Shown piece after piece: positions 1-64,000 of a stretch of 64,000 bases of DNA (positions are counted from its first letter, which is position 1; each line of letters starts with the position of its first letter). Where the stretch lies: assembly GCF_026151205.1 (NCBI RefSeq), contig NC_087077.1:16716983-16780982 (forward strand), in the 5' to 3' direction. The position numbers and the translations under genes are program-made. The notes beneath the pieces were generated by a model. That model did not search any database. It was not told the DNA's origin and saw nothing but the letters and a program-made list of their open reading frames with translations. The DNA is from Bolinopsis microptera. Its lineage: Eukaryota; Ctenophora; Tentaculata; Lobata; Bolinopsidae.

Positions 1-30
1 ATTAAAATAATAATTTAATAAGAACTGCAC

Positions 31-139
31 CTGATCAGTAACTGGGGTGCAGGAATGTGTCTGGGAGAAGCCGAACTCAGGATTCTGACCGGTTACTTGG
101 CCAGTAGAGGTGGTGTCAGTGTCCAGGAAGAATCTGTAT
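31..139 (-). CDS. Kinesin-3 exon g (last in window)
   Basis: This 109-bp exon starts with the third base of an Arg codon and continues YRFFLDTDTTSTGQVTGQNP, then EFGFSQTH and PVTDQ. This is the conserved 'C.Y.F...........NP.F.....F..VT' block of the kinesin-3 C2-like region. Acceptor ATTTTTCAG, donor GTGCAGTTCT, outgoing phase 0. The gene continues beyond base 1. Confidence 0.8.
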
Positions 140-3100
140 CTGAAAAATAAGACCCGTTTTAATTAGTAGCGATGCAGTGACAAATTTGCAGTGACAAATT
201 CTAGCGCGTTTGATCGATCTTTTTATCAAAAATTATTCAATCAGATTAGGCCCAAGGATATGAGTGAGATTAATTTGTCTGATAGGTATAGGCCGGACTG
301 TGGTAAATGAAAATCTAATTAGAAGATTACAAAACAGGGGAACAGGACGAAATATCACGTATAACCGTACATATCAGTTGCAGTTGTTATAACTTAATTT
401 CTTCTAATGTTCTAGCGTTTTAAATTTGTATAAATGATGTTGAGTTTATTATTTTGAATTAGAAATATCATAATTCTTCGGTGGTAGAAATTGTGGAGAC
501 TGGAGTCTAGGCGGGGTTAACTCAATTATTACCAGTTTACCGATATGATTCTTCGATAACAGTAGTTACTGCACGATCTTCCACGTAAAATGACAGGCAG
601 CAAAATCAATTATAATTTTTCAGACATATCAATTATCATACCTATAGCAATGGTTGTGAATAGATTGGAATATTAATAGGATTTGTGGGAACTAAAAGTG
701 ACAAATGCATTTTACCTAGATTTGTCAAAAAAATAATTAGTTTTGCGTAGATCTCATTATTATTGGAGGGAAAGGCTTCCTTTCTGTATGTCATTTCTGA
801 TACCCTTAAAATGTGCTCGCTAATTTGCTTTTGAATCAGAGCAGTGAGCTTCATCAATCCAAAGATATCGACTTCACATAGGCCAACTGTTTTTCATTAA
901 ACATATACCTTTTGATGCCAATTATTGTTATGATTTGGAATTTGAAAACTTTGAAGAAAAACATCAGTTTTGAAACGGAGTTTTTAAGTTTCCAAGGTAT
1001 GATACTACAGGCCACAGGGGCACTGAGTGCCCAATTGAAATAATTCTTTCTGGTAATATGACTTACTGCCACCACTGGTTCGAGGAATTTGTCAACCCGT
1101 TAACCACTCCGTTAAACATTATGGGAATCGTTAAGGGTGCCAAATGAAGGTGTTGTGTCACGGTGTCACATAATCACCCAGTCAATTTTGCTAACGAGAT
1201 ACACAAAATGCTTGATAACTTCGTAATTTCTAATCCGTTTTGTCCCATTTTTTTCAGATCAGATGCAACATTTACTAATCAACCGCGTTTCTGAAAAAAA
1301 TTAGGCGTCTAGCATGTTCAGAGAAAACGATATAGGTGTTTAATATTGAATGGGCGCATGGTCTTAAATATTCGAATTTTCACATTTTGGCGACGGGATT
1401 CTCGAACAAGTAGGTACAGTATGCCATCTGCAAAGCAACAACTCTCAAATATAAAACACGGCGGAGGTTATATAAGACCCAACGCTGGGTACTGAATTTT
1501 GGCCCACCCTGAATGATCTGTTTGATTTTGTACATCAGCCTTTACCTAGGAATGTAAGAGCTCGAGTCAATTTCATGATGAACTCTAGTACCAATAGCAT
1601 TACCAAAATAGCTGGGTTTGTGAAATGTCAGGTTACGATTAATGAAGCATGTTTTGTTAACTTTGATCGCTGCTTTAAAATGAAGCATATAAAGGTATGT
1701 TATATAACTGCTATACTTTATCCTACCTGGCTGTTTCCCCTGTAAATGTGCCCGATTTTAAAAATGTAGTCTAATAAATCGTGTTTTGGTTTCTAGTTGA
1801 TGAGATCCTAAGTGATCATGATAATAACATCTCTATGCCCGTTAAGCGTTCACTCACTTCACAGTAAAAATTAAAGTCTGTAAAATTTACAGTGTGACTC
1901 TCTGCCGGATATCAAACAGAACCCGTAAAATCTAACTTTATAAATATAAGAACGTTTCAGATAAAAGCTATCATCATTATGGTAACTAGTAATGACTTAT
2001 AACCAGGCAGCGCTACCTTATCCAAGCACGGTGTACCTTAACCGATAGGGTTCTTTACCTTTTTGATCTCCAAACCAAACTATCTTTTATTAAATTACAC
2101 AAGGACCAGACACAACTTTTATAATGTCATTTGTCTAAGTTGCAGCAAAATTGCACCGCCGAGGTGAAAATTATTTTGACTTCTCAGTTAGTCAGTTCAT
2201 TAAATAGTCTTTCTCTTGAAAGATTTCAGTTTCTAAAGTTTTGCAATCTAATAAACGTTTTCGGATTGTGATTATCGGAAATTGGCTGGGAAATGATCCT
2301 TTTCATCGAGTCTGTCAGCACAATATTTATCGAACAGTGTCACAAAAATGCTAAAAATGTCAGTTGACCTGTTTATATAATCGTCGGCTTTCTTTGACAA
2401 ATTACGCGAAATGGTGATGGTATTTGCTCGACTCGATAACAATCGTTAACTACCTTAAATTTTGTTTTATCTTCAAACTCAAAGTTTAATTTTACCGCAA
2501 TCCTACGAGACATTTTTGAAATGGTATCATTTCTTGTTTCATCATTTGATTTTATATTTACGATTTGATAATTGTTTGTTTGTTTGAGGACCCATGACCA
2601 GCTTTTGGTACACTGGTTAATATTTACTATAATGATAGGTTCTTTCACAGTTACGCCTTCTCAAATTCTAGACCAATCATTAATACTCTGCATCTGCAGC
2701 CCAATCTTTACTATTTTGACTTACGAGATTCCCAGCCATGGAATACCTCAACTACGAAAATTTTAGTCGCGAAAACAAAGTTGGCCAACATTTTAGTCAA
2801 CGGAAGATGGACCGTACCGTCGTGAATATTTTCGTCGGAATACTGATGTTTTTCCTTTTTATCGCCATTTTCGATCATAAAATGCATTTAAATATGACCT
2901 GATTTTGAAGCCACATGACACTAAGATCTTTGTTTTCCACACACTGATACAAAATTTTATTGTTACCGGGATCTCTAGTCCTTAATGTAATGTCACTGGG
3001 CTTTTGTACAGCAAAACATGATGTCCTCTATTATTACCTTTATTCCTGGTCGAACGTCTGGCTCATGAAACGATATGACGAAGTTATGACGAAGTTCTCA

Positions 3101-6100
3101 ACTCTCAAGTAATTAGTTTATCTCGTTAGCAAAATTGATTGGGTAATCATGTGATAGCGTGCTAGGATTCCGTAATTGGGCTAACTGCACGATTCCTATA
3201 GTACGGACCTAGTGGCAACCCAATCACCTAATACCACTTAATGCAAATGATTACACCTGTTTTGCTTCATATCTCGGCCTTCTGAGAAGCTAGTGTTAGT
3301 AGGTCATAACAGAAAGGATTGTCTCAATCGGGCAGTGACTGAGCTATCAAGACCAACGTATGTAATTGTATACCGACTTTTGCCCCCCCCCCCCCCCCCC
3401 CCCCCCATGTATTTTATTTACAAAACATCTGTGCGTTAAAACACTACTTTAAAACACACTCCTAACCAAAAATTAACTGAATGACTAGGGAAAATAAATT
3501 CTAGTCTCGCACGAATATTTTCTATCGCGCAAAAGTTGTCGTTACTCATCTAGGTAACTTACCAAGTTTGTTGCCGGTCATCCTATTCCGATTTGTGTTG
3601 CCTCAATTTGTGTCGCGTTAATTTCCTAAATAACAATTACATATTTCTGATCAAGTTAAAGGGCGACACGAATGACATGAATGATTGGGTCTAGTCACGT
3701 AAGCCAGCCAATGAATTCAAAGTATTCCAATTTATTTAACCTTGATCCTACCAAATTTGGAAATTGTACAATTTCTTGTTTTATCATATTTGTATGTTGT
3801 AGACTGATTTGATAGCTTGATCTCCTTTCCAGTCTAGTTCATTTAAACAGTAGTTTTATATTCAAACCGTAACTAACCGTCGAATTTAAGACAGTCATTG
3901 TACCTGTCGTATTTACATCAGTTGTGGTATGCGTTACCATTTTGAAGGGCTGCACATTGAACTGTCGTATTTAGTTTTACCTGTCGTAAGAGGCGAATTC
4001 ACGACAGATGGATCGCCATACATCGGGTTATTGTTTCGTATGGTGCAGCTATATTTCAACCGTATTAACGATAAAATATTCTCCATCGTGTTAAGCCATA
4101 TAAACATAAATAAAGCAAATCCAATTCAGGCTTCTATGACCTCTCTCGATTTTAGCTGCTATTTCTAAGTTCATTAAAGTTAAACAGGTTTGCTAGTGAT
4201 GAAGCAAACAGTAATACTTTCAAAGAATGTTGTCCATTACTCCGTTACAATGCAGCCTCACTGCAAATTAGCGGTCACCCTATAACAGCAGGTACCAGTT
4301 ACCACCCACATCTAAACTCACAATTGAGTTTTCCAGTACGAGATTGGGCACGGGTTCTTTAAACAAAGAAACAACAGCAGCTATAATATCAGTAGTTGAT
4401 GACTAGACAGTGTTATTAATCTTGAATATTGTCCTCTGTAGTCTGTAACCAAGTTCGCTTCCGCATCTCGGAGGAGAATTTCACTCGGAATCTACCGACT
4501 CACAAACATTGGCTCTACCCTTTTGAAATTGAGTTAGATCACCACACATTGAATCCTGTACGTGCAGCTGATGTTTAATTTGTTTCGAAACCGTCCTTTA
4601 CAAAGCAAGGCTCTGAAATTTGTCGATCAAATGGAATTGGATATGCTTTCATATAATTTGTGTGGTACTATAGCAGAGCGATCTGAAAAGCATTCTTGTT
4701 ATATTTTATATCTCATAATAATATGGGTACTATTTCGCTTTATCGTTCAAAATATTCGAATATTTTGCTGCCACCGTTATACAGTTGAACTGATCAAATC
4801 ACAATGACGCTCTATAAGACTGGCTAGTACTGAGTTAAGGCGGGTAGCGTTCCCGAGATCCATCGACAACAGTTCTTACTTCTCCACAGCTTTCAGTTCT
4901 CCATCAGTCTAGCTATCTCATCTACTGACTTTACCTTATATAGTTATATCTAGCCCATTTCTAGGTCAATTAAATTCTATTGATGGATCAAATCACTAAT
5001 TATAATTTAAGTCACTAATTGGTGACATGATCTGTTCACCGTGTGATCCCTTATAACATCACCTGATGTGTAACTACCTACACCTATTATAGGCTATAGT
5101 TACTGTTAGTCCTTCCGGGCAGTAAAGCTTTTAAAGTGTTACAATTGATCGCATTGCTTGTGATAGGTAAAACGCCTCTTCCTACCCCTAAATGCCTTGG
5201 TACATGGATGCATATAAATTGCTCGTGGCAGCTTCTGTTTACAGTTAACCTATTGCGTAGACCGTGGCCCCGAGTCTGTAGCCCCTGCATTCATGCTTTT
5301 TAGGAGTCGTATGTTCCTGACTTCAATTCAATGAGCTACGAGATAAACATCGATAACATGTGAATCTCATTGTCCCGTCTTTAGCTTTATAACTTATAAA
5401 GCTATTAAGACGGGAAACACAAAAGGTAATGATCATCTCTTAATGTCATAACTTATGATGATGATCATTACCTTTTGTGTTTCATTTTGTTTTGATTCAG
5501 GACACAATGTTATATTGCAAGATCCTGAATTCTTATTCTAGGAGCAGTAACATATATCATACTATTAGTAATTACACTCTGACTCTTATAAAGCGTCATT
5601 GTAATTTGATCAGTTCAACTGTATCCTCACTCATTTTCAGATTGGATCACTCCTTGGTTGCGTTAGCAAATTGAGGTCAAGGCCCGGTTGAGATGAGTAT
5701 AACGGTGGCAGGAAAATTTTCGAATATTTTGAATGATAAAGCGAAATAATACCCATATTATTATGAGATATGAAAAATAACAAGAATGCTTTTCAGATCG
5801 CTCTGCTAGTACCAAACAAATTATATGAAAGCATACCCAATTCCATTTGATCGACAAATTTCAGAGCCTTGCTTTGTAAGGGACGGTTTCGAAACAAATT
5901 AAAGATCAGCTGCACGTACAGGATTCAATGTTTAGTGATCTAAATCAATTTCAAAGGGGTAGAGCCAATGTTTGTGAGTCGGTAGATTCCGAGTGAAATT
6001 CTCCTCCGAGATGCGGAAGTGAACTTGGTTACAGAGGACAATCCTCAAGATTAATTGTCGCTAGTTTCAACCCTGCGGGACCACGCCCATATTTCATTTT

Positions 6101-9100
6101 AGGTGAGCATGTACGGGAAATTCGTATTTCTGCAGCTTCAGAAGGGCTAGTATATAGACTTTACTGCTTTCCATAATTGAGCGATTGATAATAAGTATCT
6201 AATTAGTGTAAGTTAGACAAATTCCATTGTCTTAAAGTTATTAGATGCTACTCTCTGCTTAATTACTGACGAAATAAAACAGCGTATGATGGCAGAAAAT
6301 GGTTGATTGATATATTTCTCTGTCGCTTAATATACAGCCTCGCAGGAATCTTGCTTGAATAATTTGTTAAAAGTTTAAATATAAAATAGCACTGTTGAAA
6401 TTATTAAAACAAGCTGTGAGTGAAACAGAAATATATCAAGATTATGATATATTTCTGTTTCACTCACAGCTTGTTTTAATAATTTCAACAGTGTTATTTT
6501 ATATTTATTCCATCTGTAATATTTTGACAGCTAAAATCGAAGGTGCAAATTGGGGAACTCGCAATACACTTTCTGACACATTCTTGACATTACATATTTT
6601 ACTATTAATTTCTGAAATCATTTTGACACTTTAAGTACTTTACAGTTACCATCAACATCAAGATTTCTGACAACTAAACTGTCAGTATCGCGCACTGGTC
6701 AAGGCTAGTAAATTAGTTCATTTTATTGGACACTAATAAGTTATTATAGAGCTACCGAAGCTAACCAATCTTGCTTTGTTTGTTGAATTTAAGATATGAT
6801 TTGAGTGGGCTGATCCTAGAAAACTAGTATAGTAGCAATTTTACTGAACATTTTACGGCATAGCTTTTTGTGAACGTGAAATCATACTAAATATCTCATT
6901 AATTAACAGCCGATACAGTTTAGTTGCAATACAGTTTAGTTGCAACGTTGTACATCTGATATTATATATTTTTAATTGCAATCAGCACACGCGTCCCTTT
7001 GCTATGAACACGATTGCAAATGGCAAAACAAGCTTATCTGAAGTCAGGATATACAATAATCTTTTGATTGATTTTGCTTCTCTGATCGATGTAGTATTTA
7101 GTTCTCTTTGCGACTTTACGATTGAATGATCGAGAGCTTATACAATGTTGCATTAGATGAGAGTGTGCCGTATAATAGGCTTCAGTAGGAAGTAGAGCTA
7201 TTAGGCTGATAAAATATACTACTTGAGTTGTTGTTTAAGCTGATAACATATGTGCCCATCCTTGGAGAACCCGGTGGATGTCCTTGCTGTACGGCAGTCT
7301 TAAACAAGGAACTGAAACCGAGGGGTTCCGTTCGGGCCCTTCACACTTTGTTTCTGTCTAGTTCTAATGTACCGTCACAATAGTGACTTTAAATATACTA
7401 CAAGTTGTTGTTTCGCTTTCAAATGGCTTTTGTTAATAGTCTTCAGCTTATCAATGTTCATTCATGGAAAGAGTCTACTGTTATGAAATAAATTTGTCAA
7501 CTGAAAACAGACTACAAACCAGTGCAGTGGATGACTGCCGAGTGGGTTGTCCACAATCAGTCCCGTCTTAGATTCAGAACGTTGTTACGTTTTACTCTCT
7601 GTAGTTTGGTATTCGTCCGCTTTCGAAGTTAATACGTTACTAGACGAAAGTGAATTGTAGATTATTAGTCTCATACAAAAAATTGTACGTTAATCAACTA
7701 TGGGATTAAAAGGGTTTTTTAGATGGCGCGTCGGCCAATTGGAATTAATCTGAGAGAATAAAACATTTACAATAAAAATGCGTATAAATACAGGTCCCGC
7801 ACGTACTATAACTAAAAGCTTTGGTACGTGATGTGCTTTGGTACGTGATGTGCGATACGTGATGTGCGGGGCCTGTATTTATACGGATTGTGATTGTAAA
7901 TATTTTATTCTCTTTGATTAATTTCAACTCGCCCACACGCCGCCCAAACAAGCCCTTTTGAGACAAAGTTAATAGCTTATTCTATGGCTTATATTATTTA
8001 TTATCTTTCGTATGCTTTTAGGGCTTTGTTCCAATGATACTAGTTGTAAAACTAAATATTAGTTGCTTTTTTAAAATCTGCGATATATGCTAACTAGGTA
8101 ATTTAAATTAGGGACAAGCGGAATAAAACAGTTGCTTTAATACTCTGTGACAGTAATATAATATCCTCTTCAAAATAGCACATTTTCAAAGGGATGTCCG
8201 TACTTGCGGGTCTTAATATGAAATTATCAAACGGTGCCTGACCTGACACGTGGCCAGAATTCTCTAATAATTCCTAAGGCTCAGGTAGCACGCTTAAAGC
8301 ATGGCATGGCATGGGGTACGTCATACGTGATATCAGATTTACACAGTGGGAAATTTTAGGGTAGCCCAATTAAGGTGTCATGTCACATAATCACCCAATC
8401 ACTTTTGCCTAACAAGATAAACTAAATGCTTGATAACTCATTTATTTCAAATCCGTTTCACGTAATTTTTGCTGATCAGATGGAACGTATGATGATCTAC
8501 CGTCTCTAAAAAAATTAGGCGTCCAGCATTTTCAGAGAGAACAATATAGGTGTTTTAATAATGAATGGGCTTGGTCTAAAATACTTGAATTTTCAAATTT
8601 TGGTGACAAAATCTTAGAACCAGAAGGTAAAGAATGCTATCTGCAAAGTAACAGCTCTCAAATATAAAACACGGCGGAGCTATTAAGGCCAACGTATGTC
8701 CAGTGACTTTTGGCCCACCCTGTATAAAGTCGATTTCGAGAGAATTTTGATGAAGACCCACCCCCGGCCCCCTTGATATTAGTTAATATAACCTGTTTTT
8801 GGATGGTTTATGTATGAACAATGTTGCATTGCTGTAGCCTCTTTATTCAGCGCCTTTGGTGAATTTATCTTCATTGCAATTTCATGCTTTTAGCCCCTGC
8901 TTTTAGCACCTATGCGATAATGTGCAAACTGTATTGTGGTTTGGTTTGTAGGAGTGAGGTGGCATTTTACTTTTAAATGCTTTTAAATGCTGTGTCCAAA
9001 CAGCACGTACCTACACAATACAATTAAGAGGGCAGGGGGGGGGGTCTCTCGAAATTGATTTTATAGTTGTTTCTGATAGAGGGGAGTGATGTCTATATGC

Positions 9101-12100
9101 TGCTTTAGGTCCCATGGAAAAATATTGTTCCTATAAGCCGAAGTTATTGCTGGTCAAAGGTCAGCGCTCATGTGTAATTGTACCTATGGCGCGAGCGATT
9201 TTCAATCGCGTGCAATGAAAATCGAGTCTAAAAGTCTATCTTCTCCTACATTTTTTGAGCAATCACCTTGAAACTTTCGGGATATGTTTTAAGAACCATT
9301 TAGAATGGAATCTTTTAATGATATGTTCTAAGAACCATTTAGAATGGAATCTTTTAAATGGTCCTTAGAACATATCCTGAAAGTTTCAAGGTGATTGCTA
9401 AAAAAATGTAGAAGATAGATTTTTTCCCGATCCATGACTCAAAGTGCCGAAGGCACAAAAGAGTCAAGGACAAGGGTTAGCGATCGAGGTTTTTTTTTTG
9501 ATATGGTAGCTTTGCGACCGTGCGACCGTACGTGCGTGCCTGCCCTCGTATCGCACACTGTTATCGCCCACGTGACTACCTGCGCAAAGTTATTTTGCGC
9601 ACAAATCTGAATTAAATAATTGTTGGCGCGCGGCGCTGAACTGACCAAGTACATTATTAATTTCACAATGTACATATCCCACTAGGCACTAGTTGATAGC
9701 ATACTATTATTATTTTGAGTTACTATTACTATTTTGCACAGATCCGTGTCACTGTCGGGTGTCAGGTTGCATAAACAATAAGCATATATATACACGATTT
9801 TCAAATTCAATATGGAATTATATTAACTTGGTGGCGCTCGGCCTGTCACTCCGCTATATCTGCATGCTTATAAACAGTTAAAACTGGGATCTCCAGGTTG
9901 TATGGAATATGATAAAATACGCCATCACGGATCGGGAGATTGAGCGGCCATCCACAAAAAAAGCGGCCGCATTTCTTGTTAGACTCGAGTTTCAGGGTGC
10001 GCAATACAATTACACATGAGCGCTGACCTTTGACCAGCAATAACTTCGGCTATGAAAAACATTTTTTCATGGGACCAAAAGCAGCAGATAGATATCACTC
10101 CCCTCTATCAGAAACAACTATATAAGATCAATTTCGAGAGAAATTTCATAAAGACCCCCCCTGCACCCTTAAAACAAAAAATGCGACCGCTTTTCTTTTG
10201 TGGATGGAATATGGTATGACATCATATTGTATGGAATATGATAAAATACGCCGTCACGGATCGGGAAATTGAGCGGCCATCCACAAAAGAAAAGCAGCCG
10301 CATTTCTTGTTACCTCACTGGCCTTAAAAAAGGTGAGGATGACAGTGATTCGCTAAGGACTAGGGATGTCATCTTGCAGCTTTAAACATATATTGAATAT
10401 CATGGGGGGTCCAAGAGCGATCATAAGATATCTGAGCAATAATAAATCTGTAACCGTATTAGCTGACTCAGTAATATCCGGCCCACCAGATAAGCTGCAA
10501 CTTTACTGGAGGGCTTATTAGAAAAAAACAGAAAAATTAACTTAATTAATAAGCTGCATAATATTCTTTATTGCCCAGGTTATTGCATAAAGGAATGGTA
10601 AATAGAGCACAATGTGCAAGGTATGTGACAAAAGCGGGCTGCATTTGCGATCAGCTTATCAATTATCAATATCATGTGACCTGATCTTGGCTTACTTTTT
10701 AAGACTATTTAATAAACTTTGAAACCGACAAATATTCATTATTCCCAAAATTTCTGGTTCTTTATCGTGTTTATGATCGTCAGAGAAATTATAGCTTACA
10801 TTTTTCTTCTTCGGAACATTAACTTAAAGATTTCGGTACATATTTATATTATTGGTCGGAATCCCCGTAACATTAACAAGTTAAAGGTCTCTTTCAGTGT
10901 TGGAATCCTCGTTGTTTTATTAACAAAAGATTTACCACAAGTTTAGCCCAAAATAAAATTACTGAGCTGTTTTACTGTGGTCTGTGTCACTAAATAGCAG
11001 CAATCATTATATTTCTATTAGACGTCAGTATTCAGTAATGTTACCACTATTAGACCGACTTTAGACGTCAGAAACGTTACCACTATTAGACGGAAGTCCA
11101 TTTTGTGGATTTATATACATATATTCATAATCTTAATATCAAACTCTTTCATGATGAGTCATCATTGATGACCCTCTAATTTTCTAATTTTCCTGACAAA
11201 GTTCAGGCTCTATTTTTTATGTCAATCCGGTTTGTTCCAGTTACAGTCCAGTTACAGTTCCTAAGGCACAATAAGACGCTTGGTACGCGTTGCAGAGTTC
11301 ACAATAAATATAATAGTAATATGTTGTGTATTCTGTGTAAAATTATCTTAATCCCGGTTGGTGCGACAAGTGATATGTTGGCTATCGAAAATGTCGAAGA
11401 CGGAATAATAAAGTATTGCAGTTATTTGTGCAATAGCTGGGCAATGTCCAAGAAAGTGTGAGACTGTCCAAGAAAGTGTGAACAGGCGCTGGTGCTTGAG
11501 TTACAAATCGTATGGAGGTGTTAGTTCAGACCGCGGTGTCCCGTGATGAGGTGCACTGCAGCCCTGTATTTCTGTCTGTTGTTACTGAGTGTAGTGTTAA
11601 GGTTTTTTAATGGTGGTAGCATGTTTGGAACCCGGTGTCATCGTTTGGGCTCTCTAAGGAAATTTCTTTAAAAAATTTCTAGCATATGTTTCTCCAATCA
11701 GCAAGGCTTTTGCTCGTACAGAAATCGATTTGATGACTCATAACAGAATAAAATATTTTAGCCTGAACTATATAATTTTTTGTGTCAAGCTGAACCGGAC
11801 CAGACTTCTCAATTATCTATTGGTTTATCATAGAACAAACCTCAATAACTCACCACATATTGGTACATTTAACAATCACACAATTTACACGTGCGATCAC
11901 ACACGAAGAAATCTTTGAATGAAGATAGAGAATATCTGTACGATAATTTCTAATTTTCTTTTTTCTGTCCGTGATGAATCTTTGTTCGGCGAAACTAACA
12001 AAGATTAATCACAAGTTAAGCTAAACATAAGACTATCGGACTGCGATGAATGGTGCCTTGTACCACCCTGTGGCATCATTAAAATATATCAAATCTGTTA

Positions 12101-15100
12101 CATCGCTTAAACGTTCATTGTCTGGGTTTTATTTATGGTTTAAATGTTGTAATGTTTGAACTTTGATAACCGTGACGTACCATATAATTGCCCATTAATT
12201 CTTCACAAATCTGATCAAACACACGATGCAGATTGCAGGTTCCCTTTAATCATTATTTGACTTGATTTGTAAGCATTATTTGCTTATTTGATCTCAGAGG
12301 ATTTTGTTGAATCGCGTGATCAATGAAGGCTTTATTAAAAACTCGCTTTATGTTCGATTTTTAATCACATACTGATTTTAAAATAGAACCTAGCACATAA
12401 ATTAGTATGTTGAACAAGTACAAAGTATTCATAGTGAAGTTATGACAAACCTGCAGAACACGTTCTCAAAACGTTTTGGTATGCCTCTAGCGTAGGGGAT
12501 CTTCAGGGAGAATCTAAGCGGCTGTCCGACCTGCATGATACAACTTTGTTAGTTCTATTAATACCAACAAGCTAAATATAACAATTAGACTAGCTTTTGA
12601 CAAGTTTGGTTTCCACCTGGTAACACACTTTTGCAGTCCAGCGAGATGATTTTAAAGATAGCATTACACGTGACATATCATGTAGGTGTTTTTGATCTCA
12701 AACAAATATACATCGATTTTGGTATCAAATTGTAAGTTTTTGTGATTAGATTGATTTTAGGGCCTGTCGTGATATCTTGGATCAAATTAGTTCCACTGGT
12801 ATCAGGTAGTACTCCTCATTCAAAGGTCAGTAGTTGAAGTTACGTTTAGGTAGCTGGTTGTATTCAAAGAGATGGCCAAGATCGGGAGCCAAGGGACCTG
12901 GAGCCCTGCTCATTCATTAGGTCTGTAGGGCGACAATCACTAGAACTAGTAACTCCTGCTTCTTCTACAGCAACCTTTTTCGTGTTCTTCAGTGACTCAT
13001 TCACCACAATTCTCTGTCTGTCGTAGCATGTCTGATTAATCTAACGTTGCCCTCATAGATAAGGAGACTATCAGAGGTTGAACTGGACAAAGATGGTAGT
13101 TGGCTGATTAAAAGGTAATAAAGCGGAACAGGATTAATTAGAAATCAGATAGGGAAGATTATTTGTGCTCGAGATGCAAGGTTAAATTATGACTTGTTTA
13201 AAAAAATGTCAAAACGAGATTAATCCTCTCCGGCTCAAAATATACTCAAATTGAATAGGTTCAAGGAGCATAATATTTCCTTCAGCCCCAATTAAGTTAT
13301 TGACTTTTTTAATACCGAATTGCAGTCACGTGCACGTCTTGTGTCCGGTTGCGCAGACATCGTCTCAAAGTGGCGATGGTTTTTTATAATATAATCCACT
13401 TTATTTCTGTTTGCTACGTTGTCATTTTGGCGGAGAAATTATGTTTGATGATAACAGAATCCCAGGCAAATGTGATTTTTCATTCTGTATCAATTTGCAC
13501 TCGGCAGCGCCTCGTTCAATTAATAGTGTAACGAATTGTACGCAGTTAGATTATCGTATATTATGTGATTATATCAAATGTGTTATTTGTTCAATATTTA
13601 TATAGCGCTTTGTAGTATATAATACAATCTAGATCTTACTAACAACTGAGTGTGAATGCGGCTAAACACCAAAGCACCAACTTGTAGTGATCAATTGTCT
13701 CAATCAGTTCCCTCCTCTCATTAAAGATTATATAATATTCACATAGCTCAACAGCATGAGATAAGTGGAAAACAACTAACAGGCTAACTCGACTAAGGAG
13801 CTAACAGAATGTACATTTATTTCTCCTCTGTAGTTGCGATCTTAACTATTAAAACGACGACTTTAATTATACAAAATATTTCGGACGTTCGACATCTCAA
13901 TTAAATTAGTCTCAATCAGTACAAGGTATGGTGCACCGATTTAAAATTGACAGTCGAGTTCGAATCTCCGATAATTATTCTAGAGGGCCTCATGCGGATG
14001 CCTCATAGTGCTTTTGCTCGAACGCTTGGAACTTTGCGCATATTTACATACAAACATATTTTTGAGCGAACAATCGATTAAAAATAGTATAGTCCGGTAA
14101 TGATTGGATTGACTCTCATGTGTATTTCAATGAACTGAATTCTCTAAAAAACTTTCAATCCAAATCAGTGCACTACAATATAAATGGGTACCAATCCCTA
14201 CGTCGACTGTCTTCTTCTGTTTTTTGTGATGCTTCTTTCCCTTACAGTAACCATGGCGCAGTTGTATCGGCTACTAGTGTATTAACCAAAATAGTTTCGC
14301 TATATTGAGATCAAGGGTCGACCGAGGGCAGGATTTGCTACCGAGGCCGAGGAAATTTTGCTTTGATACAACCGAGGCCGAGGCAAACCGAAAAATCGCT
14401 ATTCCTCGGTAAAACCGAGGAAGAGGCCTAGGACTCGGTCGACCCTTAAAATCTTCAACATTTCGTCGAGGCCGAGGAATAGCAACTTAATTTTTAACCG
14501 AGGCCGAGGCAAACCGAAGAATTGTGCTCCTGACCGAGGCCGAGGAAAATCGCTATTCCTCGGTAAAACTGAGGCCGAGGTCGAGGACTCGGTCGACCCT
14601 TGATTGAGATAAATATATTATATATTAAATGATATATCGATAGGCACTAGTAGGAACCGACCGGAATAGGCTTTTGGCTGCCGGACCGGATTTTGCCGGA
14701 TATCAATCTATTATCCGGTTAGCCGGATTTTGCCGGACCGGAACCGGTTGTTAGGAAGGGCAATAATAAGGCTGCCGGAACTTGCCGGAAAATTTAAATT
14801 AATCCTTATTATTGTGCTTTTGTCATTATCAACTATGATATTAATTCTACTAAGCCATAGTTTGTAATTACACGATAAGTTTTGCATTCCTAAGAGCAAT
14901 TTAATACAACCACACCGATGATATTTCCTGTTTAGGCCTAGCAGTAGACATTCACATAGGTCAAATATCAAATCAACAAGCAGTACGTTGTAACCAGAGT
15001 AAACAAGTAGTAACAAGAGTAGACAAGTTATTATCAGAAATGATATGCAATTGGCATATCCTGTCGGCTGACGGACAACTAGGAACCTTTCAATTTTACC

Positions 15101-18100
15101 TAGTTAACTAATTAACATGCAAGCTTGGGAAATCCAATCAGCTCTGACAACTAGGAACCAATCATGACATATCCCCGACAACTAGGAACCTCTGGAGATA
15201 CTTTAAACTTTCAGGTGTCCACCGATTTCACAGCTGTGCTGTATATATTTCTGCACTCATTAATTAAGACAAAGATTTTTTTCAAGATAATGATAGTTCA
15301 AACCCAACATAATAATTACATACAGAATACATTACTCAATATCAATCTCATGGCCAAAGTATTTGCCAATCTCAAACAGATAGTCAACCTTGCTAGAGCA
15401 ATCCGAGTATTTGGAACAGATCTGGAACAACTGGTCATTGGAAGTTTTCCTTCTAATCCTTTTCTGTCCACCAGCTGTTGAGATCCTCTCTGTCCTTCGA
15501 TGAATTTGGAGAAAGCAGGCATGTTGAATTGAAACCGATACTCTTCATGTTCACGTTTCAGTATATATACCAGAAGTGCGGTTGTATATTAACAGCTGAT
15601 CAACTCCCGCACTTGTGATTTTATGTCTCGTATCACTCCCATTGCATGCTCGGCTCACATCCTTGGATACGAAAACCAGCCCCTTTCGGACCCGGCTCAC
15701 ATCGTTCGGACCCGGCTCACGTCCGTAATGTGAACACATACCGAGAGCTCAAACACTTCTTAATATACTTCATAATACACAGCTACTTACTAAACTGACA
15801 TGTGAACCCTACCCAGGTTCTTGGTTGTCCGGCTGTTAGGATGGTTATAATATGGATCACATCACAAATGATACGTCACTGATTGGGCCATGTGATGTGA
15901 TACCTGTGGGAGGCCGAAATGAGAGGTTCCTAGTTGTCGGTCAGACCCCTTGAGCGCTATTGGGCTGCACGACTTAGGGGACCCCCAATTATTAGGAGTC
16001 CCTCGGGTGATCAGATCATGTCACCAATTAGTGACGTATAAATAATGATGTGATCCTTCAGTAGAATTTAACTGTAGATTTCCCACACACAGTACACACA
16101 CACACACAGATTTATTGAGATTATTATTTATAAGTATAATCACTTTTATTGTTAATTAGCGGACTAACATCGCTCGCTCGCTTTTCCCATTCATTCACGG
16201 CCTACAAATAATTTATTATTGGCGAATGAATTTCCCAAGGGTTTAAGATCTTAAAGAGTTAAGAACAGTTGCCCACACACCACAGCTTGAGTTAGGCACT
16301 AGGCAGTGATTACAGTGATAACTGTTGATTGACCCTTTCAGATCGTAGAGGTCTGCAACACATGCTCGCTTTGCACATGCATTGTTTTTATCTCTCTATA
16401 ACTATAATAATAAAGTAATAAGCAATTAAAAGTTATGTCTGTAGCCCGCTCGTCGCACGTGCATTAATTATGAGTAATTAAACTTGCATGTTCATAGCAT
16501 ATTATTATATATTTTACCAAAACCCATAATTGGGTAGAGTGGACCGTTGCCAGTGTTTCCCAAAACTCGGAGCCAAAACTGGATCATCTTACTATATATA
16601 AAGCGAGACGATATATATATATTTATCTGTGCCATTTTACTGACACCACGGCATCAACTTTAACGCGAATTTCTGCAAAAACCGTAAAAGATATACAACT
16701 GAAACTTTTTTGACTGGGTCAAATGCTTTAATGGCCTCCAAATCAGCATGAAAAAATAAAAAATCGGCCAAGAAATAGGAGTTTTAGAGCCCAAAATTTG
16801 GTACCCCAAGTGGTGTCAAAAACGCGAATTAAATAGGTAATAATTGTTTTAGTCTCTTGAGTCTTGACACCATTTTAGGGTTAGACGGGTTCCTGCTAGT
16901 AATAATAAAATGTGATAAAGAGCATTACTAGAGCTACTTTTCGTAATAAGGTTCGGTTCTCCTCTATACTACATAGGTTTTGGAGTCGATGATCTACAAG
17001 CAGTACGTAGCAACGAATTACGAGAGCAGACAAGATGTAACAAGAGTGGACAAGTTATTATCTAGAATGACATGCAATTGGCATATCCTACCAGACCCCT
17101 TGAGCGCGATTGCGCGTGTGAAACACAGTTGTTCCCTTTTTGTCATGCAGGCCTGAGTATCAAAGCACAATAGTTCCCGATTCACGACACAACTGTACCT
17201 TTTTAGCATGCAGGCACACTTAATCACTGGTTAGTTCCAATTAAGCGACACAGTACTAGTAGTACCCGATTCAGGGCACAGGGGGGGGGGGGGGGGGACT
17301 CGAGGCTTCCCCCTGGTAATGCGATCTCGGAAGGCAGGCCTCCCCTTTGCAACACAAGCTCGAAACAAGTCGAAACATTTTTGATTTTTTAAAAGATTCG
17401 AATTAAAAAGGGAAGAAAAATATACATTTTAGAAATACATTTTTTTGAAGAAATATCCGGCAAAAATGCGGCAAAATTTTCTGAAACCGGACCGGAGCCG
17501 GAACCGGATATTAAAGCCGGATATCCGGCCGGATCCAGATTCAGCCGGATATCCGGTCGGTTCCTAGGCACTAGGCAGTAAAACTAGCGGGCTGCAATGA
17601 ATGTGGACTTGCCAGTTGCCACCCCATGGCAACATACAAATATATCGACTCTGTTACATTACTTCCTCGAATTATTTGTTATATACTAGTTTTGAAAGTA
17701 TTAAAACGATATATTAACACTTACTATATTTTATTATTTAATACCTGTAATATAGTGGGGTCGAGGAAAGATATAAAAATTAAAATCATAGTCAATAAAG
17801 CGGGAATTACTTGATTATTTCATTTCTTACATACTTTGATGTTACATATTGCGCAATAAAAGTTGTACGACGTACGTGGTGCAGTTAAGGGGTATTAGTA
17901 GAAATAGTACTCGTAATTACCCATTTGTAAATTATATGCACCATATTCGGTCACGTAACAGTAGATAAAAAGATAAAAGTACCTCCACATATCCATCTCT
18001 TAGTATGCCGTTAATATCTTTTAAAGACTGAGACGATTTTGATAAAGACTTTTGATTAAATCCTCTCATGCCGTTATAACGGCATGAGAAGATTTAACAA

Positions 18101-21100
18101 CGAAAATGTAACTTTAAGCAATATCGCCTATAAAACTAAGCAACGGCAGATATCCCAATGAATGGCCACTTACTCTCGGAGCCATAAGCAGACGATAAAT
18201 ATTAATTATGATATCAGTAATCTCCTCATTTCGAGAGAATCCGTAATTTTGCTGATATTATCTCAACTCTCAAGCGTAACTGTGCCATCTTACAAGGGTT
18301 CATTGGCGTGGTAATAACTTGTCACCGCCTTCTACTGGAATTGTTTGTCGCCCTTTTTATTTATTGTATAGTATAGCGGAGATGAGCCAGCTGGCCCGTT
18401 CTTTACGTCTAGTCGAATTTATTATAAGAATGATTATTATTTATATTAAGTATCATATCATATAAAAACGTATTTATATTTACATCTATATATTTTATAT
18501 CATATATCATATTGTAGATTTTTATCATTATTTATTTTTGTGCATAGTGGAGTCAGCTGTCCCTTTTTTTATGTCAAGTCGAATTTATTCGAATGACTAT
18601 TATTACGTACCTCAAATTAGCAACTTATGGTAAACTATACAATAAGTATTACTTATGTTGTATACTATATAAACTCGCCAACAAGTCCTCAATTAGCCTA
18701 GAAATCCTAGTATCGTCACCAAACATCCGACATGGATCAAAGTGTGCTTTATATCAGGCAGATAAAAGATATAGACTTTAAAGTTTAGAGTGGGGGTGTC
18801 ATCGCCGCCTTTTTCTTCAAGGTTCGAGTTTTCATTATGTTTTATCCTCATTTTTATGGCGAATTGGCAAACATTTCGTTATAACTATAAACATGATTCA
18901 GATTGTTTTGCCATTTTCGCCATCGATGGCGAAGAAAATGACAGTTTTTTATTCCAAAAAATACCTAATGGCGATGACGCCCCCCCCCCTCAGTTTTGAC
19001 GGCAGGTGTGTCTATCGTGTCTGGCCACAATGCATTAATGCGTTAAGTGAGACCTGATTTCTAAATTTATCTGATCGCAGCAGTCTACGATTGAGAACTG
19101 GCTTTGCTGTTGCAATCTGTTTTATGTTGTTCTTGGATTTTAATCCAGCAGACCACAGGATCCGAGACAACTTAAAAACATAACATTATATTTGCTATTC
19201 AGTCGGAGGATCCCGAGACTTTGTCGACAGTATTATGGCGAATATGTTGATTTCATAGAAGCTTTATGCGCCAACTAGAAATCAAATCCATTAAATTTGG
19301 AAATGAAATTTTCGTTCAATCAAAACTTTTGTAAAACCAAACCTAAGAATCGTTCAAACAGTTTTTTGAGCTACAATTAATATTGAACTTGAAGAGGGTT
19401 TTTCTTATATTTCAATTCCACCGGGATTTGTTAATATCCACCAGACTCGGATCTCTATCTAGGTTAACTTCTGATCTCGCACAAATATTCCTCTCTTGAG
19501 TTGGCGATATAATAATGTACACACTTGTAATTTTGGAGTGGTTTAAGGGGGCCGGGGGGGGGGGGGGGGGGGGGGGGGTCTTCATCAAAATTCTCTCGAA
19601 ATCGAGTTTATAGTTGTTTCTGATAGAGGGGAGTGATATCTATCAGCTGCTTTTGGTCCCATGGAAAAATATTGTTCCTAGCCGAAATTATCACCGGTCA
19701 AAGGTCAGCGCTTATGTGTAATTGTATTGCGCGAGCGATTTTCAATCGCGAGTTCTGAAAATCGAGTCTAAAAATCTATCTTCTCCTACATTTTTTGAGC
19801 AATCACCCTTAAACTTTCAGGATATGTTCTTAGGATCAGTAAGAAGAGAACTCTAGAGCCAGAATTTTAAGATAGGCCTTTAAAGATTTTTAATTCGATT
19901 TTGAAAATCTTGGACCTTGAATTTTAGAGGTCCAAGATTTTCAAAATCGAATTAAAAATCTTTAAAGGCCAATCTCAAAATTCTGGCTCTAGAGTTCTCT
20001 TCTAACTGATCCTAAGAACATATCCTGAAAGTTTGAGGGTGATTGCTCAAAAAATGTAGGAGAAGATAGATTTTTAGACTCGATTTTCAGAACTCGCGAT
20101 TGAAAATCGCTCGCGCAATACAATTACACATAAGCGCTGACCTTTGACCGGTGATAATTTCGGCTAGGAACAATATTTTTCCATGGGACCAAAAGCAGCT
20201 GATAGGTATGACTCCCCTCTATCAGAAACAACTATAAACTCGATTTCGAGAGAATTTTGATGAAGACCCCCCCCGGCCCCCTTAACAAGTTATTGAACGG
20301 ATCCTCCAGATTAGGTGACAGGAGAGACCACGTGCTCTCCTCCATGAATACCCTGTATCAGTATGTAAATGTGGACTGTGGCTGGGGTGCGTGTTTAGGG
20401 TGCTTTTATCATTTGATCGCGGAGTTTTCTAACCTGCTTTCGCCTTTCACTCCACTCTCAAACACACTATTAGGAAGTATAAAATATGTTGTTGTAAAAC
20501 TTACCAAAGTGTCAGGGTCGTCTACAAATATGTCGTCCTCCTCCGTTATGATAGAACCATCTTCCTTCACTGGGTAATACTCCACCTGAAACAGATAACG
20601 TCAGGTCAAGGTTCTGTCTAGATTCTAATCAAGATTCAGTCTACACGAGTTTCATAATTTATATGCTGAAGAAGTAACTTCTTCGATTAGTGCGCAACAG
20701 TTTTGCCGTGACAATGGAATTCATCATTAGTTTTTAAATGATCGTGCTGGCATATTTTGTCCTTATAGAGACTACTGATCTACCGTATAAATCCTAATTG
20801 ACATAGTAAAAGTTTCAACAGAGTATCAAAAGTCACGGATTCCTAGATGCATCTATTAAACTCGCTCTGGGAACTTGACGTATTCTCTCTCACTTGATAT
20901 CTGCAGTCAAAACCCAGGACGAATCAGCGTTAATATTGGGAATATTCGTGTACCAGACACATTGTTGGGACACAATTTGCAAATTGCAACCTGTCCATAG
21001 GGATATTTCATAGGGATATTTGCATAGGGATATTTCAATCAAATCGCCGTCCATCCAGTATCAGAAGATCCATTTGGTATTCTAATATCATTACCCATCA

Positions 21101-24100
21101 AAATGGCTATTATGTCAGTATCAATGGCTTCAAGACCCATGCAAATCATGAATGTCATTCACAGAATATGTTGAGTTGGAAATACTGGTTAGTACTTAGT
21201 ATAACTGTCGGTATATTAGTATTGCAGTCGTCGAGACTCGAGAGGGTTAGAATCAGAAGATATAGTTGGATTTACACAGGATTCGAATTAAATTATAAGT
21301 CCACTATGGTGAACCGTCATAATTGTTTACAGAATTGGGTAGGTAAATAAATTATTAAAAACATTATCAGCTTTGTTTGAAATCAGGGCTAGGGTTAGCC
21401 TTAAGACCTTAATTATGAATAATTCGCGAGGTTCTCACCAAATTGATAGTAAAATTGTTTAAGTTTCATGCATTTGAAAAACGTTGACGCATATCATCGG
21501 TGAAGCTAATTCGCTCTTCGGAGCAGCGAAGGAAATAAGTGCACACACAATTGATTTTGACAGCATAGGAACGCCTTTCTTGAGATTGAATATACTGTGG
21601 GGTGTTTGGTTGAATATTGAGTGAGCGGTGGCAGTGAATATGGAGGCTCTGGTGATTTTGAGGATTTACAGTTGAGTAAGGAGACAAAATTTCTATAAGA
21701 TGGTCTTTGAGATTTGTTTCATTGATATTGCTGGAGTCGGTGATTTCAGTGCTCATTTCAATAAGTGGCATTTGAGAAATATTTTTTAATTTCGACCTCT
21801 GTTTTGAGTACAAGTCGCATACATAAAGAACATGTGACTCGTCTTCGATGCTCTCGAGGCCCAGACTTGTTTGACACCACGCACATAGTCTTTGCTCACG
21901 GGGGGTGTTGGAGTATGATCTGCCCTTTTCAATATGGAGATCATGGACGCTGATTCTAAGTTTTGTGGTGCTATAACGACGAGAGAAGCCTTTGCATAGG
22001 TATAAGTAGGGCTCTCGGTTGAAGGTGTGTTTGATTGAGTGATAGAATTAAAATTTAGAAGAAGTAGACTTCTGATATTGCCAACATATTTTGAATTGAT
22101 TGGTTAGAGCTTCAATAATTTTAGGAATTCTATACTTTTTGCTGCATAGTGGTTTGATGCATTGACTACAATTTGACTGATTTTCAATGGAGTCTTTTAA
22201 TACTTTGCGATCACTTACAGGGTTGTGAGCGGCTTTGTTAGCTGAATTTGGATTGAGAATTCGGTGTGCAGTTACGTGATCTAGTTTGTAAATATCGTCT
22301 TGTTCAAGGATAAGTGGTTTGATGTATCGATACCAAGGTAAGTTGAGTGATTTTCGTTCTTCAAAGGCTGCAGTGACAAACAAATTCGACTTTGATTTTG
22401 TATTTAACCTTTTGAAGTAATTCAATGTTAAGCGAATTGATTCATAAATCAAAGGAATTCTTCCTGTTTCTCCCCATACACCTATTTGATGCTTTACAAT
22501 GGACTCCTAATGCCCATTTTAGGAATGGAATATGCAAGTTTTAATGAAACCAACTGTACTCTGAATAAATTACCGAACGGGATTACTGACCTTATTTTGG
22601 AAAATTTCTACGAGCCTATCCAGCAAGACCCTGGCAGAGTGACACGACAATAATTACCACACACAGCTAGCTGCCAGGTGCAACAATATAACAACATGAC
22701 CTTTAAACATTATTATATTTGTTCAAGAGCAACAATACATAGACTTATAGTTATATTTCACAGCGATCATCATCTTTGGTACACGTACTCTAGTTGTCGA
22801 ACTAAAGCACGTGAATAATCATATTATTTGTGATTATCTTTCGACAATATTGATTTTGCGAGTATTATATTATGTTAAATGACCAGTTACTGCACTATCA
22901 GCTTTGCAATTCTACTTTGTTACTTTGTAGGGCTTCATAGAATCCTCTATCGAGCCATCGAAAAAGTCGACCCCCGGACAGTGTAGAAACTGTTTTATCA
23001 CCACTCCAATCCAGCAAGGAGTTTCCATTCCGACGGCTGTATCCTGGAGCTGGAGGCTCGTCCGGAAAAGGCTTCACAAAGTTCGTTAAAGCTGCTTTGA
23101 ATTGCATAGGATCCTCGATGGTGTGCATATGTGTTGGGATAACATTCCATAATCGAGGTCCAGTGACTGCAAATGAGTTGTCATGTAGTGCTTGATTACG
23201 TTGACTGCTGGACTTAGCTATACTGGGCACAACTGCTTTTTGACCATGTCTGAGAGTCACCGAGAACTGGATACCAATATCATTAGGGCACTTGCAATGC
23301 AGAACTTTCCACATGTTGATGATTAAATACCGTTCTTTCAATAGTAGGTAATGATACGAGAATATTCTCGTAATAACGCTGTTATATAGAATAACACAGA
23401 TGCAGATCGTTCACATAAATGATATCTTGGTATTCTGGGGGAGTAGATGGATTTGCCCTATAGTACAGACAGATCCGTCTGAAAAAATCGATCTGCCGAC
23501 ACACAAAGCTTACAAAGGATTTTTGACGTTTTTGAGTCCTAATAGATGTCCTTTATGGCTGACCAACTTTTCCAAACTTTTCCACGTGTCTTAAGGCCAC
23601 TTTTTGCCACTTTACCACTTTTTACCACCTTTCTTGTTTGTCGAATATCTTTAGTTGTGAACATCGTAAAAGGTTGTGGATCAATCGAGTGTGTTTATAT
23701 TACCATGAAGAAAAACTTTTGTTCTAGCAATTTTTACGTCAGATAATCATTTAATTGGATAATTATCAATTAGCTAATTCTGTAGTAGTGGAACAGCAAT
23801 ACTAAGGTAATAGTATTGCTGTTCCACTACTACAGAAATAATCCCGATAACACTCGACCTCTGCCTGATCCAGAGGATATCACCATTTTACCTTCACACA
23901 GACATCGAACGCTGTACGAAGATGACGATCAGACCTCATTACAATTAGCTAATTAGCAAGATTCTAAAAATTTTTCATTGGCTCAAAATGATCGGAATAG
24001 CTTAAAACACGCAGAAAAGTAGTTTTTAGAAAAACTTTGAAAATTTTTCACTTACATTTTTTTTCGAGACTTGGAAAAATTTCGAAAATTCAAAAAAAAA

Positions 24101-27100
24101 TTATCCGCCAAAAGTGATCAAATCGCATGAAACGCGGAGAAAAATGCTTTTCAAAAAAACTTAGTGAATTTTTCGTTTCAAGAGTACTTCAATCACCAAT
24201 ATTTGTAGTTGGAGTTCAGTAAATCGCGGCAGATTTTAGTAATCAGGAATTACTAAGTGGAAAGGTATGAAACTGAAAAACGTTAACCATACGATATAAG
24301 AGTTTCATAACTAATTACAATACAGCCTTATCGATTTTCACAGAAACTGCACCAATGGCACAGTCAAGATCGAAAGACGAAACGATAGCCTGCTGTACTA
24401 TCATTTTATTGACTTCAATGATGAATCAGTGGGGTTAAGATAATCACATTTGTAATGAATAAAACCTCTCTGTACCATCAATTGTGCTAATCTAAACCGG
24501 CCTACCTGGATTACCAGACCTCTTCTTTTCCTCAACAATCAAACCAAGTTGTTCATATAGTATTTGGTGGGCGATGTAAGTACTTATCGAGCTGTATTCA
24601 ATCACAATACGACACAATACGTGTATATTATATGGCTCTTAATGAGGTTTATGAAACGCTTAATACCGTGAGAAACCCGGTATAGACTATAGAGACGTTT
24701 TACAGTTTATCACGAAAACGTATACTTGGCCTCATGGCTCATTTACAGTTCCAAGAAGGCAAGAACAGACCAGGGAAACTAAGGAACAGCCAGATCTAGG
24801 AAGCAAGTGTAAATACACCTTCCAACATCTACTGTGGCTTGTTTTGTATTGTACTGCATACCGCTTCATTTGCTATGCGGTATAAAATCACCCCCATATG
24901 TCAGGGTCGGCTAAAAGTAAAATCAACAAGGGTAACATACGGGCAAGGATAAGATTTAGATACGAGCGTCGGGCAAGGGGTAGTAAAGAACCGGTAATAA
25001 TTCATTCAGTAAAATGTTCCACGAGGGCCATAATATAATATACACGTATTGCATTGTGATTGAATACAGCTCGATATGTACTTACATCGCCCACCAAATG
25101 CGATATGAACAACTTGGTTTGATTGTTGAGGAAAAGAAGAGGTCTGGTAATCCAGGTAGGCCGGTTTAGATTAGCACAATTGACGGTACAGAGAGGTTTT
25201 ATTCATTACAAATGTGATTATCTTAACCCCACTGATTCATCATTGAAGTCAATAAAATGATAGTACAGCAGGCTATCGTTTCGTCTTTCGATCTTGACTG
25301 TGCCATTGGTGCAGTTTCTGAGAAAATCGATAAGGCTGTATTGTAATTAGTTATGAAACTCTTATATCGTATGGTTAACGTTTTTCAGTTTCATACCTTT
25401 CCACTTAGTAATTCCTGATTACTAAAATCTGCCGCGATTTACTGAACTCCAACTACAAATATTGGTGATTGAAGTACTCTTGAAACGAAAAATTCACCAA
25501 GTTTTTTTGAAAAGCATTTTTCTCCGCGTTTCATGCGATTTGATCACTTTTGGCGGATAATTTTTTTTTTGAATTTTCGAAATTTTTCAAGTCTCGAAAA
25601 AAAATGTAAGTGAAAAATTTTCAAAGTTTTTCTAAAAACTACTTTTCTGCGTGTTTTAAGCTATTCCGATCATTTTGAGCCAATAAAAAAATTTTAGAAT
25701 TTTGCTAATTAGCTAATTGATAATTATCCAATTAAATGATTATCTGACGTAAAAATTGCTAGAACAAAAGTTTTTCTTCATGGTAATATAAACACACTCG
25801 ATTGATCCACAACCTTTTACGATGTTCACAACTAAAGATATTCGACAAACAAGAAAGGTGGTAAAAAGTGGTAAAGTGGCAAAAAGTGGCCTTAAGACAC
25901 GTGGAAAAGTTTGGAAAAGTTGGTCAGCCATAAAGGACATCTATTAGGACTGAAAAACGTCAAAAATCCTTTGTAAGCTTTGTGTGTCGGCAGATCGATT
26001 TTTTCAGACGGATCTGTCTGTACTACTAGATTCATTGTTATTTGACGTATTTTAAGGGCCCTCCTAGAGTCAATCTATTTAATGGTTCACGCCAATCGTT
26101 AAACAAAACGTCGAACTATCATACAACTGCAGACAGTCGTGATCGTTCACCATTTTTCCCATTGAAACCGTTGTAGTGGCCATAATTTGATAGATAAATA
26201 CTGAATTATTAGCGACAATGTCGCTAATTGGCGTCATCTAGCGTCATCTAGCGTCATCTAGCGTAATCTATCATCATCTGGCGATATTTCACGCTAGATG
26301 ACGCTAGATGACGCTAGATGACGCTAGATGACGTCATATGTCGAATTTCAACTATCGGTAAAGGTCCAATAATTGAATTAATTTACCCTGAGTTCTCCTT
26401 TAGCTGCTCCTTGATAGTTCGTAATCGTTAGCATCTGTTCTTGCTCGAACTGAAAACAATATATTTTACGTTATTCTTTATAAAGATGAGTTTAACAAAC
26501 ATCAGATTTACGTAAAGATCTCAAAACTAAGAGTCTAGTTGAAACATAGTTGGAAGGAGTATGTCAAAGCCTTCATAATCCCTTTCGACTTCAGTGCTGC
26601 CCTTTTAGTGTTTGGAATGGGCTGACGCAAAACCTGACAAATTTATATAATATATTAGTGAGCTAGTGGTCAAAAGTCAATTATAACTGATTATAAAGTA
26701 AATGTATGATTTATTAACAAAAAGTACTCGTACATAAATATGCCAGTATTTGCGGTTATTCAGCACCCGTCCAGAAGCCTATACATTTTTCTATCAAAGG
26801 TTACCAAAATCAAAGTTGGAAACCCTCCGAAGCTTAGACCATTTCGGGGTCTTTTTAAGGTTCAGAAGCTGATAGGTTAACTTTCCGATATAGGATTTGG
26901 TTGGCATGGTGCTTCCTGGAATCTTAACGAATGGATTTAAACGCTGCAACTGTAAGCCTTTTCACCAACTGGTTTCCTAGAACTTAAAAATATGTCCAGA
27001 GACGACTGGACTGATATCTCAGTATGCTTTTCTGAGTTTTAGGGTTTCATTTAAAACGTAAAATAACTTTTATACATTTTCACCTCTTAGCTTAGTCATT

Positions 27101-30100
27101 TACTATTTTTGTCTATTTCCAAAGAAGAAGGAATCATAGTAAAGCTAAGTAAACGTTTCTGAGTAGTGTGCAATGTTCGGATTGTAATAATATTAGAACT
27201 ACAGAACAAGATCTGATCCTGTGATGAATTAGGTCAGTCTGCTGAAATCACGATGAAGAAATCTTACATTGTAGTACTTCAGCATACGAAAGCATCATAA
27301 TTTGGAATTTGGATCAATGTACACGCCACAAATTAGTGGAAATATGAAATTCTTGGAAACTAACTTATAGTAAGTTATGTGACGATCTTGAAGGGCATAT
27401 CATTTAGCTCTCTCACATTTCCGGTTTCCCTTGTGGTCTCTACAACCCAGATATTGTTCAATATCAAGAAATCACGTACATATGCACATGTTATTATGAT
27501 TATACGAGCTGACACGGGTCTCAACGGCACTGGAGAAATGGCCATGGGCGGACTTATGGCGGATAGAGTTCTATGGAGACAGCGCATCAATACTCGGACG
27601 CTGAAGCCGCCTTAAGTCAAGTAAGTCATTATGATTATTATCCAAATACAACCCAGATATTGTTCAATATCAAGAAATCACGTACATATTCATATGTTAT
27701 TATGATTATTATCCATTATTAAATATTTAATAAAACCACCTGTTCCTACACAGATGTGACACTATTATAGTTAATATAATAGCCTCTTCTCAGCATTGCC
27801 ATTAAGTTTATCGTATCTCTATAACTCTCTATTTACTCAATCTTATTACCTAGAATATTAGGATCTAGGTAAGACAAAGTAGATTCCCAGACTTCATGAG
27901 AACACACGGTTACGACTGATTCGAAGACCCGGCCGTTAACCTTATTAGTTATTATAACCTTTCTGTAACTATATTGTCCTCTGGTTGATATTGCCAATTT
28001 CCTTTCTACCCAAGGTGACACATGTTGTATATTATGCAAGGTTTTATTTGCTGTGCTGTGATATTAATTATGCTTATAGTTATATACAAATTTGATGCCA
28101 AGATAGTGATTTAATTACCTACCACTATCTCCGATATCCTTACTCGGATATCATTAGATTATCAATAACTTGTCACTTGTTGCTGGGTTATAAGGTTATG
28201 TTGGCAATATAATCTAGTTGGGAAGTCGTCGACACTTTCAATATGAATCAGTTGTGACAGTTATTAAGTTATTAACAATAACGGTAATAATACTGTAATA
28301 AATCCCTCACTCACCAAGTAACCAAGACTCTTCAGAGAGATGCTGACAGTTCCTATTGTTGTTTCTTTATTTTCATCTTCCACAAACGGATCCTCACTCT
28401 GGGGTGACTGGGATGTTAAAGTTCAGAAACAAAACATGGGTATGATAATTATAAAAAAACACAACCGAGAATATTATGTTGATTAATGTAATGTTGTAAT
28501 AGTTCGGGAGGGGGCTGCAGCTGGGGTAAACTTTATTTTATTTTCTAAAGTTTGAAAAGTATTTGATAATCAAAAGTTTACTAGAAGAGATGCTTAGGAG
28601 ACTAGAGATCAAGAGATACAAAGAAAATAGTCTGTATCATGACTAATAGTCTGTATCATGACTAATATATAGATTTCACGGATCACTGGCGGCCGATCAG
28701 TCAAGGCAGACTAGTTGCTTGGTGCCAAACAAACTCCAGATCTTAGTCCCTGAAGATTAATGTCTCTTCTTATCATTGATGGTTTTTTATTCTTACTGTC
28801 TTCTTTGATATCAGCGTTTATTTCTGGCTTATCAGGAGACAGTAATATAGATAAATAGAAATTACCCATAATAATAACATAATATAAACTATAATAAAGT
28901 TTAGCCCATGGATTTTGCATTCAAACATCACTGGATACTATATAGTTGTCCTTAACATTCTGAATTTATTTCTACTGTCATAACTATTTCGGACCAGATT
29001 AATATATAATTCTTATATTCTTATCACGTAGAGCACAAGTTCAATTTATAATTGTTTTTTTTTTGTTTGCTTTTGAGAAAAATATGCAGAGTTCCTAAAA
29101 GACGCCTTCCACAAAGGATGAAGGCCTTAATTATAATATGATCGTTTAAAGAATAAAGGACGAGCCGACTAAGAATTGCTTCGATTCATTGTCAAAGTTA
29201 GAAACTAGGTTCACCCGTTCACATAATTATCGATACTAAATGTTTGTGATATTTGTATAACTTCAATGCTCCATTAAAGTTATCAATTAGAGTCTAACTA
29301 CCACCTTAAGAACTGAGTCGTTTTGGAGAAATTCCACATTGGATTAATTGAAATTATTAAGAAATTCTTTGTTTTATTTTATTGTTATTATTTCCATAGT
29401 TAACATCTCAAATTACTTTCTAAGTCCCCGTTACAGTCATCGTTTATAGTTTCTTCATTTTCTAACTTTGTAATTCTTTCTTCTAGATATCTTTATTCGC
29501 TGTTTTAAATATCGTTTACTCTTAATTTCGTGACAATCTGCCAATTTTTCATATAACCGAGCAGTCTTGACGACCATACAAATACAATGCAAAACAGAGC
29601 TTGAAGTTTATCTATAACACCGTTCTGTTACTTTTAGCGTTCAAGAAAATAACCCAGAGTTACTAAACGATTAAAAAGATTAAATCAAGAGAGCCGTCAG
29701 CATGAAATCTCACGTTATCATGTGATGTTGTCATGTTGAGTCTTTGTCAATCTGTACCTGTAACTGAATGATTTGTTTGATCGGTATAGATATAGTCATC
29801 TGTATATCATCTGTATCATTCTATTGTTTTATCAAAATTTGAGGGAGAGTCCTCGAAATATAAATGGACCACTCCGGTAAGTGGACCACTCCGAAGACGT
29901 TTCTTGGTTACTATGTGACATGTGAGTTATACATTTGTTCTAAGAACGACACACTAGTTCTGGGATAATTTCTAATTTAAAGGTAGGGCCACCAACTGGC
30001 CACCACAATACGGCCACCATATGGCCACTGTACAGCCTTTTTACGGCCACTATACGACCACAAAGTTGCTTTGGTCGTTAAAAAATAGAACCCTCATAAG

Positions 30101-33100
30101 GGTACTATTTCTCAAAATAACTTGATTTCTGATAAAACATTGTTTGTCGTTAAATGCAATCTTTGTTAGCTTGTAAAGAGGTAGGAGAAATGTGATCAAA
30201 GTTTCAATTTCATAACTTTTACCAGTCATGACTATGATAGTACTCTAATTTCTCTAAATATTTCTTGATCTTCTGAGCTTAGGGGTTAAACGAAAGCGTC
30301 ATAAAATGCTAAGCAAATTATAATCTTAGCTTTATTTTTAAGAACTACTTTAAAAAGTAGCATTGATTGAGGTCATCATAGCGTCACTTTCTTAAATTAT
30401 TTGTCATAATACGGAGTTCCTTGACCCGGTTATAACTAGGATGGTTAATTAATATCCCTGATATTTAGGATGTCTTTATTAATCAGACAATATGGACCAG
30501 TGTCCAGTATCCAGTGACCACCATGTGATGATACTACACCTATAAAGTATAGTGAACCATTTTACCGTCCATTTCTAGAGAACACTCAACACATAGCCAT
30601 GGAATGGACTCACCGGTTTTATTCGATTTTAGGTCGCGTACTACATATCTCCGTTTAAAGTACGGGAATTTGATTAAAATTGACAGCATATCATTTGTGA
30701 GTAGCTAACGAGCAGAAAAATCAGGAGAACTTAGAATGGCATAAGAAGATCGTTGCATCACACATAAGATCTAAGAACTTTCTGAAGTTGCTTATTACCA
30801 GCATTGATCTTATATCTTTACATTAATTAAACTTCAAGACAGTGTCATTCTTAAAGTCTGAACGAATACTTCAAAATGTTTATTCCAGAAAAGGGTCTAG
30901 TCCTCGCCACTATTCAATTCTATTTAAATTCTGTCATCAAGGTTTTCCAAACATAGCTGACTCATGACTGTACGTCTATACAACGTGTTTCATTACCAAA
31001 ACAAGGACCAAAAAAAGTTTGAGCAAAATTTCTGAGAGTGAGATACTATGTACTACGAGGATGTGAATTGTGAGCAGGTTTGGTTAAGTATCGAATCCAA
31101 TCCTTTTCGCTGGGTAAAATTGGTCACGTTATCTATCAACTAATTGTGCCTCGTGAGTCGTGACTACCGCTTACAATAGTTAATAGTACTATGTTTACAG
31201 TATGCACTGAAGGGGTATCCTAGGAAGTTTCTTGAACTTTTAACAGGTACCCCTCCTCATTTAACCCTCAATTAAGCTTCCTATCATTCGGCTGTGTCGA
31301 CCGAGGAGATCGCATAGATCCAATGGATCCTTAGCTACTCCCTAGACTAGGCGACACTGGGATTCGAACCCTGAACCTTCTGCGCAGAAGGCGGATGCTC
31401 TAACAACTAGGCCACCTAGCCCCCTTACAATGGTTATTACAGTTTGAGAGTGCCAGTACCGCAGTGGGATCGAGAGGAAATGAAGACAGTAATTATATCC
31501 ACCAGCGTGCGCTTTTTCGCATAGCGGGCTCTCACCAGCCCGCTGTCAAAGGGCCCGATATCTCTACAGCCCGCTCATGATATAGCCCGCTAACAAGTGA
31601 CATTTAATTTGACCAGTAGCAATATAGCCCGGAGTTCTTTAAAATATTTTCAGTTTCTGTATCGTCTCCATGTGAAATTCTATAAGACAACAACTTACAA
31701 GTTACTTAGAACTATAGTTGAAACAGGTTTAATTCATTAACGATGAATTCAATTGCAATAATCGTACAGTGAGCTAATTAGTGTAGTTTCTGTTTCTAAA
31801 TTCCCACGGCAATATGCAGTGGATGTAAAGAATGTTAAATGTATCAACTGTAAACTCTGAGCTCACCCTCTATCGGACGCTATATCAGTTGTCACGCAGT
31901 TTGCCATGATTGGCTCATAATTAACACGTGACACTGACACACTGTTACTATGGTTACCAAATTCGTGGAGACGTCCAGACTAAATTCTAAGCCGGTGATC
32001 TCTATTATAGTATCGATAATTGTTTTGTGTTTACCATTTCAGTTGTGTTTACCATTTTCATTTCACTAGTTCAGTCGATAAATCTTGAAATGTAGGCCGA
32101 AATTTTACGTGTTATTCTATTGTGTTCCCAAAAGATATTTTGCCCTGTTTTTGTTTTGAAACTGCCATTTAAATTAATGTTATGAATTTGATCTTTAACT
32201 TTCATATTAAATGTCCATGATCAGACTGTGATCTCGAGCTCTCTGGGTTACTACTTTTGATTGTCCAGTCACTCAGTAGCTGCTACAGAAACTGTAGTAA
32301 CTGGTTACCCGGGTAACCCTGGTTACCCAGGTAACTGACATGATAATGACAACTAATTTGGTAGTAGAGGGCTCTGTGGCGACTGGTGGTGCTTGTTCTG
32401 GTTCCAGGGAGGGTGAGGGGAGAGAGGTAGAGAAGTATAGAGGAAGAGTAGGAGAGAAAGAGAGGGAGAGGAGGAGAGAGGGAGATAAAGAGAGAGAGGG
32501 ATAGAGGGAGAGAGGGACGTAAGGAGAGTGGGAGAAGGAGAAAGGAAGATAGGGAGAGAGTGAGAGAGGGATAGAGGGAGAGAAGGAGAGAGGCCTATAT
32601 TTTGATCGTTTACATTAAAATATGTACCTGAAACAATGAGCTGAAACATTGTTTGATAGCAGCCGGTTTTACGTTCTATAGTCAGTCATTTTGGCCTGTT
32701 TTACATCTTAAACCAAAAGCAACATGATTTTTTCGTAACTTTTCTGAAATCTTGTACATTAATTTTTTGTGATTGTTGCAAACTGAAGCTTCGTGATAAA
32801 CACCCGCTGATGGATATACACGATATCATTCCTCACCTCGAGGGCGGCACTATCTTATTAGAAACATGTTGAAAGTAAAAGTGAAACTAAATTAAAAACG
32901 GATCTCTTGAAGAAACTTAAGACAGTAAAAACTAATATCTGTAAGAAAAAGCTCACGCTGGTGGATATAATCCACATCACCTCGACCCGCGGGCGGAAAA
33001 ATCGTATAGCACTCGGGCCCGATGGGCCCTCCGTGCTATACGAAAATATGTCCTCCTCGGGCTAGCGCCCTCAGGGACATATGAAATATTGCACGCGCGT

Positions 33101-36100
33101 GCGCGTGCAATATTTTGTTCCGCCCGCGAGTCTCCGGTGATATGTATATATATTAGAACATGTATTAGAACATCATCGATATGTGGACCCCTATTTTACA
33201 GGATTACCCAAATCTTGACAATGTCATAAATAGCAATCTTCTGATTAGGGAAACGGCCAATATCTAATGACGACTAGCTAGATGTTATTGCAATATTCAG
33301 AACCGTTACGACCGCCTCCGCAGCTGTGTTAGATTATAGTTATAATATATTGAATATTTAAATTTAGCCGTTTTATACATTTAACTTTAGATAAAACTTG
33401 TCAAAAATGTAAGGTTTTGCTTGCCCAGTTGCTCAATGGGTGTTTTAAACCTAGTTACTACACATTATAGGTGCTATTTTATCGCTAAATGATGTGCGTT
33501 GTGCAGTGTAAAAATATATTATATAATACGCAACTTATCACAGTTTGGGGCACTCTGTCTCTTTCGACACTATTATCGTATTATATATTCAGTTAATTAT
33601 CCCAAGACCCAAGTTATAACTCAATAACTTGGGATTATTATGGACGTGTCTCTAGGAACATTATTATATAATTAGATTTTACCTTCCAAATATTTATCAC
33701 TAAGTCGACAGACCAAGCTGTTGAACAGCTGCATTAGATTATGATTACCATGTTAACAGCTAAAATATATTAACATAATATTATTCATTCATTCATCTGG
33801 TGGGTCAGCATGGTCCATTCTCATTCAGCTCACTGAATCAAGGCAGTAAGGTAGTAGTGTCAAAAGTCGGGGTGAGATGTGCCGAGAGCAGGAATTGAAC
33901 CCACGACCTCCCGAAAACCATTCAGGTGCTATACCATTAAGGGGTCCGGGACTCTAGGGCGTAAGACTCTAGGGCGTAAGGCTTCAACCCTAACCCTAAC
34001 CCTAACCCTAACCCTAACCCTAACCCTAACCCTAACCCTAACCCTAACCCTAACCCTAACCCTAACCCTAACCCTAACCCTAACCCTAACCCTAACCCTA
34101 ACCCTAACCCTAACCCTAACCCTAACCCTAACCCTAACCCTAACCCTAACCCTAACCCTAACCCTAACCCTAACCCTAACCCTAACCCTAACCCTAACCC
34201 TAACCCTAACCCTAACCCTAACCCTAACCCTAACCCTAACCCTAACCCTAACCCTAACCCTAACCAGCCGTAGACTCTCACGCCGTAGAGTCTTACGCCG
34301 TAGAGTCCGGACCCCACCATTAAGCTATCTTGCCGACAACTCAATTCCAACAATTCACTAATTGAAACGCAAAGTGTAAAACTATTTAAGGGGAACTCTC
34401 ACTTTTTCAGCACTTTTATAATGATATGGTTTCACAATATCCAGGCTGGATACCGTACGTGTAAACTTGCATTGTTGAGAGGTTGATTGTTTCCTGATGG
34501 TCTGATATAGTTGCCTGGTCAGTTTCCGTCAACGTTCTTTTTCTTGGCTATAGCCGTACAATTTCTCTGGCTTCGACTTGGCAAATACTTCTATTCAAAT
34601 ATCTTATAAGTTGCCACACTTTGTAAATTGTGGCCAAATTTAGTGCTTTCCGGTGTTTATTGTTTAATCACACCTGCTTTTAAATCCCAAATGCTTTTAA
34701 ATCGCACCTTTTTTACGCAAATATATAATATTAACTTCAAATACAGAAGTTTCATTATCAAAATTTACTGTAAGACTAGACGTTTACTTAATGAAGGATC
34801 ATGGATTATTAATTAGCGCGTTATATTTATTAATACTTACCACGCGGCACGCGTTCCTTTTAGAAAATGTTAAATTTAGTCACATGTATCACAATCTACT
34901 TGATACAAAGTACACAAATATTTTGGGGTCAAACTTTCACATATTATTATACCGGAAGTGCAACCGAATCGCCGATCCAGGAATGTTCAAAAAATTAGGA
35001 TTTTGTAACTTCGTTTATGAAAGGTTTTAGAAGTAAGCAACATACAAAAATTACCGGAATGAGTGTGGGTGAGTCAAGGTTTCAAGGTCCCAAACCCTTT
35101 AGTTTGCGAGCTATAAAAGCCAAACAATGTGACCCGAAACCAACAAAACTTAAGATTTTGTAAATTACCGTGGAACAAGGGGGTTTTCTCAGTAATGTGA
35201 TGTTAATGATATTGTGTATATCATTAACATCACAGAATGCTGTTTTAAGCAGTATATAGAACATGTTTACCAGGTCCATGATAACATATAGTTAATATAG
35301 ACCACTTCCAGTGACTAACCGGACATTAATCTTAAGGATGTGCTCCCATCACAGCTATAAGTAGTCATCCGTAGAAAAGCGAATAGGATTAGCCCATTGT
35401 AGCTTTTTCTTCTATTATATAATATAGAGCAGTTGGTAGGAATAGCCCACAGCTGTTCCCTGTCTTTTATTAACAGCCCCAAGCACTATAAGATCTGGGA
35501 GTGCGAGGCTGTCAGGCTCCTAGTTAGCAATTATTGTGTAAACTATAGCCACTCAAGAGAAAACTTAAGAAATTTTGAAAGGGTTGTTAAAGTTATACAA
35601 CACTAGATAAATGAAGTCATAGAATCGTAAATTCTTGGGTTTGGAATTTTGTTTGCGTTTTACTCGAAAAATGAAGGGTTTCGGACATTGAAACCTTGAT
35701 TAGGCCCCACTAACATGCTCATTCGGGTGATTACTGATCATTTGTTGTTGTTGTTGTTGTTTTTTAACCAATCTGGTTCCGAAACACTCATGACTCGCCG
35801 CATGTGGTTCGTGAGCTTCTCAAACCCTTCATAAGCGAAGTTAAAATTCTTAAATTTGTTCGGTTTCACGACACATTTTTTGGCTTTTAAGGGGACCGGG
35901 GGGGGGGGGGGGGGGGTCTTCGTCAAAATTATCTCGAAATTGATTTCATAGTTGTTTCTGGTAGAGGGGAGTGATATCTATCAACTGCTTTTGGTCCGAT
36001 GGAAAAATATTGTTCCTAGACGAAATTAGCGCCGTTCAAAGGTCAGCGCTTATGTGTAATTGTATTGCGCAAGCGATTTACAATCCTGATTTCAAGACCC

Positions 36101-39100
36101 CCCGGCCCCCTTAAATCGAAAAACAAGGGGTTTGTGACCCTAAAACATTGACTCGCTTACGTACGTTAATAATATAGATATGACATTCGTTGAATTTATG
36201 CGACAGGTAATATAACTACTTTGTTAAGTTATATTGCTTCAACCTGTCAAAGAATCGTTTAAGACTGTAAAACGAGGGGGGGGGGGGGTATTAAGGATGG
36301 GATAAGTAATCCGTATTGGTAGTTGTTAAGCTACATAGGTTTGTTCCTGTTAATATAACATAAAATGTTAATTAACTTACAGCGGGTACTGACTCCCAAG
36401 ATTCGTCACCCTCCACAAACTGTTGGTACATTTCCTCCATCTTATACTTGCGAGAGATGAAGTCTTCACGTGACAGGAGGTAGGAACAGGAAGTCAGGTA
36501 CGAGAACATGCTCACCATCGCCTGAAATATTTCATTGTGTTCAAACGAGAACTTTCATACTTAACCGCAATTAGTTTTATTCAGATTGATATCTAATGTA
36601 CTCTGTTTTTGAGCAGTTGCCAACAAAGCAGAATTGCGGATAAAAATGACCCCGTCGAGCTAGAACATGCCAAATTTTCCGAAGCATCTTCTCAACCGCA
36701 AACTGAGGTTTCTTGGCGTTGAGTTCCACGAGAAGAAAATTCTTGTTACATGATCAACCCGCCACTTAAATTTATTAATTTAATGTTAATTTATGAAGAG
36801 TCATGACGTCAAGGGAAACGTGATTTAACTTTCATTCAATAAAATGAACTTTACTTCGTCTTGTACAAGTTTGTTATTGTAAGACTACAGGTATATGATA
36901 GGTCGGCAGACGATGTAACAATTTACTTTTAATTTTTTAAACCGTTAACTTTCTGAAATATGCAAATTCAATTTTACAGAATAGTTATTTATGAACTTGG
37001 TAACTATAAACCGCACGGATCGATGGTTCATTGACCGTAATATCATAATCTTTATTTTTCGATGATTTAGTCCTTTTTTGCTCCTTTTTTCTTAGTTACT
37101 AGTGGACCTATAAGAAAACTGCTTAATACCATTGACAAATATTTAACATTCCGTGATTTTATGAGTTTTCTGAAATATGTAAATTCAATTGAACAGTTAA
37201 CGATCATTTATGAACATAGAAGCTAACCGCACGGTACTTCGTGATATAGATATAATATCCTTTTCATTTCGATAATTTAGTCCTTTTTTTGCTCATTTTG
37301 TCTTAGTTGAAGGGCTTATAATTAGTATTATATAAGAAAACTGCTCACCACATTCAACCCCATTTAACAACCACTAGAGTGCTGGCGAAGAGCCAGCTAC
37401 AATCACTACATCCTCCACAATACAGTTATTATGGTGGCGAGGATCAGATGTCAGGAATCAGGTGTCTAGATTGGAAACTTTGAGTTCAGACTTGGACACC
37501 GACTGCGCCAGGTATCAAGGGGGCCATGCACTACAATGGAACACGGTACGACAGTGAATACTACAGCGGAATACGGTACGGTACGGCACTACACACCCAA
37601 AAGGGAGGACAATACCGTGGAATCACTGGACAGTGGACACTCACATAAATTCTATGTTTGAATTTATTTCTCTTAGACTGCTCCTCTCCCATCATTAAAG
37701 CTGAAACATGTTCATTTTATATCTGGCTGAGATAAAGTTCTATCAAGCTACAGATACTAAGATGAGCCATGAATCTTGATTTCTTATTTTGCAGCTCTGT
37801 TAACGTGACATAACGGCTCTGTGTACGTGACATCTAGAACCTAGAGAGTCAAATATATATTCGTCTAGAACAAATGTACAAAAGGGGCGCAAATTACCAA
37901 ATGTGGCCACTGGACAAGATTCAAATAGCTCTTTAGGGAGAGTGAGTGTTGAACACTCGGCTTTGTAAAGGAGCCTCGTGAGCTGCAAAACCTGACTAGG
38001 AGCTCATACTTCATATTCATAAGTTCATATTATAGTTATGAATATTGAATGATATTCGGGGTTCACCATCTTTTGTTATCAAGAACAAGCAACTCTTGCT
38101 TGAACAGATTAATGACCTTTGCTGTGATGCCCTATACTACTACAAATCCGTCGTTGTGTAGCAACTAACAGAGCGAAGTTCACCAACCCCATTAATTCAC
38201 CACTCCACCAGCTAACTTTCTGTTGAACGAGCTGTTTGGTTATATCCTACAACTTTGCTCAGGATACGATATAAGGAGCTGGAATAAAGGCCCAGTTGTA
38301 TTCTCAACAGAGCTGTACCGTCCAACCAAGTCCCAAATGTTAATCATCCTGGCAGTATAAGTGGTGATTTCGTCAGAGCTCTAGCCTTGAAAACGTTAGT
38401 ATTCGAGCCACGCTCAAAGATTCCCCGCTCCCTCTTCTAATCACATAATCGCTCATTATATAACAATGGGCTAAACAATACTATTAGTATTCCCCATTAT
38501 AATACACTCTCCCTGTCTTTACCCCGTTATTTGAAACTTTAGCTTCAAGTTAAAGGAGAGACATCAAAAGAAAAGCTGTTGAAAGATAGTATTTGTAGTG
38601 TTTTTTATAAGAGTTGTATCGATTAGATATAGACGGGGCCCGGTCGCAACAACCGGTTCCAAACAAATATTCATTACTTCTCAGCATATTATCATTATTA
38701 CAGTTTATCTTTGCTTTCTTATTTTTTCTTCATTTTATCACAAAAATCACAGAGACTCTCTGGTAGTCTAAAAGTTATATCTGCTTTATCTACAATATGT
38801 GCAATATAATGTGCAATATGTGCAATGTGTGAAATATGTGCAATATGTGCAATATGTGCAATATGTGCAATAATCTGATATAATCATGTACTATGATATA
38901 CTTTGTGTACGATGAGCCTCAGTTGAATCATCCATATTTGTGGACCCCATTAATAAGCTCCAATAATTGTTTCGTCAGACCCCCTGTGAAGTGTGAATGA
39001 TCTCCAGCAGCGCCGTCTTGATTGGAGATCTGTAGTCTGTACATGTTGTTCATACTTGCTTCGTAAAAGAACATCGGGGGCAACAGTCGAGGGGGAGTAC

Positions 39101-42100
39101 TATCTCCGTGCTGGAAGTCGATGAATTGATTTTACAGAAACTGCTTGCTATGTATTTGATCTGGAAACTTCAGACTTGGAATATAACTGACCAACGTGGA
39201 GCATCTTCATATTTGTATAGATAAATCTGCCACGCACACACTTCTTAGCACGTGCTGCCGCGAAGCCGTGCTGCCGCGAAGACGACCAGCCGTGCAGCGG
39301 TGGATTGCCACGAAATTGGTCTCTTGACGTGGGACAAATATTATCATTATATGCATCGGATATTCAACAGATAAATGGTTCCAGTAATATGTTTTAAACT
39401 TTGTGTTTATATACAGACGAACATAGTGCTCTTTTATAACCAGTGAGATGGATTAAATAGTTTTATATATTTATACCAAAAAGAGCACATTCTCGGCACA
39501 GGATCAGTTTGGGCTCTGTGTCTTCACCAACCAATTATAAGTTATTTGTTACTTCTTATCTTTCTGTTCATGCTTTCTGACCCGAATTATTTGTTTTGGT
39601 CAATATACGTCGTTTCATTTCAGTATAACTGAAGACCTAGTAATTTATTGTTGATTATGACAGTTCTGCGACGGTCGTTCTGATCACATTATACCCATCG
39701 GCCATCATTCACTATAAAATGAGCATCCAACTGTCTGTTTCCTGCACAGGTAAAATATTAATTCAATATCTGGAGCAATTATATCTTAACTGTTGCGTTT
39801 TGTTTCTAGAAAATAACGTAATAAACGTACTTCCAGCAATTGAAGTGATTTTCTAATGTTCAGTCTCCAGCTCCATCAACTTCCAGGTTAAGTTCCATTT
39901 CATTCAATCCCAATACTATAATCATCAACTTCATGTCTTCTGAATCTCGTGTCCGTTTCTTAGATACAGGGTGATCCCTCGTGCACCATTTCCTCAATTG
40001 ACTCAAGAACCACGTGTATCAGAGCTTCAATCTCATATTAATTCCGTCCTCATGATTATTCGCTTTAAATTTGGGAACATTATTCTTAATATGGTTCTCA
40101 TGCAGTTTGAGTCTTGAAGTTCTAGACCACAAGGGTGTCCTGTAAATAATGGTTGTTCTATTTTCTTTGAACACAAAGCCATTTGCAGGTGGTTGTGAGT
40201 CGGATTTATGATTATCCATATGCATATAATATAATATATTCAGCCACCGAATATATCGTCCACCGAATATCCCATGATTCGGTCGACCGAATACATTCGA
40301 CAGAGTTGAACTTTAGGGTTTATCGAACTATAACAGTAATAGTATACGTGTCGAACTAGAGTAAGTGTGCCGGAACGTTTGCGGAGTAAAATATGCAATC
40401 GAAACCCTACCCCACCTTCATGGATAAATTACCAATTTTGTAAAAGATCCCACAATTTTTGAGACAATTCCACAATTCCCCTGGATTGACGTCACTCTAT
40501 AATTGATTCACTTTGTAAAACGTAAAACGTTCATTAAACCAGAACAGCACTTATATAACACCCTCGTAGGCGTCCCTTGCAGACTGCAAAGAGGCCACTT
40601 TAAATTTGTAACACGTTCCATTGATCTAGGGTTAAATTGCGTGCTTGTACAGTTGTAATGACCCTGGACCCTGCGGTCATTAGGAAAGTTCGCACCAGAT
40701 GGACCACGTTTTTCCAAATTTAACTTTAGAAGATTGTCACAGGAATAACTTTTAAGATAGGCATATGATATTTCTATTATAGTTCAACTAATTGAGTTTC
40801 TGGATTCATTTATTGTTGATGCGCGGCGTTACATTGGTCAAATAATTTAAATCGTCAATTTTTACCATCCCACTCATTCATAAAAAAACATAGTATGTAA
40901 ATATGTTGCACTTTTTTCCAGTCACACTTTTCACTGAAAAGAATTAATGGTACAAGTACATTGTAGGGAAAATTGATCGTGCGTGGTTTAACCGCGGCGA
41001 AATTCTTGTTAAATCATATTTGAATAATAAGTATAACGTGTATCAAAGTATCCTGTGACCTAAAATACATGAGATGGATGCTCTACTAGGTCGAAGGAAG
41101 GCACAGTCGACCCCTTTTTTCCTTTTAATGGAGGGTAAAGTGTTGAGTAAGGCTAACATATCATTTCTAATTTTTGAATTATGTTTGAACAATAACGTCC
41201 TTTAAACTCTCCTTTGACCTGGTATACATTATATGGATACTTTAGGTTGATGGTAGACTCCACCTACCTTATCTGTCTTTTGATGAAAGATAAAACAAGG
41301 CTTACTATCAAGGTTTTGTTCATTACTATTTACTTGTTCTACTGCTTCTTTGGACTAGCCCTTCAAATTGTTTCTGTCTAACCTGTATTCATGAATAGTA
41401 AATACAGGTTTTGGGAAGTGAGATTGAGGCTAACTCCTTTCACGTTTATCGTAATATTTAACAAGTGATAGTTTTAATGTTGAATGCTTTTATTTACTTT
41501 GAGATTTAATTTGTTAATCTGTTAGCCCGAATTTCGCCTCCCGGAGAGAGGGTAGCCTTAATCCAACCCCACATAAGTTATAATAAAGTCTCAATTTCGC
41601 TCCCTCAAAAGGTGTGTAGCCTCATTTTCACCTCGAACATTTAAAGCTTAGATCTCGATCAAGTATAATCACTATGGACCATACTTGCAACTTGGATATC
41701 ATGGACGTAACATGAGAAAGTTCTTTTTGAAAAGTGATGAGGCTAATTCGTTAGCCTCAATTGTCCCTCGCAGTTCAATCACTCCGACTGAGTCTAGTGA
41801 GTGAGCTTATAGGAGGTCACGTCAAACGATATTTTAGGGGTGTTTCTAATGACCAGGGTCTAATACACTGTTTAAGTCATCCTGCAAGTAACTAAGTTAA
41901 ATCATTAACCTTACAAAGGTCCCAGCAAAACCAATTGGCCCTACATGTTATTTATGGTAATTTAAAAGTACAAGCCAGCTACTAGTTGTGGATCACGGCG
42001 TCTTGGGGCTCACAAACTTAGAGTAAACCGAGTGCGTTACAGAGTGCTCCATTAAAAGCACAAAACTACTTCTATAATCGTTCATTTGTCCATGTGTCCA

Positions 42101-44460
42101 TCAGAACTAGAAGTATCTCAGTATCTTATGGCGGGAGGGAAGAGGGGGAGGGGTTGGAGTTTAACGCCAAATTAACTGGTCAGTGGTCGATTCTGCAAGC
42201 TCACTGTTCCAACGACATAACCATAAGAACTGTGCAAAAGGTTACAAATACAAATAGACTCATCTAATGACAGGAAGGGGTGTTAAGTTTAACTAGTCTC
42301 ATTGTTGTCAGTTGTCACAGAACAAATATTGCATCACCTGTTTTACCCATGTCTGCTGAACAATACCATAATAGACTATCAACGTCAGAACGTGCCCAAA
42401 GCACCAAAACCGACAGCTATGTTAAACGAATAGAATCTCCAATAAAGCAAGAATAACTACCACTACCATGGTACCACCTTGAAAATAATATCACCCTGGT
42501 CATGGCGAGTTTAACCCAATAAAGACTCGGGAACAACCAGTTCAGAGAAATCACGTTAGTTTTACTTGGCTTTCACAGATGCTAGTTATAAAATACGTAA
42601 TAAAAGTTATCTTGCTGTCAAATCTCACTACCGAACCTGATAACTGGAATTATATATAGTTAAGTGGGTATGGTAAATGTTATGGTGGTAGTGGATCTAG
42701 ATTCCCTTGATGATCTTAGTTCATGCACCACTCTAGAGAGGAGCTAGCACTATTTAGAGGACGCGTTGGAACACGGCCCTGCGTAGTCATTCCCTTCCTA
42801 TTTAACTGTATAATTCTACCGCATAAACCATTTGGACGTCTGAAATAGATGTCTGCTCTAGCAATTTCTCTCTCAGGGTTCTACACTATTTGCACCCTTT
42901 CTACCTCTACCGCCATTTAATGAGGAGTGCTACTTCCGCTGGAATTTTATTTCACTCTAAAACAATGCGTGGAATTAGAAAGGCCACGTGGTTGTCCTCT
43001 AATCTCGTGGGATATTACCTACCACGAAGTCCAGGGGTGATATATATATACCAGTACCTTTTCCACGTTACTCAGTATTGTGAAGTCGATTGTAGCAATC
43101 TTATCTATTCTTATGTACGTTATCTTATCTTATCTAATATCTATATGTTATCATTATGCCATTACTAAAGTTCCAGATCAAATGAGGTTTTGATACACCA
43201 GGATCACTTTAGCTTGCTATCCAATACGCAAGGAAAGTAGAGTCATTGACATTTTCCTATTGATTTTCAGTGATGTTCTGTTGTCATTTCGGTCATGAAC
43301 TCAGCCTTGGAGTTGGAGTCGTTCATATCTGGGATATATTTGGGTGTTGGTTCTCGACTCCCCACCTTCAGCATGTGCCACTGAAGCTAATGGATCAATT
43401 GTTTTGTAATTTCGCCTTGAGTCAATTCTGTTCCTGATGGAAAAGGAATTGTATCTTTATCAGATTATTTCGATTATGTAGCTATGTCATACTCGACACA
43501 TCCCACAACACTTACCATCATCCTTGATTACACATTCTGATTCCACCGGCATCCTCCCATAGGACTCAGGACTGCCATACCCCAGAGGTAGGCAAAGCAT
43601 CCACATGCTATCCTCTCGTGGGCCATCCAGGCCCATCCTTTAAAAAAAATGTTTTTAAAATTACTCGGTATATTCTGTGAAATCCAGTGAATCTTGGCAG
43701 TGATTATTTTTCACCCAACTTATATTTATTGTGAATTGCTGACGGTTGCCATGTTGTGATTCTCTGAGCAACACCTAACACGGTAGTATTTGGATATCGG
43801 GAGATTATTTCACCCCGACGATAACAAAGTATTGCTTAACCTTTCCCTCTCTTATCTTGGTGAGATTTGGCTACCGGTGGGTGAATAATCACTGATCTGC
43901 GTCTGTTAAAATATGGCTGTAATCTTTTAATCGGTTTCGTCATGGATATAAATTCAGGAAGAATACAAATATTTATAAATTACTGGTTTCAAGCATGAAT
44001 ACAATACAACAAGATACAAGGGCAGGTCTCTCCCGCAAGTTGGGATGGCCTTACTTTTCAGTAACCCTAAGCCACTCTGTACCAAGGCACTATACTAGTA
44101 TACTAGCTGTAGGGGGGTTAGTCCTACGAGACAGGGAGTGTGTATCACCAGCCGAAGCTGTTACAAATCACAGCTTGATAACTGGCCGAGCATGAATGGT
44201 GATTGAATATTCACAGGGCAGCATCTTTAATGCAATATCCCATTTTGCTAGATCCTTTAGTCGTTCTAAGTTCAGTTTCTCGCGCAAAACGCAGTTATTG
44301 CCTATATTTGCGCGATAAAACCTTGAAATACCAAGATAAACATTTATAATCTAACTACAATGTTTGAAGTTGCCGGCCGGCATTGTACCTATTTGCAAAA
44401 ATAACTTACCTTTTTCCTTCGTTTCCCCTCTTCGGGCATTATAACGATATCGAACTTCAC
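31..44460 (-). CDS. Kinesin-3 family motor (KIF1/KIF13-like), 3' part of a split gene
   Basis: Seven exons on the minus strand, in order 44460-44410, 36521-36381, 28407-28315, 26449-26387, 20585-20505, 12530-12451 and 139-31, join without a stop and code for about 206 residues. Each has an AG acceptor and a GT donor; all junctions are phase 0 except the last (phase 2). Read in order they follow the region after the FHA domain of kinesin-3 motors: a beta-strand segment (VKFDIVIMPEEG), a helix with RKYKMEEMYQQF, then DPF...IGTVSISLKSLGYL, LTITNYQGAAKGELR, an acidic linker, LRFSLKIPYARGIP and VFCRYRFFLD. This matches the KIF1B and DUF3694 (C2-like) regions, which in the family regulate a microtubule plus-end motor carrying vesicles. 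Motor, FHA and start codon would lie above 44.5 kb and were not found; the C-terminus lies beyond base 1. Family assignment is from remembered conservation, not a search. KIF1 and KIF13 cannot be separated. Confidence 0.8.
1131..1511 (+). repeat. Interspersed repeat family A, copy 1
   Basis: About 380 bp matching 8359-8722 in direct orientation with scattered substitutions and small gaps. Shared blocks include TCACATAATCACCCA, ATAAAACACGGCGGAG and TTTTGGCCCACCCTG. No coding capacity or clear ends; class unknown. Confidence 0.75.
3118..3385. repeat. Interspersed repeat family A, rearranged copy
   Basis: TATCTCGTTAGCAAAATTGA near 3120 is the complement of family A's 5' part, while GACCAACGTATGT near 3350 matches its 3' part in direct orientation. 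It may be a foldback or rearranged copy. Confidence 0.45.
3381..3406 (+). repeat. Poly-C run
   Basis: About 25 consecutive C, the only long plus-strand C-run in the window. Confidence 0.9.
4414..6055. repeat. Inverted duplication with 0.4-kb arms
   Basis: Left arm about 4414-4822 and right arm about 5588-6055 are reverse complements, with a 75-bp insertion in the right arm near 5624-5697. The spacer is about 765 bp and holds two further hairpins at 5371-5482. No coding content. Confidence 0.8.
5371..5482. repeat. Two adjacent hairpins in the spacer
   Basis: CCCGTCTTTAGCTTTATAAC pairs with its complement ending AAGACGGG near 5413, and the immediately following AACACAAAAGGTAATGATCA pairs with its complement ending near 5481. 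Confidence 0.75.
6376..6507. repeat. Near-perfect hairpin, 62-bp arms and 8-bp loop
   Basis: Arms 6376-6437 and 6446-6507 are reverse complements with one mismatch; the loop is AAGATTAT. It is longer and more perfect than a typical animal microRNA precursor, so a foldback element or recent inverted duplication is likelier. Confidence 0.85.
7722..7945. mobile_element. MITE-like inverted repeat with a triplicated core
   Basis: GAGAATAAAACATTTACAAT and flanks at 7722-7805 are the complement of 7855-7945. The core repeats TACGTGATGTGC three times. Confidence 0.65.
8359..8722 (+). repeat. Interspersed repeat family A, copy 2
   Basis: Direct copy of 1131-1511. It ends exactly where a TTAA foldback right end begins. 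Confidence 0.75.
8723..8772. mobile_element. Solitary right end of the TTAA foldback family
   Basis: TCGATTTCGAGAGAATTTTG and GATGAAGACCC followed by CCCCCGGCCCCC match the right terminus. It directly abuts the 3' end of the repeat copy 8359-8722, and its outer TTAA has become TTGA. Confidence 0.6.
9028..10168. mobile_element. TTAA foldback element with a foreign centre (1.1 kb)
   Basis: TTAA flanks both ends (9024-9027 and 10169-10172). Left arm 9028-9230 and right arm about 9995-10168 match the arms of the 19.5 kb copy. A separate hairpin lies at 9230-9425. Bases 9427-9995 are unrelated, and part of them (9895-9982) recurs at 10228-10313 outside the element. Confidence 0.7.
9895..10313 (+). 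repeat. Direct repeat pair across the TTAA element boundary
   Basis: TTGTATGGAATATGATAAAA and about 65 further bases at 9895-9982 recur at 10228-10313 with few mismatches (both contain CCATCCACAAAA and CGCATTTCTTGTT). One copy lies inside the foldback element, one outside. Confidence 0.7.
11415..11570 (-). mobile_element. Diverged LINE fragment of the 52.3 kb family
   Basis: The stretch GCAATAGCTGGGCAATGTCC followed by AAGAAAGTGTGAGAC resembles the zinc-finger coding part at 52660-52700, and CGGTGTCCCGTGATGAGG resembles the HDESGH part. A duplicated GTCCAAGAAAGTGTGA is inserted. Heavily decayed. Confidence 0.55.
12451..12530 (-). CDS. Kinesin-3 exon f
   Basis: This 80-bp exon encodes VGQPLRFSLKIPYARGIP followed by KRFENVFC and the first two bases of an Arg codon. 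It is the start of the C2-like DUF3694 region ('G..L.F...I....G.P'). Acceptor ATCATGCAG, donor GTTTGTCATA (weaker than the others). Incoming phase 0, outgoing phase 2, which fits the next exon exactly. Confidence 0.8.
14310..14604. mobile_element. MITE rich in CCGAGGCCGAGG
   Basis: Perfect 17-bp inverted ends (ATCAAGGGTCGACCGAG) are flanked by TGAG on both sides. The interior has CCGAGGCCGAGG or close variants at least six times, and an internal copy of the right end (CTCGGTCGACCCTT) near 14428, so it may be a fused dimer. It lies only about 45 bp left of the hAT-like element. Confidence 0.7.
15010..17105 (+). repeat. Direct repeat inside the hAT-like element
   Basis: GTAACAAGAGTAGACAAG and following bases at about 15010-15060 recur at 17037-17087 (about 57 bp, a few mismatches), and CAGACCCCTTGAGCGC recurs at 15943 and 17091. 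Confidence 0.65.
15061..15945. mobile_element. Nested insertion with GACAACTAGGAACC ends
   Basis: The left end has GACAACTAGGAACC three times (near 15073, 15146 and 15177) and the right end has its complement twice (near 15817 and 15926). The sequence GCAATTGGCATATCCT breaks off at 15060 and CAGACCCCTTGAGCGC resumes near 15943; the two are joined in an uninterrupted copy at 17072-17106. That copy acts as an empty site. Target duplication not resolved. Confidence 0.65.
17281..17298 (+). repeat. Poly-G run
   Basis: About 18 consecutive G inside the hAT-like element, near its right end. Confidence 0.9.
18057..18095. repeat. Perfect short palindrome
   Basis: CTCATGCCGTTATAACGGCA and its completion form a 24-bp perfect palindrome extended by AAATC/GATTT arms. 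Confidence 0.7.
18790..18988. mobile_element. Small foldback element with GGGGGTGTCATCGCC ends
   Basis: GGGGGTGTCATCGCC at about 18792 pairs with GGCGATGACGCCCCCC at about 18972; an inner stem pairs ATGGCGAATTGGCAAAC with GTTTTGCCATTTTCGCCAT. Confidence 0.55.
19547..20281. mobile_element. TTAA foldback element, complete (735 bp)
   Basis: TTAA at 19543-19546 and 20282-20285 flanks an almost complete palindrome with arms of about 360 bp centred near 19920. The ends are GGGGGCCGGGGG at the left and its complement at the right. TTAA target sites and G/C-run ends recall piggyBac-type transposition, but there is no transposase. The left G-run is about 23 bp and the right C-run about 9. Confidence 0.8.
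20505..20585 (-). CDS. Kinesin-3 exon e
   Basis: This 81-bp, 27-codon exon begins VEYYPVKEDGSIITEEDD and ends FVDDPDTL. It is the acidic linker that follows the beta-strand of the previous exon. Acceptor CTGTTTCAG, donor GTAAGTTTTA, phase 0 at both ends. Confidence 0.75.
21466..22545 (-). pseudogene. Non-LTR retrotransposon ORF2 C-terminus, broken
   Basis: Reading the minus strand gives FLKWALGVHCKAS, then a frame change near 22485, then GVWGETGRIPLIYESIRLTL and NYFKRL, a long helical stretch, an in-frame TAA at 22048-22050, and then FYHSIKHTFNREPYLYL, TKLRISVHDLHIEKGR, REQRLCAWC and IEDESHVLYVCDLY. This is the familiar region after the reverse transcriptase in many invertebrate LINEs, ending in a Cys-rich motif (CxxC...HxxxxxC). 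Two lesions (frameshift and nonsense) make it a dead, 5'-truncated copy. The frame ends at 21466. Clade not determined. It lies inside kinesin intron d-e, in the same orientation as that gene. Confidence 0.8.
22898..23385 (-). pseudogene. LINE reverse transcriptase C-terminal fragment (second family)
   Basis: An open frame reads LLLKERYLIINMWKVLHCK, then NDIGIQFSVTLRHGQ, NSFAVTGPRLWNVIP, FKPFPDEPP-like text (VKPFPDEPPAPGYS) and NGNSLLDW, and ends at 22898. The 'ERYLII..WK.L', 'NSFAVTGP.LWN.IP' and 'N.LLDW' blocks are typical of the C-terminus of CR1/Jockey-like LINEs in marine invertebrates. It differs from the element at 21466-22545, which ends in a Cys-rich motif. The reading frame fades above about 23385, so the copy is 5'-truncated. 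No intact partner copy is in the window. Confidence 0.75.
23461..26027. repeat. Large inverted duplication, arms about 1 kb
   Basis: Left arm 23461-24634 and right arm 25028-26027 are near-identical reverse complements; the spacer is about 390 bp. A 66-residue open frame occurs identically in both arms (23546-23746 plus, 25740-25940 minus) and is a by-product of the duplication. The left arm is longer because of an insertion at about 23780-23945. Confidence 0.9.
23780..23945. mobile_element. Insertion in one arm, with a 24-bp hairpin
   Basis: CTGTAGTAGTGGAACAGCAA at 23781 forms a hairpin with its complement ending at about 23837. The extra segment is bounded by AATTAGCTAATT on both sides, and the right arm lacks it. 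Confidence 0.7.
26231..26332. repeat. Inverted minisatellite, GCGTCATCTA units
   Basis: Three GCGTCATCTA units and two variants face four GATGACGCTA units, giving a slipped-hairpin array of about 100 bp. A TAGCGACAATGTCGCTA hairpin lies just left. Confidence 0.8.
26387..26449 (-). CDS. Kinesin-3 exon d
   Basis: This 63-bp, 21-codon exon contains MLTITNYQGAAKGELR, which follows directly on SLGYL of the previous exon and matches the family pattern 'L.I.DY.G...G.L'. Acceptor TTTTCAG, donor GTAAATTAAT, phase 0 at both ends. This intron side is only about 1.9 kb, the shortest in the recognised part of the gene. Confidence 0.8.
27441..27709 (+). repeat. Direct duplication of a 63-bp unit, one copy interrupted
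   Basis: Bases 27441-27503 and 27647-27709 differ at only two positions over 63 bp. The insert at 27504-27627 splits the tail of the left copy, so a tandem duplication probably came first. Confidence 0.7.
27504..27627 (+). mobile_element. Short truncated retroelement 3' end with 11-bp target duplication
   Basis: A 124-bp GC-richer insert ends in an open frame (ADRVLWRQRINTRTLKPP, stop) and an AAGT-type tail. The form R..WR..I....P-stop resembles the C-terminus of RTE-type LINEs, but that is a guess. ATTATGATTAT flanks it exactly at 27493-27503 and 27628-27638. Confidence 0.5.
28315..28407 (-). CDS. Kinesin-3 exon c
   Basis: This 93-bp, 31-codon exon contains DPFVED and IGTVSISLKSLGYL, the best-conserved landmark of the kinesin-3 KIF1B/DUF3694 junction ('DPF...IG...V.L.SL.Y'). 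Acceptor CATCCCAG, donor GTGAGTGAGG, phase 0 at both ends. A second in-frame acceptor nine bases further in would remove three residues (SPQ), so the exact start is uncertain. Confidence 0.8.
29982..30060 (+). repeat. GGCCAC motif cluster
   Basis: GGCCAC or a one-base variant occurs about six times in 80 bp, irregularly spaced. Confidence 0.5.
31215..31424 (-). mobile_element. tRNA-derived SINE
   Basis: The minus strand from 31424 to 31351 is tRNA-like: A box TGGCCTAGTTGTTAG, anticodon arm CCTTCTGCGCAGAAGG with only a six-base loop, and a perfect B box GGTTCGAATCC. The acceptor stem has two mismatches. A tail region follows to about 31215. The arm geometry makes it a SINE head, not a functional tRNA gene. 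Confidence 0.7.
32297..32337. repeat. Nested GGTTACC palindromes
   Basis: GGTTACCCGGGTAACC is a perfect 16-bp palindrome, followed directly by GGTTACCCAGGTAAC. Confidence 0.7.
32403..32592 (+). repeat. GA-rich purine tract
   Basis: About 190 bp almost entirely of A and G (GGGAGAGA-type units), interrupted only by occasional T. Such tracts can form triplex DNA. Confidence 0.85.
32960..33150. repeat. GC-rich element folding as three hairpins on a stem
   Basis: An outer stem pairs CCCGCGGGCGGAA with TTCCGCCCGCG. Inside are three hairpins in a row: 33003-33042 (CGTATAGCAC arms with an inner GGGCCC stem), 33046-33082 (ATATGTCC arms with an inner GGGC stem) and 33085-33114 (a 30-bp palindrome, AATATTGCACGCGC arms). 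A related left half (TGGATATACACGAT...CACCTCGAGGGCGG) lies at 32805-32850. Confidence 0.75.
33941..34315. mobile_element. Inverted-repeat element carrying a CCCTAA array
   Basis: The ends are inverted: GGGGTCCGGGACTCTAGGGC at the left and the complement of GGGGTCCGGACTCTACGGC at the right. A 15-bp subrepeat (ACTCTAgGGCGTAAG) occurs two to three times in each end. ACCATTAA at 33933-33940 and 34316-34323 is an exact 8-bp target duplication, the length used by hAT-type transposons. No transposase is present. The interior is a telomeric-type repeat array. Confidence 0.75.
33988..34263 (+). repeat. Interstitial telomeric array, 46 perfect CCCTAA copies
   Basis: 276 bp of CCCTAA with no mismatch by eye. 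It is the animal telomere repeat read on the C-rich strand. It lies inside the element at 33941-34315 and not at a chromosome end in this assembly. Confidence 0.95.
35192..35236. repeat. Hairpin, 16-bp arms
   Basis: TGTGATGTTAATGATA and its complement are separated by about 5 bp. Confidence 0.65.
35741..35765 (+). repeat. TTG microsatellite
   Basis: About seven TTG units followed by a T-run. Confidence 0.8.
35891..36110. mobile_element. TTAA foldback element, deletion derivative (220 bp)
   Basis: TTAA at 35887-35890 and 36111-36114. It keeps one arm (to the equivalent of TATTGCGCAAGCGATTTA) and only about 20 bp of the right end. The left G-run is again the longer one (about 19 versus 7). 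Confidence 0.75.
36381..36521 (-). CDS. Kinesin-3 exon b
   Basis: This 141-bp, 47-codon exon starts AMVSMFSYLTSCSYLLSRED and contains RKYKMEEMYQQFVEG. The acceptor is ATTTCAG and the donor GTAAGTTAAT; phase 0 at both ends. The helix with an R.Y.M.EMYQ pattern corresponds to the conserved 'R..LM.E.Y' segment before the DPF motif in kinesin-3 proteins. Its G+C content is clearly above the surrounding intron. Confidence 0.8.
38790..38876 (+). repeat. CAATATGTG microsatellite
   Basis: About eight units of CAATATGTG with variants. Confidence 0.8.
43487..43650 (+). mobile_element. LINE 3' UTR fragment with short A-tail
   Basis: The reverse complement of 52297-52445 is recognisable over about 150 bp (shared blocks such as CTACCTCTGGGGTATGGCAG and its complement), ending in an A-run near 43641. 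The coding part is absent, so this is a strongly truncated insertion of the same family. Confidence 0.7.
44410..44460 (-). CDS. Kinesin-3 exon a (most 5' recognised exon)
   Basis: This 51-bp exon encodes VKFDIVIMPEEGKRRKK. The acceptor on the minus strand is TTTTCAG and the donor is GTAAGTTATT, both strong. Phase is 0 at both ends. The segment resembles the beta-strand found between the FHA domain and the KIF1B region in kinesin-3 motors, ending in a basic cluster. Taken alone it is too short to be certain; its splice sites and its position relative to the next exons support it. Confidence 0.65.
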
Positions 44461-44542
44461 CTGAAAATATAACGGGTATTAACATGATAAATCCTATTCG
44501 AAAGTTAATTTCGAAGTCAAATAGTTTCTATAACTTGAATCA

Positions 44543-44618
44543 TATAACAATTTGTTATTAATAACAAATTGTTTAACAAAAAAAAATCAAATACTAATTA
44601 GTATTTGATTTTTTTTTC
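44543..44618. repeat. Two AT-rich palindromes
   Basis: CAATTTGTTATTAATAACAA plus completion (24 bp) is followed by a 40-bp palindrome with A9/T9 ends and TCAAATACTAATTAGTATTT at its centre. They lie about 85 bp 5' of kinesin exon a. Confidence 0.75.
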
Positions 44619-44993
44619 TTCATGTTTAGCAGATTTATACACATTCATATATTTATACGTATATATATATATATATAAATATAAATATCTATAAACGATA
44701 TAGAAATTATAAACAGAAATTATAAATGATAATTTATTAAGTTATTATAAATGATTTGTTAAGTTATTATAAATGATTTATTAAGTTATTATAAATGATT
44801 ATCTCAATTTAACGTTATATGTAACATTCTATTGAGGCACTATGCACACGCTAACCCACCGTGTGTTAACCATAAACATAAATGCACTGCGCTATAATAA
44901 TTGATAAGACCACTATATAATCGTATTTATTACTCTATTTGATCGGATGCCCACTTATTGTATTATAATAGTACTGTTTTAATTTAGGTTTGT

Positions 44994-45039
44994 GCCGAGT
45001 AGCCGCATTGTCTTTCCGAAGACAATGCGGCTACTCGGC
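44994..45039. repeat. GC-rich perfect hairpin, 21-bp arms
   Basis: GCCGAGTAGCCGCATTGTCT begins a 21-bp arm that pairs perfectly with its complement across a TCCG loop. It stands out against AT-rich surroundings. Confidence 0.85.
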
Positions 45040-46724
45040 CGACTTTTAGTTTTGCCGACTTTAAGATTCTTTGTACGTGCAATATAATATTTTCCATCTG
45101 TTTTAACTATGGATATCCTATCTTAGAACCACATCATCCACACTCAGCACTTCTATAGGTTTATTTGTGGGGGGCACCTGACGTGCTACATTAGCTTGGT
45201 ACCTAAGTAAGAAGGCTACATCCACCTACTGACGTCTAATGGGGTCCTTCTGGTGCAGTGATTGAGCTTATAACTGAACTATATAATTCTCGGCCAAGTT
45301 CAGATATATATAATGCTCCCTGAAGGCCTTGTGGACGGCGACATCCCGAAGGTTGTCTACCACTACTTTAGGTTGCATGGTCCACACCTCTCCGCTACTA
45401 CCAGGAAGCGACTTAGCACATTTACACCCTCCTGATATAGTGATATGTATAACCGCATTAATTATCACTACCGTCCGTCACTACTTCACTAATTGTGCAG
45501 TGATGTATCGTAATAGCTACGAAATTGATGGGTGTACGAACTTTGAACTTAGTGAGGTAATTACACGTGTATATTAAGAGGCAAAAAGTTGTGCGTTAAA
45601 GAAGTTTTGTCATATATCAAGTCACTTGTTTTATTCGAAAGATTACAGATACGCCACCGCCTAACTGGTCCTATCGAAATAAGGCATTCGGAAAACGCTT
45701 TCATTTTTAACATTTGTCTCATGACCAGGTTTAGGAGGCCTTGGCCTTAAGATGTATTTTAAATACAGATTCTATTTCGACGGCCCCATATTGACGGGCC
45801 TGCCAGCGTACGTGCTGTTTCGTATTGATTTCAACGGAGCAAATTCAATTAAATTTTGGCATACCAGATACAAAATTTGTATCACAGCCGATAATAATTT
45901 CCATGTAATTTCAACTAATTATGTATTGTAGCTAACTCCCGTAAAATAGAGAAATTCTCTCATTTTCTGGGTAGTTCTCGTGTTGTGTCACAATCGTTCT
46001 CTGTACGTACCTACTCAAAACGTTTTTATGAGCAGCAAATTTGGAAACAAAAAAACCGCAATTAAGCTGAATAATTCGCCAAATTTGCAAGCAATCCAAA
46101 TTGTCTCAGGTTGGGTTATTCAACAGCGAAGTAAGGTAGTATATAACGTTGCCTTACACAATTGTTGTGTTTAACACAACAAATAACTTACAGTTACAAG
46201 GTGTCTTACGTTATGCCTTACACTGAGTGAAAATTCAAGATGTATAAACCTATAGTTACCCTCATAGAAGGTTTTACAATTATCATCATTTTACATTTAT
46301 TATTTCACAATCATTTTGCAATCGTTTTATATGTTGCCTCTGTGCGAGCTATGTTGAAATATATAATACACTACAAAAGCTCTGTTGCTGGTATGCATGC
46401 TCATTTTTATCCTTGAGATGGATCAAGTTACAATTCCCAATATCGCTTCATTTCTTGGATTGTTCAATTCTTGTTAATAATAGTGAATAGTCACATACAA
46501 CTGACAGTGTGATTTGTACCGGGATGCGCCTGGTACCAAATACTCAAGTAGCTGTTAGAGTAGTCATTAGTCATGAAACTGTCAACAGAGAACTTGAGTA
46601 GGCATTACAAAATCGATTTAGCCAAGTATGAAACACGGTGGTGATCCTTAAATGACAATCTTGTGTTAAATTAAACTATTTTTCCTCAATAAAGCAATAT
46701 TGAGCAGGTTTGACAGTCCACTGT

Positions 46725-47142
46725 CGTCAGCTATTTAAACTGGTATATTACTATTAAACTGTTTATTTAATAAGATTGTGGCGTGACGTTGGTAGTTTTA
46801 TTCTCCGTTTTCAAGCAGTTTGATTTGTCGTTTTTAAGCGGTTTTGAATGATCGATTTCTCGTTTTTAAGCGGTTTTGAATAAGCGATACCCCATCTTTT
46901 GATTGGTTTGAATCTTCGTATTTTCAGAGGTTTCGTCAGCTATTTAAACTGGTATATTACTATTAAACTGTTTATTTAATAAGATTGTGGCGTGACGTTG
47001 GTAGTTTTATTCTCCGTTTTTAAGCAGTTTGATTTGTCGTTTTTGAGCGGTTTTGAATGATCGATTTGTCGTTTTTAAGCAGGTTTGAATAAGCGATACC
47101 CCATCTTTTGATTGGTTTGAATCTTCGTATTTTCAGAGGTTT
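46725..47142 (+). repeat. Tandem duplication, 209-bp unit
   Basis: CGTCAGCTATTTAAACTGG starts units at 46725 and 46934; the two are nearly identical. Each unit holds two or three internal copies of a CGTTTTTAAGCGGTTTTGAA-type motif. Confidence 0.85.
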
Positions 47143-47948
47143 TAATAATGGTGTTATTACTTCGTCTTGAAAGCGTGTGTGTTCTTATTGGTGATATTCG
47201 TGTCAATGGTGTGTCAAATAAAATTCCTATAATAACCACCGTATGAGACGATATTGTCTCAAGTCCCAGTTTCACAGGTAAGGGAGGGGTATTCTATTCA
47301 TAGTTTTATTTGAGCTCGTTATTACCTGTGTTGCACTATATAGCGCCCTCAATCAAGAATGTAGTATCCATAGAACTCTACCCGCACTCTTTAAGCAGTA
47401 ATAATGTTCTATTAAACTTTAATCAACAGTAGATAAAATGTGTTACTTTGTAGAAATAATAACGACAACTGGACAGTGGATACCACTATAATCAGCAGAT
47501 ATAATTTGTCCTTCTGGCCGGATGTTACTTAATAGTTAACAGGGAGCTAGTTTGTTAGACAAATGTTCGTACATTATTAATAATGTACATTAATTAATGT
47601 TGAAGGAACAGATAGCAGTAAATTAACGCACGACGCCACAAATTTGCTGCAAATTTGAGTTCAGACAGTTACTTAGATTTAACCTAGTTTATATAATATC
47701 ATGATTGAAAACCTGTAATTGAAAGTTGTAATCACAGTAGTAAATATTCGTTTCTCGAGTTCCAAACACTAAATCAACGTGGGCGGGTATTTAATCTAGT
47801 CTACCAATATAAGAGTATATTAATTACCATAGTCTGTTTTGGCATATACTGCAGGATGTCAGATGTTTTGGCGTACTTGAAATTTTATGGATGATAACTC
47901 ACTTTAGTAGATCTCTAGTTTTTAGGGTTAATAATTGGGATAATTTAC

Positions 47949-47993
47949 CTTTGTAGCAGCAGTTCTAAGTTTGGGATACAAGCCAACACGATA
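47949..47993 (-). CDS. Possible upstream micro-exon of the kinesin gene
   Basis: A 45-bp open segment on the minus strand would read YRVGLYPKLRTAATK. It has a strong acceptor (TTTCCTCTCTAG), a strong donor (AAG then GTAAATTA) and phase 0 at both ends, so it could join exon a in frame. The peptide does not clearly match a kinesin-3 segment and the stretch is short, so this may be chance. Confidence 0.2.
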
Positions 47994-50128
47994 CTAGAGA
48001 GGAAAGTGGAGTTACATTGCATTGTTACGCTATTGAACTCTCCCCTATAAATTAAATAAACTGTAGTATCGATATTTCATATCATTAGCTTAGTAGCTGT
48101 CTACGGAAATTACAGAGAAACACTTATATATCCAGCCACCTGCCACCTATTTGAGAGTTCCACGGAATCACGTACTTATGTCAGTAGATCGTTAAATTTG
48201 CATTTGCGGAATGCACTACAGACTTTATGTTCTGGGTTAACTCAAATATTAGGCTCTATTTCCGAATGATATCATGGCTCAAAGGTTATTGTCCTAATTT
48301 TGAAGGTTAGGTTTGTATATTAAAACTTGTACGAGTTTCTACATGTTCCTTTGATACTGTTGCTCTTCCAAATCGTTTGATCCTAAGTATTGCCTGAATA
48401 AGACCTAGAAAGTGGAGTATACTTCGTCCACTTAACCAATTAGCAACCTTTTTGTGATTAGCCAGAACTTACGGAGGAGAGACCTGCCCTTAAGTATCTT
48501 GTTGTTGTTGTTGTAAATAGTACAGACATACTTCTTGTTGTTGTTGTAAATAGTACGGATGTCGGTTTAGCTTTTTATTATTATATATTTAGTCGCTTAG
48601 TACTCAAGTAGTAGCTAGTGGTAACAACCATTTAGTAGTTTATTCTGGTATCGATATTATATTAGGGTACTGAAGATATCTAATGAGTCGAGTAGTCTAA
48701 ATCATGCTTATATTATCAATTAAAAAACCAAGGTTGTATATTGGCAATATTGCATAATATACGATATTACAGTTTTTAGGTCGAACGTAAATATAAGGCG
48801 GCCATCGCGGCCTATTGCGAGGATGAAAATCAAACAGTTTTCATTTCATAAGGCATGGCTGTCTGATGCAATCCTTAGATTGCTTACTAATAGTGTGCGA
48901 CCTATAATAGTAGTTTTGCCTCAGATATACCTATGAGTATTGCTGAAAGCACAGTGTAAGGCCTACACGGACCGCCTCTAACTATGTTTTTTACGTTTTG
49001 AATTTTTAACACTTGTTTTTAGATCATGAATACGATGTAGTTATATTGAAACGTCGAGTAAACTCCTTTTCCTAATAAGAGCATTTTTACTTGTCGCAGT
49101 AACCGGGATAAAGATAATTTTACACAGAATACACCTATAATAGAGTTTTACCCGGACTATGTTATAGTAGGTATCTTGGTTCTCATAACAGAATCTGTTT
49201 ACAAATGACAGGTCACTCTCTCCACGTTAAGCTCAAGTAAGACCACTATGATACACATAGCACATATAATATGATGGTACGTGTTTTTGTATTGAGGACT
49301 GAAGGACTTGCACTTTTGTTTTTAAAGGAAAAATAGATGCCCATAACCCCTTTGACACTCAAGACATAACGTCTATTAAAATCAAGATTAGCCCACCCCA
49401 AATAAATAGGAAGAAGAGAAGAACTTAGAACTCTCAACACAAAGGAACTGCCCGGGCCGTGGAGGGACCCGTGGTTTGTCCCTCCTTTCTATTATCTTTA
49501 TACCTTTATTATGGTTACTATTGTTTCTCTATCGTCATTTTTTATACCAAGTCGGTTCAGTGTGTTTTGGTCCGGGCCTTGCCAGCTGGCCCTGCCATGC
49601 CTCTCTAAGTCTTATCTCTAGCTTGGGCAGTATTGACTTATATAATAAAAATATACTCGGGTTATACCCTGGCAAGTATGTATTCAATTAATAAACCGCA
49701 ACTGCAGAGCCACTCCAACGACCAGGAGGAGACCTGTTCATGTAGCATGTGTATGTAGCAGGGATCTTGCTCATGCAAATTCTATTTCTATTATTCACTT
49801 ACAATACGAAGATATGAGAGGTTTTTGTCAGGAATTCTACCGGGTAACAATGCACCATATGAATACCCACAACTATATATACATTAAGTCCATCCATATT
49901 CTATTTTAATGAATATCCAACAATTAAGGACACTAGACATCTTGCTGTCCGTCAGGTATAGTAATGCTTATGCATATTCTATGATGCATTTACAATAGGA
50001 GGTGTATTTTGAGCGCAGAATGACTGTTAGGCAGTCTTCCGACTAGAAATGTAAATTTTAAAGGAGTGTAAGCTGCTTGAAATAACCAATTACAAGTTAT
50101 GCTCACACATATTCCAAGATTTATTTAC

Positions 50129-50774
50129 ATTACTTATATTAGCGACAAGAGAAACACCATAGTTGGACCTGAGGAGACTGAGGATTACTTATATTAGCGA
50201 CAAGAGAAACACCATAGTTGGACGTGAGGAGACTGAGGATTACTTATATTAGCGACAAGAGAAACGCCATAGTTGGACGTGAGGAGACTGAGGATTACTT
50301 ATATTAGCGACAAGAGAAACGCCATAGTTGGACGTGAGGAGACTGAGGATTACTTATATTAGCGACAAGAGAAACGCCATAGTTGGACGTGAGGAGACTG
50401 AGGATTACTTATATTAGCGACAAGAGAAACGCCATAGTTGGACGTGAGGAGACTGAGGATTACTTACATTAGCGACAAGAGAAACGCCATAGTTGGACGT
50501 GAGGAGACTGAGGATTACTTATATTAGCAACAAGAGAAACGCCATAGTTGGACGTGAGGAGACTGAGGATTACTTATATTAGCAACAAGAGAAACGCCAT
50601 AGTTGGACGTGAGGAGACTGAGGATTACTTATATTAGAGACAAGAGAAACGCCATAGTTGGACGTGAGGAGACTGAGGATTACTTATATTAGCAACAAGA
50701 GAAACGCCATAGTTGGACGTGAGGATTACTTATATTAGCAACAAGAGAAACGCCATAGTTGAGGAGACTGAGGA
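50129..50774 (+). repeat. Minisatellite, 55-bp unit, 12 copies
   Basis: Units start at 50129 and then every 55 bp to 50679, with a shortened unit and a final partial unit from 50725. Each begins ATTACTTATATTAGCGACAA. Substitutions (CACC/CGCC, GCGAC/GCAAC) show ordered variants. It is not CRISPR: repeats are contiguous, without spacers. Confidence 0.95.
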
Positions 50775-51792
50775 CCCGGTCTGTAATTTGCCGAGAAGAC
50801 TGTGCGATATTAATGCACCACGTACCACGTGTGAATGCACTGCGCCTACCCCATTGTAATCTTTTACTATTATTAATATTCTCCTGCTTTTAGTCTTTGG
50901 ATCAGAGTTGTAAGTCTGTTGGTTGGTCTGCACTAAGTCCGTGTGTATCAGGTACATTGTCAATTTAAAGTTATTTCTATCAGGTATATTGGTAACATCT
51001 TTTACCGGTCTTTAATATGGCGTTACCAGTAATAAGCGCCTTTTCATATTTAACATAGGACCACTGGACCAGATTAATATAGTTATACGACTAAGATTTC
51101 TCCCGCGCACGTTAGGCTTTGGGGGCTCTAGAATCACAAAAAGTGTTCAACCCTATTCGGAATAATAAATGTGTTAAAATTCTGTACCGCCGGTGAAGTT
51201 TCTGTCAAAAGTTCGACAGCAGTTGTAAAAGAAAAATGCGAACAGAGATATATTATGAATAGAGATATTTAAGTATTTTCTTGGAATAAAATGCTAAGTC
51301 GCTGTTTTGTGTGTTTAATTTTACTAAACGTTTGATAGGAAGGTATTACAGACTTCTGGATAAGTGCAAATCGACCTCATAATTAGCACAAATTATGGAT
51401 AAACACATACTCTAAAATGCTACATATTTACCACGTAAAGGCTAGGGCGTTGATTGTTATTTCTTACCCTAACACTTTGCTCTCGCGAATAATCACTTTA
51501 TGGAGACACATATTGAGAACAAAATACACTTCCACTCGTCGCTGTTAATTCGATGCGTCTTTCAGATTTTGTACAAAGAAAAGCGTAAATCGCAGAAAGC
51601 ATCCGATGCTGTGCAAATCACTATACAGTATACACGATTTATCGCACGCGTAGATCATGGACGTTCAACTTCAACATTGAATTTGAAACGGCCTCATCTA
51701 TTATCTATTATCTTTGAGTCCTACAGTTAACAGCGACTGAGATCTCAATGTGTAATATGTCGTGCTCAGTAAAGTCTTTAAAGTCGTTTAAT

Positions 51793-51983
51793 AGATGTGG
51801 ATTCTGGTGGGGAAGCATGGCTGATGGCACGTGACATGGCACGTGACAACAATTAATATTCGTTGGCACGTGACAGTGAATCTCGGTTTGATTAGCAGCT
51901 TATTGGTTAATTGGTTACATGTGTCAAAAATAAGCTTCACCTCCCCTGGAGAGGCTCTCCACCAGAATCCACATTCCACATCT
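51793..51983. mobile_element. MITE with CACGTG repeats
   Basis: AGATGTGGATTCTGGTGG at the left pairs with the complement at 51959-51983; TA at both ends would fit a Tc1/mariner-type target. GGCACGTGAC occurs three times inside. Confidence 0.65.
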
Positions 51984-52273
51984 ATAACTTAATATCAGGA
52001 TTGAAGGCGGGTGCAATTTGAGTTACCGCTTGTTCTTGGTTACGTGCGTTGAGCTTACTTTGATTATAAACGGGCGTATTTTTAATTTAGAAATAAAATG
52101 TTTTGACACCAACGTCCAACATGTTACTTATTCTAGCCTGAGTAAGTTTAAAACCTTTGCATCAAAACTCTTTCAGCTGTGCAAAGCCTTTCATTTTTAA
52201 TATAAACTTGGTGAACTAGCAGTTCGTGACAATTTCAAGGCCTGTCACTTCCAAGAAATCATTTGACTCATCA

Positions 52274-52870
52274 TTTTTTTTTTTTTTTTTCTTTTTTTTT
52301 AGAGAGGCTGGGCCTGGTTGGCCCACGAGAGGATAGCATATGAATGCTTTGCCTACCTCTGGGGTATGGCAGTCCTGTGGGAGGATGCCAGTGGAATCAA
52401 GATGTGTAATCAAGGATGATGGTAAGTGTTGTGGGGTGTGTCATAGATAAACGCTTAAGTGGTGGTTGAGTGTGGAAGAGAGAGGCGAAATAAGACGGCG
52501 TTAAAGTAGTCGCTATGTTACACCTGTCTGGTCCAACTCCTCTGGCACCACTAAGCGTTTAGTGTGGTTTGTAAAGTTGACAATGGTGGAGATGTGTTGG
52601 TTGTCGAATATGTCATTGACAGAGAGGTAGTAGTCCCGGAAATATTGACCTCTTATTTGAGCAATAGCCGGGCACTGTCCGAGAAAGTGTGAGACAGTCT
52701 CCTCTTCGTCGCCGCATTTAGGACAAGCACTTGTGTCTGATTTGCGAATGGTGTGTAGGTGTTTGTTGAGGCCACAATGTCCCGACTCATCATGGAACTA
52801 ATAAAAATGTTGCCCCTTGAAAATGTCGAACAGAGCATATAAATGGACAGGTCGGGTCTTGCTGAGGTTG
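52274..52870 (-). mobile_element. 5'-truncated LINE 3' end with poly(A) tail
   Basis: The minus strand encodes HDESGHCGLNKHLHTIRK, CPKCGDEEETVSHFLGQCP and AIAQIRGQYFRDYY, ending VPEELDQTGVT and a stop near 52520. The HCGLNxHL block and the CxxCG...HFLGxCP finger are typical of LINEs with an RNase H domain and C-terminal zinc knuckle. About 200 bp of 3' UTR follow, then a long A-run (T-run at 52274-52302 on the plus strand). One in-frame stop just upstream of the HDESG block marks decay. A related 3' UTR lies at 43487-43650 in the opposite orientation. Confidence 0.75.
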
Positions 52871-53584
52871 ATGTTGCAAATTGATTTATTCATTTATTTA
52901 CGTTACTGGCGTTGTGACAAAATATTTCTTGACATACTTGTGAGGCACTGAACTTTTTCATTAAATGACACTCAAAGCAGTTCAAGACCTCATCAGTAAC
53001 TTTCATAAAATCTTTAAACTTAATCGAAAGGCCCTCAGCTTTTTGATAATCAATGAAGCCTGAAAGGCAGAAAGGCTCGCCGGCCAATATCAGGTAAATC
53101 TGCCTTCCCTTGCACGAGGTATTTAGACGGGACAGTATAGTGTCAGACGTCAGCAAGACGTGGTGAAGTAGTGCTGATTACTTTATAGTACATAGTTTAT
53201 GTAGGTTGCTACTTCTAATATTGCACTTAACTAGGGCTGTACGTGCTTATTCGGGACTAATGTTCGGGTAAATCCAAGGAGAGAGTCGGAGAGATATCCC
53301 CCGTATCATATGATTTGACCTGTAGCTGTCTAACAATGGTGTAGTAGTATAGACTGTGACTGTTATTGATCTGTTTTGATCCCAATGTCTATGTGATGGG
53401 CACACCATTGTTATCTTTGGGCGTGTTATTAAGAGAAGCTATTGGCGTTTGAAGATCCAATCAAATTTTGACGTTTTCACACTTAAAAACAGCAATCATT
53501 TGAAATTATTCATTTTTTGTAGAGTGTCTTCCTTTCTGTTGATATTATACTTCGGCCATTTCTACGTCCATTCCTTCTAACAAA

Positions 53585-53890
53585 GACCGCGACCGCGGAA
53601 TTACTCCGCAGTTGTTTGTGATTTATCAAAATTAAACAAAATTCTCATTACAATAAAGAATCCTTACTAAGACCATATACCTATTTCTATCTAGAAAGCT
53701 TTAAAATGTTTGTACATTCTATCATATTTCAATTTCACTCTACCGCGACCGCGGAATTATTCCGTATTTTTTTTTGATTTATCAAAAGTTTTCAAATTCT
53801 CATTATGAATGAAATATAAATCCTTACTTACTTCACAATATATTTATATCTCGAAAGCTTAATAATGTATCAACATTCTATCTCTTGCAT
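53585..53890 (+). repeat. Diverged tandem duplication, about 157-bp unit
   Basis: ACCGCGACCGCGGAATTA begins both units (53586 and 53742). Order of further blocks (TGATTTATCAAAA, TCTCATTA, CGAAAGCTT or AGAAAGCTT) is preserved with many changes. Confidence 0.7.
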
Positions 53891-55126
53891 ATTTTATTAC
53901 AAAGTAAACTGGAACGTCGTTTAGTGAGTTATAGCTATTTGCTAATTATAGTCGCTACTTCGCTAGTCAGGTGTTGATTATCGGTTCGTGATTGAGCGAG
54001 TATTTCTAGTGATATTTTATAAATTTACCCCTAGTGATTCTGTCTCCTTTTGTTTTCTTGCATACTTGCTTATTGTTATATCAGCACCTTCTGTTCAGAT
54101 AGTTGAGACTAATAAAGTGAATCGTGATATAAATATTCTGCGATCGAAATAACTTTAAAATATCTTGTCTCCCTCGTGGTTGTTAAGTTTTTAATTATAG
54201 GCTTGCTATGACGGTATTCTAAATCTTCCTCAATTGGCAGTTAACGTAGTTCAATAGATAAAACTTGTTACCTTAAATGGTTCTTTATATAGCGAGATGA
54301 TGTAATAGTTTAGCGAATAATTAATTCATTTATGCAATTTTTCATTAATCACTATATAATTATAGTATCAAGAGAATGAGCTTTTGTCAATGGGTCAACA
54401 GTTTACACCATACACCATACATATATATTATTATATAAGAGTATAAGGATAAGACAATACTTTCATAACTATGGAACCGTAACCAACAATCCAAATTCCA
54501 GATTTGAGATAAAATAATCATGACATAACCGCTAACTTGTAGATCATCAGGTCAATTAAAATTAAATGAAAGTTTAAATAGTTGAATGATCACTGATCAG
54601 GTGACCGGTTGTTGCGTCCAATCATTACTTAATTTTCCTAAAATACAATGACACCTTTAGTACGTACTTATTAAATGATCCGAGGCGTTACTCAGACGAT
54701 GATTTCACATATATTTACTGAATAATTCTATTGCATTTATAACGGGACTGTATCTGTGCACTGTACATGTTTCTACTTCTGTTGAATATTTTTTCGTGTT
54801 CATATTATCATTTGATAAATCAGAATCTATATCTAGCAGGACATTTACTATTTAAAAGTCTATTTTTTGAAGCCACTGTAACTTACATTATAGAAAACTA
54901 ACACCTTGAAGCCTCTGTAACTTTCTTAAAATAAAATAAAACTTCCATGCTATTATTCAATTGTCCGGGTGTGTCTTCTATTCGTCTTATCAAATATCGA
55001 ATAATTGGTTAATTGTTTCTTTAGTAATGCACAACATTTCTAATTATTTCACTGTGAAAAGTGATAACATCGAAATATGAAATATTAATTGACGAGAAAA
55101 TAATATTGTCTTGGGATATCAATACT

Positions 55127-55666
55127 ATAATTCAAAGAATTCTTTTTGCACGACCGCCCACGTGCAAATCAGATGAGAAATAAGTAGTTGCATAGTAACT
55201 ATGGTAATAGTGTTGAAAAAGTTGAAACGCGCACATGCACGTGCAATGATTGTTTTAACGCCATTTTGTGGTAATTACGTTGTGTTCACTCATTCTGTGC
55301 GAGATAAATTTTAATCGGCTGTGTCTTCGGTTGTGACTTGTGATGGATATTTTTGATGCAATAAAACTGCAAATTCCCTCCCTGTGACCTATTTTATATC
55401 ATAATTCAAAGAATTTTTTTGCACGACTTCCCACGTGCAAATCAGATGAGAAATAGGAAGTTGCATAGTAACCATAGTAACGGTGTTGAAACGTGCACAT
55501 GCACGTGCAAAGATTTGCAAGCGACATTTTGATCGGTTTTGACGTAATTGCGTTGTGTTTAGTGCGAACTACATTTTAATCGGCTGTATCTTCGGTTGTG
55601 ACGGATATTTTTTGATGCGATAAAAACCTACTATCAAAGGATACTATTACCTTCCTCCCTGTGACC
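55127..55666 (+). repeat. Tandem duplication, about 274-bp unit
   Basis: ATAATTCAAAGAATT starts units at 55127 and 55401. Both carry CCCACGTGCAAATCAGATGA, GCACATGCACGTGCAA, TTTTAATCGGCTGT and end CCTCCCTGTGACC. Confidence 0.85.
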
Positions 55667-56857
55667 ACGGGCTTGCTAGTATCCCTATAATATATTGAAA
55701 TATCGATAAAGTCTCGGAATGAAATTATTTGAAGCCACCTTACAACCTGTCAGAGTTCAAAGAATGAACAAATTGTAAAATTCTCTGAAATATCAACGTA
55801 AAGCCTATAAAGGTGGCTGTGGTAGTGCGTTACTTTATTTTGTATTTTCATTGAGGAACGGTTCTTCCCATTCCTATTAGTTATGTAACGGTCACGTACT
55901 TTTTACAGTGTACTTTTTACGCTGTAAATTACACCGTTATGCTTAATGAATCAATCTTTCCTCATACCAGCCTGATCTCCTAATTTCCTCAGGGCTCCCG
56001 GGTGATATCTAATAAGGCTTTAATAGGGCTTTAATAATTACAGTGACATCTTCTGTAGCGGTGCATGGAACATTAAAGGGTGGTCCAGAATCAGTATTTG
56101 TCATGAAAATGAAAACGTATTGATAACTTTCTCGTCCCTCCTGTCTGTTATTTAACTTTAAGTTGTCACATTTGATTTAACATTGCACAACGTTACCCCG
56201 AAAATATTATAAATATTACTCTAATAGTGCTCAGAAATGAAATCTTAGCAAGTCACGTGGGTTTACCAATGAGACACGTGACCAACAGACGCGCGCAGAT
56301 TGTCAATAGTTTCTGTCAAAATAACGGTACTAGTATATAAGTTGTAACTTGTAAGTGACAGTTGGCTGGAGATAGTTATTGCGAAAGGCCCCAACACTTT
56401 AGGTCCCCTGTTATCATTACTTCTGCTATTATCATCAGAAGTTAGTTGAGAGAAACGAGCTGTAAAGCCTGGAAGTGTAACTCTGTAATGTCACCCTTTT
56501 AATGCATTTTTAACACTTTTAACATTTTTAGCACGTTTAGCATTTTTAGCATCTTCTCGTATAGTCGTATATACAAATATTCGTCAGGTCACTTATTAGC
56601 ACGTGCAGTCTGCATTATCAAAGTTGAACTTAATAATAAGTAATAATATAAAGTCTAAACCACGATTGTTTACAACAGCAAAAATAGCATAACTCAAGAA
56701 AGATTCCAACCCTGATGAGAAATTGAGAAAGGTGCAAATTGATAGGTTATTTATATTTTATAGACTAGCAATTTATACCATTTATTTGTCTTTCTGTTTA
56801 GTACATACAATCTTAAGTAGAGGAACAGCAACTGTTGGTCTAGTTGGAGATATTACC

Positions 56858-56965
56858 TATCCCACCGGGGTAGCCGTGCGGTTAAGATAATGTACTTTAG
56901 GTTAACTTGGCAGGGATCGCTAATGGACCACAGCTGACAACTGTATCTGGTAGTAAGTAAGTAGT
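56858..56965 (+). mobile_element. Decayed tRNA-derived SINE head
   Basis: GGGGTAGCCGTGCGGTTAAG is a typical A-box region of tRNA-derived SINEs. The B box is degraded (GGCAGGGATCGCTAATGG). An AGTAAGTAAGTAGT tail-like stretch follows near 56951. Confidence 0.45.
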
Positions 56966-57487
56966 ACCAATTAGTACTTAGTAGTATAACAGCCTCCAAT
57001 AAGGCTTCACTCCGGTTACCATGTATTCGCAGGTGATTCCTTAATTTGCCCACATTTTCAGCTATCTTCCAGTTAATTAACACCTATCTCTGTACGTTAC
57101 TTTGATACCTTACTCAAGGAGGTAATTACGTTTTATGACGTACTAACAGTACCAGTGCTCACAATCAGATACTTAATTAATGTGCTTAATGTTATGTAAA
57201 TAACTACAAGTATATAAGTGCTGCTAACCCTACCTGAGCGTTATAAGAATTGTCAGTTTATGCCTCACTGAAGATTGGCTGATCGTATTTAAGAATTTAC
57301 ACAATTTCGACTTAGTATAGACTAATTATCATCTTATTCGTTTTGTTATCATGGCCTTATTCTGGTATCAGTCACTAGATGTAGGGGAATGGCACACTAT
57401 TCCGACTCTGCAAGGAATTCCGACTAGCATTCAATTCAGAATTGGAGCTGTTGGAATTCCGTCTACTGCAGGAACCGGCACACCATT

Positions 57488-57516
57488 AGTACTAGTAGTA
57501 GTAGTAGTAGTAGTAT
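57488..57516 (+). repeat. AGT microsatellite
   Basis: About nine AGT units. Confidence 0.8.
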
Positions 57517-57854
57517 GACTAGCTCAAAACTGTTTAATAGATTAATAATGCTTGTTATTTTATGTTATTATTTTATGTTATTACCAGTTCTTTAATTATT
57601 ACAAGTTGATTAAAAGGGTAAAGGACTGGGTTTTGAGTAACAAATGATCAGTAGCTGGTACCATAAGATCTATTACATAATATGCTGTTCTGCTGTTATT
57701 TATAATCTATGAAAATTGAAATGCATAACTAATACTAATATTCCTTACATAACAAAGATTATGTGATAATTTAGTTTAAATTTTCTTATATTATCACCAT
57801 AGTAAATTATAACATCTCACATTATTCTAGTAATGAACGACATTATATACGAGT

Positions 57855-57944
57855 ATGTCCATTGAGATCTACATCTACTTCGCTTTTGGGATCCTTGCAA
57901 TGCTCATCAATATCAGTTTTCTTACCATTACTCTTTGTGTTCAG
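57855..57944 (+). CDS. GPCR exon 1 (start, TM1)
   Basis: Thirty codons from ATG to CAG, donor GTATGG, phase 0. It encodes MSIEIYIYFAFGILAMLINI and ends LCVQ, a single hydrophobic helix with the Asn expected in TM1. The in-frame TGA at 57834-57836 limits upstream extension; an acceptor AG at 57852-57853 could replace the start. Confidence 0.7.
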
Positions 57945-60900
57945 GTATGGATTTTTGTCGATAACTTTATACTAAATTTGCTTATATAGACACTTATATA
58001 AAGGCAATATGGCCTTTATTTATTTTATCTTGATTTGGTCTTTAATTTATTATTGGTGAGTCACCAATGAAAATATTATTGGTGACGCACAATAAAAATT
58101 ATTCAAATATTTCAATGAAAATCCCGCTACATTAAATATCTATCGATAACATTTTCTGTAACTGTAAAGACAATTGATTAACAGAACTTTTTAGCAGAAA
58201 TCCGGAAAATCAGCAAAAAGAAAGAAAGGAGTATTCAAGATGATGTATATCACTCTCCTTTCCAGTAACTGTGCTATGTTACTAGCTCCAGTTATTCGCT
58301 ACTGGGCAACCCAACTTGAAGTTTATAACGAGGTAAGACTTGGTGATTTGGAAAATCTCTCCCACATACCTCATAATATTTTAAAATGTATTCAGGCTTT
58401 AGCTAAAAAATCCATTTATTATATTCTTATATTGCATCGGAAACAAAAATTTCCAAAATTAATCTTAAAGTCAAAACTTATACAGATTTTGAAAGATTTG
58501 CATAACATTATTAACACTACTGTCTTAATAAAGCTAACATTAGTAATAATAAATGATAATAACACAGATTTCCCTCAGTTGTGGTGTATACTGATAAGCT
58601 ATTTAAGTTGGATAAGTTGCAGTGTTAACGTCTGCTCAATACTTCTCATCAGTATAGACAGATTCCTAGCTGTTATGAACCCATTCAGATACGTTCAGCT
58701 TATGAAAGCAGGTAATTACATATTTTAATTAATTAACTAATTATCTATATCCTCTTTATTTGCATTAAATTTTACCCATTACTGAGTGATTTAGTTGGTT
58801 TTTGTGATATTTAGTCGCCCAAGCACTTGTTCCGTAAATATTATAACCTGGCATGATGATCGAGCTGAAACCTGACTTCAAGTTCCACGTGCATAATGAC
58901 AAGTTGCACGTGCATAATGACAGCTATTATACGAGCACTGACGTAAACCCTCTTCGCACGTGAAATAGTTGTAAGATAAACCTGGTATTTTCTTATATCA
59001 AGCTGGAGCTGAACTTCTGATTTAAGGCCCATTTCATTATACATGATTAATTACAACTGCTCGCGTATGTGATTTTTCTGTCAGAACACCGCGGCAGGTC
59101 TTACACTCTAGCTTTAAAAAAGTTGAAATACCATCACATCAAGTGCCATCACGTGGATAAGTGAATGGTGCTTTTATTACAGCAGAAGCCATGTAACCGT
59201 AACCCAAGCAGCTTAGTCACGGATAAGGCCTTTAATTTGAGATTACAAACCCAAGTTTTAATATTGTATAATTCTTTCTAATTGAAAGACAAATCATAGT
59301 TATTTATTTCAGGTAAAGTTATTGGACTTCAGATAGTTTTTATGGCGTGGAGTTTTATCATGCCACAGGTTGCGGGAACGAAAAGCGATATGAGTGAGTT
59401 GTACGATCTATCTAAAATTAATATTAATAATACTAGTAACTAATTACAATTAATATTAATCATACTAGTAACTATTAACTAATTACAATTATTATTTATA
59501 ATACTAGTAACTAATTACAATTAATATTAATCATACTAATAACTAATTACAATTATTATTATTACATATCATAATCAATTATACGATGCAACCCAACGAA
59601 TCTATTGAACCTCAACCTTGATGAGGTGATTATTATAAATATAATTGATTTAAAACAACTACCCGCAGGATACGAATACATCAATGAGTTAAACTTCTGT
59701 TTACCAACTGATAACAAAGTATTGTTTCACGCTTGGTACCTAGTATCCTATATATTTCCTGCTGCTGTGGCAGTGTCCCTGAACGGATTCATCATGAGAT
59801 ATCTGGGTAATTATACTTATTTTGGTTGTTTTTTTGCATCTACAACCCCCAGCTCCTGTTTAAATCATGACGTATGCACGTGGGCACTAGACTAGGTGAG
59901 GCTGAACTAAGAGGGCCCAACTGTTTAAATCATGACGTATGCACGTGGGCAGTGGACTAAGTGAGGCTGAACTAAGAGGGCCCAACTATATAATCCCAAC
60001 TTCAGAATTCATAACTGTGTAATGGTTTTAAAACATTTTCATGAAGTCAATAATACCACTCTAATAACGGCGGAGATATTTCGAACAAAGATATTTCGAA
60101 CTGAGTATTGACTCAGACTACGACGATCAGTTTTTCGCCGTCATTACATCCCCCATCCCTCAACCACAGTTGGTTAACAGAGTGTCTCCCCTCAGTTCGT
60201 AGATTGTCAGTTTTTACTGAGAAGATGGAAACACGAAGACAGACCATGGAGAGTAGTAGAAGTGGTAATAGTAACGGAGGATCAACTATTAACGGGAAAC
60301 CTTCCCAAGATTCCAACGGCGGTTACAACTTCTCCAAACTAACTGATAATGCTTGGAGGTGAGAATTCTATTGAATTATTTTCACTGCTGGGATTTCTGC
60401 TGATTTTTAACATATTGTTTTATCTTCTGAAAACACGGCCTTTCAAGCATGCCTGAATAAGATCACCCTTTGATAATCTCAAATAAATGAGTCTTTATCA
60501 AGCCATAGGAGAAGGTTCTCTTTAGCCTGGGGTGAGTTCGCACTTAATTTGGAAGATTCCACTGGATCACTCAAACGTAGAGTCTCCGGACAATACAGAA
60601 GAATCTCTGATTTATCCTCAAATGGTAGCTTGCGAAATAATCAGAAACATGATAGGGATAGCGAGGGGACAGCTTTGGGTTCTGAACAGGAGAGGTAGTT
60701 AAACAATGTCATCCAGGGATGAGAAAGATGTAGCATGGCATGCTGCATGATGATAGTTTTATGTTGCTAGATATCTGTGAATAAATTGAATTCCCGAGGA
60801 ATCGATTCACGATTGGTTGTTGTCATGAATAATTGTTATGCTAAAGAAATGAATGATCAGTGGATACCGATATATTGGATATATTGGATCGTGTTGATAA

Positions 60901-62260
60901 TTACAGTTTGAAAAATACATTAAATGTCAGTCAAATAGTTTATGTTAAGCATGCTTGTTATTAGACAAATAGTCATACCAAGTCTATGTAACTTTCTATT
61001 CAACTATTTGTATCAATGTATCTATTTTATCGTCCATCTGTATTCTGTACTATAAATCTTAATTGCATGATGTAATGCCCTATTACATCATAGTACAGAA
61101 CAGAGAAAGACAACCAGTACAATATATATGCCTGATATTTATTTAAATACTGTAAGCAATGAGACAGCTAATGGTTAAGAGTCAGTAAAGAAATGACGTT
61201 ATATTCTAGCAATTTCATCTTTTCATCGCCAAACCATCATCGATTGCTATTTTAACTTGAACGATGTTTTAACCTCATGAAAACTATCAACTATCAACTA
61301 TATCAACTGTTGAACTAACAAGTTGTATTTCAGTGTGATAACAGGTCGCAATACCAAGAGCCCGAGGTGCGCCCAATATACAACAGCTCCATTGAGCTTG
61401 AGGTCAAGTCTTTCTAAAAACGGTAGCAACCACGATATGGAGATCAGACCAGCAAAGAGCACTAAAGAGCTTACGTTCGAGGTGAGAACAAAGGCCCGTT
61501 ATGAGATTGCATGGCAGTTTGGAAGCGTATGCGCCGTATATTCTTATATTATTTTTTGCGTTTGTTTTAATGTCTCTAATATGATTGGTAAGATAGCGAT
61601 CTTATTTCAGAAGCTTTTGAAAATTATGTGTCCGTGTGCATGGCATCAGCTGACGGTGGTGGAGTGAAATTTAAATAGATGCCGAGTAAGATTTCAGACG
61701 AATTTAACAGCGATACATTTCTGTGCAACTGTGTGTGTGTGTGCATGCATAATTTTCAAAAAAACTGTTTACATTACTATTAGAGCCTGAAGCAAGTTAA
61801 AAGTAAATCAGTAGAATAACAAATCTCCCCACCCCAGATAGACAGATTACAAACAGAGGAAGCAAGACGGTCCCCCTCTTGCTGCATCAGCTACTCTGGC
61901 GGAGACGAGATATCCTCCTCACCCATCAGCACCCTCTTCCTCAACATCACCCCTCGCTCCGGGGCTAGCGAAGCCTCACCGAGAGCACCCGCCAGCAAGT
62001 CAGAAAAATGTGTTAGAAAACAGTTTGACGTCATATTGAAGACAATAACCGGTTGTGTGACAGAGTTTGTGTTGTTTACCCTGGCTTGGACAGTAGTGTA
62101 CGTGGTGACGGGCATCTTGAAGCTGAACTGCCCGGTGAACACTGTCATGATAATACTGGTACATACCATTGTTACCAGTGTCCTATATTCAGCTAGCTAC
62201 ACCAGCTATTATAATAAAGCCCTGAGAGCAAAGGCAAAGTTTGGGTCCCGTTCTCGTTAA
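57855..62260 (+). CDS. Divergent class A (rhodopsin-like) GPCR, nine exons
   Basis: Exons 57855-57944, 58195-58332, 58579-58711, 59313-59393, 59669-59806, 60211-60358, 60509-60694, 61334-61481 and 61838-62260 join to 495 codons including TAA. TM1 lies at about residues 6-28 (LINISFL); a basic first loop (KRKK) precedes TM2 at 46-66. TM3 starts with the expected Cys79 and ends DRF (103-105) followed by NPFRY. TM4 has Trp133, the second extracellular loop has Cys158 (likely disulphide partner), and TM5 has Pro178. A Ser/Asn/Gly-rich third loop runs from about 194 to 415. TM6 (about 417-446) has Trp438 but no Pro after it; TM7 (about 455-480) reads SASYTSYYN where NPxxY is expected. The long third loop recalls amine receptors, but no ligand can be assigned. 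It would be a plasma-membrane signalling receptor. The extracellular N-terminus is only a few residues, so a 5' exon may be missing; an in-frame TGA lies at 57834. Confidence 0.85.
58195..58332 (+). CDS. GPCR exon 2 (first loop, TM2)
   Basis: 46 codons, phase 0 to 0. Acceptor CTTTTTAG, donor GTAAGA. It encodes a basic loop (GKSAKRKKGVFK) then MMYITLLSSNCAMLLAPVIR. Asn sits where most class A receptors carry the conserved TM2 Asp. A second acceptor three bases later would drop one Gln. Confidence 0.8.
58579..58711 (+). CDS. GPCR exon 3 (TM3, DRF motif)
   Basis: 133 bp, incoming phase 0, outgoing phase 1. Acceptor TTCCCTCAG, donor GTAATT. It contains LWCILISYLSWISC, then ISIDRFLAVMNPFRY. This is the most diagnostic exon of the receptor: the TM3 Cys and the D-R-aromatic motif have the expected 24-residue spacing. 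Confidence 0.9.
59313..59393 (+). CDS. GPCR exon 4 (TM4)
   Basis: 81 bp, phase 1 to 1. Acceptor TTATTTCAG, donor GTGAGT. It encodes KVIGLQIVFMAWSFIMPQVA and then GTKSDM, with the conserved TM4 Trp and a Pro near the outer end. Confidence 0.85.
59669..59806 (+). CDS. GPCR exon 5 (second extracellular loop, TM5)
   Basis: 138 bp, phase 1 to 1. Acceptor CTACCCGCAG, donor GTAATT. It encodes YEYINELNFCLPTD, supplying the loop Cys, and then a helix with the conserved TM5 Pro (YIFPAAVAVSLNGFIMRYL). Confidence 0.85.
59856..59988 (+). repeat. 66-bp tandem duplication in GPCR intron 5
   Basis: TGTTTAAATCATGACGTATG and the following bases occur twice, ending AGAGGGCCCAACT each time. Confidence 0.8.
60211..60358 (+). 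CDS. GPCR exon 6 (third intracellular loop, part 1)
   Basis: 148 bp, incoming phase 1, outgoing phase 2. Acceptor AGATTGTCAG, donor GTGAGA. It encodes FTEKMETRRQTMESSRSG followed by a Ser/Asn/Gly-rich stretch ending TDNAW. The basic start directly after TM5 fits a G-protein contact region. Confidence 0.75.
60509..60694 (+). CDS. GPCR exon 7 (third intracellular loop, part 2)
   Basis: 186 bp, phase 2 to 2. The donor GTAGTT is non-ideal but gives a perfect frame. The acceptor is uncertain: AG at 60507-60508 or at 60513-60514 both keep frame and differ by two residues. It encodes FSLAWGEFALNLEDSTG, then KRRVSGQYRRISDLSSNGS; the RRVS and RRIS sites look like basic-kinase phosphorylation sites. 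Confidence 0.65.
61043..61101. repeat. Hairpin in GPCR intron 7
   Basis: TTCTGTACTA pairs with TAGTACAGAA, and an inner GATGTAAT pairs with ATTACATC. Confidence 0.6.
61334..61481 (+). CDS. GPCR exon 8 (third intracellular loop, part 3)
   Basis: 148 bp, incoming phase 2, outgoing phase 0. Acceptor TTGTATTTCAG, donor GTGAGA. It encodes VITGRNTKSPRCAQYTTAPL and ends KSTKELTFE. Composition is polar and basic, with no recognisable domain. Confidence 0.75.
61838..62260 (+). CDS. GPCR exon 9 (loop end, TM6, TM7, stop)
   Basis: 423 bp, acceptor CTCCCCACCCCAG, ending in TAA. After about 60 polar residues come KQFDVILKTITGCVTEFVLF (TM6 start), TLAWTVVYVV, and TM7 ending SVLYSASYTSYYNKALRAK. A short basic tail of about 14 residues has no evident palmitoylation Cys. 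Missing NPxxY and TM6 Pro are notable, but the two helices are in the right place and order. Confidence 0.85.
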   Translation: MDRLQTEEARRSPSCCISYSGGDEISSSPISTLFLNITPRSGASEASPRAPASKSEKCVRKQFDVILKTITGCVTEFVLFTLAWTVVYVVTGILKLNCPVNTVMIILVHTIVTSVLYSASYTSYYNKALRAKAKFGSRSR

Positions 62261-62279
62261 AACGTGGGGTAAAAGGAAA

Positions 62280-62285
62280 AATAAA
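62280..62285 (+). promoter_or_regulatory. Poly(A) signal of the GPCR gene
   Basis: AATAAA lies 20 bases after the GPCR stop codon. If used, the 3' UTR is very short. Confidence 0.45.
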
Positions 62286-63340
62286 AAGGCTGCAACATTT
62301 CATTCACGGAAATCAAAAAAGAATGTTGGACATAAATTGCATTTGTGTCAAATGAAGGGTGGATGAGAATTTTAATTATTTCCAGATATTTTAATATTTT
62401 ATATGTTACAGTGAAACCTCAATCGCATGGTTTGTTGTTTCATTGATTATGTACATGGTTTCATTTTTTAAGGAGCCCGAGATAAGGTTCCCATTCTTTA
62501 ACCCAGGATGGAATGAACAAATACTTAAATACCGCTGTTACGTTACTGCTAGCTGACTTGTTATTCATTAAGGACAGAGGGGGTTCTACAATAAATATTG
62601 AGTGGTAAAGTATCACTGAACGCCCCTTTCTGACCTTAATTTGTTTTATTTTTTGTTTTTATTTTTTCGACTGACTCATCGGTCATTTAATTGACTGATC
62701 ATTGATTATAAGTTAAGTACATGTTCAATCGAGATGGGTATGTTGATTTTCAGATAATTGTTCAGGAGGTGCTATGTGTTAAACTAACCTTCTATCAGAA
62801 TATTTTTCATGTTGACATGTGTTAAATCTTTGAATTGTGATCCAATTATCCAAATATTCGTATATGATTTGTTCATTCGTTACCAGACAAAATTGACGTC
62901 ATAAATTTAAGGTGCACGTGCTTATTGAATTGTGACAACCGATTATGGTTGTTTTAAAGCAAAAGGTATTTATCAGGCGACAAAATAATGAAATTGGTAT
63001 TGTCATCGACAAGTGACACGACTGGAATGGAAAACGAGTCTAAGGGAGCATAATTACCTAAAACCTGATGTATATTAAAGGATGACGTAATGCTACCTTG
63101 TACTATGTATCTAAGGCATGCTTGTATTGCGCTATGTCAATATGTAATCGCTCTGTGAAAGTTTGGAATCCCTATCTACTTCCTACGCCACGCTACAGCT
63201 AAATTAAGAAAGTGATGCGTTACGTAGAACGTTCCTATCCTCGAAGGGACTGTCCTCTCAGTACTGTGTAAACACACTATTTAGCATATGTAATCGTCCA
63301 AGTACTTCCATTTTTATATCGTTTGGTTCGGCTTCCAAAT
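62286..63340. other. Downstream flank of the GPCR gene
   Basis: AT-rich sequence with no recognised gene, RNA or repeat. Confidence 0.5.
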
Positions 63341-63351
63341 TGATTTTTGTT

Positions 63352-63630
<279 letters not shown>

Positions 63631-63644
63631 GAGCTCATGTTCAT

Positions 63645-63720
63645 GTTTTGTGTCCGTTTTTGTCCGTTTTTGTCCGTTTTTGTCCGTTCAGTACCCTATA
63701 TTTTCAAAACGGACAAAAAG
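63645..63720 (+). repeat. TGTCCGTTTT minisatellite
   Basis: About four 10-bp TGTCCGTTTT units, followed 25 bp later by the complement AAAACGGACA, giving a small foldback. Confidence 0.75.
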
Positions 63721-63756
63721 TAGGGCGGTCAAAAAATGTTATGGAAATAACATTTA

Positions 63757-63759
<3 letters not shown>

Positions 63760-63788
<29 letters not shown>

Positions 63789-64000
63789 CCCCTTCTCCTC
63801 ATCCTCCTCAGTCCTCCTCCTCCTCCTCAGTTCTTCTGCTCCTCCTCCTCCTGAGTCCTCCTCCTCCTCCTCCTCCTGAGTCCTCCTCCTCCTCCTGAGT
63901 CCTCCTCGGCCTCGTCCTCCTCCTCCCCCTTCTCCTTCTCCTCCTGAGTCCTCCTCCTCATCAGTCCTCCCCCTCCTCCTCCTCCTCCCCCTACTCCTCC
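63760..64000 (+). repeat. CTC-rich pyrimidine repeat to the window end
   Basis: (CTC)n with regular GAGT or CAGT interruptions (units like CCTCCTGAGT), continuing past the window. Confidence 0.9.

Follow-up and report, generated by a model that had tools for sequence, protein, structure and literature searches.

The usual explanation of telomeric arrays inside chromosomes is that they are left behind by fusions or by telomerase acting at breaks. In the available parts of two reviews (PMC9693754, PMC6410037), an origin in transposable elements goes no further than a proposal, and no earlier description of inverted-repeat elements with TTAGGG arrays was found in a full-text literature search with subscription journals mostly outside its scope. 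Among the closest described systems are two kinds of mobile element. The Tm1 elements of root-knot nematodes are Mutator/Foldback elements of the Phantom subclass, whose terminal inverted repeats (TIRs) are made of 13-15-bp tandem repeats and whose target-site duplications (TSDs) measure 8-10 bp, mostly 9 bp; they comprise MITE-like members beside transposase-encoding ones with FLYWCH and MULE domains (excerpts of PMC3169594). MITEs with hitchhiking microsatellites or satellites are the other kind, exemplified by the lepidopteran (GTCY)n elements, Xmix/Xstir from Xenopus, and miDNA4 (as cited in the available part of PMC9659126).

The element described here belongs to a family designated F1, and lies in a window of 64 kb (C6:16716983-16780982 of the assembly), a term used below for the whole stretch of DNA analysed. 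Like Tm1, F1 has composite TIRs of short tandem repeats and mostly 9-bp TSDs, and a cousin family of F1 likewise combines FLYWCH and MULE. However, TIR sequence and host differ, and a telomere-type array is not reported for Tm1, the main text of PMC3169594 containing no word that begins with telomer. With (GTCY)n, Xmix/Xstir, and miDNA4, F1 has in common that a non-autonomous inverted-repeat element carries or yields a tandem array, whereas in the cited excerpt the units of those arrays are other than the telomere hexamer, and cargo consisting of the interstitial telomeric repeats of a genome is not mentioned there. F1 also resembles the short interstitial telomeric sequences of PMC2246262 (in excerpt) in its perfect or near-perfect TTAGGG arrays inside chromosomes and in the microhomology at the junctions, but those sequences are insertions at breaks, while the F1 array is enclosed by TIRs and spreads through transposition. 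MITEs with other tandem arrays being known, what is new is that several families carry the telomere hexamer as mobile cargo and together hold most of the sampled interstitial arrays. The window copy is very probably a non-autonomous Mutator MITE of the Foldback type (Phantom/Tm1-like) carrying a CCCTAA array as cargo, for which we infer mobilisation in trans as well as capture and homogenisation of the array.

The anatomy of the window copy is collected in the table below. According to TRF, its array comprises 280 bp of period 6 with a 100% match, and the 46 exact CCCTAA copies reported by the first-pass annotation were found again at 33988-34263, with zero departures from a perfect array; adjacent CCCTAA units (two or more) occur nowhere else in the 64-kb window. 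The inverted ends reported around the array are also there, in imperfect form, with 33942-33980 and 34277-34315 making up an inverted repeat of 85% over 39 bp that is built of 15-bp subrepeats. The exact duplication at the borders stands too, but not its size, since the 8 bp reported are the first eight of a 9-bp TSD (ACCATTAAG), which places the start of the element at 33942. A single strand of the element is predicted to form a stem (z = -8.25) whose loop is the array, and 0 of 100 shuffles fold equally well. Short length, TIRs and many copies characterize the element as a MITE, and the ORFs listed over it are repeat translations only. Measured against hand-made consensus sequences, the left end has 3 mismatches to the GGG subfamily of F1 and 6 to the CGG subfamily, and the right end has 2 mismatches to the CGG subfamily. 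The window copy therefore looks chimeric, with a GGG-type left end and a CGG-type right end, which implies that recombination has also shaped it.

Features of the F1 copy in the window and of its host site (positions of the window)
Feature	Position	Strand	Basis
SINE host, larger part (remaining tRNA-like head and body)	33748..33941	-	matches SINE copies genome-wide, query 27-220
TSD, left copy, 9 bp, ACCATTAAG	33933..33941	.	same as 34316-34324
F1 element, GGGTCCGG...CCGGACCCC, 374 bp	33942..34315	+	inverted ends, TSD, identical ends in relatives at numerous loci
Left end, terminal GGGTCCGG and 15-bp subrepeats GACTCTAGGGCGTAA	33942..33985	+	TRF 33950-33980, period 15; nearest to GGG subfamily
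CCCTAA array, 46 perfect units (46.7 periods)	33986..34265	+	TRF 100% match; distance 0/276
Right end, inverted 15-bp subrepeats	34266..34315	-	TRF 34267-34307, period 15; nearest to CGG subfamily
TSD, right copy, 9 bp, ACCATTAAG	34316..34324	.	same as 33933-33941
SINE host, start of tRNA-like head beyond the insert	34325..34350	-	joined-flank query positions 1-26

Once the insert and one copy of the duplication are removed, the joined flanks are tRNA-like on the minus strand according to ARAGORN. This hit is seen only at a relaxed threshold and is one of three, of which the other two look implausible, and it is weak evidence for a tRNA-like head when taken alone. The joined sequence has 44 matches to a SINE family in the genome, including the window's own (40 of the 64 first-look candidates were scored). 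The proposal of the first-pass annotation that the flanks rejoin into the head of a SINE is supported chiefly by the 21 of these 44 matches that cross the insertion point (query 26/27) unbroken in one alignment, and which at the same time represent empty sites; some of them, on C3 and C4, are so closely spaced that they may represent local duplicates. The best of them show 89% identity over query positions 1-177 and 1-176. Near the insertion point, at query positions 26-31, begin five further SINE matches, the window excluded. That the array is the relic of a chromosome fusion or an assembly join, in favour of which nothing specific speaks, is next to inconceivable, as it runs in a single orientation within a 374-bp unit with TIRs and a TSD, SINE copies elsewhere cross the site, and the same unit is found at many loci. 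An assembly join, in particular, is an unlikely cause because the same architecture recurs at dozens of other loci.

Genome searches covered 264.65 Mb. The TIR pattern of F1 gave at least 112 forward and at least 111 reverse matches (at least 223), compared to 2 and 1 for the reversed control, all F1 copy counts being lower bounds. The copies examined were first found by an array-containing query, and their composition is not that of a random sample. In most of them the two ends differ (GGGTCCGGGACT on the left, GGGTCCGGACT on the right), with L034 holding the short end form at both ends, and the number of 15-bp subrepeats in the TIRs varies among copies. Pairing of the ends yielded 70 pairs in 69 of 91 loci, with no clean pair in the remaining 22; 62 short elements remained once eight inner pairs from within long copies had been set aside. 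If GGGTCCGG...CCGGACCCC is taken as the extent of the element, a TSD of at least 8 bp borders 42 of these 62 (27 of 9 bp, 14 of 8 bp, and one in a TG microsatellite), representing 39 distinct strings, while no TSD of at least 8 bp was found in the other 20. The further copies that the first-pass annotation had looked to as support for its reading, at many loci and with differing duplications and variable CCCTAA numbers, therefore exist. Moreover, none of the 54 short copies with at least three CCCTAA units has more than one opposite-sense hexamer, so the orientation of the array is fixed relative to the left TIR.

The internal composition of the arrays shows that they moved together with the ends. 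Array statistics were based on the 54 of 70 pairs with at least three CCCTAA units (42 GGG, 11 CGG, and one unclassed), the 16 pairs left out being the eight inner pairs of long copies and eight short copies with fewer units. Among the 42 GGG copies, the variant CCATCA is present in 40, CCCAAA in 40, and CCCTTAT in 35, and the order of these variants is identical in all 33 copies having the three of them. TSDs are readable in 32 of the 42 GGG copies, 29 of them distinct. Since internal variants are common to copies with different TSDs, and separate fresh telomeric insertions would not share them, the array has travelled with the element, and the view of the first-pass annotation that the repeat is spread as transposon cargo is right. 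The same observation bears on the possibility that telomerase inserted the array directly at a chromosomal break in the SINE, the inverted ends being incidental. Such insertion is known for short mammalian interstitial telomeric sequences, with microhomology at the breaks (PMC2246262, in excerpt). Nevertheless, an array arising in this way would lack TIRs and lie at a unique break site, whereas the window copy has TIRs and a precise 9-bp duplication, and its dozens of relatives share inverted ends and, across different TSDs, array variants; this origin is extremely unlikely for the insertion in the window. Direct repair of a break by telomerase may, however, have been the source of the first array of the ancestral element.

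An 8-bp TSD is the hallmark of hAT transposons, to which the first-pass annotation had linked the element, and under the boundary used 14 of the 42 short TSDs do have this length. However, 9 bp predominates, being the length in 27 of the 42 short copies, in the window, and in all seven long relatives that were checked (L040-L043, L047, L054, and L058). These long relatives bear the same TIRs without the array, and their exact 9-bp TSDs represent six distinct sequences, with one common to L054 and L058; they are about 930-960 bp in length except for L047, which is split by a LINE-like insertion. An ORF of L043 holds a FLYWCH domain (PF04500, E 1.6e-5, above the Pfam gathering score) without the MULE part, a shorter FLYWCH fragment alone scoring below the gathering score (E 0.017), and comparison of the ORF of a long copy with Pfam matched FLYWCH and no hAT family. 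The FLYWCH protein fragment of L043 recurs in eight places at 94-100% identity. The structurally similar cousin family encodes FLYWCH and MULE (E 2.7e-12 for the latter) in one ORF of 501 aa, and its member L082 is 65% identical to the F1 FLYWCH finger. Elements of this cousin family start with GGG, hold 15-bp TIR subrepeats, and have 9-bp TSDs in L083 and L084, both of the copies readable at both ends (by eye, with one extra G adjoining in L084). A hAT-superfamily MITE is consequently very improbable, and Mutator fits in its place.

The TSDs of Mutator elements range from 8 to 11 bp (PMC6446971, in excerpt), and a length of 8-11 bp, typically 9, was taken as characteristic of the superfamily; the window copy, most of the short copies with a TSD, and the seven long copies all show 9 bp. 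In addition, F1 has 15-bp subrepeats at both ends, as in the composite TIRs of Phantom/Tm1-like elements. Together with the FLYWCH finger of the longer copies, the 9-bp TSDs and the composite TIRs indicate a Foldback MITE of the Mutator/Phantom type. Its composite TIRs would most likely be recognised in trans by a FLYWCH-MULE transposase, which would move the element and leave TSDs of 8-9 bp (mostly 9 bp). No autonomous F1 copy with an intact transposase was found among the long copies examined. Three candidates were considered and rejected: L047 (4.2 kb, C12) and L087 (6.2 kb, C1) are elements of about 950 bp split by LINE-like insertions (by eye from ORFs), and L088 combines a left TIR with a FLYWCH fragment 3 kb apart, with no ORF above 110 aa in the stretch listed.

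The junctions between TIRs and arrays suggest how the array was acquired. The left TIR of the long parent reads ...GGGCGGCGCCCTA followed by CAAAACAGG (GGGCGACGCCCTA in L043), whereas in the short GGG form ...GGGCGGCGCCCTA continues into ACCCTAACC; at its right end, this form retains the parental CCCTAGAGTC two bases (GA) past the last array unit. One breakpoint thus lies at CCCTA, a five-base match in register with the array, and the other beside such a motif. The CGG form is joined to its array differently, through CTCTA/ACCCTAA at the left end and CCC/GCCGTAG at the right, and this difference suggests that it arose by a second acquisition event. The ancestor is proposed to have been internally deleted, CCCTAA repeats taking the place of its middle and joining it at CCCTA-like motifs within its own TIR or next to them, and the array would have travelled with the element ever since its capture. 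Microhomology at break sites is also described for mammalian interstitial repeats ascribed to telomerase (PMC2246262, in excerpt). Judging by these junction motifs, which are the basis of the proposed route, our guess is that the array could represent filler synthesis in the abortive repair of a transposon break, either by telomerase or from copied telomeric DNA.

F1 is accompanied by other array-bearing families. Long perfect arrays (24 units) were found at six sites among the first 100 of 877 overlapping matches. The long array of L048 lies beside an F1 end, with one F1 end seen. L050-L052 represent a foldback family, F2, with GGTACCGCGACAATTGACCC ends and CCCTAA, CCCTGA, and CCCAGGA cores; both ends are in view only for L052, with a TSD of 8-9 bp (by eye, one copy), and the F2 TIR gave at least 314 matches with up to one mismatch, compared to 0 in the control. 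L049 belongs to a third family, F3, in which the array lies inside arms of at least 208 bp at 98%, and for which 40 of 214 first-look candidates were scored. The array of L053 has no enclosing inverted repeat, the only pair found being one of 17 nt lying 2.2 kb apart.

The share of these families in the interstitial arrays was estimated from a survey for array edges preceded by four CCCTAA units (236 edges, compared to 0 in the control), a pattern which misses some arrays by design, so that the 88 loci among the first 100 matches listed, from C1 to C7:392 kb, are a sample. Fifty-seven of the 88 loci were placed: 29 have an F1 TIR and 20 an exact F2 TIR no more than 1 kb away, and eight hold an F3 junction; the chance per locus of a TIR within 1 kb is 0.0017 for F1 and 0.0015 for F2. 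Four of the remaining 31 loci were read, three of which (L129-L131) are F1 or F2 copies with altered or out-of-range ends, while L053 belongs to none; position searches with inner motifs of F1 and F2 assigned no further locus among the first 100 matches listed (C1 and C2 for exact F2). F1, F2, and F3 account for 60 of the 88 surveyed loci, with 28 outside these assignments, and the three inverted-repeat families together hold most of the sampled interstitial telomere-like arrays.

The presence of the hexamer in several families is also relevant to the idea that the array is a microsatellite, grown by slippage from the CCCTA/TAGGG pentamers of the TIR subrepeats without involvement of telomerase or telomeres. 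The TIR units of the GGG subfamily do contain TAGGG/CCCTA, the arrays clearly vary in length, and blocks of other hexamers occur, such as CCCTTA and CCCTGA. CCCTAA/TTAGGG is taken here to be the telomere repeat of this species, as in animals in general, and the chromosome ends read without TTAGGG arrays: none was found at the 20 ends of 10 chromosomes (150 bases each), two of which show a single hexamer. The chromosome ends are probably unassembled. On the other hand, the same hexamer is found in two other families with unrelated ends, and slippage alone gives no reason why one unit should appear three times, which makes this origin unlikely, if by no means far-fetched. The alternative that breaks in DNA transposons were repeatedly healed with telomeric DNA, with three or more unrelated inverted-repeat families capturing arrays independently (in F1 probably on two occasions) and now being the main source of interstitial telomeric DNA, is tentative, and we would give it slightly less than even credence. 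The arrays may be of benefit to the elements, since more of the F1 copies examined have an array than lack one, although these copies were found with an array-containing query.

Whatever their origin, the arrays turn over after insertion. Array length is a multiple of 6 in 38 of the 42 GGG copies, 108 being the most frequent value. L099 and L100, which share a TSD and differ by a single mismatch and a single gap across 1195 aligned bp, are best read as one insertion duplicated within C6, and their arrays of 120 and 114 nt are one unit apart. Similarly, the F3 copies L127 (C10) and L128 (C9) are identical over 330 and 350 flank bases (680), with perfect arrays of 88 and 118 nt, and the array of another F3 copy, L049, measures 274 nt. 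Relative to hand-made subfamily consensus sequences, the window copy has 5/97 differences in its ends and 0/276 in its array (Fisher P = 0.001), L014 has 8/91 and 1/174 (P about 0.001), and L016 has 0/97 and 42/291. The significant contrast between ends and array is limited to two single copies, the window copy and L014. Within the CGG subfamily, the copies whose ends are best preserved are not those with the purest arrays, and no significant correlation between end and array divergence was found across its 11 copies (Spearman -0.41, P 0.21).

Array purity consequently reflects array turnover, and a perfect array does not date an insertion, because arrays change length faster than their flanks mutate. 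The recency that the first-pass annotation had deduced from the unmutated copies is unsafe, given the diverged ends around a perfect array in the window and the near-identical duplicates that differ in array length; the intact 9-bp TSD is a better sign of a fairly recent insertion. After insertion, the array would gain or lose whole units and be homogenised faster than the flanks mutate, possibly through slippage or unequal exchange.

The transposon route to interstitial telomeric DNA is directly readable here from the TIRs, the TSDs, the empty sites, and the array variants common to copies. Where transposons carry most of the interstitial arrays of a genome, if that is so, the use of such arrays as markers of chromosome fusion is unsafe, and the case adds to those in which the purity of an array misleads about its age. 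These elements also provide a system for asking whether mobile telomere repeats at a distance from the chromosome ends are subject to telomere proteins, to telomerase, or to fragility. Should the reading of repeated capture be true, sequence from the ends of chromosomes would have been made mobile.

Besides F1, the probably Mutator-type Foldback MITE family of the copy at window 33942-34315, two further inverted-repeat families carry CCCTAA arrays between ends unrelated to those of F1 (F2 and F3, see table). The arms of F2 consist of a minisatellite and its cores hold blocks of CCCTAA, CCCTGA, and CCCAGGA, with 314 matches to its TIR across the genome (up to one mismatch allowed). In F3, the perfect array spans 88 to 274 nt and the flanks common to the copies exceed 600 bp; at L049, arms of at least 208 bp (98%) lie on either side of it. 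No TTAGGG/CCCTAA array was found at any of the 20 assembled chromosome ends read (10 chromosomes, 150 bases each).

Further array-bearing families elsewhere in the genome, and features within the window
Feature	Location	Strand	Details
F2, second foldback family	L050, L051, L052, L129, L130		ends GGTACCGCGACAATTGACCC
F3, third family	L049:344-1801, L127, L128		perfect CCCTAA array
Small inverted pair, 10-bp tandem repeats	window 26231-26333		GCGTCATCTA units facing ACGCTAGATG units
tRNA-like sequence	window 31349-31421	-	Rfam 36.3 bits
Rhodopsin-family receptor fragment	window 58195-58725	+	7tm_1, E 1.7e-9
Near-pure G run, then TCC repeats	window 63352-63628		277 bases, 96% G

Within the window itself, the small inverted pair is foldback-like, and the tRNA-like sequence gave no match in a local comparison with the SINE whose tRNA-like head is interrupted by the F1 copy. 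The G run is possibly a trouble spot of sequencing or assembly.

Among the long F1 elements, L047 (with L039) and L087 are interrupted by LINE-like insertions, whose ORFs (905 aa in L039; 1035 and 561 aa in L087) appear reverse-transcriptase-like by eye. Two other long copies on different chromosomes, L054 (C1:16518675) and L058 (C9:440221), share the same 9-bp TSD, GTACAAGTA, so that one of them apparently derives from the other by segmental copying.

At L045 (C1:932768-933171) and L046 (C13), the 15-bp TIR subrepeat of F1 has grown into a minisatellite, and no CCCTAA array was seen at either. Variant hexamers also occur in blocks adjoining CCCTAA, with 25 copies of CCCTTA in L016 (C7:2473614) and 117 of CCCTGA in the F2 locus L050, as if single variants had been amplified locally.
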